Shown: in pieces, positions 1 to 48,229 of the stretch | Numbering within the stretch: position 1 is the first letter of the stretch | Layout of the letters: every line of letters begins with the position of its first letter | Source: Candidatus Poribacteria bacterium | GTDB taxonomy: Bacteria; Poribacteria; WGA-4E; WGA-3G | DNA length: 48,229 nucleotides | Reading direction: 5' to 3' | NCBI GenBank assembly: GCA_012270795.1 | Contig: JAAXHO010000073.1 | Coordinates: forward strand, 1 to 48,229 | Translations under genes and position numbers: made by a program | Notes under the pieces: model-generated | What the model saw: the letters and a program-made list of their open reading frames with translations, nothing else | Told to the model about the DNA's origin: nothing | The model's database searches: none

Positions 1-71
1 GTTGGAGGGGTTTCTAACCCCGATTGGACTGGTTTTTTGCTCAAGAAATCGGGGTTAGAAACCCCTCCAAC
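1..71. repeat. Perfect 25-bp inverted repeat
   Basis: Arms at 1-25 and 47-71 are exact reverse complements around a 21-nt loop. The arm begins GTTGGAGGGGTTTCTAACCC. It would form a very stable cruciform or RNA hairpin. There is no T-run directly after it, so it looks more like a mobile palindromic element than a simple terminator. The window starts exactly at the left arm, so the element may extend upstream. Confidence 0.85.
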
Positions 72-103
72 AAGAGGTTCATTTCTTAAGTTTACACTTA
101 TAG

Positions 104-199
104 GTAGAGCGCAGTGAAACCCGACAGAAACGAAACGTGTCGGGTTTCACTGCGCTCTACCCGGGGAATGCCATAAGGCATTCATACCGTTGATTTGGA
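104..199. repeat. Composite palindrome: 23-bp inverted repeat plus 39-nt shared module
   Basis: Arms 104-126 and 138-160 (starting GTAGAGCGCAGTGAAACCCG) pair perfectly. Directly next to them, 161-199 is a 39-nt module that itself contains a GAATGCC/GGCATTC hairpin. Its reverse complement matches 18165-18203 at 38 of 39 positions, where the module sits inside a different outer stem. The module is therefore shared between unrelated hairpins. Confidence 0.8.
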
Positions 200-281
200 C
201 CTACGCATCTAATTCACGAATGTTATAAATATCTGAAAAAATACCAAAAACTGAATAACCCTGACATTTGCCAAGAATAGC

Positions 282-310
282 GTGACTTTTGTAAAAATTT
301 CAGTTATACT
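282..310 (+). promoter_or_regulatory. Probable sigma-70 promoter for the PhyH gene
   Basis: A -35-like GTGACT (282-287), a 17-nt spacer and a -10-like TATACT (305-310) lie 39 bases upstream of the ATG at 349. The -35 box is imperfect. An AAGGC ribosome site follows at about 337-341. Confidence 0.45.
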
Positions 311-348
311 TTATTGAGATTCTAATCCAATTTTACAAGGCAAAGATT

Positions 349-1209
349 ATGCAAAAAATTACTGACAACGAAATTCAATTTTTCAGCGAAAATGGATATC
401 TTATTCTTAAAGGTGTTATCCAACCAGATGAGCTCGCTGTCATACAGCAAGAAAGCCAACGACTGATTGATGAGATTTTAGATGGCGGACCAGCAGATGA
501 ATGGTGCATGCGTGGACCAGAAGGCATTCCTTACTATCTCACCTATCTGCACTCACATCCAAACGAATTTTCACTTCGTTTGCTCGGACATCCTTTTATC
601 GGAGATTTACTGCACCGGATTATCGGACCTGATTTTATTCCGTGCTGGGAGTCACTCGTCTTTAAATTACCGAAAAACGGTTCCTCTGTCAGATGGCACC
701 GGGATGGCAATACCATCCGGGAAAACCATCCAATTTTCAATGTTGACATATACATCGATCATTCCACCGTTGACAACGGATGCGTGTGGGTTATTCCAAA
801 GAGCCATCTTTGGAGTATTGAAGAAGCACAGGAACAGATTGAAAAGGGTGTGGCGAATTTTGAACGTCCCGATGCAATACCAGCAGAAGTAGAACCAGGC
901 GATATTTTACTCCATCATACAAAAGTCTTGCATGGCAGTAAAATAAACACAAGCGATACACTTCGCAGAGTCATTTACTTTGACCAGCGGACACCGAGAT
1001 GGAACACACGTTATAAGTGGTGGCAAACAGAATTCCTGACGCAGCGGTGTAAAATGTATCAACGCGCGCTGCATGAACGCAGCACCAACCCATATCAATC
1101 AGATACGGAGCAGTTCGCCTACGAAGTGCCACCCGATATGCCAACGTGGGACCCAGACGACAACTTTGATTTGCGGATTCAGCATCGCGCCTACGCCTAT
1201 AAAGGATAA
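349..1209 (+). CDS. Phytanoyl-CoA dioxygenase (PhyH) family protein
   Basis: A 286-residue Fe(II)/2-oxoglutarate oxygenase of the PhyH fold. The iron-binding HxD is visible as H117-R-D119 (in RWHRDGN). The distal His is H195 in VLHGS, followed by R206/R207 for 2-oxoglutarate. Length and motif spacing are normal and the three metal ligands are all present, so it should be active. The substrate cannot be read from sequence; members hydroxylate many small molecules. The start is ATG 349 behind an AAGGC site. Two more PhyH-like proteins (39864 and 42597) lie in this window. The secreted WD40 gene begins 33 bases downstream and may be co-transcribed. Confidence 0.9.
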   Translation: MQKITDNEIQFFSENGYLILKGVIQPDELAVIQQESQRLIDEILDGGPADEWCMRGPEGIPYYLTYLHSHPNEFSLRLLGHPFIGDLLHRIIGPDFIPCWESLVFKLPKNGSSVRWHRDGNTIRENHPIFNVDIYIDHSTVDNGCVWVIPKSHLWSIEEAQEQIEKGVANFERPDAIPAEVEPGDILLHHTKVLHGSKINTSDTLRRVIYFDQRTPRWNTRYKWWQTEFLTQRCKMYQRALHERSTNPYQSDTEQFAYEVPPDMPTWDPDDNFDLRIQHRAYAYKG

Positions 1210-1242
1210 CACTCAATTTATGTTGAATTGGAGGCTTATCTC

Positions 1243-3282
1243 ATGAAGAAAACCACCATCCCTTTATTCATAGTGTTCTTTATTTTTTTACTGCCCATTT
1301 CATTAAACTCATTTGCAGCAGACACCACACGAATGAGTTTGCCGGAGGGCGCAATAGCGCGTCTTGGGAAAGGCATTATAAACGAGATTGAATATTCACC
1401 GAATGGTAAGTATTTAGCAGCGGAGACAAGCATCGGGATCTGGATTTATGATATGGAAACGTATCAAGAGGTGACACTGCTGACTGGACATATAGGACCT
1501 GTTAGCAGTATCGCGTTCAGTCCAGATGGAAGTACTATCATTAGTGGCTATGGCAGTGGAGGCATCTTGGTGTGGGACGTAAAAACAGGAAAACGCAAGC
1601 AAACTTTGCCAACCCTACAAGAGTGGGTACGTAGTGTCGCGTTCAGTCCAGATGGTAAAATAATCGCAAGTGGTGGTGCATGTGAAGAAGGTCTGTGCCC
1701 AGGAATCACATTATTGGATATCCAAACAGGCGAACAGCTTAAATCATTTGGAGGTCCCTATACTACTTTGAGTTTAAGTTTCAGTCCGGATGGAAAAACG
1801 CTCGCAAGTAGTGGAGATGAATGGGACAGCAATATCCGCTTGTGGGATGTTCAGACTGGCGAGCTCCTCAAAACTCTCAAAAAACGTACGGCTTTTGAAG
1901 ATTTTGAGGGTCGCGATGTCAACAGTGTCGTTTTTAGTCTACCGTCTTCCCGATCTGCCCAATACATCACATTCAAGTCGCGATGTCAACAGTGTCGTTT
2001 TTAGTCCGGATGGAAATATGATCGCCAGCGGCAGTGGTAATGGAACCATCCGCCTATGGAATACCCACACGGGTGAATTCATCAAATATCTTGAAGGACA
2101 TACGAAGTCTGTCAACAGCGTGGCTTTCAGTCCAAACGGGAAACGCTCATGAGTGCTGGCGCGGATGGCATCTGCTTATGGGATGTCAACACTGGAGAAT
2201 ACATTGATGAATTTCGAGTTCCTGCGATCAGCGCAGCTTTCAATCCCGATGGAAGGACATGCGCGATTGTAAGAGAGTGGGGTATATCTATACGAAATGC
2301 TCAAAATATAAGCTCAGAGGATATAGGTTCACTCACTGCAAGAGATATTGGTTCAGTCAGAAGTGTGGCTTTCAGTCCAGATGGAAACACTATTGTTAGT
2401 TGTAGTGGGAACAACATTCACCTATGGGATCCTCACACTAAGCAATTCCTCAAAACGCTGATAGGACATACGGATTTGGTAAGCAGCGTCGTTTTTAGTC
2501 CGGATGGAAACACTATCGCCAGTGCAAGTGACGACAGAACCATCCGTTTATGGAATGCCAATACACGTGAACATATCAAAACCTTGATGGGACATACGGC
2601 TTCGGTGAATAGTTTAGTTTTCAGCTCGGATGGAAACACTATCGCCAGTGGAGGCAACGACAGAACCATCCGCTTATGGAATGCCAATACCGGTGAACTT
2701 CTCAAAACATTCACAGGACATACAGAAAACGTCAACACTGTCGCTTTTAGCCCTGATGGGAACATTGTTGCCAGTGGTAGTGGAAGGTTGGTATATCACG
2801 GAAGAGGGGAGGATCAGGGCACATGTGAGGGACAGGAAATCCGTCTTTGGAATACCAACACCGGTGAGCACATAAGAACTTTAACCGGGCATACGTCTGT
2901 AGTCAATAGCGTGGTTTTCAATCCAGATGGAAACACTATCGCAAGTGCCAGTGGGCATTGGATGGGTTATGAAAGCACATACAGTAACGGTGAGGAAGTC
3001 CGATTATGGAATGTTCACACTGGAGAACTCATCAAAACCCTCACAGGACATGATGTTGTGGTCTCAAGTGTAGTATTCAGTCCTGATGGAAATCTTATCG
3101 TTAGTGGGACTGAGTTCGGTGAAATCCGTGTTTGGGATGCTTACACCGGCGAACACCTTAAAACGCTCAAAGGGCATACAGGTGGTGTTTCAAGTTTGGC
3201 ATTCAGTCCAGATGAAAAAATACTTGCAAGTAGTCGGACAGATGGCACGATACTGCTCTGGGATTTTTCTAATATACCGTAA
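1243..3282 (+). pseudogene. Secreted WD40-repeat protein, broken by two frameshifts
   Basis: The start is ATG 1243 behind GGAGG (1230-1234). The product begins with a clear signal peptide (MKKTTIPLF then a hydrophobic stretch ending NSFAA), so it is exported. WD40 blades follow, each with an AFSPDG-type strand and an RLW-type strand. The frame breaks twice. A 30-bp sequence at 1910-1939 is repeated at 1977-2006, adding 67 bp and shifting the frame. Near 2137-2142, GGGAAACGC reads on correctly only if one more A is supplied. Repairing both gives about 660 residues with exactly 14 blades, that is two seven-blade propellers. The first blade (ARLGKG-INEI-YSP) resembles the propeller start of the sigma-WD40 protein at 28934-31729. 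Ligands are unknown. Sequencing error could explain the second break but hardly the first. Confidence 0.8.
1910..2006 (+). repeat. 30-bp direct repeat flanking a 37-bp insert, frame-disrupting
   Basis: Copies at 1910-1939 and 1977-2006 are identical and begin GTCGCGATGTCAACAGTGTC. The 37 bases between them encode no WD40 residues. The 67-bp unit is not a multiple of three and creates the first frameshift of the secreted WD40 gene. Confidence 0.85.
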
Positions 3283-3370
3283 ACAACCCCATTACAGCAA
3301 TTCTTTCAATTTACGATATTTAAAACATACAGATAAGTCAGAAAATACTAACAGAATTTAAGGAAACACG

Positions 3371-4111
3371 ATGAACGTTCTACTGATAGGTGGTTCTGGA
3401 CACGTCGGAACTATGACACTCCCCTATATGAAAGAACATCACAATTTCCGCGTGCTTGATCTATCTCCACCTAAAGATGCTTCCGTTGAATACATTCAAG
3501 GGTCTGTTACCGATGCGGATATCGTACAGGAAGCGTTGCAAGGGATGGATACATTTGTCTATATGGTAATGTTGCGTCCTACAAGTGACCGTTCATCTAT
3601 CGCAGATTTCCCAGACATCGTTGCAAACTACGATGTCAATGCAAAGGGACTACATATCGTACTTCATGCTGCGAAGGAAGCGGGAATTCGTCACGGTGTT
3701 TACACCAGCACCTTCACCGTGCATGAACGCACTCGTAACAGTTTTCCCTATGAAAACATCGTTCCAAGAGACAATCCAGGCGTTTACGGATTAACAAAAA
3801 GTTTTGGTGAACAGGTTTGTGAATACTTTGCCCGTGAACACGGCATGTCTCTCATCGCGCTACGTATTACAGGTCCATCTACACGGGAGCAGTGGTTAGA
3901 ACGCCGCAACCAACCGAAAGACTCGTCTGTGCATATCTGGTGGACCGATGAAGAAGACTTGGCGCGCGCCTATCTTGCTGCAATTTCGGTTGAACATGAA
4001 GGATTTGACGCAGTTTTCATTGCAGGAGATTATGAACAAAAGGAAATCAATCTCTCAAAAGCAAAGCGGTTGTTAGGTTGGGAACCGTTGACGCATACGT
4101 TAGCATTGTAA
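3371..4111 (+). CDS. NAD-dependent epimerase/dehydratase family protein
   Basis: A 246-residue extended short-chain dehydrogenase. The N-terminal Rossmann motif is G7-GSGHVG13. The catalytic pair is Y139-GLT-K143, with a preceding YTSTF strand at 111-115 supplying the usual Ser/Thr. These features match the NAD(P)-dependent sugar-nucleotide epimerase/dehydratase family. The chain is rather short for a full epimerase (usually 300 or more), and the C-terminal substrate domain is reduced, so the substrate is unclear. The ATG at 3371 follows AAGGA. It reads alone: 88 bases after the WD40 gene and before the sdh promoter. Confidence 0.85.
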   Translation: MNVLLIGGSGHVGTMTLPYMKEHHNFRVLDLSPPKDASVEYIQGSVTDADIVQEALQGMDTFVYMVMLRPTSDRSSIADFPDIVANYDVNAKGLHIVLHAAKEAGIRHGVYTSTFTVHERTRNSFPYENIVPRDNPGVYGLTKSFGEQVCEYFAREHGMSLIALRITGPSTREQWLERRNQPKDSSVHIWWTDEEDLARAYLAAISVEHEGFDAVFIAGDYEQKEINLSKAKRLLGWEPLTHTLAL

Positions 4112-4151
4112 AAAGGCATTTAAGTCTCAAGGTTATTTAGTTTTCGTTAAT

Positions 4152-4180
4152 TTGACATAGATTTTGCTTCATGCTACAAT
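4152..4180 (+). promoter_or_regulatory. Strong sigma-70 promoter of the sdh operon
   Basis: A perfect -35 TTGACA (4152-4157), a 17-nt spacer and a TACAAT -10 (4175-4180). Transcription would start near 4187, giving a leader of about 150 nt before the anchor gene. A weaker second candidate is TTGCAC (4279-4284), 17 nt, TATCCT (4302-4307). Confidence 0.75.
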
Positions 4181-4333
4181 ATACTAAAATAAAACCAAGA
4201 GTTTACGCTGCACATCAACAGTATTAAGGCAGATTCATGTGAAAGAAAAACCTAATATCCAAACCGATTATATCCTGCTTGCACTTATTTTTCAAATGTG
4301 GTATCCTATAAGAAATAGAAGGGAAAATTGTCT

Positions 4334-5146
4334 ATGGCACATCCAGAACTGACATTAACTGAACACCGGCCTTTCCAAACCCAGCGAAAAGACACCTGGT
4401 GGGTACAACCTTTAGCAGTATTTATCGGGTTAGGTGTGTTTATCGTCTATGCGACTTTTCGAGTTTTTGAAGGAAACCATTTTTTACCTGAGAACGCTCC
4501 TTATTTGACACCTTTTTATTCTCCACTACTTTTTGGCACATCTGAGCATTCTAATGATCACAGTTGGTTTGGAGCAATGCCCGCATGGATGCCTGGGGTA
4601 ATTACCCCGGCAGTCCTCATTTTATGGGCACCCCTTGGATTTCGTTTTACTTGTTATTATTACCGCGGGGCATACTATAAGGCATTTTGGGCAGACCCAC
4701 CTTCATGCTCAGTATCAGAACCAAGAAAAGGTTATCGCGGTGAACATTCGTTCCCATTGATTATCCAGAATATTCATAGGTATTTCCTTTATGTTGCAAT
4801 CGTTATTGTAGGTATTCTCGCTTATGATGTTTGGGAAGCACTCTGGTTTGACGATGGAAACGGTGGAAAGACCTTTGGCATTGGAATAGGTACTATCATA
4901 TTGGCGGTGAATGTGGTCCTTTTAGGTGGTTATACCTTTGGATGTCACTCATTACGTCACTTGGTCGGCGGAATAGTTGACCTGCTATCCAAAGCACCCG
5001 TACGCCGAAATTTGTATAACTGTGTGAGTTGTCTCAATCAACGACACATGCTCTGGGCATGGATGAGTCTGTTATGGGTCGGTTTTTCTGATTTGTATGT
5101 CCGCACAATCGCAGTTACAGGCTGGCAAGATTACATAACATTTTAA
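4334..5146 (+). CDS. Succinate dehydrogenase membrane anchor, five-helix (Sdh1-type) subunit
   Basis: A 270-residue integral membrane protein with five predicted helices at about 24-42, 87-104, 149-170, 181-202 and 239-262. It directly precedes sdhA and sdhB, so it is the quinone-side anchor of complex II. Length, helix count and gene order resemble the mycobacterial Sdh1 anchor (Rv0249c type) rather than the short SdhC/SdhD pair. Conserved-looking Cys and His residues are C107, C125, H148, C204-H205, H209, C230, C233 and H238, and these could bind a cofactor. Mycobacterial Sdh1 is reported to hold a membrane-embedded Rieske-type cluster; whether this one does cannot be decided here. ATG 4334 is preferred over TTG 4328 because of its spacing from GAAGGGA. 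Confidence 0.8.
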   Translation: MAHPELTLTEHRPFQTQRKDTWWVQPLAVFIGLGVFIVYATFRVFEGNHFLPENAPYLTPFYSPLLFGTSEHSNDHSWFGAMPAWMPGVITPAVLILWAPLGFRFTCYYYRGAYYKAFWADPPSCSVSEPRKGYRGEHSFPLIIQNIHRYFLYVAIVIVGILAYDVWEALWFDDGNGGKTFGIGIGTIILAVNVVLLGGYTFGCHSLRHLVGGIVDLLSKAPVRRNLYNCVSCLNQRHMLWAWMSLLWVGFSDLYVRTIAVTGWQDYITF

Positions 5147-5173
5147 ACAATGTCTTAGAGAGGATACTTTAGT

Positions 5174-6991
5174 TTGACATCTTACGAAACGCACAAATAT
5201 GATGTATTGATAATCGGTGCAGGTGGTGCAGGATTACGCGCCGCAATTGAGGCATCCACAGGCGATCTAAAAGTTGGATTGGTTTGTAAATCTCTGCTTG
5301 GAAAAGCGCACACTGTGATGGCGGAAGGCGGAGTAGCTGCTGCCTTGGCAAATGTAGATGAAAGAGACAGTTGGCGTGTGCATTTTGCAGACACAATGCG
5401 CGGCGGGCAGTATCTTTCTAACGCTCGGATGGCAGAACTCCACGCCAAAGAATCACCCGATCGCGTCCGTGAACTTGAAGCATGGGGTGCACTCTTCGAT
5501 CGCACACAGGATGGTAGTATCCTACAACGAAACTTCGGTGGACATCAGTATCCACGTCTTGCACATGTCGGCGACAGAACAGGTTTGGAGATGATTCGTG
5601 CCTTGCAAGATCACGGCATTCATCAAGGTATTGAAGTCCACATGGAAAATACCATCGTTTCACTCCTCAAAACGGGAGATAGGGTATCAGGAGCTTTCGG
5701 TTACGAGCGTGAAAAAGGACGATTCAAAATCTTTTCCGCAAAAGCAGTTGTATTAGCAACAGGAGGGGTCGGGAAAGCATACAAAATCACAAGCAACAGT
5801 TGGGAGTATACTGGCGATGGAAATTCCCTTGCATACCACGCGGGTGCCGAACTGATTGACATGGAATTTGTCCAGTTTCACCCAACAGGTATGGTTTGGC
5901 CGCCCAGTGTCAGAGGTATTTTAGTTACAGAAGGAGTTCGTGGTGAAGGCGGTATCCTCAAAAACAGCGAAGGCAAACGTTTCATGTTCGACGATATTTC
6001 CGACCTCTATGTAAACCAAACTGCAGACAACCCTGAAGAAGGTTGGCGTTATACACAAGGTGATAGAGACGCACGGAGACCTCCAGAATTGTTGACTCGT
6101 GACCATATAGCACGGTGCATCGTTAGAGAAGTTCAGGAAGGCAGAGGCAGTCCACACGGTGGGGTGTTCTTAGACATCGCATGGATTAAGGAGAAAATTC
6201 CAAACGCTGCGGAACATATCCGAAGAAAATTACCGAGTATGTATCATCAATTCAAGGAACTTGCAGATATCGACATTACACAAGAACCGATGGAGGTAGG
6301 TCCCACAACTCACTATATTATGGGAGGCATTCGCGTTGATGCCGATACGCAAATGACGTGTGTTCCCGGTCTGTTCGCAGCAGGTGAATGTGCAGCAGGT
6401 TTACACGGTGCGAATCGACTCGGCGGGAATTCTTTGTCTGACTTACTTGTATTCGGACAACGAGCTGGGGAATATGCTGCACAATTTGCTCAAGAAAATG
6501 GCGATGTGCCGCTTGAAGAGAGTGAAATAGAAGAAATAGCAAAACATGTGCTAAAACCTTTTGATAACACAGAAGAGGGAGATAATCCTTACGAAATACA
6601 GGCACAACTTCAAGACAAGATGCAGGAATTAGTGGGAATCGCACGTAGTCAAGACAGCCTTACACAAGCATTGGAGGAAATTCAGAATTTGCGTGAAAAA
6701 GCTGAGAATGTCCATACAATCGGCAATCGGGAATACAACGCGGGATGGCATACTGCACTCGATCTTGACTGTTTACTCACAGTTTCAGAAGCGATCGCAC
6801 TTGCAGCCCTTGAACGTAGAGCAAGTATTGGTGCGCATTCACGTGATGACTACCCAGAAAAAGAGGAACCGGGTGCAGGAAAATATAACACTATCCTTAG
6901 AAAGGCTGACGACGATACGATGGAAATCCGACGAGAACCTATTCCTAAATTGGCCGAAGAATATCAACAGATTATTGATGAAATGGGATAG
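5174..6991 (+). CDS. sdhA: Succinate dehydrogenase flavoprotein subunit
   Basis: Oxidises succinate to fumarate and passes electrons to SdhB. The 605-residue chain shows the FAD Rossmann motif GAGGAG (15-20), the covalent-FAD histidine H46 in AHTVMAEGG, the substrate motif HPTG (236-239), TEGVRGEGG (252-260), H380 in THYIMGG and the FAD/substrate segment GANRLGGNSL (412-421). All catalytic parts are present. The start is the TTG at 5174 behind GAGAGGA; no in-frame ATG lies near the conserved N-terminus. It starts 27 bases after the anchor gene and ends 26 bases before sdhB, forming one operon. Confidence 0.95.
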   Translation: MTSYETHKYDVLIIGAGGAGLRAAIEASTGDLKVGLVCKSLLGKAHTVMAEGGVAAALANVDERDSWRVHFADTMRGGQYLSNARMAELHAKESPDRVRELEAWGALFDRTQDGSILQRNFGGHQYPRLAHVGDRTGLEMIRALQDHGIHQGIEVHMENTIVSLLKTGDRVSGAFGYEREKGRFKIFSAKAVVLATGGVGKAYKITSNSWEYTGDGNSLAYHAGAELIDMEFVQFHPTGMVWPPSVRGILVTEGVRGEGGILKNSEGKRFMFDDISDLYVNQTADNPEEGWRYTQGDRDARRPPELLTRDHIARCIVREVQEGRGSPHGGVFLDIAWIKEKIPNAAEHIRRKLPSMYHQFKELADIDITQEPMEVGPTTHYIMGGIRVDADTQMTCVPGLFAAGECAAGLHGANRLGGNSLSDLLVFGQRAGEYAAQFAQENGDVPLEESEIEEIAKHVLKPFDNTEEGDNPYEIQAQLQDKMQELVGIARSQDSLTQALEEIQNLREKAENVHTIGNREYNAGWHTALDLDCLLTVSEAIALAALERRASIGAHSRDDYPEKEEPGAGKYNTILRKADDDTMEIRREPIPKLAEEYQQIIDEMG

Positions 6992-7017
6992 GCAATATAC
7001 AACGGAAAGAAACTAAA

Positions 7018-7758
7018 ATGGCAAAAGCAACTTTCAGAATCTGGCGCGGGGATGCCGACAACGCACAATACGTTGATTACGAAACAGAGGTCTCCGAAGG
7101 GATGGTCGTTTTAGACGCTGTCCACCGCATCCAAGCAGAACAAGCAAATGACCTCGCTGTCCGATGGAACTGTAAAGCAGGGAAGTGCGGATCCTGTTCT
7201 GCAGAAGTAAACGGCAATCCTAAGTTATTGTGTATGACGCGCCTTAACGATTTACCCCTTGACCAACCTGTCACCGTTGAACCGATGCGCGCATTTCCTA
7301 TCATCAAAGACCTCGTTACAGACGTGTCTTGGAACTATAAGGTTAAAGAAAAAATGAAACCCTTCACACCAAGACCACCAGATGCTGAAGATGGCACATG
7401 GCGAATGGAACAAGTTGATATAGATCATATACAAGAGTTTAAAAAATGTATTGAGTGCTTTCTCTGCCAAGATGTCTGCCACGTTCTACGGGAACATCAC
7501 CTTCATGAAGAGTTTATCGGTCCTCGCTACTTGGTCTATGCTGCATCATTAGAAATGCACCCAATAGACACTGAAAATCGTTTGGAAGAATTGAAAGGTG
7601 AGGACGGTATCGGGTACTGTAACATCACAAAATGCTGTACAAAAGTATGTCCGGAACACATCACGATTACAGATAATGCAATTATACCATTGAAAGAACG
7701 CGTGGTTGATGAATTTTATGATCCTCTCAGAAAATTATTTAAAGTATTTAGTGGATAA
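7018..7758 (+). CDS. sdhB: Succinate dehydrogenase iron-sulfur subunit
   Basis: A 246-residue electron-transfer subunit linking SdhA to the membrane anchor. The [2Fe-2S] ligands are C52, C57, C60 and C72. The second domain carries C144-x2-C147-x2-C150-x3-C154 for [4Fe-4S], and the last cluster (usually [3Fe-4S]) uses the CNITKCCTKVCP region (C201-C211). The extra Cys next to C206 is unusual but leaves the pattern intact. It is the last clear gene of the sdh operon; a small YgiT-like ORF begins 10 bases after its stop. Confidence 0.95.
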   Translation: MAKATFRIWRGDADNAQYVDYETEVSEGMVVLDAVHRIQAEQANDLAVRWNCKAGKCGSCSAEVNGNPKLLCMTRLNDLPLDQPVTVEPMRAFPIIKDLVTDVSWNYKVKEKMKPFTPRPPDAEDGTWRMEQVDIDHIQEFKKCIECFLCQDVCHVLREHHLHEEFIGPRYLVYAASLEMHPIDTENRLEELKGEDGIGYCNITKCCTKVCPEHITITDNAIIPLKERVVDEFYDPLRKLFKVFSG

Positions 7759-7768
7759 GTATGGAAAA

Positions 7769-7999
7769 ATGTCTAACAAAGAAGTTTGGGATGAAATCTT
7801 AATTGAGCAAAAAGTTACATACGCCCTTGCAATGGCCGGTAAGTTTTACTTAATTGAGAATGTCCCAGCCCGTGTTAATCTTGAAACTGGAGAACAATTC
7901 TTCTTACCTAAAGTTGTTGACCGTTTACAACAAATTGTTTGGAATCAGCAGCAACCCATCCGAACTGTCACATTGCCTGTATATGAGTATACGAATTAA
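7769..7999 (+). CDS. Small YgiT-like protein lacking the zinc cysteines
   Basis: A 76-residue protein starting at ATG 7769 (MSNKEVWDE). The stretch FYLIENVPARVNLETGEQFF followed by LPKVVDRLQQIV matches the C-terminal half of YgiT/MqsA-type domains. In that family the equivalent segment reads roughly VPA-x-C-x2-CGE-x-Y-F followed by EV. Here the two Cys positions are N and T, so zinc would not be bound. The family is usually linked to toxin-antitoxin antitoxins, but no partner toxin gene is seen beside it. It may be co-transcribed with sdhB. The start is uncertain because no clear ribosome site is visible. Confidence 0.55.
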   Translation: MSNKEVWDEILIEQKVTYALAMAGKFYLIENVPARVNLETGEQFFLPKVVDRLQQIVWNQQQPIRTVTLPVYEYTN

Positions 8000-8039
8000 C
8001 ATAACTACAATTTTTTGACCTATCCTGGAGACATAAATA

Positions 8040-9173
8040 ATGGCAAGTAAGAACGATATATTAAGAGTTGGTGTGATTGGACCTGGTGGTGCAGGACGAG
8101 GAAACACAATGGGATTTGCAACACGCCCGGATTGCCAAGTCGTCGCTGCCGCAGATGCCCATGAGGGTAGCTTAGACGCATTAGAAAACGCACTACAGCA
8201 ACGTGTAGAAGATTACGAACCTAATAGTCTTACACGCTACCTTGGTGAACATGAATTTATTGAGATGCTCAATCACGAAGACTTAGATATAGTCGGTGTC
8301 TTCTCACCACATTCCTTGCATGACATTCATGTGAAATACGCACTGCGTGCAGGTTGTCATGTCATCGTAGAAAAACCGATGGCAAATATCGTCGGAGACG
8401 CGATTACTATAACAAAAATTGCACTTGGCAGCGAATTACATCTCGTCGGCGGATACCAACGGCATTACGATAATACCTACATAACGGGAAGACTTGCAAT
8501 CGCAGATGGACGCATAGGAAAACTACAGAAATTTGAAGTCTACATGGCACAACGATGGGGTGCCGGTGGATGGAGAGGGGATCCCCGCTTCTCTGGTGGT
8601 GGACAACCGAATGACTCAGGAAGTCACCTGCAGGATATTTTCCTATGGATGACAAATAGATTACCTGCCAAAGTTTATGGCACAACCGACATGAAATTTG
8701 AAGACAATGATGGGAATCTCGTGCCGAAATTCGTTGAGATTAACTCATACTCAGACGTAACACTTGACAACGGTGCAGAAGGCACAATTACTATTATGGG
8801 GAACACACGTGTCGGATTTGAAGAGTGGGTCATTCTTGAAGGTGACCAAGGCACTATAGAAATCAAGAACGGAATCCGTTTTACCCCAAAAGGTGGAGAA
8901 ACAGAAGACCTTTCATATCCGCGCCCCGAAGGATACCCGCGCAATAAGGTTGACCAACTTGTCGGACTTGTCAAAGGTGAATACGATACAAACTATACCT
9001 CAGGGGTCAACGGGATACGAACAAGTTGGTTGACAAACTCCATTCTTGAAGCGGGGAAAGGACCGGAGGAAAAAAATAGTGTTGATTGTGACAAACTTAT
9101 TGAGAATGAAGGTTATACTCGCCAAGAAGTTTTAGACCTAATTGACCAATGTGCTGCGAGACAGATGTATTAG
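8040..9173 (+). CDS. Gfo/Idh/MocA family oxidoreductase
   Basis: A 377-residue NAD(P)-dependent dehydrogenase acting on sugars, inositol or similar polyols. The N-terminal Rossmann motif GPGGAGRG lies near 14-21. The family signature EKPMA is at 110-114, supplying the active-site Lys. The C-terminal alpha/beta domain follows, with a GGGQPNDSGSHLQDIF stretch that provides the usual catalytic His. Length is typical. ATG 8040 follows a CTGGAG ribosome site. The substrate is not readable. Such genes are commonly expanded in polysaccharide-degrading marine bacteria. Confidence 0.9.
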   Translation: MASKNDILRVGVIGPGGAGRGNTMGFATRPDCQVVAAADAHEGSLDALENALQQRVEDYEPNSLTRYLGEHEFIEMLNHEDLDIVGVFSPHSLHDIHVKYALRAGCHVIVEKPMANIVGDAITITKIALGSELHLVGGYQRHYDNTYITGRLAIADGRIGKLQKFEVYMAQRWGAGGWRGDPRFSGGGQPNDSGSHLQDIFLWMTNRLPAKVYGTTDMKFEDNDGNLVPKFVEINSYSDVTLDNGAEGTITIMGNTRVGFEEWVILEGDQGTIEIKNGIRFTPKGGETEDLSYPRPEGYPRNKVDQLVGLVKGEYDTNYTSGVNGIRTSWLTNSILEAGKGPEEKNSVDCDKLIENEGYTRQEVLDLIDQCAARQMY

Positions 9174-9327
9174 AATAAACCATAGTCTCTAAATAACAGG
9201 TATTACGGATATATGAGCAAATTTCCATACCGAGTCTTGTGGATTCCAGTGTGCAGATGTAAATTCATTCTAATATAATTAAATTTCAAATTCTAATAAT
9301 TAAATTTCTAAAGAAAGGAGAAAAACA

Positions 9328-11262
9328 ATGAAATATGTTAACTACAGCCTACTTACTGCCTTAGTTGTTCTAACAGCAGTCTATACTGGTTGTTTATCCG
9401 GTAACGCATTAGACGCTGGTGATAAATTAGTAGAGATAAAAGATTACCGTGGTGCGTTAGAGGCGTACCAAAACGTTGTTGACACCAAACCAGGCACTCT
9501 TGATGCCAGAAAGGCACAACTGGCAATAGGCACACTCTACTTCAAACACATTAAACAGCCAGCGAAAGGTGTCAAAGCTTATGAAACTCTCATCGCTCAA
9601 GCACCTGAAAGCAATGAAACCGCAGAAGCACGATATGAACTTGGAATGCATCACTATAGACAAGGAAATTACGATGAAGCACAAACCCAATTCGATACAA
9701 TCGTCAATCAATTTCCACATCTGAATTTGAGTCACAAGGCACAATTGATGTTAGCAAAAAGTTATGAAGATGGGAAAAAGTATGAGCAAGCTGTAGAAGT
9801 TTTTGATAACTTCGCACACCGAAACCCACAAAGCCCGCGCGCCACACAAGCACTTGTGAATAAAGCACGAATCCAACGTAATTATCTTAATAGTGATGAT
9901 GAAGCAAAACAAACACTTCAGACAATGGTGAAGAAATATGGAAAACTTGAAGGCGCAGAATCCGATATTGAGAAAGCAAAACAGGAACTGACCGAACTTA
10001 ACGCACAGATTCCCGAACCGGATAATCCTGAAGATACACAGATCGGACGTGCAATTATCAGACAACAGGAACGACGCGACCGAGATAGACCCAGAAATTC
10101 TCAACAAAGTCCCGTCTTGAAACCAAAAGTTGTTATGGCAGATTCCGGTTTCGGAGTAAGTGCCGAAGAAGTCATGGGAAGCTTTGGCGGCGGAACTACA
10201 ATCGCAGGAGATGAGCAAGGCACATATTACGATGCTGAATTGATGATCGCTAAATTTTTATACCAAGATGAAAACTATCGAGATGCAGGGGCGTTGTACT
10301 TTGATGCAATCGCAAGGGCTGAGGCAGAGAAAGCAAAAATAAAACCACACAACTACTTAAGCCTATCAATTTGTTACAGAAAACTTGGAATGCATCAAAA
10401 GGCAGCAGAAGTTCTAAAAAAAGCTGCAAGCAAAGATAGTAAAGTTGTTGATGCCGTAATCGCAACTGGACAGAATCAGTATACGAATGAGGAATATGAA
10501 AAAGCACTTGAAACCTTTCAATCTATAGTTGGAATCAATCGCAATAAAGATGTACAAATATATTGGAATATTGGGAAAACTTATCAAAAACTCGGTGAGT
10601 ATGAAAAAGAAAAAGAGGCATTTGAACGCGCTGTTGCATTAAATCCTGAAGACACTGATGCCTTGCAAAGTCTTGCTGAAGTATTACACTATCGTCTCAA
10701 AGATAGTGAGAATGCGGTCATTTTTGATGACCTTGCCAAGAAGCAAAGTAATTCCTTTGTTGCTTTAAAAACCCTTGGCGATGTGTGCTATAAATACGGA
10801 GAATATAGCAAAGCACAAATTAAGTATAAAGCTGCCGCAAGAGTCGCGGAACGCCTCCTGAAAAAAACCGATAATAAAGTAGAAAAAGAGATTTTGAAGC
10901 ATCAGCACGGATATGGTTTGATCCTTGCAGCAATTACTGTTTTTAAGCAGGGACGAGACGCTGACGCACAAACTATGCTTGACGACATCACAAACCAATA
11001 TCCTGAGCATGCACTACTTTCCTATGCAAAAGGTGAATTTGCACTCCTCAAAGGTGACGAGGAAATAGCAGTTGAAGCGTTCAAAAAAGCAATTGAGAAA
11101 GACCCGCGTTCAGAGATCGCAGTTATCGCCCTTGGAGATTACTACGTTTCAAAAGGCTATAACGATGAAGCCATTGCTCTGTGGGAGAGTTTCTTAGAAA
11201 AAGATAAATACAATGCGAAAATCCGCCGTAGGTTACAACCCCTAAAAGACAACAGTGAATAG
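9328..11262 (+). CDS. TPR-repeat lipoprotein
   Basis: A 644-residue envelope protein. The N-terminus has a hydrophobic signal and a lipobox-like YTG-C22, so it is probably lipid-anchored. Two blocks of tetratricopeptide repeats are visible. The first (about 30-215) looks like outer-membrane assembly or YbgF/BamD-type TPRs (AEARYELGMHHYRQGNYDEA). After a charged, Pro-rich linker (about 225-265), a second TPR block (about 300-640) runs to the end. TPRs bind protein partners; the partner is unknown. AAGGAG precedes the ATG with good spacing. A hairpin at 11270-11304 follows the stop. It is monocistronic as far as can be seen. Confidence 0.8.
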   Translation: MKYVNYSLLTALVVLTAVYTGCLSGNALDAGDKLVEIKDYRGALEAYQNVVDTKPGTLDARKAQLAIGTLYFKHIKQPAKGVKAYETLIAQAPESNETAEARYELGMHHYRQGNYDEAQTQFDTIVNQFPHLNLSHKAQLMLAKSYEDGKKYEQAVEVFDNFAHRNPQSPRATQALVNKARIQRNYLNSDDEAKQTLQTMVKKYGKLEGAESDIEKAKQELTELNAQIPEPDNPEDTQIGRAIIRQQERRDRDRPRNSQQSPVLKPKVVMADSGFGVSAEEVMGSFGGGTTIAGDEQGTYYDAELMIAKFLYQDENYRDAGALYFDAIARAEAEKAKIKPHNYLSLSICYRKLGMHQKAAEVLKKAASKDSKVVDAVIATGQNQYTNEEYEKALETFQSIVGINRNKDVQIYWNIGKTYQKLGEYEKEKEAFERAVALNPEDTDALQSLAEVLHYRLKDSENAVIFDDLAKKQSNSFVALKTLGDVCYKYGEYSKAQIKYKAAARVAERLLKKTDNKVEKEILKHQHGYGLILAAITVFKQGRDADAQTMLDDITNQYPEHALLSYAKGEFALLKGDEEIAVEAFKKAIEKDPRSEIAVIALGDYYVSKGYNDEAIALWESFLEKDKYNAKIRRRLQPLKDNSE

Positions 11263-11269
11263 GTGGTTC

Positions 11270-11304
11270 GGTTGTAAGTGCATTTTTTGAATGTACTTAC
11301 AACC
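11270..11304 (+). terminator. Hairpin after the TPR lipoprotein gene
   Basis: GGTTGTAAGTGCATT pairs with the segment ending at 11304 (GAATGTACTTACAACC) across a short T loop, 8 bases after the stop codon. No long T-tract follows, so termination may be inefficient or factor-dependent. Confidence 0.55.
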
Positions 11305-11371
11305 TTCTATACAATTTCAAACAAAAATAGGTGACAATTAATTGATATATTAAAGTTTTTGATAAAAAAAC

Positions 11372-11400
11372 TTGACGAATAACTGAAAATCGTGTATAAT
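11372..11400 (+). promoter_or_regulatory. Strong sigma-70 promoter upstream of rho
   Basis: TTGACG (11372-11377), 17-nt spacer and a perfect TATAAT (11395-11400). Transcription from about 11407 would give a leader of about 425 nt before rho. The interval 11401-11831 has no convincing gene. Confidence 0.75.
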
Positions 11401-11831
11401 ATACATTAGAACGGTTTGAGCAATCGGACAAATATTAAGTCCCAACTGAAAAAGGATGTCAAATTCCTGCCAACGCTTGCAATCGGACCCCATAAAATAA
11501 ATCTTAAATTCTGCTATTATCAGGTAGCAACCCTCCAAAAACTATTCGAATGTGCTGCAGGTCATGTTTATGCACGATTCCTAATGCATAATTCTCCAAC
11601 AATATATGTAACGTAACAAAATGCCAATATAATTCTATCTAATAATACACTACAGAGTCATTATATCAATTATCATTAGTATATATTTACGACAGTCATA
11701 CGTCATTATAATACGTTCTGTCTGATTCATTTGTTTTCACCTGATTCCGTTGCTACGATTTCCAACACACAGAAACAACCTGTGTTGAATTGTCAAGTGG
11801 AGGAAGGTATTACTGAGGAGTAAACAATAAT

Positions 11832-13160
11832 ATGGAGAGCTTGGAAATAGGCAAGCTCCAAGATATGGAGATTTCCACACTAAATACCATGGCACAATCC
11901 TATGGTATTGATGATTATAATTCATACCGAAAGGATGAACTTATAACACGCATCCTTAAAGCAGTATCAGATAAAAACATACCGCTTTACGGAAAAGGCG
12001 TACTGCAAATCTTAGATGACAGTGACCAAAACTTCGGTTTTCTAAGATCGCCTCGATCTAATTATTTGCAAAGTGATGAGGATATATACGTCTCATCTTC
12101 ACAGATACGATTGTTCGGTTTGCAAACAGGTCATATTGTAGAGGGTTTGGTACGTCCACCTAAGAAATCGGAAAACAAGACTGAGCGTTATTTTGCTTTG
12201 TTACAGATAGAAAAAGTCAACGGTGAACCCCCTGAATTAGTAAAGAAAAGAACACCCTTTGACACACCTCAACCTGTATTCCCGTACGAGAAATTAAAAT
12301 TGGAACATAACCCTTCAGAATTTGGCACGCGTATGATTGACCTTTTCGCCCCAATCGGAAAAGGCCAACGCGGTCTAATCGTTGCTCCCCCATTTAGTGG
12401 TAAGACAACTCTACTGAAAAACATCGCGCTCGGGATTGAAGCTAATCATCCAGAAGTATTCCTGATCTTTCTACTAATTGATGAACGCCCAGAAGAGGTC
12501 ACGGATGTCATACGAACAGTCAAGGGAGAAGTTATCAGTTCTACTTTTGATGAACCCCCAGAACGACACATCCAAGTCTCAGAAATGGCTATTGAAAAAG
12601 CAAAACGCATGGTTGAATGCGGACAAGATGTTGTCATCCTACTCGACAGTATGACACGTCTGGCAAGAGCACACAATATGACAGCACCCCACAGCGGAAG
12701 AACCCTATCTGGCGGATTAGATGCTATGGCAATTGTGGAACCCCGTAGATTCTGTGGTGCTGCACGCAAATTCGAGGAAGGTGGAAGCCTTACCATCCTC
12801 GCTTCCGTACTCGTTGATACTGAAAGTCGTTCCGATACACACATCTATGAAGAATTTAAAGGAACAGCAAACATGGAAATCCACATGGATCGCACCTTGT
12901 TAGAACTACGGATCTTCCCCGCAATCAATTTAGAAAAATCCAAAACACGACGTGAAGAACTATTATTAGAACGCGACGTACTTAACAAGGTATGGGTGCT
13001 ACGAAAATTTATCAGTCAGATGAGTATGGCCGAATCCATGGAACTATTAATTCGTGAATTCGGTAGGAACAAAACGAATGACGAATTTCTTGAAATGATG
13101 ACCGCTGATGTAGGACAAACGACAAAACCACGTCCGAAATCTATCAGAACGGGGAAATAA
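11832..13160 (+). CDS. rho: Transcription termination factor Rho
   Basis: A hexameric RNA-dependent ATPase that ends transcription. The 442-residue chain has an N-terminal helical domain (to about 48), then the OSB/cold-shock RNA-binding domain with FGFLR (68-72) and the DIYVSSSQIRLFGL segment (84-97), then the ATPase domain. Walker A is APPFSGKTT (185-193); Walker B is in VVILLDS near 263-269. LDERPEEVTD-like and RTLSGGLD segments are typical of Rho. No large insertion is seen. The ATG at 11832 follows GAGGAG. The order rho-rpmE-prfA-prmC is conserved in several bacterial phyla. Confidence 0.95.
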   Translation: MESLEIGKLQDMEISTLNTMAQSYGIDDYNSYRKDELITRILKAVSDKNIPLYGKGVLQILDDSDQNFGFLRSPRSNYLQSDEDIYVSSSQIRLFGLQTGHIVEGLVRPPKKSENKTERYFALLQIEKVNGEPPELVKKRTPFDTPQPVFPYEKLKLEHNPSEFGTRMIDLFAPIGKGQRGLIVAPPFSGKTTLLKNIALGIEANHPEVFLIFLLIDERPEEVTDVIRTVKGEVISSTFDEPPERHIQVSEMAIEKAKRMVECGQDVVILLDSMTRLARAHNMTAPHSGRTLSGGLDAMAIVEPRRFCGAARKFEEGGSLTILASVLVDTESRSDTHIYEEFKGTANMEIHMDRTLLELRIFPAINLEKSKTRREELLLERDVLNKVWVLRKFISQMSMAESMELLIREFGRNKTNDEFLEMMTADVGQTTKPRPKSIRTGK

Positions 13161-13187
13161 ATTTACATTCAATGAAGGAGTGAAAAT

Positions 13188-13400
13188 ATGAAACCTGAAA
13201 TCCATCCAGAAACAACGGAATGCACTATCACCTGTGTATGTGGTGCTTCAATTAAAACGGTTTCTGTTCAGTCAGATATGAGGATTGACGTTTGTTCAAA
13301 ATGCCATCCTTTTTTTACGGGTCAACAAACAAGATTTATTGACACTGCTGGACGCGTTGAAAGTTTCAGGAAACGATACGGCATAACGGAAAAATCGTAA
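13188..13400 (+). CDS. rpmE: Ribosomal protein bL31, zinc-binding type
   Basis: A 70-residue large-subunit ribosomal protein. The zinc ligands are supplied by CVCG near 16-19 and CSKCHPF near 36-42, so this is the Cys-containing form rather than the zinc-free paralog. The C-terminal segment [11 protein letters not shown] is characteristic. It lies 27 bases after rho behind AAGGAG and is followed by prfA. Confidence 0.93.
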
Positions 13401-13545
13401 GCAAAAAATGTTAGTCTTATGGGGTACTGACCATAACAATATTAGTAAGAGAAACTCTAATTCTTTTCTTTTACTTACGAATCTATGTACGCAAATATTG
13501 CACACCATACACGGATATTCCAAACAACCAGTGAAGTGATATTAA

Positions 13546-14619
13546 ATGTTTGATAAACTCAAAGATATTCAAGAGAAATTTATTGATGTCGAAAAATCAT
13601 TAAGTGATCCTGAACAAATCTCCAATCCAAAACGACTGCAAGAACTCTCAAAGACGCATGCCGAACTTTCTCCAATAGTTTCTGCATATAAAGACTATCT
13701 GCAATTAGAAACTGCAATTGAAGATACACAATCACTGTTAGCAGATGAAAAAGATGCAGACATGCTTGCGTTAGCACAAGAGGAGTTGAACGCTCTCAGA
13801 AACCAACAAGAACAACTCACTGATAATCTTAAAATGCTGTTGGTCCCAAAAGACCCGAATGACGAAAAAAACGTCATTATAGAAATTAGAGCGGGTACAG
13901 GTGGTGAGGAAGCGAGTCTATTTGCTGCTGAAATCTTCCGTATGTATACCAGATATGCAGAAAGAAAGGGTTGGAAAGTTGAGATGCTCAATGCGAATAC
14001 AACGGGGTTAAAAGGGTTAAAAGAGGTGGTTTTTTCCATTGAAGGAAATTCCGCATACAGTCTACTCAAATATGAGGGCGGAATACATCGCGTCCAACGA
14101 ATACCAACAACCGAAACAAGCGGAAGAATTCACACCTCTGCTGTCACCGTCGCTGTCCTACCAGAAGCTGAAGAAGTTGATATTGAAATAGATGAAGCAA
14201 CAGAATTAAGAATTGATACCTACCGATCCTCAGGACCAGGCGGTCAAAGTGTCAATACAACCGATTCTGCCATCCGCATCACCCACCTGCCAACAGGTTT
14301 GGTTGTTACGCAACAGGACGAAAAATCACAGCACAAAAACCGCTCAAAAGCCATGAAAATCCTACGCGCACGTCTTCAAGAAATAAAACAAGCACAACTG
14401 GACAGCGAACGCGCCGAAACAAGACGATCTATGGTCGGTAGTGGAGACAGAAGCGAAAAAATTCGCACATACAATTTCCCACAATCAAGAGTAACTGACC
14501 ACCGGATCCAATTTAGCTCACATCAATTAGATGCCGTATTAGATGGTGAATTAGATTCATTTATTGAACGATTGACTACCGCAGACCAAGCTGAAAAGCT
14601 AAAAAGTGAAGGAATCTAA
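13546..14619 (+). CDS. prfA: Peptide chain release factor 1
   Basis: Reads UAA and UAG stop codons and triggers peptide release. The 357-residue chain has the usual N-terminal helical domain. The codon-recognition PxT motif is P187-T-T189 in RIPTTETSGRIHTSA, which separates RF1 from RF2 (SPF). The GGQ catalytic loop is at 232-234 (SGPGGQSVNTTD). Length is normal. The partner methyltransferase prmC, which modifies the GGQ glutamine, lies 76 bases downstream. The ribosome site is weak (GAAGTGA). Confidence 0.95.
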   Translation: MFDKLKDIQEKFIDVEKSLSDPEQISNPKRLQELSKTHAELSPIVSAYKDYLQLETAIEDTQSLLADEKDADMLALAQEELNALRNQQEQLTDNLKMLLVPKDPNDEKNVIIEIRAGTGGEEASLFAAEIFRMYTRYAERKGWKVEMLNANTTGLKGLKEVVFSIEGNSAYSLLKYEGGIHRVQRIPTTETSGRIHTSAVTVAVLPEAEEVDIEIDEATELRIDTYRSSGPGGQSVNTTDSAIRITHLPTGLVVTQQDEKSQHKNRSKAMKILRARLQEIKQAQLDSERAETRRSMVGSGDRSEKIRTYNFPQSRVTDHRIQFSSHQLDAVLDGELDSFIERLTTADQAEKLKSEGI

Positions 14620-14695
14620 TTGCAACCTAATTGATATATAAGAATGAACTAAGAATATCGCTTTGTAGTCTGTATCAAAAACAGTATAAGAATTT

Positions 14696-15565
14696 ATGGC
14701 TACTAAAATCTGGCATGTGCTTGAACTCCTTGAGTGGACAACAGGTTACTTTGAAAGGCACAACATTCCGAACCCCCGTTTAGATGCTGAGGTGTTACTC
14801 GGACACACTCTTAAAAAAAGCCGGCTGCAACTCTATCTGCATTTTGATATGCCCGTATTCCAGAATGACCTTAGTGTATTCCGAGAAATCATCAAGAAAC
14901 GGATCGCACGAACACCTATCAGTTACATTACAAACCACAAAGAGTTCATGTCACTTGATTTTTACGTTGATGAGCGCGTACTTATCCCGCGACCAGAAAC
15001 AGAATTCATCGTGGAAACAATTCTTAATGTTGATAAGAACACACCTCAACATTTGCTGGAGATCGGTACAGGAAGTGGCGTTATCGCAACGGCAATCGCA
15101 GTAAACAAACCAGAATGGGAAATTACTGCTACAGACATCTCTCAAGATGCGTTAGTGGTAGCAAAAAAAAACATAGATAATCATGGATGTGAAGATCGTA
15201 TTCATCTTTTACAAGGTGATCTCTTTGAACCGATAAAAACCCTAAAACAGAAAAGTTTTGATTGGATCGTTTCCAACCCACCTTATGTAAACAACGGCAC
15301 ACTCAATGACTTGAGTCCAGAGATTCGAGAGCACGAACCGCACGGCGCGCTGTTCGCCGGCAATGATGGGTTAACCATCATACGCAATCTAATTGCTGAA
15401 ACACCACACTATCTATTACCTGAAGGCAAACTCATCTTTGAAATCGGGGATACACAATCAGAACAAGTAGCAGCCTTGATTCAGGAACAATCTGCATATA
15501 AGGATTTTCAGTTCATCAAAGACTATGCGGGGATAAAACGCGTCGTTCTCGCAACTGTAGGATAA
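14696..15565 (+). CDS. prmC: Release-factor glutamine methyltransferase
   Basis: An S-adenosylmethionine-dependent enzyme that methylates the glutamine of the GGQ motif in release factors. The 289-residue chain has an N-terminal helical substrate-binding domain (1-85). The SAM site is LEIGTGSGVIA (121-131), and the catalytic NPPY motif at 194-197 (SNPPYV) is diagnostic. It sits right after prfA, its substrate gene. Confidence 0.93.
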   Translation: MATKIWHVLELLEWTTGYFERHNIPNPRLDAEVLLGHTLKKSRLQLYLHFDMPVFQNDLSVFREIIKKRIARTPISYITNHKEFMSLDFYVDERVLIPRPETEFIVETILNVDKNTPQHLLEIGTGSGVIATAIAVNKPEWEITATDISQDALVVAKKNIDNHGCEDRIHLLQGDLFEPIKTLKQKSFDWIVSNPPYVNNGTLNDLSPEIREHEPHGALFAGNDGLTIIRNLIAETPHYLLPEGKLIFEIGDTQSEQVAALIQEQSAYKDFQFIKDYAGIKRVVLATVG

Positions 15566-15590
15566 ACTTTGTTTTACAAACGAAATAAAA

Positions 15591-16178
15591 CTATTGAGTC
15601 GTATTCATTGCCAATTCAGTGCGCGCATAAATGTCTCGCAAGTGGAACTCACATTGAATTGAGCGCAACGACACTACATCATCCAATTCACAATACTCTT
15701 TACATACCCATTCTGAATTCTGTCGTTGGTAATGTTCAACAGAAATATGCTTTTGTGACACAAGTAGACACTCTTGAAGGGAATCAAGTTGCTGGTAAAA
15801 CTCTAATTTCTCGCCTTTGTCATAAGATTCAGTTGATGGTGAAAGTACCTCTATTACAACTCTTGGATTAAGGAGAGAATCAAATACATTATCTTCAAAT
15901 TTTGGTTCATCACAAGCCACAACAACATCTGGATAAAAATAAGAATGAATTGAACTTATTTTAACTCGCATATCACTTGCATGAACTTCACATTTTTGTC
16001 CTTTCAATTGTTCGCGGAGTTCCCCAAAAATATCTCCAGTAATAAGACTGTGTGTGCGACTTGCTCCAGACATTGCGATTATTTTTCCTTTCAGGTATTC
16101 ATGTTTTGTAGTAGTTTTTCGCTCAAAAGCAAGGTATTCTTCAGGATTAAGGTAGGTTTGCACTGCTGCAGTTGACAT
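15591..16178 (-). CDS. Uma2 family endonuclease-like protein
   Basis: A 195-residue DUF820/Uma2 protein of the PD-(D/E)XK nuclease fold. The core is E-Y-L-x-GKIIAMSG near the N-terminus, FYPDVVV in the middle with the metal-binding Asp, and VVIEVLSPST-x-YDKGEKL with the E-x-V strand and a following Lys. Biological role is not established; the family is strongly expanded in cyanobacteria and some marine phyla. ATG 16178 is preferred over 16190 because GGAGGT sits just before it. A paralog lies at 45732-46337. Confidence 0.85.
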   Translation of the reverse strand: MSTAAVQTYLNPEEYLAFERKTTTKHEYLKGKIIAMSGASRTHSLITGDIFGELREQLKGQKCEVHASDMRVKISSIHSYFYPDVVVACDEPKFEDNVFDSLLNPRVVIEVLSPSTESYDKGEKLEFYQQLDSLQECLLVSQKHISVEHYQRQNSEWVCKEYCELDDVVSLRSIQCEFHLRDIYARTELAMNTTQ

Positions 16179-16203
16179 AAGTACCTCCATATTTGCTTTC
16201 AGG

Positions 16204-16262
16204 TTTTAGTAAGACAATATATTTTAGTAGGACAATATACATGTAAGAGCCTATACATGTAA
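16204..16262 (-). promoter_or_regulatory. Tandem 18-bp repeats and paired TACATGTA sites upstream of the Uma2 gene
   Basis: TTTTAGTAAGACAATATA (16204-16221) is followed immediately by TTTTAGTAGGACAATATA (16222-16239), with one mismatch. Two TACATGTA palindromes follow 16 bases apart. The position, just upstream of the Uma2 start on the minus strand, fits an operator or promoter region; the regulator is unknown. Confidence 0.4.
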
Positions 16263-16268
16263 ATACAT

Positions 16269-18077
16269 TTAATCTGGTCGTAATCGAGATAAGATAAAAA
16301 ACAACAATATTATGATTCCAACGCCAATCAATATACCGATATAAGATGACAATCCGAGAGCTGCTGGAAGGTAGCCACAAATTAATGCAATGACTGCAAC
16401 AGTTAGGGCATACGGCATCTGTGTCCGTACATGATGCATCGGATCACAGCTACTGACAATCGCACTCAAAATGGTTGTGTCGGAAATAGGTGAACAGTGG
16501 TCGCCAAAAATCGCACCGTCCAGCACCGCACCTAAGCAGATGATTGTTGTGAGCCCATAGGCATTGTTATCAAGTACAAAAGCCACTGGGATCGCGGTCG
16601 GGATTAAAATCGCCATCGTTCCCCAACTCGTTCCTGTTGCAAATGATGTAATGGACGCGACAATGAAAACAAGTGCCGGAAACCACAACGGAGAAACGAC
16701 ATCACTAATTATAGACGCGATAAACTGTCCGGTCATCAGTTTATCACAACTCGCTTTAATCCCCCAAGCACAAAGGATTATCGCAATCGGTAAAAGCGTT
16801 CCAGATAAACCTTCCTTCACTGCTTTCCAAATATCTGAAAACGCCATTTTTGAAAGTAATCTTGCACAAATAATCGCAGCAAAAAACGATGTAATTGCAG
16901 CAGTGGCAAGTATTTTGACATTATTCGCATTTGAAAGTGCATCACGCCAAGAATCAAGTAAATAAACGGGTTTAGAAAGCACAAATTTCCACATTGATAA
17001 AGAAAAAAGAGAAGCTTTTTCCTTTTCATTTGTTGCTAACCCCTCAAGAAATTCGCTCCTATGTCCATCTATCCACAACCCACTTAGAATCATACCAAAA
17101 AGAAGGATAAGAGGAATCACTGCAGAAAGAATTTGTGCTTTAATGTTTCCTGTTTGTATCTCCGCTGCAATGTTTCCCATGACTTTCGCATCAGGTTCTG
17201 CAACATTACCCGTTTCCCTTGCTCGCATCTGTGCCCGTCGCATCATCCCATAGTCACGACCACTGATAGTATTTATGATAACGAACAATATCGTCAATAT
17301 ACAATAGAATCGGAACGGTAGCGCGTCAAAGAACATTGAATATCCATCACTCTCTAAACCAATGGTTTTAGCCACGTCATTAAACAACCCTACCTCATAA
17401 CCGATCCAGGTGCTTACAAAAGCAAGTCCAGCGATCGGCGCACTTGTAGAATCCACAATATATGCTAACTTCTCCCGACTTACTTTGAACTTGTCAGTGA
17501 TGGGGCGCATCGTAGGACCAACCAGCATCGCATTGCTATAGTCGCCGATGAAAATCAACGTTCCCATTATTGCAGTGATGAACTGCGTTGAACGTGCTCC
17601 CTTTGCCAAGTGAGATAACAGAGAGATTACCCCCCCAATACCCCCCGATGCAATAACAACTGTAATCATTGACATCATGAAAAGCACAAACAGAATCACC
17701 CATAAATTGAACAGATCAATTCCATCATTAGTAATGGTGACTGCACGCGCAAACCATATTACCTCAGAGAAGAAAGAATTAAACGAAAATCCTTGCTGAC
17801 CCCAAGCAAGTAGAACACCAACACCGACTGCGACACCAAGGCTAAGAAACAGACGTGTTGTTATCACTGCTAATGTAATGGCAATCAATGGTGGCAAAAC
17901 ACTATACCACCATACAACATCTCCATCAATTAGAATAGCAAATAACGCAGGTAATACTTTATTCCACCATGCAACATCCCCATCATCCGATACTACATTG
18001 GGAAACTGCCACATCAGAACAATGCATATCACTAAACTGATCGGAACACATATCAGTGCTTTTTGTTTGTAATTCAA
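16269..18077 (-). CDS. NhaC-type Na+/H+ antiporter family protein
   Basis: A 602-residue inner-membrane transporter with many hydrophobic helices. The signature GDHCSPISDTTILSA near residue 520 is typical of the NhaC family, as is the earlier GDYSNAMLVGPTMRPITD segment. It should exchange Na+ for H+ or a related solute pair. The N-terminus contains an internal imperfect duplication (GDVAWWNKVLPALFAILIDG, then GDVVWWYSVLPPLIAI), which adds about 20 residues near positions 33-70. It reads alone on the minus strand, between Uma2 and a MITE-like element. Confidence 0.88.
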   Translation of the reverse strand: MNYKQKALICVPISLVICIVLMWQFPNVVSDDGDVAWWNKVLPALFAILIDGDVVWWYSVLPPLIAITLAVITTRLFLSLGVAVGVGVLLAWGQQGFSFNSFFSEVIWFARAVTITNDGIDLFNLWVILFVLFMMSMITVVIASGGIGGVISLLSHLAKGARSTQFITAIMGTLIFIGDYSNAMLVGPTMRPITDKFKVSREKLAYIVDSTSAPIAGLAFVSTWIGYEVGLFNDVAKTIGLESDGYSMFFDALPFRFYCILTILFVIINTISGRDYGMMRRAQMRARETGNVAEPDAKVMGNIAAEIQTGNIKAQILSAVIPLILLFGMILSGLWIDGHRSEFLEGLATNEKEKASLFSLSMWKFVLSKPVYLLDSWRDALSNANNVKILATAAITSFFAAIICARLLSKMAFSDIWKAVKEGLSGTLLPIAIILCAWGIKASCDKLMTGQFIASIISDVVSPLWFPALVFIVASITSFATGTSWGTMAILIPTAIPVAFVLDNNAYGLTTIICLGAVLDGAIFGDHCSPISDTTILSAIVSSCDPMHHVRTQMPYALTVAVIALICGYLPAALGLSSYIGILIGVGIIILLFFILSRLRPD

Positions 18078-18115
18078 TTATTACCTCAGAATAATATCAA
18101 TTTAAGGATATAATT

Positions 18116-18263
18116 TATGGTAGATTATGGAATTAATTACACACTTTCACAGGTAGGAGCGACCTCCAAATCAACGGTATGAATGCCTTTTGGCATTCCC
18201 CGGGTCGCGACCAAAGGTCGCTCCTACAGAAGAGGTGTATAATTATTTTCAAACTACACCATA
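18116..18263. mobile_element. MITE-like element B, copy 1
   Basis: A 148-bp non-coding element. Ends TATGGT and ACCATA extend into imperfect inverted repeats of about 28 bp (TGGTAGATTATGGAATTAAT against the complement of 18235-18263). The centre (18152-18227) is the GGTAGGAGCGACCT palindrome carrying the 39-nt module at 18165-18203. Copy 2 is at 48080-48216. TA dinucleotides at both ends suggest TA target-site duplication as in mariner/IS630-type elements, but this is unproven. Confidence 0.7.
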
Positions 18264-18312
18264 GATACATTTACGTTGGCTTTTAATTCAGTCCTAATAA
18301 GGAAGGTGTGTT

Positions 18313-19611
18313 TTACTTTTTCATCAGTTCCTCAATAGCCTCAATTTCTTTCGGTACAGCACCAGTGAGTACTTCACAACCCGACTCCGTGACGAGTATA
18401 TCGTCTTCAATTCGCACACCTATACCGAGGTATTCGGTAGGTACTTTCTTTGTGCCTTCTGCAACGTAGAGTCCGGGTTCAATCGTCATGACCATACCGG
18501 GTTCAAAAGTCTTATATTCACCTTCATCATCACGCACGCAATTAACATCATGCACATCCAATCCGAGCATGTGTCCAACTCGGTACATATAAAACTGTTT
18601 GTATGCTTCTTTCTTAATCAGTTTTTTCGTCTTGCCTTTTAACAGTCCGAGACTCAACATGCCCTCTGTTAGCAACTCAATAGATTTCTGATGCGGTTCA
18701 TCAATAGAGACCCCAGGGCGGATCGTATCAATTATGGCGTAATGTGCATCCAGGACGATTTGATATATGTCCCTTTGTGCCTCAGTAAATATGCCGTTAA
18801 CTGGGAAAGTGCGGGTAACGTCTCCACAGTAGCGTTGATATTCTGCGCCAGCATCAATGAGAACAAGTGTATTGTCTTTGATTTTGCAGTTGTTCGTGGT
18901 GTAATGTAGTGTAGTGGCATTTCCGCCACTTGCGACAATTGTGGGAAAAGCGGAACCGTTTGCCCCGCTGCTGCGGAAGGTTGCATCTACAATCCCTTCC
19001 AATTCGTATTCGTACATTCCCTGTCGTGCTGCGACCATAGCAGCAATATGTCCATCTACCGTAATATCTGCAGCTTTACGGATACGATGCAATTCTTCCT
19101 CATTTTTTATCAATCGCATTTCACTCAAAATCGGACTGGGGTCAACAAGTGTATCAATTCCTTTTCCTGATCGGATACGCGATTTCACAGCTTGCTTAAA
19201 CCGTCGGAGGAGAGCATCATCTACGTGCTTATTAGAACCGAGTGTGTAATAGAGTCGTTCAGCATCTTCTAAGTACTTACCTATCTTTTTATCAAACTTG
19301 TTTATGGAATATGCCTTATCTGCGCCATAGACTACACAAGCATCCTTAACACCGACGCGTTTACCATTCCAGATTTCGGCTTTTTCGTCTTTCGGCAGGA
19401 CAAATAGTATATACTTATGTTTAGGATGGTCAGGAGCAATCACACAAATGGATTCCTGTTCTTCAAAGCCTGTAAGATAATAAAAATTCGGGTCAGGATT
19501 ATATATATGTTCTGTGTCGTGGTTACGCATGGTAACAGGTGCGTTCGCGAATATTGCTACACCACCAGAACCCATCTGTTCTATAAAGTCATTACGATTT
19601 TTCTTATGCAT
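18313..19611 (-). CDS. pepP: Xaa-Pro aminopeptidase (M24B family)
   Basis: A cytosolic metallopeptidase that removes an N-terminal residue preceding proline. The 432-residue chain has the N-terminal creatinase-like domain (1-170) and the pita-bread catalytic domain. All five metal ligands are visible: D253, D264, H347, E378 and E402. GHMLGLDVHD and EPGLY are family signatures. Length is close to E. coli PepP. It is followed on the minus strand by nothing close and preceded (19612-19798) by a palindromic mini-element. Confidence 0.92.
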   Translation of the reverse strand: MHKKNRNDFIEQMGSGGVAIFANAPVTMRNHDTEHIYNPDPNFYYLTGFEEQESICVIAPDHPKHKYILFVLPKDEKAEIWNGKRVGVKDACVVYGADKAYSINKFDKKIGKYLEDAERLYYTLGSNKHVDDALLRRFKQAVKSRIRSGKGIDTLVDPSPILSEMRLIKNEEELHRIRKAADITVDGHIAAMVAARQGMYEYELEGIVDATFRSSGANGSAFPTIVASGGNATTLHYTTNNCKIKDNTLVLIDAGAEYQRYCGDVTRTFPVNGIFTEAQRDIYQIVLDAHYAIIDTIRPGVSIDEPHQKSIELLTEGMLSLGLLKGKTKKLIKKEAYKQFYMYRVGHMLGLDVHDVNCVRDDEGEYKTFEPGMVMTIEPGLYVAEGTKKVPTEYLGIGVRIEDDILVTESGCEVLTGAVPKEIEAIEELMKK

Positions 19612-19684
19612 ATAGTTCTTTCCTAAATATCAACATTACGAAGTACTCGGAGTTTACATTTCACGTTGGACTACTTACGTTTAC

Positions 19685-19795
19685 AGGACTTACGCATTTC
19701 TTCTTAAGTCTCCTTGATAATGGGGATTTAGGGGGTTAAATACCTGAAATAACGACTTTTTAACCCCCCTTATCAAGGGGGGATGCGTAAGTCCT
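19685..19795. mobile_element. Palindromic mini-element with AGGACTTACGCAT ends
   Basis: Left end AGGACTTACGCAT (19685-19697) and right end ATGCGTAAGTCCT (19783-19795) are exact inverted repeats. An inner pair (CCTTGATAA...GGGGGTTA with TAACCCCCCTTATCAAGG) adds a longer stem. No ORF. A solitary copy of the end lies at 43883-43896. Confidence 0.6.
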
Positions 19796-19798
19796 TGT

Positions 19799-20782
19799 TT
19801 ATAAATAACTAATAGGTGTACCTATTTTACCGATTAAACCACCGCTGGCAACCATTGGATAAATTGGATGAGACCAAAATATTCCCTCTGCTGGGCTGCG
19901 AACGACTTCTACTACTTGTCCAAACACATCCCGAATTTCAGCGATGGGTTGTCGTGCTTCCAATTGATCATACAATTTGGTTTTGTAATATACAAATCCG
20001 CCTTTGTTACTGAGGATAGACACAAATTTATTAACAACGATCTGTTTGTCAGGTATTTCAGGTTTTCCATCAATAAATTTATAGTGTTTAAGCACGTTGA
20101 GAACACCTTTGACACCTTTGTTGATGCTGGTGGTATCCCATCCGTGTGTACCACCGAGTTCTGGGTCAATGGTCGGTATACCAATATCGGGTGCTGCTTG
20201 TGCCAGTTGGCCCCTTGGTCCTCTTTGGTCCAAAATATAACCTATACCGAAGACGCGTGCTAATGTCAGGCATGCCTTGTGACATTTATGTTTCTCTCCG
20301 ACACGTACACGCACTTCGTCAATCATTGGTTGTACACCACCTTGATGCAGGTCAATGCAGTAGTCAGCTTGTCGAATTGCCTTTTCAAACAACTGATTTG
20401 CAATTCTTTCACTTGATGTGCCATCGGAGCGTCCAGGGAAACAGCGGTTCATCTTTACATTATCAACTGGACTGTATGCCTGTTTTGCATGAAATGCATG
20501 CACATTGACAACTGGAACTATAATAAGACTTCCACTTATTTCATCGGGGTTAATCATACGTAAGATTTCGTGAACAACAGCGATGCCGTTTAATTCATTT
20601 CCATCGCTTATCGCTTGAATATAGAGTGATTTTCCCGGTTGTTTTCCATTGATTAGAACTATAGGCACACGAATTGGTGTGCCGTCTGGGAGTATACCGA
20701 TAGATAAATGTCCTTCGGTTTGTGTGCCTGGTTCTGCAACTAATGAACCGACGGTCAGTTTGTGTGAGTTCGTTTTACGCAT
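19799..20782 (-). CDS. Succinylglutamate desuccinylase/aspartoacylase-like protein
   Basis: A 327-residue M14-type zinc amidohydrolase relative. Family hallmarks are the VGSL/G start, the strand before the first zinc motif, N-R-x-FPG (MNRCFPGRSDG) and DLHQGG with the second zinc His. The first zinc motif, normally HG-x-E, reads S-D-G-N-E-L-N-G here, with Asp in place of His. The substrate is unknown; relatives deacylate N-acyl amino acids. ATG 20782 is chosen; an in-frame TTG 33 bases upstream is possible, and neither has a strong ribosome site. Confidence 0.75.
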   Translation of the reverse strand: MRKTNSHKLTVGSLVAEPGTQTEGHLSIGILPDGTPIRVPIVLINGKQPGKSLYIQAISDGNELNGIAVVHEILRMINPDEISGSLIIVPVVNVHAFHAKQAYSPVDNVKMNRCFPGRSDGTSSERIANQLFEKAIRQADYCIDLHQGGVQPMIDEVRVRVGEKHKCHKACLTLARVFGIGYILDQRGPRGQLAQAAPDIGIPTIDPELGGTHGWDTTSINKGVKGVLNVLKHYKFIDGKPEIPDKQIVVNKFVSILSNKGGFVYYKTKLYDQLEARQPIAEIRDVFGQVVEVVRSPAEGIFWSHPIYPMVASGGLIGKIGTPISYL

Positions 20783-20902
20783 TAGGTTGAGTGTGGATTT
20801 CCTTTTATCCGTCAAATTACTTGTCTTTTAATATAACAGAATTCAGGAGAAGCGTCAAGAGAGTAATACCAAAACTTTACACACCGTGTTCAAACGTTTT
20901 TG

Positions 20903-20931
20903 TTGACATTCTTGAAAAATAACGTTAAAAT
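20903..20931 (+). promoter_or_regulatory. Sigma-70 promoter of the TIR-like gene pair
   Basis: Perfect TTGACA (20903-20908), 17-nt spacer and TAAAAT (20926-20931). The first ATG downstream is at 20978 behind GGAG (20966-20969), giving a leader of about 40 nt. That ATG opens a frame of only 12 codons. Confidence 0.7.
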
Positions 20932-21045
20932 TAGGTGGTAAGCAAATTATTTTGATAGTGTGAAACGGAGAAAAGTTATGTCCGAGAAAAACATTGCGGA
21001 TTCAGTGAAAATATAACACTTTCATTTCAACGTCAGCAAAAACAA

Positions 21046-22062
21046 TTGGAAAATTCCTACAAGCTTTCTGAAGTTTTAACGAATTCTTATGTGACAGGGT
21101 TAATGAGTTTACAAAAAGAAATGGAAAACTCCACTATTACAAAGTTTTTGCATCAGCAGAAACAAATGAAACGCATTTATGCTGATGCAATAGCACATGC
21201 AAATGTAAGAGAAGTTCTTGCTGATGAGGTGAGACGTTATCAGGATCGCCAAAAACTAATAAACCACGCGTCTTTTGATGTGGCTCAAATAAGGTGTTAT
21301 TGGGATCGCGAAATACAAATGAAACGCATTTATGCTGATGCAATAGCATATGCAGCGGAATATCAAGAACGAATGCACAACATGCAAACTATATTAGCAG
21401 AGGTAGTTGAGCATAAGAATCGAATTAGAATGCAAATGCTCAATGAGTCTACTATTATAGGAAAAGTAGTAGAAGAATACCAACACTACCAAAAACAGTC
21501 AGTCCTTGGATTTCCCAATATCATTAGAGGTGGGTTGTCAGTCAATCCTTCCCATATCTCAACCCCGGATCGATGCCGCACGCCATCACCGCAACCAACT
21601 CCTATAGAAATTTCCCAAAGAGTTCTTATTGTGGGTGGATTTGCTGACGACACCAACCAAATTGTGGCTAGATTTATAGAGCATCTTGGTTTTGAAGCAA
21701 TTATTCTAAATGAACAACCAAATGGGAATAGTAGAATAGAGTTTGAGAAGTTTGAAGCATATACGAATGTAGACTTTTTAATTACTTTGCTTACGCCAGA
21801 CGATGTTGGCAGGACAAAAGACAACCCTTATGATGAACTTAAACCTAGACCATCACAAGACACTATTTTTCGACTTGGCTACCTTTGTAACCATTTACGA
21901 CCCGAGCAAATGTGCACTCTATACACAGAAGAAATAGAGTTGCCTTCAATTCTTGAAGGATGGTTACGTGTACCGATGTGTAGTGGTGACAGTTGGAAAT
22001 TGAAGTTAGTCCAGGAAATGCAATTTGCTGGATTATGTGTTGATAAAAATAAATTGTTATAA
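21046..22062 (+). CDS. TIR-like domain protein 1, probably catalytically dead
   Basis: An open frame of 338 residues. The N-terminal half is helical or coiled-coil in character with a duplicated QMKRIYADAIA block. From about residue 190 it follows the TIR-like fold of the predicted nucleotide-binding family (Pfam PF10137): RVLIVGG, ARFIEHLGFEAIILNEQPNG, FLITLLTPDDVG, then LGYL and a WKLKLVQEMQFAGL end. The family GHD/GHN-E loop is replaced by GGFADD, and the Glu expected in the NVI-x-E-x-GYF helix is Arg (TIFRLGYLC), so NAD cleavage is unlikely. The obvious ATG (20978, with ribosome site) is out of frame, terminating after 12 codons, so the true start is TTG 21046 or the gene is frameshifted near 21005-21014. 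A second TIR-like gene follows 107 bases downstream. Confidence 0.65.
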   Translation: MENSYKLSEVLTNSYVTGLMSLQKEMENSTITKFLHQQKQMKRIYADAIAHANVREVLADEVRRYQDRQKLINHASFDVAQIRCYWDREIQMKRIYADAIAYAAEYQERMHNMQTILAEVVEHKNRIRMQMLNESTIIGKVVEEYQHYQKQSVLGFPNIIRGGLSVNPSHISTPDRCRTPSPQPTPIEISQRVLIVGGFADDTNQIVARFIEHLGFEAIILNEQPNGNSRIEFEKFEAYTNVDFLITLLTPDDVGRTKDNPYDELKPRPSQDTIFRLGYLCNHLRPEQMCTLYTEEIELPSILEGWLRVPMCSGDSWKLKLVQEMQFAGLCVDKNKLL

Positions 22063-22169
22063 AACACAAAACACTTCAAAACCTTGCCTGGATTTTTGTC
22101 AGTACACGAAACAAAATTGAACTTGAGATCAACGTGCCTGTAGCAGTCTAAATATTGGATGGAGAAACT

Positions 22170-23017
22170 ATGGAAGAAAGAAAACTACCAAAACTGCTTG
22201 TGAGTAGAGAAGAAGCAAAAGAGAAAATACAAGAACGAATTGATGAAGGGCAACGACTTCGAGACCAACCAATAGATTCAGAAGTTGGTTTGGATATAGT
22301 AGGTAAAGAAGCTATAAATTGGTCAAAGTTTAATACCGATCTCCTAATCAGATTGTTTGATAACTTGTCATTGAAGAATGAATATGAAAATTTAAGTTAC
22401 TATAAGTTTAGTGATTATGAAATAGAGACCAGAGGGGTTATGGGTTGGGGCATACCAGACCTTAACGAACACGTAGATTTCTACAAGGAAAATATGACAA
22501 ATAGTATCTATAGTCTAGAAGGAATCCGAGACAGACTTGAACTGTTTGAAGAACCAGATCCTCCTGAGCGGATCTTCGGCGATAAGATTTTCATCGTCCA
22601 CGGACATAATGAGGGGGCAAACACAAAATCGCAAGGTTCATTGAGGCCCTAGACTTGGAAGCAATAATACTTGACGAACAACCAATCGGACATACAATCA
22701 TTGATAAGTTTGAAGAACATGCAGACGAAGCAGGTTTTGCCATTGTTTTGTTGACAGCTGATGATATTAGCGCACCAAAAAGTCAAGAAGATAATTTACA
22801 ACCAAGGGCCCGTCAAAACGTGATCTTGGAATTTGGATATTTTCTTGCTGAGTTAGGTAGGAAAAGAATAGGCGTTCTCTATGAAGAAGGTGTTGAACTA
22901 CCATCAGATATTGAGGGTTTAGAATACATACCGCTTGATAATGCAGATGGCTGGAAGATAAAGTTAGCAAAGGGAATGCGCGCCGCAGGATTACCGATTG
23001 ATATGAACAAAATTTAG
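22170..23017 (+). pseudogene. TIR-like domain protein 2, one frameshift
   Basis: ATG 22170 follows GGAGA. Residues 1-150 form a helical N-terminal region; the C-terminal half is a PF10137-type TIR-like domain. It has IFIVHGHNEG, AIILDEQP-x-G-x-T-I-I-D-KFEE, FAIVLLTADD, RARQNVILEFGYFLAELGR with the catalytic-type Glu, VELPSDIEGL and WKIKLAKGMRAAGL. All family landmarks are present, unlike the upstream paralog. The frame breaks at about 22625-22628, where an A4 tract needs five A for the product to run on as ...ANTKIARFIEAL. Repaired, the protein has about 283 residues. It could be dead, phase-variable or a sequencing error. Confidence 0.7.
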
Positions 23018-23043
23018 TCATTCACCTATCCAAAGGAACACCA

Positions 23044-24666
23044 ATGCCCACACTTGACTTCAAAGGCAAACAATTCATATACGCGCACCACCTCACCGTA
23101 CCCTTCCGCACTTTAGAGATAGACAAAGACAAATCCCACACAATCGAAAACTCTCCATCATTAGACGACAACCTGATTATCCACGGCGACAACCTACACG
23201 CCTTAAAAGCACTCCTCCCGAAATACGCAGGCAAAATCAAGTGTATCTATATTGACCCGCCGTACAACACTGGCAACGAAAATTGGGTTTACAACGACAA
23301 CGTCAACAGTCCTATGATGAAGGCATGGCTTGAGAAAAATAGCCCGATTGACGTTGAAGATTTAGAACGTCACGATAAGTGGTTGTGTATGATGTGGCCT
23401 CGCTTACACCTATTGCGTGAGTTGTTATCTGATGATGGAATAATTTTTATCTCTATTGATGACAACGAACAACATCATTTACGAATGCTGATGGATGAGA
23501 TTTTTGATGAGAAAGGCTTTTTCGCACGAATAGCCTGGGAAAGCAGAACAAAACCCACAAATATGGGTGGAGCAAGATTTAATATTCAGACCAATACTGA
23601 ACTTATCATAGTTTATGGGAAAAAGTCAATGACTGACCATTCAGGTTTTCATTTGTACCCAACTGCAGAAAAAAAGTATCCTTATAAAGATGAGCAAGGA
23701 AAATATAGATTAGAAGAATTCCAACAACGGAGAAATATCGGCAGTCTGCGTAGAGATACGATGCTGTACGAAATTAATGGAATTAAACCTAAAGAAGGAT
23801 ATAGATGGCAAGTTGCCCCAGACAGATATCGAGAACTGCAAGAAAGTGGGTCAATTGTCATAGAAGGTAAGCGGGTCTATGAAAAGATATACAAAAGCGA
23901 AGAGGATTCTTTTGCTTATGAACCTTTTTGGGGTTTTATAAGTAAAGAAATTGGAACAAGTGAGAGTGGAAAATCTGAGCTAAATGAGATACTTGGCATT
24001 GACCACGGTTTAGAAACAGTAAAGCCGACCGACTTAGTAAGGAAGTTGATTTTTCACAGTACAACCCAAAACGACATCATCCTTGATTCATTCGCAGGCA
24101 GTGGCACAACAGCCCACGCCGTCCTGGCATTAAACAAAGAAGATGGCGGCAACCGCAAGTTTATCTTGATAGAATGTGAGGATTATGCTGACACCATTAC
24201 AGCAGAACGTGTCCGTCGCGTCATCAAAGGCGTTGAAAATGCCAAAGATGAAAACTTGCAGAAAGGACTCGGTGGTTCCTTCACCTACTGCACGCTTGGT
24301 GAAACGATTGACACCGAGGGGATGCTCACGGGTGACTCACTTCCCACATACCAAACCTTAGCGAACTATGTCGCTTATGCTGCTACTGGCAGTAAATTAG
24401 AGATCAAAGCAAAACAGGAAAATTACTGCTTTGGTGAAACAAAAGGCATCCGCTTCTATCTCATCTATGAACCGACACTTAAATTTTTAGAGAGCAACCA
24501 GTCTGCTTTAGATGCGAAACGTGCTGAGCAAATAGCTGCGGAATGCAAAGCAGCAGGCAAAAAAGCCTATGTCTATGCATCTCATAAGTTTATGAGTCAA
24601 AAAGAACTTACACCTATGGGTATCACCTTCTGCCAACTCCCCTATAGCATCTATCAAATCGCATAA
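23044..24666 (+). CDS. Adenine-specific DNA methyltransferase, type III Mod-like
   Basis: A 540-residue SAM-dependent N6-adenine methyltransferase. The catalytic DPPY motif (71-74, in YIDPPYNTGNENWVYND) precedes the SAM-binding FAGSGTT (350-356), the order of the beta class used by type III Mod. The central segment (about 130-330) is the target-recognition region, and the C-terminal domain (about 400-540) resembles type III Mod tails. It should methylate one strand of an asymmetric site. AAAGGA precedes ATG 23044, only 26 bases after TIR-like gene 2. The matching Res gene begins 1.2 kb downstream. Confidence 0.88.
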   Translation: MPTLDFKGKQFIYAHHLTVPFRTLEIDKDKSHTIENSPSLDDNLIIHGDNLHALKALLPKYAGKIKCIYIDPPYNTGNENWVYNDNVNSPMMKAWLEKNSPIDVEDLERHDKWLCMMWPRLHLLRELLSDDGIIFISIDDNEQHHLRMLMDEIFDEKGFFARIAWESRTKPTNMGGARFNIQTNTELIIVYGKKSMTDHSGFHLYPTAEKKYPYKDEQGKYRLEEFQQRRNIGSLRRDTMLYEINGIKPKEGYRWQVAPDRYRELQESGSIVIEGKRVYEKIYKSEEDSFAYEPFWGFISKEIGTSESGKSELNEILGIDHGLETVKPTDLVRKLIFHSTTQNDIILDSFAGSGTTAHAVLALNKEDGGNRKFILIECEDYADTITAERVRRVIKGVENAKDENLQKGLGGSFTYCTLGETIDTEGMLTGDSLPTYQTLANYVAYAATGSKLEIKAKQENYCFGETKGIRFYLIYEPTLKFLESNQSALDAKRAEQIAAECKAAGKKAYVYASHKFMSQKELTPMGITFCQLPYSIYQIA

Positions 24667-24676
24667 CATTCCAGAG

Positions 24677-25113
24677 GCATTCAATTGTTACGAAACCTCT
24701 TTTTTGGAAGACATTTCAACAATAGAATCCCAATAGAATATACATGATATCTATTGTTCTCAAAACAAGAAATACAACAAACTCACACAACCATAAGGTA
24801 TAATGTTGACCATAAAAGCAGCTGACAAGTCCAGTACAAAACTAAACAAAAATACACAACAAAAAAACGATAAAAAACCCATTTAGTTGTTTTTTTCAAA
24901 ATTTCGTAAATTCATAAAACTGCCATAAACCCATACCACTACGGGATCGAGAACATTAATAAAAAAGTCAAAAACCCCAAAAAAAAACAACTAAAAATTT
25001 TATGATACAGTACAGGATACACAGCCAAAAGCATTCAATTGTCAATAAATCACACACGCTCAACAATTTGAAAACCCTATTTCCTTCATGAGTACATTTC
25101 AACAATTGAATGC
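24677..25113. repeat. Pair of mini-elements with GCATTCAATTGTT ends
   Basis: Copy 1 is 24677-24730 and copy 2 is 25031-25113. Each begins GCATTCAATTGT and ends in a matching inverted segment (AACAATAGAATCC, diverged, and AACAATTGAATGC). Both share ACATTTCAACAAT before the right end. Non-coding. Confidence 0.55.
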
Positions 25114-25187
25114 TTCTGCATAACATTCATTCTTGTCTTGAATTTTATCGTTTTTTATCCTATAATTTAACCTAAGTTGCCACTTAT

Positions 25188-25243
25188 GTAGCACAATCTG
25201 CCAGATTGTGCATCTTACCACACAAACTGGCAGTTTGTGCTAC
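25188..25243. repeat. Double hairpin, GTAGCACA...TGTGCTAC
   Basis: Two adjacent perfect hairpins: GCACAATCTG-C-CAGATTGTGC (25191-25211) and CACAAACTG-G-CAGTTTGTG (25221-25239), enclosed by GTAGCACA and TGTGCTAC. A half copy (CACAAACTGGGAGTTTGTGC, then TAC) is at 31813-31835. This is a REP-like family. Confidence 0.7.
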
Positions 25244-25357
25244 AAAAACTACCAAGAAGTGTATTATACTCTATTAAAAACGGTGTCTGTAAGTCTAAAA
25301 TCTTGTTGGTAGCAACTTGGGTTAATTTAATCAAATGTTTACTGAAGGAGTACATAA

Positions 25358-25831
25358 ATGAAAAAGGTTTTATTCTTAGCACTTTGTTTTCTTATCTCAA
25401 CGACTTGTGCTTTTGCACAACTCGAACAATCCGATTTTGAGAAGATCCAATCCATTATTGACAAATCTGTTGAAAGGGTTGAAAAGTCTATTGAAAAATC
25501 TGAAAAACAGATTAAGGAATACGTCGATCTGAAAATCAATGCCTTAGACCAGAAGTTAAGCGGGGAAATCAAAACATTAGACGAGCGATTAAGCGGAAAA
25601 ATCAACACATTAGGCGAGGAAATTAAAGGATTAGATGGACGACTGAATCAAATATTTGCATTTGTGATTGCTTTAATTGCTTTGATTGCTGTGGCTGTCG
25701 GAATTCCACATATCCTTGTTGCAAGACAGGGAAAAGAGATACAATCACTAAACCAACGTATTGAGACGTTGCAGCAAGAGATTGAAGCAATGCGGCACGA
25801 AATGAATGAGAGAAATATAAGCACCACTTAA
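25358..25831 (+). CDS. Exported membrane coiled-coil protein between mod and res
   Basis: A 157-residue protein with a signal peptide ending AFA20-Q. A long coiled coil (about 22-97) follows, with an 11-residue beat: LDQKLSGEIKT, LDERLSGKINT, LGEEIKGLDGR. Then comes a membrane helix (about 100-120) and a short second coiled coil (125-152) predicted on the cytosolic side. AAGGAG precedes the ATG. The gene ends 20 bases before res, so the two are probably co-transcribed. It is not a known part of type III restriction systems, and no family could be named. It could tether, sense or be an unrelated passenger. Confidence 0.75.
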   Translation: MKKVLFLALCFLISTTCAFAQLEQSDFEKIQSIIDKSVERVEKSIEKSEKQIKEYVDLKINALDQKLSGEIKTLDERLSGKINTLGEEIKGLDGRLNQIFAFVIALIALIAVAVGIPHILVARQGKEIQSLNQRIETLQQEIEAMRHEMNERNISTT

Positions 25832-25851
25832 TACCTTCTTTAACGCATAAA

Positions 25852-28497
25852 ATGGAACTGAAAGACTACCAACAACAAGCATTAGAAACTTTAGACCGTT
25901 ATCTTGAGGCATTGAAAGCGGCGCGTCAGCAAATAGAAGAATTCGCTGCAGTTGATCTCAGTACACTCCCATCAGTTTTGAGAGAACAATCTGCCGCCTT
26001 TGCTACTGCAGCGAAGGATTATCCGCGAGTCGCGTGGGAGAGTTTACGCGAGAAATCGGGGTTACCGGGCGTGCCAGATGAAAACGGTGAAAACCATATA
26101 CCAGAATATATTTCACGTGAAGCTGCCTCTGGCGAACCGATCCCACATGTCTGCTTGAAAGTACCGACAGGTGGCGGAAAGACCTTGTTAGGTGTTGAAG
26201 CAGTGCGGCGGCTTAAAATCGGCACAGGATTTCTACTTTGGATCGTACCGACCAAAGCCATCTATTCACAAACGCGGGATGCATTTCGCAATCAAGAACA
26301 CCCATATCGGCAGATTTTGGATCGCGCCTCTGGTGACCGTGTCAAACTGCTTGAAAAAGATGATAGATTTACAAAGCAAGATGTTGAGAACCACCTCTGC
26401 GTGATGCTGCTGATGCTACCCTCCGCAAACCGAGAGAAAAACAAAGAATTTCTAAAGATTTTTCGGGATAGCAGCGGTTACGACTCTTTCTTCCCAATTG
26501 AAGACGATATTAGAGAACATCAGGCGTTATCGGAGGAACACACAGACCTTGAGACTGTAAAACCAGATGAACCAGGACAGATACGTGGCATGTTCGCAGC
26601 AAACCCTGCAGATAGACTGATTAAGCAGAGTCTTTTCAATGTGCTAAAGTTGATAAGACCTACGGTGATTTTAGACGAAGCGCATAAGGCTTATGGCAGC
26701 AAAACAGTCGAAAACAATCGGGAGTTTGTGAAAGCAGTGAATCGCCTTAATCCGCGCTTTGTGTTAGAACTCTCTGCCACGCCGCAGCTCGGTATCAGCA
26801 ACATCCTTGTCAATATATCTGGCACAGCACTCAAAGAAGAAGAGATGATTAAAATCCCGATTCAACTCCGCAACTTTACTAATTCTACTTGGAAATATAC
26901 ACTTGCCGAAGCAAAGACAGAACGGGATAAACTGGAGGAAGCAGCGAAGCAGTTTCAGCAAGCAGAAAATCGTTATATCTGTCCCATTGCTGTGATTCGC
27001 GTTGATCGCACGGGTAAAAAGCAGCGTGACGGTGTTAAGGTGCATGCGGAAGATGCCCGCGACGAACTCATCAAGGTGCTTGGTGTTCCAGAGGAACACA
27101 TCAAGGTGAAATCCTCTGAACAGGATGAACTCGCGGGCGTTGATCTGCTCAGCCCTTTTTGCTCTGTCCGCTACATCATCACAAGAGATGCACTAAAGGA
27201 AGGGTGGGATTGCCCATTTGCCTATCAATTAGTACTGCTCGATAACACCACTGCCCAGACTGCCATGACTCAACTTATCGGTAGAGTCATGCGTCAACCG
27301 CAGGCTCGCGCCACGAATCAACCGGAATTGGATACTTGTTATATCTACTGCTTCAATCAGAAAGTCGGCGAGGCTGTTGATAACGTCAAAAAGGGTTTAG
27401 AGGCAGAAGGGTTAACAGGACTTGCAGAATACGTTGAGAGCACAGATGTAGATCGCGAAAAGAAAAGTATCCAACGTAGGAAAAAATATCGTAAGATGGA
27501 TATTTTCCTGCCACAAGTCCTGCACAAACGGGGACGCAGTTGGGACATGCTCAATTATGAGCGTGACATTCTCAGCGCGATCGATTGGAATCAACTCGGA
27601 GCAGTAGAACCAGTAAGTTTGGACGACAAGGAACTCCTACAAGAAATTCGCGCTACTATCCATTTGCAAGACCATGACAAACCAGAGGAAATTATATTAG
27701 AAAATACATCGGAAAAATTGGAAATATCGTTTTTTGTTAGACGTTTGAATGATGTTATTCCGAATCCTTGGCAAGCAGCGCGTATCGTTAAAGCCACCCT
27801 CCAAGCGTATCGGGAACAAGACACTGATGAAGATACGTTATTTACAAATCGGTTGTATCTTTCCGAAGTTTTGAAGAACAAACTCCGCTCTCAGATAAAT
27901 ACTCTCGCTGAAAACGTATTCCGAGAAAAACTTGATAACAACAAAATTCGGTTTAGTCTTGAGACTGATGTGGCATTGAATTTTGAGGTGGATAGAACAA
28001 TTGAAATTATTATCTCAAAAGGGGCAAAACGTCTAACCCGATCAGATGCCAGTCCTTTGCAGCTCAACCTCTTTAACCCAGTGTATGAAGCAGAATTCAA
28101 CAATTTGGAGAAGGACTTCGCGCTTTATCTTGATAAAAAAGATACAATTCAGTGGTGGCATCGCATCGCCGCGAGGCAAGGTTATTTTTTGCAAGGTTGG
28201 CGGCGTGACCGTGTTTATCCTGACTTTATCGCATGTGTGCAAGGAAGCAAAGAGGGACAACAACGCCTCCTAATTTTTGAAACCAAAGGACAACACCTTG
28301 AAGGTAACAGCGACACCACCTACAAACAGGAACTTATCAAAACATTAGAGGCAGCGTATAAAAACGCTACAGAATACGGAACGATGGAAACCGTCGGGTC
28401 TAATGACAAACCGATGTCTTTTCGCATGTTGCTTGAAGACAGTTGGCGTGAAACGGTTAATGAGACGATAGATGACTACTCCACATCATCATGCTGA
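25852..28497 (+). CDS. Type III-like restriction enzyme Res subunit (helicase-nuclease)
   Basis: An 881-residue SF2 helicase with nuclease tail. Walker A is VPTGGGKT (104-111), DEAH lies near 276 in ILDEAHKAYG, motif III is SAT in ELSATPQ, and motif VI is QLIGRVMRQP. The C-terminus holds a PD-(D/E)xK nuclease: PD791 with E810-T-K812. With the mod gene this makes a complete ATP-dependent restriction pair. The start ATG has no obvious ribosome site, so translation may be coupled to the upstream coiled-coil gene. No frameshift is seen. Mod and Res here are separated by 1.2 kb rather than adjacent. Confidence 0.88.
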   Translation: MELKDYQQQALETLDRYLEALKAARQQIEEFAAVDLSTLPSVLREQSAAFATAAKDYPRVAWESLREKSGLPGVPDENGENHIPEYISREAASGEPIPHVCLKVPTGGGKTLLGVEAVRRLKIGTGFLLWIVPTKAIYSQTRDAFRNQEHPYRQILDRASGDRVKLLEKDDRFTKQDVENHLCVMLLMLPSANREKNKEFLKIFRDSSGYDSFFPIEDDIREHQALSEEHTDLETVKPDEPGQIRGMFAANPADRLIKQSLFNVLKLIRPTVILDEAHKAYGSKTVENNREFVKAVNRLNPRFVLELSATPQLGISNILVNISGTALKEEEMIKIPIQLRNFTNSTWKYTLAEAKTERDKLEEAAKQFQQAENRYICPIAVIRVDRTGKKQRDGVKVHAEDARDELIKVLGVPEEHIKVKSSEQDELAGVDLLSPFCSVRYIITRDALKEGWDCPFAYQLVLLDNTTAQTAMTQLIGRVMRQPQARATNQPELDTCYIYCFNQKVGEAVDNVKKGLEAEGLTGLAEYVESTDVDREKKSIQRRKKYRKMDIFLPQVLHKRGRSWDMLNYERDILSAIDWNQLGAVEPVSLDDKELLQEIRATIHLQDHDKPEEIILENTSEKLEISFFVRRLNDVIPNPWQAARIVKATLQAYREQDTDEDTLFTNRLYLSEVLKNKLRSQINTLAENVFREKLDNNKIRFSLETDVALNFEVDRTIEIIISKGAKRLTRSDASPLQLNLFNPVYEAEFNNLEKDFALYLDKKDTIQWWHRIAARQGYFLQGWRRDRVYPDFIACVQGSKEGQQRLLIFETKGQHLEGNSDTTYKQELIKTLEAAYKNATEYGTMETVGSNDKPMSFRMLLEDSWRETVNETIDDYSTSSC

Positions 28498-28637
28498 AAT
28501 AGCGAACGTTAAAGCAGGAAGAGCCTTTTGGTATTAACAATTGATACCAATATAAAAGATCTAAGAATCCCCTCATGCTACAAAATAACTCTGAAATTAA
28601 TTGAGAGGTTTGCATAATTGACATCAGTCAGGATTAT

Positions 28638-28746
28638 CGGATTACGCGGAAGCCCCGGAAAAGACCGCTGCAATCAATCTTATTGCTTAGATGCTGGTAA
28701 TTTTATGCAATAAATGCTAAATGTGGGTGTCTTTTCCACGTCTTCC
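28638..28746 (+). repeat. 110-bp repeat, copy 1 (left of the sigma-WD40 gene)
   Basis: Begins CGGATTACGCGGAAGCC and ends in TCTTTTCCACGTCTTCC. Copy 2 at 32004-32137 is in the same orientation with most bases identical through the core (CAATCAATCTTATTG, ATGCTGGTAAT). The copies bracket the sigma-WD40 gene. Confidence 0.7.
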
Positions 28747-28769
28747 GTACATCAAACTTTAGTCGCTAT

Positions 28770-28900
28770 AGAAGCAGCGTGGGATGAACAATTTGAAGCA
28801 GATGTGAAGGCTGGTCGTCTTTAGTCTCTTATAGAAAAAGTTAAACAAAGTTGTGAGGAAAGCAATTATACAAAAGTTTCTGAACTCAATGAACCAAGAT
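28770..28900 (+). pseudogene. Remnant of a small protein gene
   Basis: The reading frame gives AIEAAWDEQFEADVKAGRL, a TAG at 28822-28824, then SLIEKVKQSCEESNYTKVSE. The AWDEQ-x-DVKAGRL-x-LIEK pattern resembles C-terminal tails of small antitoxin-like proteins, but I cannot name the family. No start or complete frame survives. The rest of 28498-28933 holds only the 110-bp repeat. Confidence 0.35.
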
Positions 28901-28933
28901 CTACAAACGACTGCCTCGTATATGCTGCCAAGA

Positions 28934-31729
28934 TCACTTTCTGAACTCCCACAACAACACGGTCCCGTCCCGACTGCTACTTGCGATTGTTTTTCCATCC
29001 GGACTAAACGAGACGCTATAGACAGATTTTGTATGCCCTGATAGTGTGCGGAGATGTTCACCTGTTTCCACATTCCATAGACGGACGGTATTGTCTGTGC
29101 TACCACTTGCGATTGTTTTTCCATCCGGACTAAACGCGACACCAAAGACCTCCTTCGTATGCCCCGATAGTGTGAGGAGATGTGTGCCCGTGTGTGTGTG
29201 CCACAGACGGATGGTTCTGTCTCTACTTCCACTTGCGATGATATTTCCATTCGGACTAAACGCCACGCTATTAACTTCATCTGTATGCTCGGTCAGAGTG
29301 CGGATATGTTCGTGTGTTTTTACATTCCACAGACGGATGGTTCCGTCCCTACTTCCACTTGCGATTAGGTGTCCATTCGGGCTAAACACCACGCTCCAGA
29401 CCGAACCCTCATGCCCAGATAGTGTGCGGAGCTGTTGTCCTGTTTCCACATTCCACAGATGGATGGTTTCGTCTTCAGTTCCGCTTGCGATTAGGTGTCC
29501 ATTCGGGCTAAACGCTACGCTATAGACTGAAGCCCTATTCTTGACCATTGGTTTATCCCCCGATAGCGTGCGGAGGTGTGCGCCATCCTGTGTGTTCCAT
29601 AGACGGATGGTATCGAATTTATTAATGCCATCTGCGACTCCACTTGCACTTGCGATTGTTTTTCCATCCGGACTAAACGCGACACTGGTAATCCCACCCC
29701 CATGTCCATATCCGAGCCCTCCAGCCCCTCCCGATAGTGTGCGGAGATGTTCGCCAGTGTGTGCGTCCCACAGACGAGTTTTACCAGCTCCACTTGGACT
29801 TGCGATGATGTTTCCATCCGGACTAAACGCCACGTTTCTTGCCCCGGGCGTATGTCCGGATAGTGTGCGAATATGTTCGCCAGTGTGTGCATGTTGCAGA
29901 CGGATAGTGTTGTCAGAACTTGCACTTGCGATTGTTTTTCCATCCGGACTAAACGCTACGCTATAGATCGGACCCGTATGTCCCAATAGTTTGCGGAGAT
30001 GTGTGCCTGTGTGTACGTGCCACAGACGGATGTCCCAGAGATTCCAACTTGCCCCTGCAATGATGTGTCCATCGGGACTAAACGACACACTGACAACATC
30101 ACCTGAATACTCCTTTAGTGTGTGGCGGAGTGTGCCATCGTGGGCGTTCCATAGACGGATGTCATTGTCATCGCTGCCACTTGCGATGATGCGTCCATCC
30201 GGGCTAAACGCTACGCATAAAACATCCTTCGTATGTCCCGATAGCGTGCGGAGGTGTTCACCTGTTTCTACATCCCATAGACAGATGGTATCGTCCGCAC
30301 CGCCACTTGCGATGATACGTCCATCCGGGCTAAACACCACGCTTTTGGGAAAATGCCTATGCTCCGATAGTATGCGGAGGTGCTGTCCCGTGCCCACATC
30401 CCACAGACGAATGGCATCCCCCGCACTTGCGATTGTTTTTCCATCCGGGCTAAACGACACACTTTTGGGCCAATGCCTATGCTCCGATAGTGTGCGGATA
30501 TGTTGTCCCGTGTCCACATCCCACAGACGAATGGCATCCCCCGCACTTGCGATTGTTTTTCCATCCGGGCTAAACACCACGCTGACCACCTCACTCGTAT
30601 GTCCTGTGTATAGGTCAAGTTCTGCACCTGTCTGTGTATTGTAGACCCAAATACCGATTGTGCTGGCAACTGCAAGCTTGGTGCCATCGGGAGAGTAAGT
30701 TATTTCATTTATCGCACCTTTACCGAGCCGTGCTTTTGCACCTATGGGTAATTTCCATTGTGTATAATCTTTCACTGTTTCCTCTGTTTGTGTATCTTCT
30801 GATAAAGTAGTGATGTTATTACTTTGCTGCTCGTTAGGATTATCTGTATTTGTCAATACGTTGGTATTTTTGATTTGTAGTCGTACATCAGGGACGGTTT
30901 CCAAGTCAGCGACTATAGGTGCGTCAACGATCTCAACCGTCATCTCATCGGTGGCATCAAAACTGTAAGGTTTCTGAAACATTTGCAAGTATTTGCTATT
31001 TCCAAAACCCAGCATGAGCAACACCACTGCTAACGTAGAGGCTGCTACTGCCCACGGCACTAAAGGTTTACTACCAGACGGTGCAGCGGGTTTGGTACGA
31101 GAAATTTCTTGCATGATGTTTTCTGTGAGATTTGGTGAGATTTTGAAATTGTCTAACGCCTCTCTTATCATCGTTTCCTCTTTTTGTAGACGCTGCTGTG
31201 CGCGGCGAAGGCGACTCTTGACTGTATTTGCCGATACACCTAAAAACGAGCCTATCTCTGTGCATGACATCTCTCCGAAATAGTGTAGTGTCATGACAGT
31301 GCGTTCACTTTCCGCAAGTTTCGCAAGCAGTTTTTTGACGACATCGCGTTGTGCTTCTCGGGATATGCGTTCGTTTTCTTCCACAACAAATTCAGAGTAT
31401 GCTGAATTTTCTAATTGTTCCTTGTCGGTTTGCTCAAGATGCTCTAACGGTTGTGTTCGCAAACGTTTTTTACGCAGCCATGAGCTGCAGCGGTTCGCTG
31501 CAATCACATAAAGCCAACCTACGAAACGTTGCGGTTCTTTCAGGGTCGTCAGTCGCTTGTATGCTTGCAGGAACGTGTCCTGCGTTATCTCTTCGGCGAT
31601 GTGAAAATCACCGATTTTCCGCCATGCAAGTGCGTGAACCTGCTTTTGATATCTTCTCACGAGCAGAGAAAAAGCGTCATCATCGCCTGCAAGGACGCGT
31701 TGAATAAGCTTGACATCATCATTTTCCAT
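28934..31729 (-). CDS. ECF sigma factor fused through a membrane helix to 14 WD40 blades
   Basis: A 931-residue protein with three parts. Residues 10-85 are sigma region 2 (AEEITQDTFLQAY, RFVGWLYVIAANR). Residues about 126-182 are region 4 with a helix-turn-helix (CTEIGSFLGVSANTVKSRLRRA). A single membrane helix is at about 224-243, then a linker, then from about 337 exactly 14 WD40 repeats (SVAFSPDGKTIASGS...RLWDV type), enough for two seven-blade propellers. With the sigma part cytosolic, the propellers would face the periplasm. No separate anti-sigma gene is nearby. Blades 2 and 3 are near-identical copies at DNA level. It reads alone on the minus strand. Confidence 0.9.
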   Translation of the reverse strand: MENDDVKLIQRVLAGDDDAFSLLVRRYQKQVHALAWRKIGDFHIAEEITQDTFLQAYKRLTTLKEPQRFVGWLYVIAANRCSSWLRKKRLRTQPLEHLEQTDKEQLENSAYSEFVVEENERISREAQRDVVKKLLAKLAESERTVMTLHYFGEMSCTEIGSFLGVSANTVKSRLRRAQQRLQKEETMIREALDNFKISPNLTENIMQEISRTKPAAPSGSKPLVPWAVAASTLAVVLLMLGFGNSKYLQMFQKPYSFDATDEMTVEIVDAPIVADLETVPDVRLQIKNTNVLTNTDNPNEQQSNNITTLSEDTQTEETVKDYTQWKLPIGAKARLGKGAINEITYSPDGTKLAVASTIGIWVYNTQTGAELDLYTGHTSEVVSVVFSPDGKTIASAGDAIRLWDVDTGQHIRTLSEHRHWPKSVSFSPDGKTIASAGDAIRLWDVGTGQHLRILSEHRHFPKSVVFSPDGRIIASGGADDTICLWDVETGEHLRTLSGHTKDVLCVAFSPDGRIIASGSDDNDIRLWNAHDGTLRHTLKEYSGDVVSVSFSPDGHIIAGASWNLWDIRLWHVHTGTHLRKLLGHTGPIYSVAFSPDGKTIASASSDNTIRLQHAHTGEHIRTLSGHTPGARNVAFSPDGNIIASPSGAGKTRLWDAHTGEHLRTLSGGAGGLGYGHGGGITSVAFSPDGKTIASASGVADGINKFDTIRLWNTQDGAHLRTLSGDKPMVKNRASVYSVAFSPNGHLIASGTEDETIHLWNVETGQQLRTLSGHEGSVWSVVFSPNGHLIASGSRDGTIRLWNVKTHEHIRTLTEHTDEVNSVAFSPNGNIIASGSRDRTIRLWHTHTGTHLLTLSGHTKEVFGVAFSPDGKTIASGSTDNTVRLWNVETGEHLRTLSGHTKSVYSVSFSPDGKTIASSSRDGTVLLWEFRK
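30361..30600 (-). repeat. 120-bp tandem duplication within the WD40 array
   Basis: Units 30361-30480 and 30481-30600 share an exact block of about 62 bases (30394-30455 and 30514-30575) and encode two nearly identical blades ([20 protein letters not shown] type). The similarity exceeds that of the other blades, indicating recent duplication or gene conversion. Confidence 0.8.
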
Positions 31730-32003
31730 TTAGGCACCTCGGAAGAAATGGTTATACCATTCTATAAATTATTGTCTCATTGTGCGGTTATTATAGTAGT
31801 CATTATTTATGACACAAACTGGGAGTTTGTGCTACAAAAAAGAGATTAATTAGAAATGGTTACATCACTCTGTATTTATAAATCGTGACGCTACTTATGT
31901 GTGCAACGGGTGCATAATTCTGCAAGAATAGAAGTGTGTTTAGATAAGAGAATTAGTGAAATTAATTATACCATAAATCTGATTTATAGGCGGGACTTTA
32001 TCT

Positions 32004-32137
32004 CGGATTTCGCGGAAGCCGCGGAGAAGAGTGCTACAATCAATCTTATTGTTTAGATGCTGGTAATCTTATGTAATAAATGCTAATGCGGGTGTCTTTT
32101 CCGCGTCTTCTGTGTCTTCCGCGCCTTCCGCGATTCC
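32004..32137 (+). mobile_element. Copy 2 of the 110-bp repeat, with terminal inverted repeats
   Basis: Begins CGGATTTCGCGGAAGCC and ends CTTCCGCGATTCCG, which are imperfect inverted repeats. The core matches 28638-28746. The flanking interval 31730-32270 otherwise holds only a half REP-like hairpin at 31813-31835 and no gene. Confidence 0.55.
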
Positions 32138-32274
32138 GTACAAATCCCGCGCCCTCCGCGGTTCAGTGGGATACGGAATCGGAATTCACAGATTAAACGA
32201 AAAACACTGTCATTCACGATACTGGCAGAAATGCAAGCAACAATTGAATAGTCCTGGTCAGAAGTCAAATTAAT

Positions 32275-32303
32275 TTGACTTCTGACACAATATATCGTAT
32301 AAT
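32275..32303 (+). promoter_or_regulatory. Strong sigma-70 promoter of the histidine operon
   Basis: TTGACT (32275-32280), 17-nt spacer, perfect TATAAT (32298-32303). Transcription would start near 32310, about 27 bases before the leader ORF and about 280 bases before hisZ. Confidence 0.8.
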
Positions 32304-32336
32304 TATTATAGGAAATTAAATTTATCAAAATATGTT

Positions 32337-32384
32337 ATGACTATGCTATTTTTTGGCAACCATCATCATTCAATTCATTCCTGA
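32337..32384 (+). CDS. hisL: Histidine leader peptide
   Basis: A 15-codon ORF reading MTMLFFGNHHHSIHS then TGA. Four of 15 codons are CAT (His), three of them consecutive. It lies between a strong promoter and hisZ-hisG-hisS and is followed by competing hairpins and a terminator-like hairpin. This is the standard logic of a histidine attenuator: ribosome stalling at His codons when charged His-tRNA is scarce. The ribosome site is weak (AGGAAA at 32310-32315, far upstream), and ATG 32343 is an alternative start that keeps all His codons. Confidence 0.7.
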   Translation: MTMLFFGNHHHSIHS

Positions 32385-32539
32385 GTAGGGCGGATTAGAT
32401 GATGCGGTAATATTCTTATACATCATAGTGGACACGCAGCAAGAAAAACTTGCTACTATCCCGGTGAACTAACCGCTCTCCTCCGCGCCGAGTTATCGGC
32501 ACGTTGAGACCATGGAGCAGCTTGTTTGCTGGGTTTTTT
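32361..32539 (+). promoter_or_regulatory. Histidine attenuator: competing helices and terminator-like hairpin
   Basis: The His codons CATCATC (32361-32367) can pair with GATGATG (32398-32404). The same segment can instead pair with CATCAT (32421-32426). These are mutually exclusive, as between segments 1:2 and 2:3 of classical attenuators. Further hairpins are AGCAAG/CTTGCT (32438-32454, extended by ATAGT/ACTAT) and GCCGA/TCGGC (32487-32500). A short stem CAGC/GCTG (32518-32531), with outer ACC/GGT pairing, is followed by T6 (32534-32539). The final stem is weak as drawn. No canonical T-box sequence is seen. Confidence 0.6.
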
Positions 32540-32587
32540 GTTTAAAAGAAAACACGTTTACATCTTATTTTATTGGAGTAGTACATA

Positions 32588-34033
32588 ATGGAAAAGTTTA
32601 CGAAACCCGAAGGAACGAACGATTTTCTACCGGACGAGATGGTGCAACGAAACTTCGCTGAAAATGTCGTGCGTGAAACTTTTGAAAGTTACGGATACGC
32701 ACAGATTCAGACACCCCTGTTTGAATCCTTTGCGCTCTTGTCCGCGCAATCTGGCGAAGAGATACGTCATAAAATGTTTACATTTGTCGGACCAGATCGG
32801 GTAGACTATGCACTCAGACCCGAACTCACTGCACCCGTCTGTCGACTCATTGCGAATGGAGACCTAAGACATTTACCTTATCCATATAAACTCTATTACA
32901 TTGGACAATGTGTTCGCCATGAACCAAAAACAGATAATTTAGAGGTTCGGCGTGAATTCTGTCAGGCTGGCGTAGAATTGATTGGGCCTGACTCTCCGCT
33001 GGCTGATGCAGAGATTATAGCAATACCTGTACAAGTTCTTGAAAAACTCAATATTTCACAGACGCAATTGAAAATCGGAAATACAGGTACTTTCCGTGAG
33101 TTGTTTAAACAATCCGTGGTTGATCCCAAAGATCTTAGTGAAGTAATATTGGATATTGACCATCTTTCTCGCCTCAGGACAGAAAGCCAACTGATGGACA
33201 CAGAAACACTTCAAGATGAACTCAATGTGTTGCGAAGGCTGCAAGGCGTTTCCTATCAAGGAGAACATCAGATTAAGACATCTGATGTTCAGGAGTTAAC
33301 AGAAAACGAATCTGCTACTTGGAAAGAGAAGTTACCACTAATTGCAGAAGAAACCTACAAAGCAAAATGGCACCGATTTTTCAGTATTTCGGAAGAAGTG
33401 GCGCAGCGTTGTATTGATGTGTCAAAAATAAGTGGTGATAAAGACACGGTCATGGCAGCGTGGGATACAAGTATAGGAGATGCTGCACAGGTCGTCCGAC
33501 AACAACTTATTGAACTATGTGAGTATTTGGAGAACTATGATATTACAGACTATGAAATCAATTTAGGTATTACACGAGGTTTTGATTTCTATACTGGGAC
33601 AGTTTTTCAAATTGAATTATCTAAAAATAATGTACCAATCTGTGGTGGTGGTCGGTATGATAGATTGATTGAAAGTTTTGGCGGTCCTTCACTTCCGGGT
33701 GCAGGTTTTGCTTTCCAGTTTGATTCACTGATAGAAGCATACTTGGCTGCGCAGAAATATCCCATTCAAAAGAAAAAAGATTACTTTATTGTTACAACGT
33801 CTCCACAAAATATCAGTGCAGTACAACAGCTTGCTGATATATTTAGGCGTTCAGGTAAGACCGTAGAGGTAGATTTAATGGGGCAGAACCTTCAAGAACA
33901 ATATGCCTATGCTGCAAAAGCGAATTACGATTATGTAATTAACTTTGTTCAAGACCAGAAGTTGCAGCGGATACAACTAAAGACAGGGAATAAGGAGGAA
34001 GTTCCCCTTGAAGATTTAGATAAATGGTTTTAG
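32588..34033 (+). CDS. hisZ: ATP phosphoribosyltransferase regulatory subunit (HisS-like)
   Basis: A 481-residue class II aminoacyl-tRNA-synthetase paralog. Motif 2 reads VRREFCQAGVELIG, the HisZ form, rather than the GRYRQF of true HisS. The His-binding segment is RGFDFYTGTVFQI, and motif 3 is GGGRYDRLIESFGGPSLPGAGFAF. HisZ serves short HisG as its regulatory partner. It is longer than typical HisZ because a C-terminal anticodon-domain-like region (about 400-481) is retained, and an insert of about 80 residues lies in the middle. Directly downstream is a hisG without its regulatory domain. GGAG precedes ATG 32588. Confidence 0.8.
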   Translation: MEKFTKPEGTNDFLPDEMVQRNFAENVVRETFESYGYAQIQTPLFESFALLSAQSGEEIRHKMFTFVGPDRVDYALRPELTAPVCRLIANGDLRHLPYPYKLYYIGQCVRHEPKTDNLEVRREFCQAGVELIGPDSPLADAEIIAIPVQVLEKLNISQTQLKIGNTGTFRELFKQSVVDPKDLSEVILDIDHLSRLRTESQLMDTETLQDELNVLRRLQGVSYQGEHQIKTSDVQELTENESATWKEKLPLIAEETYKAKWHRFFSISEEVAQRCIDVSKISGDKDTVMAAWDTSIGDAAQVVRQQLIELCEYLENYDITDYEINLGITRGFDFYTGTVFQIELSKNNVPICGGGRYDRLIESFGGPSLPGAGFAFQFDSLIEAYLAAQKYPIQKKKDYFIVTTSPQNISAVQQLADIFRRSGKTVEVDLMGQNLQEQYAYAAKANYDYVINFVQDQKLQRIQLKTGNKEEVPLEDLDKWF

Positions 34034-34082
34034 ATGGTTGCGGAGCATAACGCATTACCATAATAATTGAGGACAACTGATT

Positions 34083-34853
34083 ATGGAAACAGAAAAGACT
34101 TTGAACTTACTATTGCCGAAAGGCACTATTCAGTCTGAGACGCTTGAGACGTTTCAGCGTGCAGGCTATGAAATGAACGGATATAAGCCAACCGACCGGT
34201 CCTATCGTGCGACTTTTCGCGATGATAATGACATTCAGATAAAGATTTCTCGTCCGCAAGAGATACCTGTATATGTCGGTATGGATGATTTCTACGATTT
34301 AGGGGTGACAGGACAAGATTGGGTGGAGGAAACCGATGCGGATGTTGAGGAAATTTTACCGTTAGCGTATGGATATGTAAGCATAGTGCTTGCAGTTCGT
34401 GAGGAGCGCGACGACATCAATACTTTTACAGATTTGGTAAACCTTGCCGATAGGAACATACGCATATCTACTGAATATCTGAACATCGCTGAGAAATATA
34501 TCCTTGAAAAGACCGAGAACCGTGTCGCACCAGCAATCCTAACCCCGTGGAAACGACTAAACACACTTGGCACATACCAATCTCCTATTACATTGACGCT
34601 CTCTTTTGGGGCAACCGAAGGGAAACCTCCTGAAGAAGCGGATGCTATCATTGACAACTGTAGTTCGGCACGCACGCTCAAAGCCAACCACCTGAAGATA
34701 GTAGAAGTCCTGCGCGAATCGGCATCTACACTCATCGCGAACCCCAAGTCACTCAAAGACCCTTGGAAACGGGAAAAGATTGACGAATTGAAGGAAACAT
34801 TAGCAAAGGGATTGCTGCGGCGGCGAAGTCAAGCACTTCCCGGACACATATAA
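34083..34853 (+). CDS. hisG: ATP phosphoribosyltransferase, catalytic subunit (short form)
   Basis: First step of histidine synthesis: ATP plus PRPP to phosphoribosyl-ATP. The 256-residue chain begins LNLLLPKGTIQSETLETFQRAG, a typical HisG start, and has DLGVTGQDWVEE. The C-terminal ACT-like histidine-binding domain of long HisG is missing, which fits dependence on the HisZ encoded just upstream. The PRPP-binding loop is not the textbook form: ADAIIDNCSSARTLKAN occupies the place of the usual D-x-(I/V)-D-x-(V/T)-x-T-G-x-T-L-x-x-N. GAGGA precedes the ATG. Confidence 0.82.
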   Translation: METEKTLNLLLPKGTIQSETLETFQRAGYEMNGYKPTDRSYRATFRDDNDIQIKISRPQEIPVYVGMDDFYDLGVTGQDWVEETDADVEEILPLAYGYVSIVLAVREERDDINTFTDLVNLADRNIRISTEYLNIAEKYILEKTENRVAPAILTPWKRLNTLGTYQSPITLTLSFGATEGKPPEEADAIIDNCSSARTLKANHLKIVEVLRESASTLIANPKSLKDPWKREKIDELKETLAKGLLRRRSQALPGHI

Positions 34854-34864
34854 GGAGCAAGATT

Positions 34865-36202
34865 ATGTCAACTTTCATAAAACCGCGCGTGCCACGTGGT
34901 ATGCGGGACATTCTACCTGAACAGATGATTCGTAGACAGTATGTGATAGATGTTATCCGTGATGTGTTTGAGGAATTTGGGTTTGAACCGTTGCAGACAC
35001 CCGCACTAGAATTGTCTGAAGTGCTGACTGGCAAATACGGACCGGATGCAGAAAAACTGATCTATCAGGCAGGCCATACGGGGGGAAAAGAGGATATTTC
35101 ACTTCGCTACGATCTTTCTGTTCCGCTCTGCCGTGTTATTGCGATGTATCCACAACTGCCGAAACCGTTTAAGCGGTATCAGATTGATCCTGTGTGGCGT
35201 GCAGAACGCCCTCAAAAAGGGCGTTATCGTCAGTTTTTTCAGTGTGATGCAGATACCGTCGGTAGTGAAAGTATGTTAGCGGATGCAGAAAATGTAAATC
35301 TGGTTTATCAGGTTTTATCACGACTCGGTTTCAAACAATTTGAAATCAATATCAACGATAGGAAACTGATTACTGGAATAGGACAATATGCTGGTGTTCC
35401 AACTGCACAACTTGGCGGACTTTATCGTTCTATTGACAAATTAGACAAGATCGGTGTGGATGGAGTCATCGCAGAATTACGGGAAAATGAGATACCTGAA
35501 GATGTTATTGAAAAGTTGATAGAGTTGCTACAAATTGGAGGTGATGCTGCGGATGTGCTAACTGATATGAATCAACGACTCGGTAGCTCAGAAATCGCAC
35601 GAGAAGGTATTGCAGATTTGGAAAAACTAATCAATCATCTTACAATACTTGGTGTACCAGAACAGTATTACAGAGTTAACGTTGCTATGGTGCGAGGCTT
35701 GGAATACTACACTGGACCTATATACGAAACGGTTGTTGAAGAACCGAAGATAGGTAGCATCACGGGTGGCGGCAGGTATGACGAACTTATCGGAAGTTTC
35801 AGTAAACAGAGTTACCCCGCAACAGGAACAAGTTTTGGTATTGAACGGATTATTGATGTGATGGAAGAATTTGATATGTTTCCAGTGTCTGTGGGTAAAA
35901 CGGTAACCCAAGTGCTCATGACCGTTTTTGATGACCAGTTGATGGATGAATCACTGAAATTAGCAACTGTGTTAAGACAAGGGGGTATACGAACAGAGAT
36001 GTATTTCCGACCGACCAAAATCAGTGCGCAGTTGAAATATGCTGGAAATAAAGGTATACCTTATGCAGTCATTCTTGGATCAGATGAGTTAGCAGGGGGA
36101 AACGCAGCTGTTCGTGATTTGACAACCAGAGAACAGGAAAATGTTCCGTTGGATAAAGTTGTTGAAACGATTAAGTCTATGATAAGAACAGTATCGGACT
36201 AA
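34865..36202 (+). CDS. hisS: Histidyl-tRNA synthetase
   Basis: Charges tRNA-His. The 445-residue chain has motif 2 with VWRAERPQKGRYRQFFQCD, the His-specific segment RGLEYYTGPIYE, motif 3 GGGRYDELIGSFSKQSYPATGTSFGIERI and a C-terminal anticodon-binding domain (about 345-440). It begins 11 bases after hisG, with AAGGAG overlapping the hisG stop, so translation is likely coupled. Its 3' end overlaps that of the convergent AAA gene by four bases. Placement behind a His-codon leader would let charged tRNA-His control its own synthetase. Confidence 0.93.
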   Translation: MSTFIKPRVPRGMRDILPEQMIRRQYVIDVIRDVFEEFGFEPLQTPALELSEVLTGKYGPDAEKLIYQAGHTGGKEDISLRYDLSVPLCRVIAMYPQLPKPFKRYQIDPVWRAERPQKGRYRQFFQCDADTVGSESMLADAENVNLVYQVLSRLGFKQFEININDRKLITGIGQYAGVPTAQLGGLYRSIDKLDKIGVDGVIAELRENEIPEDVIEKLIELLQIGGDAADVLTDMNQRLGSSEIAREGIADLEKLINHLTILGVPEQYYRVNVAMVRGLEYYTGPIYETVVEEPKIGSITGGGRYDELIGSFSKQSYPATGTSFGIERIIDVMEEFDMFPVSVGKTVTQVLMTVFDDQLMDESLKLATVLRQGGIRTEMYFRPTKISAQLKYAGNKGIPYAVILGSDELAGGNAAVRDLTTREQENVPLDKVVETIKSMIRTVSD

Positions 36203-37803
36203 AGAGATGAGGGTTGTTGCTGAACGACAGGTATAACATAGCTGCGAAGTGTAAACCCATCCAAAGTGTCAGTTTCTAATCGGGGTTCAGGTGCTTGGCG
36301 ATGATCAAAGACGACGTAGTATCCTTCAATTGCACCTTCCGATTTAAGATATGCAGCAAGTTGCCGTTTCCCTGCCTGATGGCGGCGGTCATTTTCCCAA
36401 ATCTTAGTTTCAACAATATACTTCTGTGCGTTGTGAAGGATGAGTAGGTCTATTCTTCCCCGTCCTGTTTGGACTTCAAGATACATTGTTCCACCCACGA
36501 TACGAACAAACTGATCAAGATAGGCATAAAGGAGATATTGACCAACAAATTCTTTCGGTGTATCAGGAACATGTAAAATTTTGTAGCCTACACGAGCTAT
36601 GAAAGACTGAAAATTATCAAGGAGTGGTGCCATATCAATATTACCATCAGATGTAAGATAATCCGAGAAGTCTTTTTCTGTATCTTCTGGGAAGTAGTCT
36701 TCTTCAAGATCGTTAATTAATGGTTGAAACGCTTGCATGATACAATGCTGATAGATTGGGTTCACTATCTCACACATACCATCAGCACTTTCAACAATGA
36801 CACCATAAGTAGCGAGTTCGCTGATAAGTTCATTGTATAAACTAAACTCTATACCGCTGTCATAGGAAGTGATCTTCATGAGAAGTGTTTCAAATCGTCG
36901 ATTTCTGCGGATATTTGTTATCAGATGATCAATATTGGTGTTTCGTTCACGAAGAAGTATTTGGTGTGCTTTTGAAAAGTGTTGCATCGTAATCAATTCG
37001 TTTTTCGGAATATCTAATTCTTCAGTAAGGATTTGCGCGGATCGATTGACAAGGAACGGTTGACCAGCAGTCTGCTTATGGAGTGCTTCAATAACTTCTG
37101 GTGAGAAGGGCTGCCCGGTGTCGTCTGTATATTGCCCCAACAACTCTTTCACCTGTTGTTGGGTGAAGTTCGGCAAGTTGAACTCATCTTGAATATTGAA
37201 TGGGGATACGGATCTATCGTAGTTCAGTTGTGTGATGCTTTTGACCCCAACGATGCCAACACTATGGGGGCAGCGCGTTTCATCGGAAAGGTAAATATCA
37301 CGAAGCGAATGAAGAAAATCTCTGAGAACTGCCTGAGGGATTCCATCAAACTCATCTATAATCACAACAACTTTCTGGTCAGTATATTGACTTTGTAGAG
37401 CACTGGAAAACTGCTCAAAAAAATCTATCATTGAAATGTGATTTGTTATTTTCGCATGTTCAAGAAAACTACTAAGAACCCCAGATGGGTTGTCACCTCT
37501 CTTTTGAATAACTTGAGTGATTTCTTTACGCATTCTATTGCATAAGGCATCGTAAAATTCTGAAGGTGAGAGATTTATATATGTTTCAAAGTTGAGTTGA
37601 ATTGGAAAGTAACTTGACGATTTGGTTACAAATTCCTCAAGTGCCAATCGGAAAAAAGTTGTCTTACCCGTTTGACGGGGTGCAAAGAGTACGATGTATC
37701 GTCCCTCTTTCACGCGTTGGAGAAAATCATTGATTTCCTCGCTGCGAGGTACAACATAGTGTTTTCCTGGATACACACGTCCCTGAGTACCGAATCGTCT
37801 CAT
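36199..37803 (-). CDS. AAA-like ATPase with C-terminal PD-(D/E)xK domain
   Basis: A 534-residue protein. Walker A is APRQTGKTT (41-49) and Walker B lies in VVVIIDEFD near residue 155. A winged-helix-like middle follows. The C-terminus has RIDLLILHNAQKYIVETKIWE, a PD-(D/E)xK nuclease-like core (D...E-T-K). This is the AAA-like/PDDEXK_9 architecture common in Bacteroidetes, cyanobacteria and Poribacteria-like genomes, often repeated in a genome. Function is unproven; mobile-element or defence roles are suspected. ATG 37803 behind GGTGA is preferred to TTG 37836. Confidence 0.8.
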   Translation of the reverse strand: MRRFGTQGRVYPGKHYVVPRSEEINDFLQRVKEGRYIVLFAPRQTGKTTFFRLALEEFVTKSSSYFPIQLNFETYINLSPSEFYDALCNRMRKEITQVIQKRGDNPSGVLSSFLEHAKITNHISMIDFFEQFSSALQSQYTDQKVVVIIDEFDGIPQAVLRDFLHSLRDIYLSDETRCPHSVGIVGVKSITQLNYDRSVSPFNIQDEFNLPNFTQQQVKELLGQYTDDTGQPFSPEVIEALHKQTAGQPFLVNRSAQILTEELDIPKNELITMQHFSKAHQILLRERNTNIDHLITNIRRNRRFETLLMKITSYDSGIEFSLYNELISELATYGVIVESADGMCEIVNPIYQHCIMQAFQPLINDLEEDYFPEDTEKDFSDYLTSDGNIDMAPLLDNFQSFIARVGYKILHVPDTPKEFVGQYLLYAYLDQFVRIVGGTMYLEVQTGRGRIDLLILHNAQKYIVETKIWENDRRHQAGKRQLAAYLKSEGAIEGYYVVFDHRQAPEPRLETDTLDGFTLRSYVIPVVQQQPSSL

Positions 37804-37935
37804 TTTATCACCGTTTCTTATTGGAATTCGTAGCAATAAATTGTATCACATCTTATGATGCAAGTCTATAGATAATTTAATCTGTATCATTAAATAAATT
37901 AGTCCTATATCTACACATACAAAGGGAGAATGATT

Positions 37936-39105
37936 ATGAAACTTTACAAGCGTTCACGTATCCTTTGGAGTATTATTGCTCTCGGGTGCATTCTACAGAT
38001 GGTGCAACTGACTTTTGTTGGGTGCAGCCATACGACTCCGTACTATCATCCAGATTTACCTGCAAGTGCAAAACGGGATACTATAGCAGAAAGGGCACTA
38101 CAATACCGTATCTTGCTGATTGGGGACGGTGGACAACCGAAACCGGATGAACCGGTTCTAAAGACATTGAAAACATGGGCACAAAAAGATCCTGAGAAAA
38201 CCAGCATAGTTTTTCTGGGGGATAATATGTACCCTGATGGGATGACCAAACAAAGACAGCACGAAGCGTCAACCCGACTTGATCCACAAATTCAGGTTGT
38301 CACCTCCACGAATGCGCACGGATTGTTTATCCCCGGTAACCACGACTGGACTAATGGTGATGCAGAGGGTTATCAGGCAATTCTTGCACAAGCGGATTAT
38401 ATCAACAAAGTTCTCACACGTTCGCCAAAATTCCTGCCACCAGAAGGCACACCGGGACCGGAAGTTTTGGATCTTCCAAAAATTTCACCTGTTGTACGTG
38501 TCATTGTGCTTGATACACAGTGGTGGTTACACCAGAACGAAAAACCACAAAAAGCAACGGAGGAAATCATATCTGAACTCAAAGGCAATTTAGATACTGA
38601 TTTGCCAGTTGTTGTTGTTGGTCACCATCCATTGCAAAGTTATGGAACACATGGTGGTTTTTTTAGTTGGAAGGCACACCTTTTTCCGCTGAGAGAATTA
38701 GAAGAATGGTTATGGGTGCCTGTTCCAATCGTTGGTTCCTTGTATCCATTGAGTCGTTGGTATTTAGTAAGAAATGTTCAAGACCTAAACAATTCACGAT
38801 ATAAAGAAATGGTTTCACAACTCAACGCTGTGTTTTCAAGTACAAAAAAGCCATCTTTATTAATCTATGCTTCTGGTCATGAACATTCTCTACAGGTGTT
38901 GAAAGGAGATACCACAGATTATCTACTTATCAGCGGCCTTGGCTCCAGTGAAAAAGCAACGGAGGTTAACCATGGGGATAACACATTATTTGCACATCAA
39001 CACTCAGGATTTATGGCAGTTGATTTTCTATTGGATGGGAGTGTTCTACTCCGGGTGGTTGAACCGAATGTTCAAGAGGTTCAGTTTCATCATTGGTTGA
39101 AGTAG
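37936..39105 (+). CDS. Calcineurin-like metallophosphoesterase lipoprotein
   Basis: A 389-residue exported protein. The N-terminal signal ends in FVG-C30, a lipobox-like site. Phosphoesterase motifs are in order: GDGG, GDNMYPDG, GNHDW, VGHHP and SGHEH. These supply the two-metal centre. Substrate unknown; the family includes phosphatases and nucleotide phosphodiesterases. The start is ATG 37936, behind AAAGGGAG; ATG 37930 is too close to that site. The gene stands alone, with small minus-strand membrane genes after it. Confidence 0.85.
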   Translation: MKLYKRSRILWSIIALGCILQMVQLTFVGCSHTTPYYHPDLPASAKRDTIAERALQYRILLIGDGGQPKPDEPVLKTLKTWAQKDPEKTSIVFLGDNMYPDGMTKQRQHEASTRLDPQIQVVTSTNAHGLFIPGNHDWTNGDAEGYQAILAQADYINKVLTRSPKFLPPEGTPGPEVLDLPKISPVVRVIVLDTQWWLHQNEKPQKATEEIISELKGNLDTDLPVVVVGHHPLQSYGTHGGFFSWKAHLFPLRELEEWLWVPVPIVGSLYPLSRWYLVRNVQDLNNSRYKEMVSQLNAVFSSTKKPSLLIYASGHEHSLQVLKGDTTDYLLISGLGSSEKATEVNHGDNTLFAHQHSGFMAVDFLLDGSVLLRVVEPNVQEVQFHHWLK

Positions 39106-39111
39106 AACAAC

Positions 39112-39405
39112 TCAATTGTAATCATCTTTTTTCTGTTTGTTCCTATCAGAATACTTCAAGTATTCCATCTGCAACAAGTATGGTTCAATATCGTCTAATT
39201 GATAACGAATATCGGTTAAATCGGATGCAACCTGATTTAAGTCAGTTTGTATTTGTTGATACTCTACTTGTGCTTTATTTGAAAAGTACCCCATTTTCCT
39301 AAGAAAATGATCCGTAATCAACTTTACAACTAAAAGTATTGTAACTGATAAGAAAACCGATACAATTAATGGTAACAAGAAGAAAATAGTTACAACTTTA
39401 GACAT
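39112..39405 (-). CDS. Small membrane coiled-coil protein
   Basis: A 97-residue protein starting at ATG 39405 (MSKVVTIFF) behind AAAGGAG. One N-terminal helix (about 4-27) anchors it; a coiled coil follows (about 40-85, VEYQQIQTDLNQVASDLTDI). The charged tail is Lys/Asp/Asn-rich. No named family is recognised. It begins 13 bases after the PspB-like gene on the same strand, so they probably act together. Size and layout recall small envelope-stress proteins. Confidence 0.7.
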   Translation of the reverse strand: MSKVVTIFFLLPLIVSVFLSVTILLVVKLITDHFLRKMGYFSNKAQVEYQQIQTDLNQVASDLTDIRYQLDDIEPYLLQMEYLKYSDRNKQKKDDYN

Positions 39406-39418
39406 TGAAGTGCTCCTT

Positions 39419-39654
39419 TCATTCAGCAATACCTTTTGCAATTTGTATAAGTTCTCTCATCTGTTTTTTCAGACCGGTGGTTTCGTCCCGTAAAAGTGAA
39501 ACTTGTTCCTGCAAAGCAGTTATTTCACGTTCTGAGGTGCTTTTTTGTATCCACGTTTCTTCTCTTGATAGGATATACCCATCCAAACACACCCAAGTAC
39601 TGTTATTGTAAAAGACCCACATATTATCAATCCTATTAGTACAATTCCTGACAT
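39419..39654 (-). pseudogene. PspB-like small membrane coiled-coil gene, one frameshift
   Basis: ATG 39654 follows GGAG. The first frame gives MSGIVLIGLIICGSFTITVL and on to GCVWMGISYQEKKRGYKK, an N-terminal membrane helix, then stops after 44 codons. The -1 frame from the A6 tract (39541-39546 on this strand read as A) continues STSEREITALQEQVSLLRDE and so on, a coiled coil ending GIAE at 39419. Helix plus coiled coil resembles PspB. One extra A would restore about 78 residues. The A6 run is also a place where slippage during transcription or translation could join the frames. Confidence 0.6.
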
Positions 39655-39863
39655 TGTTATTTCTCCATTTTGTTTAAATAATGATTATTAGAGTATTTTC
39701 ACTCATAAAAGGATAGTTAATTCTGTTGAATTTAGGTAAATTACATTCTAATTATGAGCTGCTTGTCATTATTCGGGTTAGAGTAGATTCCAATAAACGT
39801 TATAGATTGTTTTTAGTCTAAACTTTACAAGAATAACACGAAATAGTTGAACGGAGGTTGAAA

Positions 39864-40643
39864 ATGCTTACGCGTAAACAAAAGTTAGATTTTCATGAAA
39901 ATGGTTTTATTAAAATTTCTGGTGTTGTGCCGAAGTTAATGGTGGATGCAGCACGTAAATTGATAAATCACTCTATCGGTCATGTTGGGATGCACGCAGA
40001 AGATTTAGATAAGTTTCGCGCACAATCTTATTGTAACGAAATCCAAAATGCGCCTCAGATTGTTGATATTTTCAGTAAAACACCTATCCAGAACATTGCG
40101 GAATCATTGATGGGTAAAGGCAAAGTGCAAGAACCGAAAGCAGCGCAGATTGCCCTTAGATTTCCGATACAGTTGAATAGTGATCCGAATGTGCCACGTG
40201 GACATTTGGATGGATTGGGAAATGGCAGAAATGGGAATCCAAAAGGTACTTACCGTCGCGGTTTTACTGCGTTAGCTGTTACTTATCTGGCAGATGTACC
40301 TGAGACATTTAGTGGTAACTTTACTGTTTGGCCGAAATCACACAGTTTCTTTGCGGACTATTTTGAAAAAGAGGGGCATCAAGTATTAGCCAATGGTATG
40401 CCGCGTCCAGAACTTCCAGAAGGTCCTTCGCAGATTACTGGTAAAGCGGGAGACGTTGTTCTCACACACCACCAAATAGTACATGCAGCTGCGCCAAACG
40501 CGTCCGCTGATATTCGTTATGCGGTTATCTTTCGACTAAGGCATGTGGATTGTTCAGAAAATGGTAATGACGGTTATATTGATATTTGGCGTGAATGGCC
40601 TGGTGTGCAAGCAGCCGTAGAAAGAGAAAACACTCAAAAGTAG
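39864..40643 (+). CDS. PhyH-like dioxygenase
   Basis: A 259-residue Fe(II)/2-oxoglutarate oxygenase. The HxD is H114-L-D116 in PRGHLDGLGN, the distal His H207 in QIVHAAAPN and the 2-oxoglutarate Arg R218 in ADIRYAVIFR. ATG 39864 lies six bases after GGAGG; TTG 39858 is too close. The sequence differs greatly from the other two PhyH proteins here. Substrate unknown. Confidence 0.85.
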   Translation: MLTRKQKLDFHENGFIKISGVVPKLMVDAARKLINHSIGHVGMHAEDLDKFRAQSYCNEIQNAPQIVDIFSKTPIQNIAESLMGKGKVQEPKAAQIALRFPIQLNSDPNVPRGHLDGLGNGRNGNPKGTYRRGFTALAVTYLADVPETFSGNFTVWPKSHSFFADYFEKEGHQVLANGMPRPELPEGPSQITGKAGDVVLTHHQIVHAAAPNASADIRYAVIFRLRHVDCSENGNDGYIDIWREWPGVQAAVERENTQK

Positions 40644-40687
40644 TGAGAAAGTGACGGGTAATTCTCGTGAATCACCCGTCTGATCAT

Positions 40688-41518
40688 TTACTTTTGGTTT
40701 TTTATTTGTGCCCATGTGGTGCTCAATTTGTTTGCTGGGTCAACAGCAAACGGTTCCGAAGGTGCATTAGCCAAACGGCTTACTTCATCAGCAGAAAGCG
40801 ATCTATGGAACATTAGAAACTCATCCATCAAACCTTTGAACGGCCAGCCAGCAGGACCGGTATTGGCATCAAAAGCAGTTGCTTCTGAACCAACTCCGAT
40901 AAACCCGTAACGTGTTACCGCTTTTCCGATCTCTTTGGTGTTTGTATCTGTGGGCACCTCAACATCTAATACACCATCAACGTATATCCGTTTCATTTCT
41001 GCATCAAAGGTTGCAGCAAGGTGGTGCCAATTATCATCAGCGACATCAATTTTACCCCACCAATCTTTAATAGGACAACAGACATCAAAACCAACAAAGG
41101 TTGTTGAAGCGTTACCACCTATGTCGTCCCCCACAGCAAAACGGAAAAATTCACTCCGATCCCAAGAGGCAATCATTCCTCTTTGAGGAGTTTTTACCCA
41201 TACTGCAAGCGACAGTTCGGGAAAAAGGTTGGCATAATGATGGTTGCGCACTGAAATATAATCGGAATTAACGCCAGGAAATTCCATACATTCATCGGCT
41301 TTACCATCTTCCACAATTTTGAGATTTGCACCTTTTAAAAGTCCATGATTTTCATTTCCAGACTCATCCATTATATCTCCTTCAACAAGGGTGTCAGCGT
41401 TAAAACTATAATAGATGATTAATTCATCTTTGCTGATTCCCTGCGCGGAGACTGTAAACACGGGAACTGTTAGTAATAAAAAAAATATTAATAGTTGAAA
41501 CACAAAAGTGTTTTTCAT
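40688..41518 (-). CDS. Secreted LamG-like (concanavalin-fold) protein
   Basis: A 276-residue exported protein. The signal peptide ends VSA-Q at about 25-26. A single LamG/jelly-roll domain occupies about 35-255: YYSFNADTL, DESGNENHG, LSLAVWVKT, NWHHLAATFDAEMKRIYVDG and GLMDEFLMFHRSLSADEV. Such domains bind carbohydrate or protein. The C-terminal tail is short with no sorting signal recognised. AAGGAG precedes the ATG. It is convergent with the PhyH gene to its left. Confidence 0.85.
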   Translation of the reverse strand: MKNTFVFQLLIFFLLLTVPVFTVSAQGISKDELIIYYSFNADTLVEGDIMDESGNENHGLLKGANLKIVEDGKADECMEFPGVNSDYISVRNHHYANLFPELSLAVWVKTPQRGMIASWDRSEFFRFAVGDDIGGNASTTFVGFDVCCPIKDWWGKIDVADDNWHHLAATFDAEMKRIYVDGVLDVEVPTDTNTKEIGKAVTRYGFIGVGSEATAFDANTGPAGWPFKGLMDEFLMFHRSLSADEVSRLANAPSEPFAVDPANKLSTTWAQIKNQK

Positions 41519-41578
41519 TATAGTGCTCCTTATATAATATAATCTTTAAAATCGTGTAAATATAGTCGACCTAAGTAT

Positions 41579-41731
41579 ATCCACCTACACCTAAAGCATT
41601 CGTTCTTCTTTGTCTGTACCTTTGAGAACGGTTTGGGTTTACCCATCTGTAGGTGGATCACCTCCATGTGGAGGCTTTCGTGGCAACATTGGTGTGTAAC
41701 CTAAAATTAACATTCTTCGCTTTGAGCGAAG
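41579..41731. repeat. Structured intergenic segment, possibly an IS200/IS605-type end
   Basis: ATCCACCTAC (41579-41588) pairs with GTAGGTGGAT (41649-41658). A hairpin CCTCCATGTGGAGG (41661-41674) follows, then CTTCGC-TTTGA-GCGAAG (41715-41731). On the minus strand GAAAGCCTCCAC-ATGGAGGTGATCC recalls the terminal hairpin of IS200/IS605-family elements, but no transposase remnant is seen. Confidence 0.4.
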
Positions 41732-41811
41732 AGTTGACAAGACACGATGCCAGAGATTGGCGTAAATAAAAATTACTGTTTATGTATAATAATTTCTATA
41801 GCAATTAGTTG

Positions 41812-42597
41812 TTATTTCAAATATTTTCCGGGAATACGCGAACCGGGATAGTGTCCATTTTCATCACGATTTGCGATTGGTTCAGGTATTTCGTTTTCCC
41901 AGTAATCAGGAACTGTATTCGGTCGACTGTGCCACGCCAATATCAGCGTTCGTCGTTCTTCAGTCTGATTTCTATGTGTGGCGTGTAATAATCGCGCATC
42001 TGCCATCACCAACGAACCAGCTTTAGCACATACATTCACCTGATCAGGATGGTCGCAGAACATTATGGGATGATCTTTCTCAATAAACCGCGCGCCTTGT
42101 TCATGTGCTGGTACAAGTTTGTTATGCAAATCGGTACGTTTTAGATGAGAACGGGGTATCACCTTTAGACAACCATTTTCAGGTGTCGTATCTGTTAGAT
42201 AATAATTCAGAAAGATAGTCTGAGGCCAAGGTGAACAACTCAATGGGTCGTTCCAACGCATCCAGTCTTGATGCCAATAGAGTGGTGGTCCACCGGGTTC
42301 TTTTGTTAGGATGATGATGCCTCCAGAAGCAACGAAATCTCCGAAACCGAGTTGTTCCAATGCAATTCGTGCGGGTTGCCACTCCAGTAATTTCTGAATA
42401 TGAGGGTTATTTGCACCATGTACATTTACATGCTGACCTTGGTAAATCATCTCCTTAGGTTCCACATGGTTTGCGATGAGTCGTTCTGTCTCAAGGTGCA
42501 GTTCCTGTAGGAATTCTTCAGATAACACATCATCAACAATGCAGTAACCATCACGCAGCATCTGATTACGTTTTTGTAAGGCGACTTCGGGTATCAT
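41812..42597 (-). CDS. Phytanoyl-CoA dioxygenase (PhyH) family protein
   Basis: A 261-residue Fe(II)/2-oxoglutarate oxygenase. HxD is H109-Q-D111 in YWHQDWMRW, the distal His H205 in RLLHATHRN and the Arg R215/R216 in EERRTLILAW. All metal ligands are present. The LYWHQDW and GCLKVIPRSH segments are common in marine PhyH expansions. AGAGGGA precedes the ATG. Its 5' flank (42598-42806) has no clear gene. Confidence 0.9.
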   Translation of the reverse strand: MIPEVALQKRNQMLRDGYCIVDDVLSEEFLQELHLETERLIANHVEPKEMIYQGQHVNVHGANNPHIQKLLEWQPARIALEQLGFGDFVASGGIIILTKEPGGPPLYWHQDWMRWNDPLSCSPWPQTIFLNYYLTDTTPENGCLKVIPRSHLKRTDLHNKLVPAHEQGARFIEKDHPIMFCDHPDQVNVCAKAGSLVMADARLLHATHRNQTEERRTLILAWHSRPNTVPDYWENEIPEPIANRDENGHYPGSRIPGKYLK

Positions 42598-42780
42598 GTA
42601 ATATCCCTCTTATTGATTTACATTTTTCCTATTTTACAAAATTTTTCATATCAAGTCAACTATTTTTCTTTACAAACTCACAAAAGGATGTGTAAAGTTT
42701 TTGTACAATACATGTTTTTGCTCGTTTTTGCGTTGCTTAAATAGTATTACGGCTTCAATTTGCCGTTAGCACTGATTGTG

Positions 42781-42984
42781 CAAAACATACCACGTGGTAT
42801 GAAATAATACCATTTCTATAAAATAAGATGCCATTTGTCAAAATGTTATGGTAGGAGCGACCTCCCGGTCGCGACCGGGAGGTCGCTCCTACCGAAGAGA
42901 GGTACCCTAACCAGCAATAAAAGTGGAATTCCTTAATGGGACAATATTAATTTGAATTGGTATAACATACCGTGGTATGTTTTG
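42781..42984. mobile_element. MITE-like element A copy 1 inside an outer palindrome
   Basis: The element proper is 42807-42963 (157 bp), with ends ATACCATTTCT and AATTGGTAT and a perfect 44-nt palindrome at its centre (42850-42893, starting GGTAGGAGCGACCTCCCGGT). Outside it, CATACCACGTGGTATG (42786-42801) and CATACCGTGGTATG (42966-42979) form further inverted palindromes preceded or followed by CAAAA/TTTTG. No ORF. Confidence 0.75.
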
Positions 42985-43703
42985 TAAATTGGCTTTCAGT
43001 CCAGTCTTAGTAAGGTCTGAAAGGGATTTTTTCAAAAAACAAAGATTTTTTCTGAGTATTTTAGTATGTCTGTTTTTTATCTGGTTTCATTGCTTTATGT
43101 TTTACTCCTTTTTGTGTGAGGAATAACTGCAAATTCTTTGTGTATTTTTTTAGATTTCATAAGAATTTTCTACTTTTAAAACCGTACCGTACGGTACGGT
43201 TTTTTCGGTTTACGGTACGGTTTTGTTAATTCGTTATGCGTCCAGTTTTCATAAAGCTTCATGGGAGTTTTTGTAGTGTTTTTTTGGTAAAATTATTGTC
43301 GGATTTCGGTACGGTTTTTTTGTTGGTGTTTTTTGTTCGATTTTTGACTTTGCATAGCGTTCTTGTTGTGTGCTTATTTTTGTATATATTATATGTGATT
43401 ATTAATTCATTTTGTAGTTTTTTGGGTGTCTGTTTATTGGGATTTCCAATATATATCCAACAGGTTTGGGGGGTTGACTATCGGCTATCAGATGGCTGCT
43501 AATGCCTGAATGCTATATTGTCAGAATCATTGAATGCGTAGAAAGTCCTGAATATGCTGAATGGGTTTTTGAGAGTCTCAGAACCGTTTCTGCGTTATCT
43601 GTGTCTTCATTGATTCAGACAACCTGTGTGTGTTGAGAATCGGAGTTCAAATCAACATTATGAATGCTATATGAAAATTAATTTATTAATTCGGTAATAT
43701 TTT
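42985..43703. other. T-rich interval without a supported gene
   Basis: It contains the CCGTACCG palindrome (43178-43203) and related GGTACGG half sites. A motif at 42989-43014 (TTGGCTTTCAGTCCAGTC and TTAGTAAGG) resembles 18276-18302. The 88-codon open frame at 43236 is low-complexity and lacks a ribosome site. Confidence 0.55.
43178..43203. repeat. Perfect 26-bp palindrome AAAACCGTACCG...
   Basis: 43178-43203 is its own reverse complement, followed by further T bases, so in RNA it would be a terminator-shaped hairpin. Half copies GGTACGGTTTT occur at 43213 and 43308 in the same orientation. Confidence 0.75.
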
Positions 43704-43864
43704 GTGTAGTATACCTGTTCTTTGTCTGAACCAGGATTATCAGGATTTACCTCAACAGGTTCTATTCCCAAAGTTTTGGCATCAAAGTGCATCAAAAAGC
43801 TTTGATAAGGTAATCCTGATAATCCTGAAAATCCTGGTTCAGACAAAGAACAGGTATACTGCAC
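43704..43864. repeat. Large inverted repeat with ATCCTGATA units
   Basis: Left arm 43704-43752 and right arm 43809-43864 match almost fully (GTGTAGTATACCTGTTCTTT and on). The right arm carries one extra AATCCTGA unit. The loop of 56 bases has no gene. Confidence 0.75.
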
Positions 43865-43966
43865 AACTACCCTAAAATATTCAGGACTTACGCATTCCCT
43901 GGAGACCTCGCAATATTATGGAATGTTTGTGCAATAACTTTACACACCTTCGCAAAAATATCTGTC

Positions 43967-43995
43967 TTGAAATCCTTTCTACTCTATGCTATACT
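43967..43995 (+). promoter_or_regulatory. Sigma-70 promoter of the MNT-HEPN gene
   Basis: TTGAAA (43967-43972), 17-nt spacer, TATACT (43990-43995); ATG 44017 follows 22 bases later behind AAAGGAG. A solitary AGGACTTACGCATT end (43883-43896) lies just upstream. Confidence 0.65.
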
Positions 43996-44016
43996 TTCAG
44001 AAAGGAGACATTCGCT

Positions 44017-44766
44017 ATGGTTACCCAAAAAGATATTCAAGCCACTTGTGACGATATTGTGCGTGAATTCTCACCACTTCAAGTCATTCTGTTTGGGTCT
44101 TATGCGTATGGTAACCCAACAGAAGACTCGGATGTTGATTTGTTGGTGGTTATGGATATTCCAGAATCAGAGACAAGTCATCAAGCTGCTGAGATTTGGC
44201 AACGTATTCCACGGCGTTTTAGTATGGATCTGCTGGTACGTTCACAGGAAGAAATCGCATATCGTATTTCTCATAATGACTGGTTTCTTCGAGAGATCGC
44301 TGAAAAAGGTAAAGTCCTCTTTGGGAATTTTAGTTTTTCTAATCAACCTTTTAAGAAGGTAAAGAACGGTATGAATCCGATAACTCTTGAATGGATAGAA
44401 AAAGCTGAAGGAGATTACACCACGGTATTGTTGTTAGACCAGAGTCCGATAGCGAGTAAGGATGTTATTTGCTTTCATGCACAACAGTGTATAGAAAAGT
44501 ATCTAAAAGCATGGTTGCAAGAAGCAAATATACCAGTTCCAAGAACACATAACTTAGAGGAATTGCTGAGATTAATTGTTTCTACTATACCTGCTTGGAC
44601 TTCTTGGCAATCGGATTTTTTAACACTATCACACCATGCTGTAGACTTTCGCTATCCCGGTAAGTCAGCAACAGCAGAGAATGCATCACATGCAGTGAAA
44701 ACCTGCAAGATGGTTCGTAAAGCAGTCAGATCTGAATTGAAACTACCTAATGACGAAACAGATTAA
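44017..44766 (+). CDS. Fused MNT nucleotidyltransferase-HEPN protein
   Basis: A 249-residue two-domain protein. Residues 1-110 form a minimal nucleotidyltransferase: ILFGSYAYG (GS motif) and DSDVDLLVV with the catalytic Asp pair. Residues about 120-245 form a HEPN domain: IEKAEGDYTTVLLL, CFHAQQCIEKYLKAWLQEA, RTHNLEELL and DFRYPG. MNT and HEPN are usually two adjacent genes forming an antitoxin-toxin pair or an enzyme with its helper; here both lie on one chain. I do not see a clear R-x4-6-H ribonuclease motif in the HEPN half. ATG 44017 is preferred (MVTQKDIQ) over upstream codons. Confidence 0.8.
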   Translation: MVTQKDIQATCDDIVREFSPLQVILFGSYAYGNPTEDSDVDLLVVMDIPESETSHQAAEIWQRIPRRFSMDLLVRSQEEIAYRISHNDWFLREIAEKGKVLFGNFSFSNQPFKKVKNGMNPITLEWIEKAEGDYTTVLLLDQSPIASKDVICFHAQQCIEKYLKAWLQEANIPVPRTHNLEELLRLIVSTIPAWTSWQSDFLTLSHHAVDFRYPGKSATAENASHAVKTCKMVRKAVRSELKLPNDETD

Positions 44767-44807
44767 GTGGTATTAGAAGCTATCCCTATTAAGAAAGAGA
44801 GGAGAAT

Positions 44808-45695
44808 ATGGAACGTACGCTACTTATTCATCCAGATACGCCTGATATTGATAAAGAACACGGTTTTTCTAACATCAACGGACCGTCGCTTGTTCGCGTC
44901 CCAGAATGGGTAGACAATCCGTTGGGTAAATACTATCTCTATTTTGCCCATCATCGTGGTGCTTATGTGCGTTTAGCTTATGCAGATGCAATTGAGGGAC
45001 CCTACACGGTATATCGTCCAGGTGCCTTGCATCGTGATAAAACTGTTTTCAAAGGATGTGATCACATTGCTTCACCAGACGTCCATATAGATGAAGAAAA
45101 CAAACGGTTCGTGATGTATTTTCACGGTAATTATCGGGGCGGACAAGCAACCTGTTGGGCGACCTCACCCGATGGCATCAATTATACAGCAACGCAGACA
45201 TTGGAGAAACAGCAGGGACCCTATTTTCGTGTGTTTTGGTGGCAAGGACTCCCTTATGCAACAAACCACAACATGCTGAACCGAGGCAGATCACCCGAAT
45301 GGACAACTGTGTTTGATAGGCGCGAAAACCCTCTTTTTCCAGGAAAAGGGAGAAACGGTACGCCGCGCCACACTGCTAACCATCTTAACGGTGACACGCT
45401 AACCGTCTATTACTCGCTTTATGGTGATACACCAGAACGTATCCTAAAAAGCACTGTGCAGCTTACGGAAGATTGGAATGACTGGTATCCATCTCCACCA
45501 GCAGAGGTTATTGCACCGAAGTATGACTTTGAAGGTGTGGATATTCCGATTGTGCCTTCAACGAATGGCCTTGACAGAGAACCCGTGCATCAAGTACGCG
45601 ACCCAGAAATCTATTGCGAAGGTGAAGATGTTTGGCTTCTGTACTCTGTAGCGGGAGAACAAGGGATTGCGATTACGAAACTTCCTCCAAAATAA
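44808..45695 (+). CDS. Glycoside-hydrolase-43-like five-blade propeller protein
   Basis: A 295-residue protein with GH43/GH117-type beta-propeller repeats: GPSLVRVPEW, YYLYFAHH, HIASPDVHIDEENKRFVMYFHG, WATSPDGINY and RDPEIYCEGEDVWLLYS. There is no signal peptide, so it may be cytosolic. Catalytic acids cannot be assigned. GAGAGGAG precedes the ATG. It begins 41 bases after the MNT-HEPN gene. Confidence 0.75.
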   Translation: MERTLLIHPDTPDIDKEHGFSNINGPSLVRVPEWVDNPLGKYYLYFAHHRGAYVRLAYADAIEGPYTVYRPGALHRDKTVFKGCDHIASPDVHIDEENKRFVMYFHGNYRGGQATCWATSPDGINYTATQTLEKQQGPYFRVFWWQGLPYATNHNMLNRGRSPEWTTVFDRRENPLFPGKGRNGTPRHTANHLNGDTLTVYYSLYGDTPERILKSTVQLTEDWNDWYPSPPAEVIAPKYDFEGVDIPIVPSTNGLDREPVHQVRDPEIYCEGEDVWLLYSVAGEQGIAITKLPPK

Positions 45696-45731
45696 CCCCA
45701 AGATGCTATGAAATCTTGTGAAATCGTTTCT

Positions 45732-46337
45732 TTACGAACTGTGGGTAATCCTTGTTGTATTTTCAGTTTCTTGCTCAACAAATCTGTATATCTGCCGTAG
45801 AGGAAGTTCAATATCAACTGATTTCAACATGAGTGCATTTTCAAGCGAATTGATTTCACTTAGCTGCCATAACGTCCCTTGACGGGTATAGTGTTCAACT
45901 CGTACCTGATCCTGTGAAATAAGAACATAGTCTTGCAATGATATTAATTGACGATACCGTCTAAATTTCTCACCTTTGTCATACGCCTCCGTGGACTGAG
46001 AAAGCACTTCTATGACGATTAAAGGATTAATTAGCGTATCAAATTTATTATCTTCAAAACGTGGTTTTTCACAGACAACAGAAACATCTGGATAAAAATA
46101 GGATTCTCCTGCGTTAATTCCAACCCGCATGTCACTTGCATAGACTCTGCATCCTTTTTCTGTTAATTGGTTATAAAGTCCATTTGCAATATTCATCGTG
46201 ATAAGATTATGTGCGTTGGTTGCACCGGACATTGCGACAATCTCTCCGCTTAGATATTCGCTTTTGAGTGTCGCCTTACGTTCTGCGATGATGTATTCCT
46301 TGGGAGTCAAAATGGTTTGTGCTGCAATTGATGACAT
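45732..46337 (-). CDS. Uma2 family endonuclease-like protein
   Basis: A 201-residue paralog of the protein at 15591-16178, with the same PD-(D/E)xK core: EYLSGEIVAMSGAT, YFYPDVSVVCE and LIVIEVLSQSTEAYDKGEKF. The two copies match along their whole lengths. It reads divergently from a MITE-like copy. Confidence 0.85.
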   Translation of the reverse strand: MSSIAAQTILTPKEYIIAERKATLKSEYLSGEIVAMSGATNAHNLITMNIANGLYNQLTEKGCRVYASDMRVGINAGESYFYPDVSVVCEKPRFEDNKFDTLINPLIVIEVLSQSTEAYDKGEKFRRYRQLISLQDYVLISQDQVRVEHYTRQGTLWQLSEINSLENALMLKSVDIELPLRQIYRFVEQETENTTRITHSS

Positions 46338-46468
46338 CTGTGTTTCCTATGTGGTTTGTCCACCGAATTAGAAAATATTCTATCAAGTAAAATGTTAATT
46401 GCAATAATAACACATTGTCTGATAGATTGCAAGAGGTCTCAACTTTCAAATTTATGACAACTTAAATT

Positions 46469-46684
46469 ATACCATTTCTAAAAAATAAGATGCCATTTGT
46501 CAAAATGTTCTGGTAGGAGCGACCTCCAAATCAACGGTATGAATCATGGCGAATGCCATACGCGCATTCGCCCAATGGCATTCCCCGGGTCGCGACCGGG
46601 AGGTCGCTCCTACCGAAGAGAGGCACCTCAACCAGCAATAAAAGTGGAATTCCTTAATGGGACAATATTAATTTGAATTGGTAT
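46469..46684. mobile_element. MITE-like element A copy 2 (expanded core)
   Basis: 216 bp with ends ATACCATTTCT and AATTGGTAT. The core 46512-46614 contains the module TCCAAATCAACGGTATGAAT...CCCCGG (46525-46588), lengthened by an extra ATGGCGAATGCC/GCATTCGCC hairpin. It shares the outer sequences of copy 1. Confidence 0.8.
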
Positions 46685-46719
46685 TACTTTTGAAATAGGA
46701 TAGACTAATTGAATTGCTT

Positions 46720-47874
46720 TTATTCTGGTGCAAGGGAACGGATCCAATTTACCGTCTTGATGACTTCCTCAGCAACGATGTCTACCTCTTCAGGTGTATT
46801 GTAACGTCCTATACCGAAACGCACGGCAGTCACCGCTAATTCCTTCGCAACCCCCATTGCGACTAAGACGTGTGAAGCCTTTATCGATTCGGAATCACAT
46901 GCAGACCCTGTTGATACTGCAACACTTTTCAGCCGCATCAAGAGTGAATGACTTTGCACACCCGCGAAACAGAGATTTAGGTTGCCAGATAGACGTTTTT
47001 CTGGGTGACCGTTTAGGTGAATGTCGGTGAGTTTAGATGTTAATTTCTGGTGAAGTGAATCACGTAATGGTGCAACGAGATTTTCCTCTGTTTTCTTTTC
47101 CATTGCTATTTGACATACCTCACATGCAGCACCTAAACCGACTATACCTGCGACATTTAGTGTACCCGGTCGAATACCGTCCTCTTGACCACCCCCATAG
47201 AATAGTGGGGCAATACATTTTCCATCACGAATGTAAAGTGCGCCGATTCCCTTCGGTCCATTTATCTTGTGTGCGGTAATAGATGCCATGTCAAGTCCTA
47301 ACACCTCCATGTTGGATTCAAGTTTACCGATACCTTGCACAGCATCCGAATGAAACAGAACATTATGTTCTGCGGCAATATTGGCTATGTCTCGTATCGG
47401 ATTTATTGTGCCAACCTCATTATTTGCATACATATAACTCATCAGAATAGTCTTTTGTGTGATAGCATTTTTTATGTCATCAGGGTTTACCATTCCATAT
47501 TTATCTACGGGTAAATAGGTGATTTCAAAACCCTCATTCTCTAAAGCGTGGCATGTATCAAGGACTGCATGATGTTCTGCTGTGCTGGTTATTATGTGAT
47601 TTCCTTTATCTTTATTTGCATACGCTGTGCCTCTAATCGCGAGGTTGTTGGATTCTGTTGCCCCGCTTGTGAAGATTATCGCTTTCGGTGAGCATCCAAG
47701 TAAGTTTGAAACCTGCTGCCGTGCTTTATCAATAGCATCTTTTGCAACAATACCAAATTTATGCGTACTGGCAGCATTCCCGAAGTGTGTCGTTAGATAT
47801 GGCAACATTGCATTTAACACTTCGGGAGGGATAGGTGTTGTTGCGTGGTTGTCCATATAGATAATCTTATTCAT
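46720..47874 (-). CDS. Cysteine desulfurase (NifS/IscS-like)
   Basis: A PLP-dependent enzyme releasing sulfur from cysteine for iron-sulfur clusters and other thio-cofactors. The 384-residue chain has TSGATESNN near 69-77, HHAVLD (101-106), the PLP lysine K203 in SITAHKINGPKG and the active Cys C326 in STGSACDSES, in the longer loop of group I enzymes. Length is typical. No scaffold gene is next to it in the window. It supplies clusters such as those in SdhB. Confidence 0.92.
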   Translation of the reverse strand: MNKIIYMDNHATTPIPPEVLNAMLPYLTTHFGNAASTHKFGIVAKDAIDKARQQVSNLLGCSPKAIIFTSGATESNNLAIRGTAYANKDKGNHIITSTAEHHAVLDTCHALENEGFEITYLPVDKYGMVNPDDIKNAITQKTILMSYMYANNEVGTINPIRDIANIAAEHNVLFHSDAVQGIGKLESNMEVLGLDMASITAHKINGPKGIGALYIRDGKCIAPLFYGGGQEDGIRPGTLNVAGIVGLGAACEVCQIAMEKKTEENLVAPLRDSLHQKLTSKLTDIHLNGHPEKRLSGNLNLCFAGVQSHSLLMRLKSVAVSTGSACDSESIKASHVLVAMGVAKELAVTAVRFGIGRYNTPEEVDIVAEEVIKTVNWIRSLAPE

Positions 47875-47933
47875 ATTGTATTATTCCTTTTCAACGAATG
47901 GCGCGATTACAAAACACAGTTTCTATGGATATT

Positions 47934-48225
47934 ATACCATTTCTAAAAAATAAGATGCCATTTGTCGAAATGTTCTGGTAGGAGCGACCTCCCGGTCGCG
48001 ACCGGGAGGTCGCTCCTACCGTAGAAAGAGCCTCTAACCAACAACATAAGCGGAATTCCTAAATGAGACAATATTTATTTATGGTTGATTATACAATTAA
48101 TTCTACATTCTGAATGGTAGGAGGGAACTCCGATTCCCGACTATCAAAGGGTCTGATCGCGATTCGGAGATCGCTCCTACAAGTAAGGTGTATAATTATT
48201 TCCATATTCCACCATAAATTGGTAT
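47934..48225. mobile_element. MITE-like element A copy 3 with nested element B
   Basis: A copy starting ATACCATTTCT at 47934, with a perfect 44-nt palindrome at 47977-48020. Its right part (GACAATATTTATTT) is interrupted at about 48080 by element B, and the expected end AAATTGGTAT appears only at 48216-48225. The two halves join up as in copies 1 and 2. Confidence 0.7.
48080..48216. mobile_element. MITE-like element B, copy 2 (nested in A copy 3)
   Basis: 137 bp with ends TATGGTTGATTATACAATTA and CCACCATA, matching copy 1. Its core 48116-48180 is a diverged version of the GGTAGGAGCGACCT palindrome. Confidence 0.7.
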
Positions 48226-48229
48226 AAGA

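Follow-up and report, generated by a model that had tools for sequence, protein, structure and literature searches.

The hisZ-hisG-hisS operon of a Candidatus Poribacteria genome is very probably controlled by a ribosome-mediated transcription attenuator. By sequence comparison and folding, we showed that the parts of this element are present and conserved and that its alternative structures are mutually exclusive; ribosome stalling and transcription termination are what these parts, read from the sequence, would bring about. A preliminary description of the window (the whole 48,229-nt stretch of DNA analysed here, on contig C157 of an assembly totalling 5.18 Mb) had proposed a leader-peptide attenuator outside Proteobacteria ahead of these genes, and we found this proposal supported, with relatives keeping both the His codons and the segments that pair. 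The two sequence features expected of this attenuator class, an ORF with a run of His codons (HHH or HHHH) and a terminator before the first gene, were each found in 52/52 leaders.

In the proposed mechanism, transcription would start near 32310 and the leader ORF would be translated while RNA polymerase moves on. When charged tRNA-His is low, the ribosome would stall on the CAT run (segment A) with its front edge short of segment B. B (GGGCGG) would then pair with segment D (CCGCTC), the inner terminator helices would be blocked, and the 5' strand of the terminator stem P1 would be trapped in the antiterminator loop, allowing transcription into hisZGS. With ample charged tRNA-His, the ribosome at the stop codon would cover B and leave D free, the terminator would fold, and transcription would stop at about 32539, within the T6 run. 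If the leader is not translated, A would pair with B and the terminator would fold, making off the default state. Histidine shortage would in this way lead to more histidine enzymes and more of the cell's only histidyl-tRNA synthetase.

Gene cassette, promoter and leader ORF

The cassette begins with a hisZ-like gene (32588..34033, +) encoding a HisRS paralogue without the motif-3 arginine, followed by hisG, encoding ATP phosphoribosyltransferase (34083..34853, +; TIGR00070 above cut-off), and hisS (34865..36202, +; TIGR00442 above cut-off), the sole HisRS found in the genome. The hisZ-like product scored 223 bits against the HisZ model TIGR00443, below the curated cut-off of 271.65, and 284.4 bits against the hisS model, just below the cut-off of 286.75. 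In 30/30 hisZ orthologues read, the motif-3 ER is replaced by D[S/A/V/L], giving FD[S/A/V/L]L versus IERI in true HisS. We argue that the first gene is HisZ, because its product lacks the arginine that class II synthetases carry in motif 3 and because of its place beside hisG; a paralogue that lacks a complete aminoacylation site and adjoins hisG is what HisZ is expected to be. Orthologues in relatives are 60-93% identical to the HisZ of the window. The three genes are contiguous in 29/29 loci read, a scan of the window found no terminator-like site between them, and they are probably co-transcribed. Upstream, at 28934-31729 on the minus strand, lies a gene for a 931-aa protein that, by reading of its translation, appears to fuse the N-terminus of an ECF sigma factor to a long WD40-repeat domain.

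The TTGACT-17-TATAAT promoter reported earlier is present at 32275..32303 (+), with the -35 box at 32275-32280 and the -10 box at 32298-32303. It is of the sigma-70 type with 11/12 matches, and the form TTGAC[AT]-17/18-TATAAT is kept in 48/52 relatives, while a single match of that quality per 3 kb is not above shuffles. The predicted transcription start lies near 32310. We also observed a perfect 30-bp palindrome (32257-32286; GTCAGAAGTCAAATT/AATTTGACTTCTGAC) overlapping the -35 box, a possible operator. It occurs as a single copy in the genome, and we rejected the idea that it is a genomic repeat. Shorter inverted repeats near the -35 box were seen by eye in L041, L049 and L057 and are absent from some other relatives.

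The 15-codon ORF with four CAT codons, three of them in a row, is present as described at 32337..32384 (+) and encodes MTMLFFGNHHHSIHS before its stop codon. The second ATG (32343, giving MLFFGNHHHSIHS before the same stop) is an alternative and may be the conserved start rather than 32337; across the family the ORF has 13-15 codons with a CAT-CAT-CAT run. All 52 aligned leaders encode HHHS[IV]H or HHHHSVH, or near variants. The run HHH(H) is intact in 52/52, and the sole variation inside it is CAT versus CAC. Outside the run, the later His codon is swapped for Tyr or Asp in 3 of these genomes, a Val codon is deleted in frame in 3, and 2 carry single-base deletions 3' of the His run with a nearby stop still reached. 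The distance from the stop codon to segment B is 6 nt in 46/52 leaders. The constancy of the His run, the in-frame deletion, the kept stops and the fixed stop-to-B spacing favour translation of the leader as the conserved function, and the ORF is probably translated. Since the His run is fixed while later codons change, the kept part of the leader coincides with the region where a stalled ribosome would leave B uncovered. In one genome (L023), the leader stop is lost (TGA to TGG) and the peptide is extended through segment B; here the model predicts weaker or altered control.

None of the leader ORFs (0/52) is preceded within 18 nt by a Shine-Dalgarno-like 4-mer (GGAG, GAGG, AGGA or AAGG), compared with 27/52 for hisZ, and in the window the region before the ORF (32320-32343) lacks such a motif. 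Translation of the leader may start by a route other than Shine-Dalgarno pairing.

Terminator and switching strands

We found the T6-tailed terminator claimed before hisZ. Its stem P1 is formed by CCCGGTGAAC (32460..32469, +) and GTTTGCTGGG (32524-32533), the latter continuing into the U-run (T6, 32534-32539; whole segment 32524..32539, +). The two P1 strands pair in 98.8% of alignment cells, with double changes at two pairs, and P1 and the T-run occur in 52/52 leaders with compensatory changes. The inner helices P2 (GCTCT/GGAGC) and P3 (CGCGCCG/CGGCACG) occupy 32475..32518 (+), and 6/7 pairs of P3 show a compensatory change. Over the terminator as a whole, 94.9% of alignment cells pair and nine pairs have changed on both sides, a covariation that no shuffle or slid control comes near. 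A simple terminator scanner missed the P1 hairpin because this long-range stem is too wide. The stretch from the terminator to hisZ (32540-32587 in the window) spans 22-386 nt in the aligned set and is longer in L048; in several genomes it is apparently filled with inserted sequence.

The strands of the switch were located as follows. Segment A (32361..32378, +) comprises the regulatory His codons CATCATCAT followed by TCAATTCAT, and pairs with segment B in ribosome-free RNA. B, the switching strand, has the core GGGCGG (32388..32393, +), whose start lies 6 nt downstream of the first stop-codon base, and reads GRGCGGAT in 52/52 aligned leaders. The switching strand also includes the extension TTAG (32395-32398, +), and the 3' part of B, ATTAGATGATG (32394..32404, +), base-pairs with the His codons to make up the A:B hairpin, in keeping with the pairing that had been claimed between the His codons and the GATGATG region. 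Segment D, CTAACCGCTCT (32469..32479, +), adjoins the P1 5' strand and is common to P2; its CCGCTC is the partner of B.

Comparison and folding thus indicate that the antiterminator is GRGCGG (B) with CCGCTC (D, inside the terminator arm), not GATGATG with CATCAT as first described. The latter segments (32398-32404 and 32421..32426, +) are indeed present in the window, where they form a short-range hairpin within the loop of the antiterminator. As a conserved switch they fail, and we rejected them as the antiterminator: the exact pair occurs in 1/52 relatives and makes no contact with the terminator. The hairpin may at most help to keep the His codons free.

B:D is paired in 99.7% of alignment cells, but both strands hardly vary, so the helix itself shows no covariation. 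Leaders of the 3-His class lengthen it by TTAG:CTAA, an extension lost in the 4-His class; in L016, the only 4-His leader examined closely, the pairing of B runs on into the P1 5' strand through AGGG:CCCU. B in addition folds back on the His region (GGAT with RTCC, plus flanks), and this second pairing can explain why GRGCGGAT is fixed. A 6-bp downstream match to B arose by chance in about half of the shuffles of one sequence. Two leaders fit poorly: one B:D pair is broken in L015, and L004 forms little B:D in the folding model.

Between B and the terminator, a small hairpin, GCAAG-(AAAAA)-CTTGC (32439..32453, +), is paired in 99.6% of alignment cells and lost in L058. It sits inside the antiterminator loop and might be a pause site. 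Many 4-His genomes, L016 among them, have a second, similar GCAAG...CTTGC hairpin 5' of the leader ORF.

Conservation, ribosome position and rival explanations

Upstream regions of orthologous loci were read for 56 genomes, and 52 were aligned from the leader ORF to the terminator; the remaining 4 were cut by the contig end or by the 700-nt extraction limit. Among these 4, the downstream half of the element is visible in 3, and in the fourth the leader is on another contig. The loss of His codons or pairing segments in relatives had been named in advance as a refutation of the attenuator; the relatives keep both. Full-length orthologues of the window's hisZ were confined to one family (f1) of the class, and the records of all relatives with the same leader carry the name Candidatus or uncultured Poribacteria. 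With a covariance model trained on 26 leaders, we found the element in 56/59 genomes of this family, one per genome save one, and in 0/24 other genomes of the class. Of the three family genomes without it, two have no detectable hisZ or hisG, and the contig of the third begins beside hisG. The exception with two copies is assembly RHO3_bin_69 (L067), whose second copy (3929-4246) lies at a contig end and probably comes from another strain in the bin, not from an additional locus. We also searched a collection of one genome per species (84,980 species) with an exact core pattern and obtained 38 matches, all in Poribacteria; in 36/38 hisZ follows at a distance of 189-702 nt, and the remaining two are cut by the contig or locus end.

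No short ORF with a His run was found at 46 hisG/hisS loci (44 from outside the family), and no His leader was found at hisG or hisS in the same class outside family f1. Inside the family, no His or Phe leader of the expected kind precedes hisD or pheS. Without matching leaders at these genes, the attenuator looks like a single, operon-specific device. As for trpE, the one candidate leader ORF was unconvincing; it comes from just one genome, which belongs to a different family of the order. Outside family f1, HisG reading frames in the class are mostly about 290-340 codons long, and hisS scores differently (up to 512 bits versus 393). Family f1 appears from its isolate names to be a sponge-associated lineage. 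It is conceivable, though we consider it doubtful, that sponge-associated Poribacteria once had a long HisG and a separate hisS and swapped this ancestral state for a self-attenuated hisZ-hisG-hisS cassette whose leader ORF starts without a Shine-Dalgarno sequence, bringing their only HisRS under direct feedback from charged tRNA-His.

The preliminary description had suggested comparing folds with and without a ribosome. We folded 52 leaders, each as far as the P1 3' strand, in three states. In ribosome-free RNA, the mean probability of B:D was 0.08 (median 0.00); a ribosome over the His run raised it to 0.92 (median 1.00), and one at the stop codon reduced it to 0.00 (median 0.00). The window's own values were 0.06, 0.90 and 0.00. 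In a scan with a footprint of 30 nt, B:D rises once the ribosome front has moved about 12 nt beyond the first His codon position and falls to zero at 30-33 nt, where the front meets B, so that it forms at about +12 to +27 nt only. By computation, then, the position of the ribosome sets which of antiterminator and terminator can form. When the full RNA is folded at equilibrium, most leaders form the terminator despite a stalled ribosome (mean P1 0.70). Therefore, antitermination must be kinetic, and the antiterminator needs to form first, as is thought to hold for such attenuators generally.

Three other explanations were weighed against attenuation. In a T-box riboswitch, uncharged tRNA-His would read CAT as a specifier codon placed in a loop, and the leader would not be translated. 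In Firmicutes, such elements regulate both his genes and hisS (PMC9413887; PMC2965389), and a terminator is present here as well. We regard this reading as extremely improbable: the Rfam T-box (RF00230) was unmatched at the gathering threshold and at E<=10, several in-frame CAT/CAC codons with a start and a stop occur in 52/52 leaders together with an in-frame codon deletion, and B keeps its fixed distance from the stop codon. Somewhat less remote, but still quite unlikely, is a leader that acts by translation or as a binding site for RNA or protein (e.g., HisZ, HisG or HisS on its own leader), without stalling and with a constitutive terminator. The very strong conservation of B and of the GCAAG hairpin fits such a site, as does the missing Shine-Dalgarno sequence of the leader ORF. 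The conservation of B is nevertheless explained by its two partners, A and D, and this reading gives the ORF and its His run no reason to persist. A binding site also fits poorly with the terminator lying 22 to several hundred nt upstream of hisZ, with varied intervening sequence, which leaves the hisZ ribosome site free in most genomes.

The window by itself would also be compatible with a rho-independent terminator beside a chance His-rich ORF and no regulation at all, since its folding energy is unexceptional (z = -1.76) and promoter and terminator scans gave near-chance counts. The case for attenuation is for this reason carried by the comparative evidence. The leader is found in 56/59 family genomes, always before hisZ, and His-run ORFs are missing both from the 46 hisG/hisS loci and before hisD. 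This conservation refutes chance, unless it reflects mere close kinship; the HisZ orthologues are 60-93% identical to that of the window, and we give a chance origin almost no credence.

Comparison with known attenuators

Poribacteria are, to our knowledge, a candidate phylum without cultured members, and we found no earlier report of a His leader in them in the open-access literature. No Rfam family matching the leader was found, and the enterobacterial His_leader (RF00514) was unmatched at the gathering threshold and among matches with E<=10. Comparison and folding indicate that this is ordinary ribosome-mediated attenuation in such a lineage. It adds a comparatively supported leader-peptide attenuator whose RNA elements are missed by existing family models, and the 52-leader alignment and covariance model could seed a new Rfam family. 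The element is consistent with the view that leader-peptide attenuation has originated repeatedly, and it offers a testable case in which the first histidine enzyme and the synthetase charging the sensed tRNA would both be set by a single attenuator.

In E. coli pheM-pheST, an aminoacyl-tRNA synthetase is likewise placed under a leader peptide of its own amino acid, whereas the Poribacteria synthetase shares its operon with the first biosynthetic enzyme. The three-part scheme described here (A:B, B:D, terminator) is nearer to the trp 1:2, 2:3 and 3:4 pairings than to the A-F segments of hisL. As in enterobacterial hisL (RF00514), a stall at tandem His codons would select antiterminator or terminator, but the Poribacteria leader has 3-4 consecutive His codons and hisL has seven.

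Outside Proteobacteria, Naville and Gautheret in 2010 described bacilli in which hisZ and hisS* are preceded by a His leader peptide (PMC2965389); leader-peptide systems were then known, according to the same paper, from Proteobacteria and Actinobacteria only. His attenuators were also described in the Bacillus cereus group, Peptostreptococcaceae and Erysipelotrichales (PMC9413887). Because of these cases, a His leader outside Proteobacteria, or before a hisZ/hisS gene, is not new as a kind. The bacilli leader resembles that of Poribacteria in its short His-run ORF, premature terminator, hisZ as first gene and hisS paralogue (PMC2965389), a likeness drawn from the published description; in Poribacteria, the leader precedes hisZ-hisG and the sole HisRS in one operon. 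The Firmicutes attenuators share His codons in a row (three to five) and a terminator with an alternative antiterminator, but they precede biosynthetic his operons (PMC9413887), whereas hisD in family f1 has no such leader.
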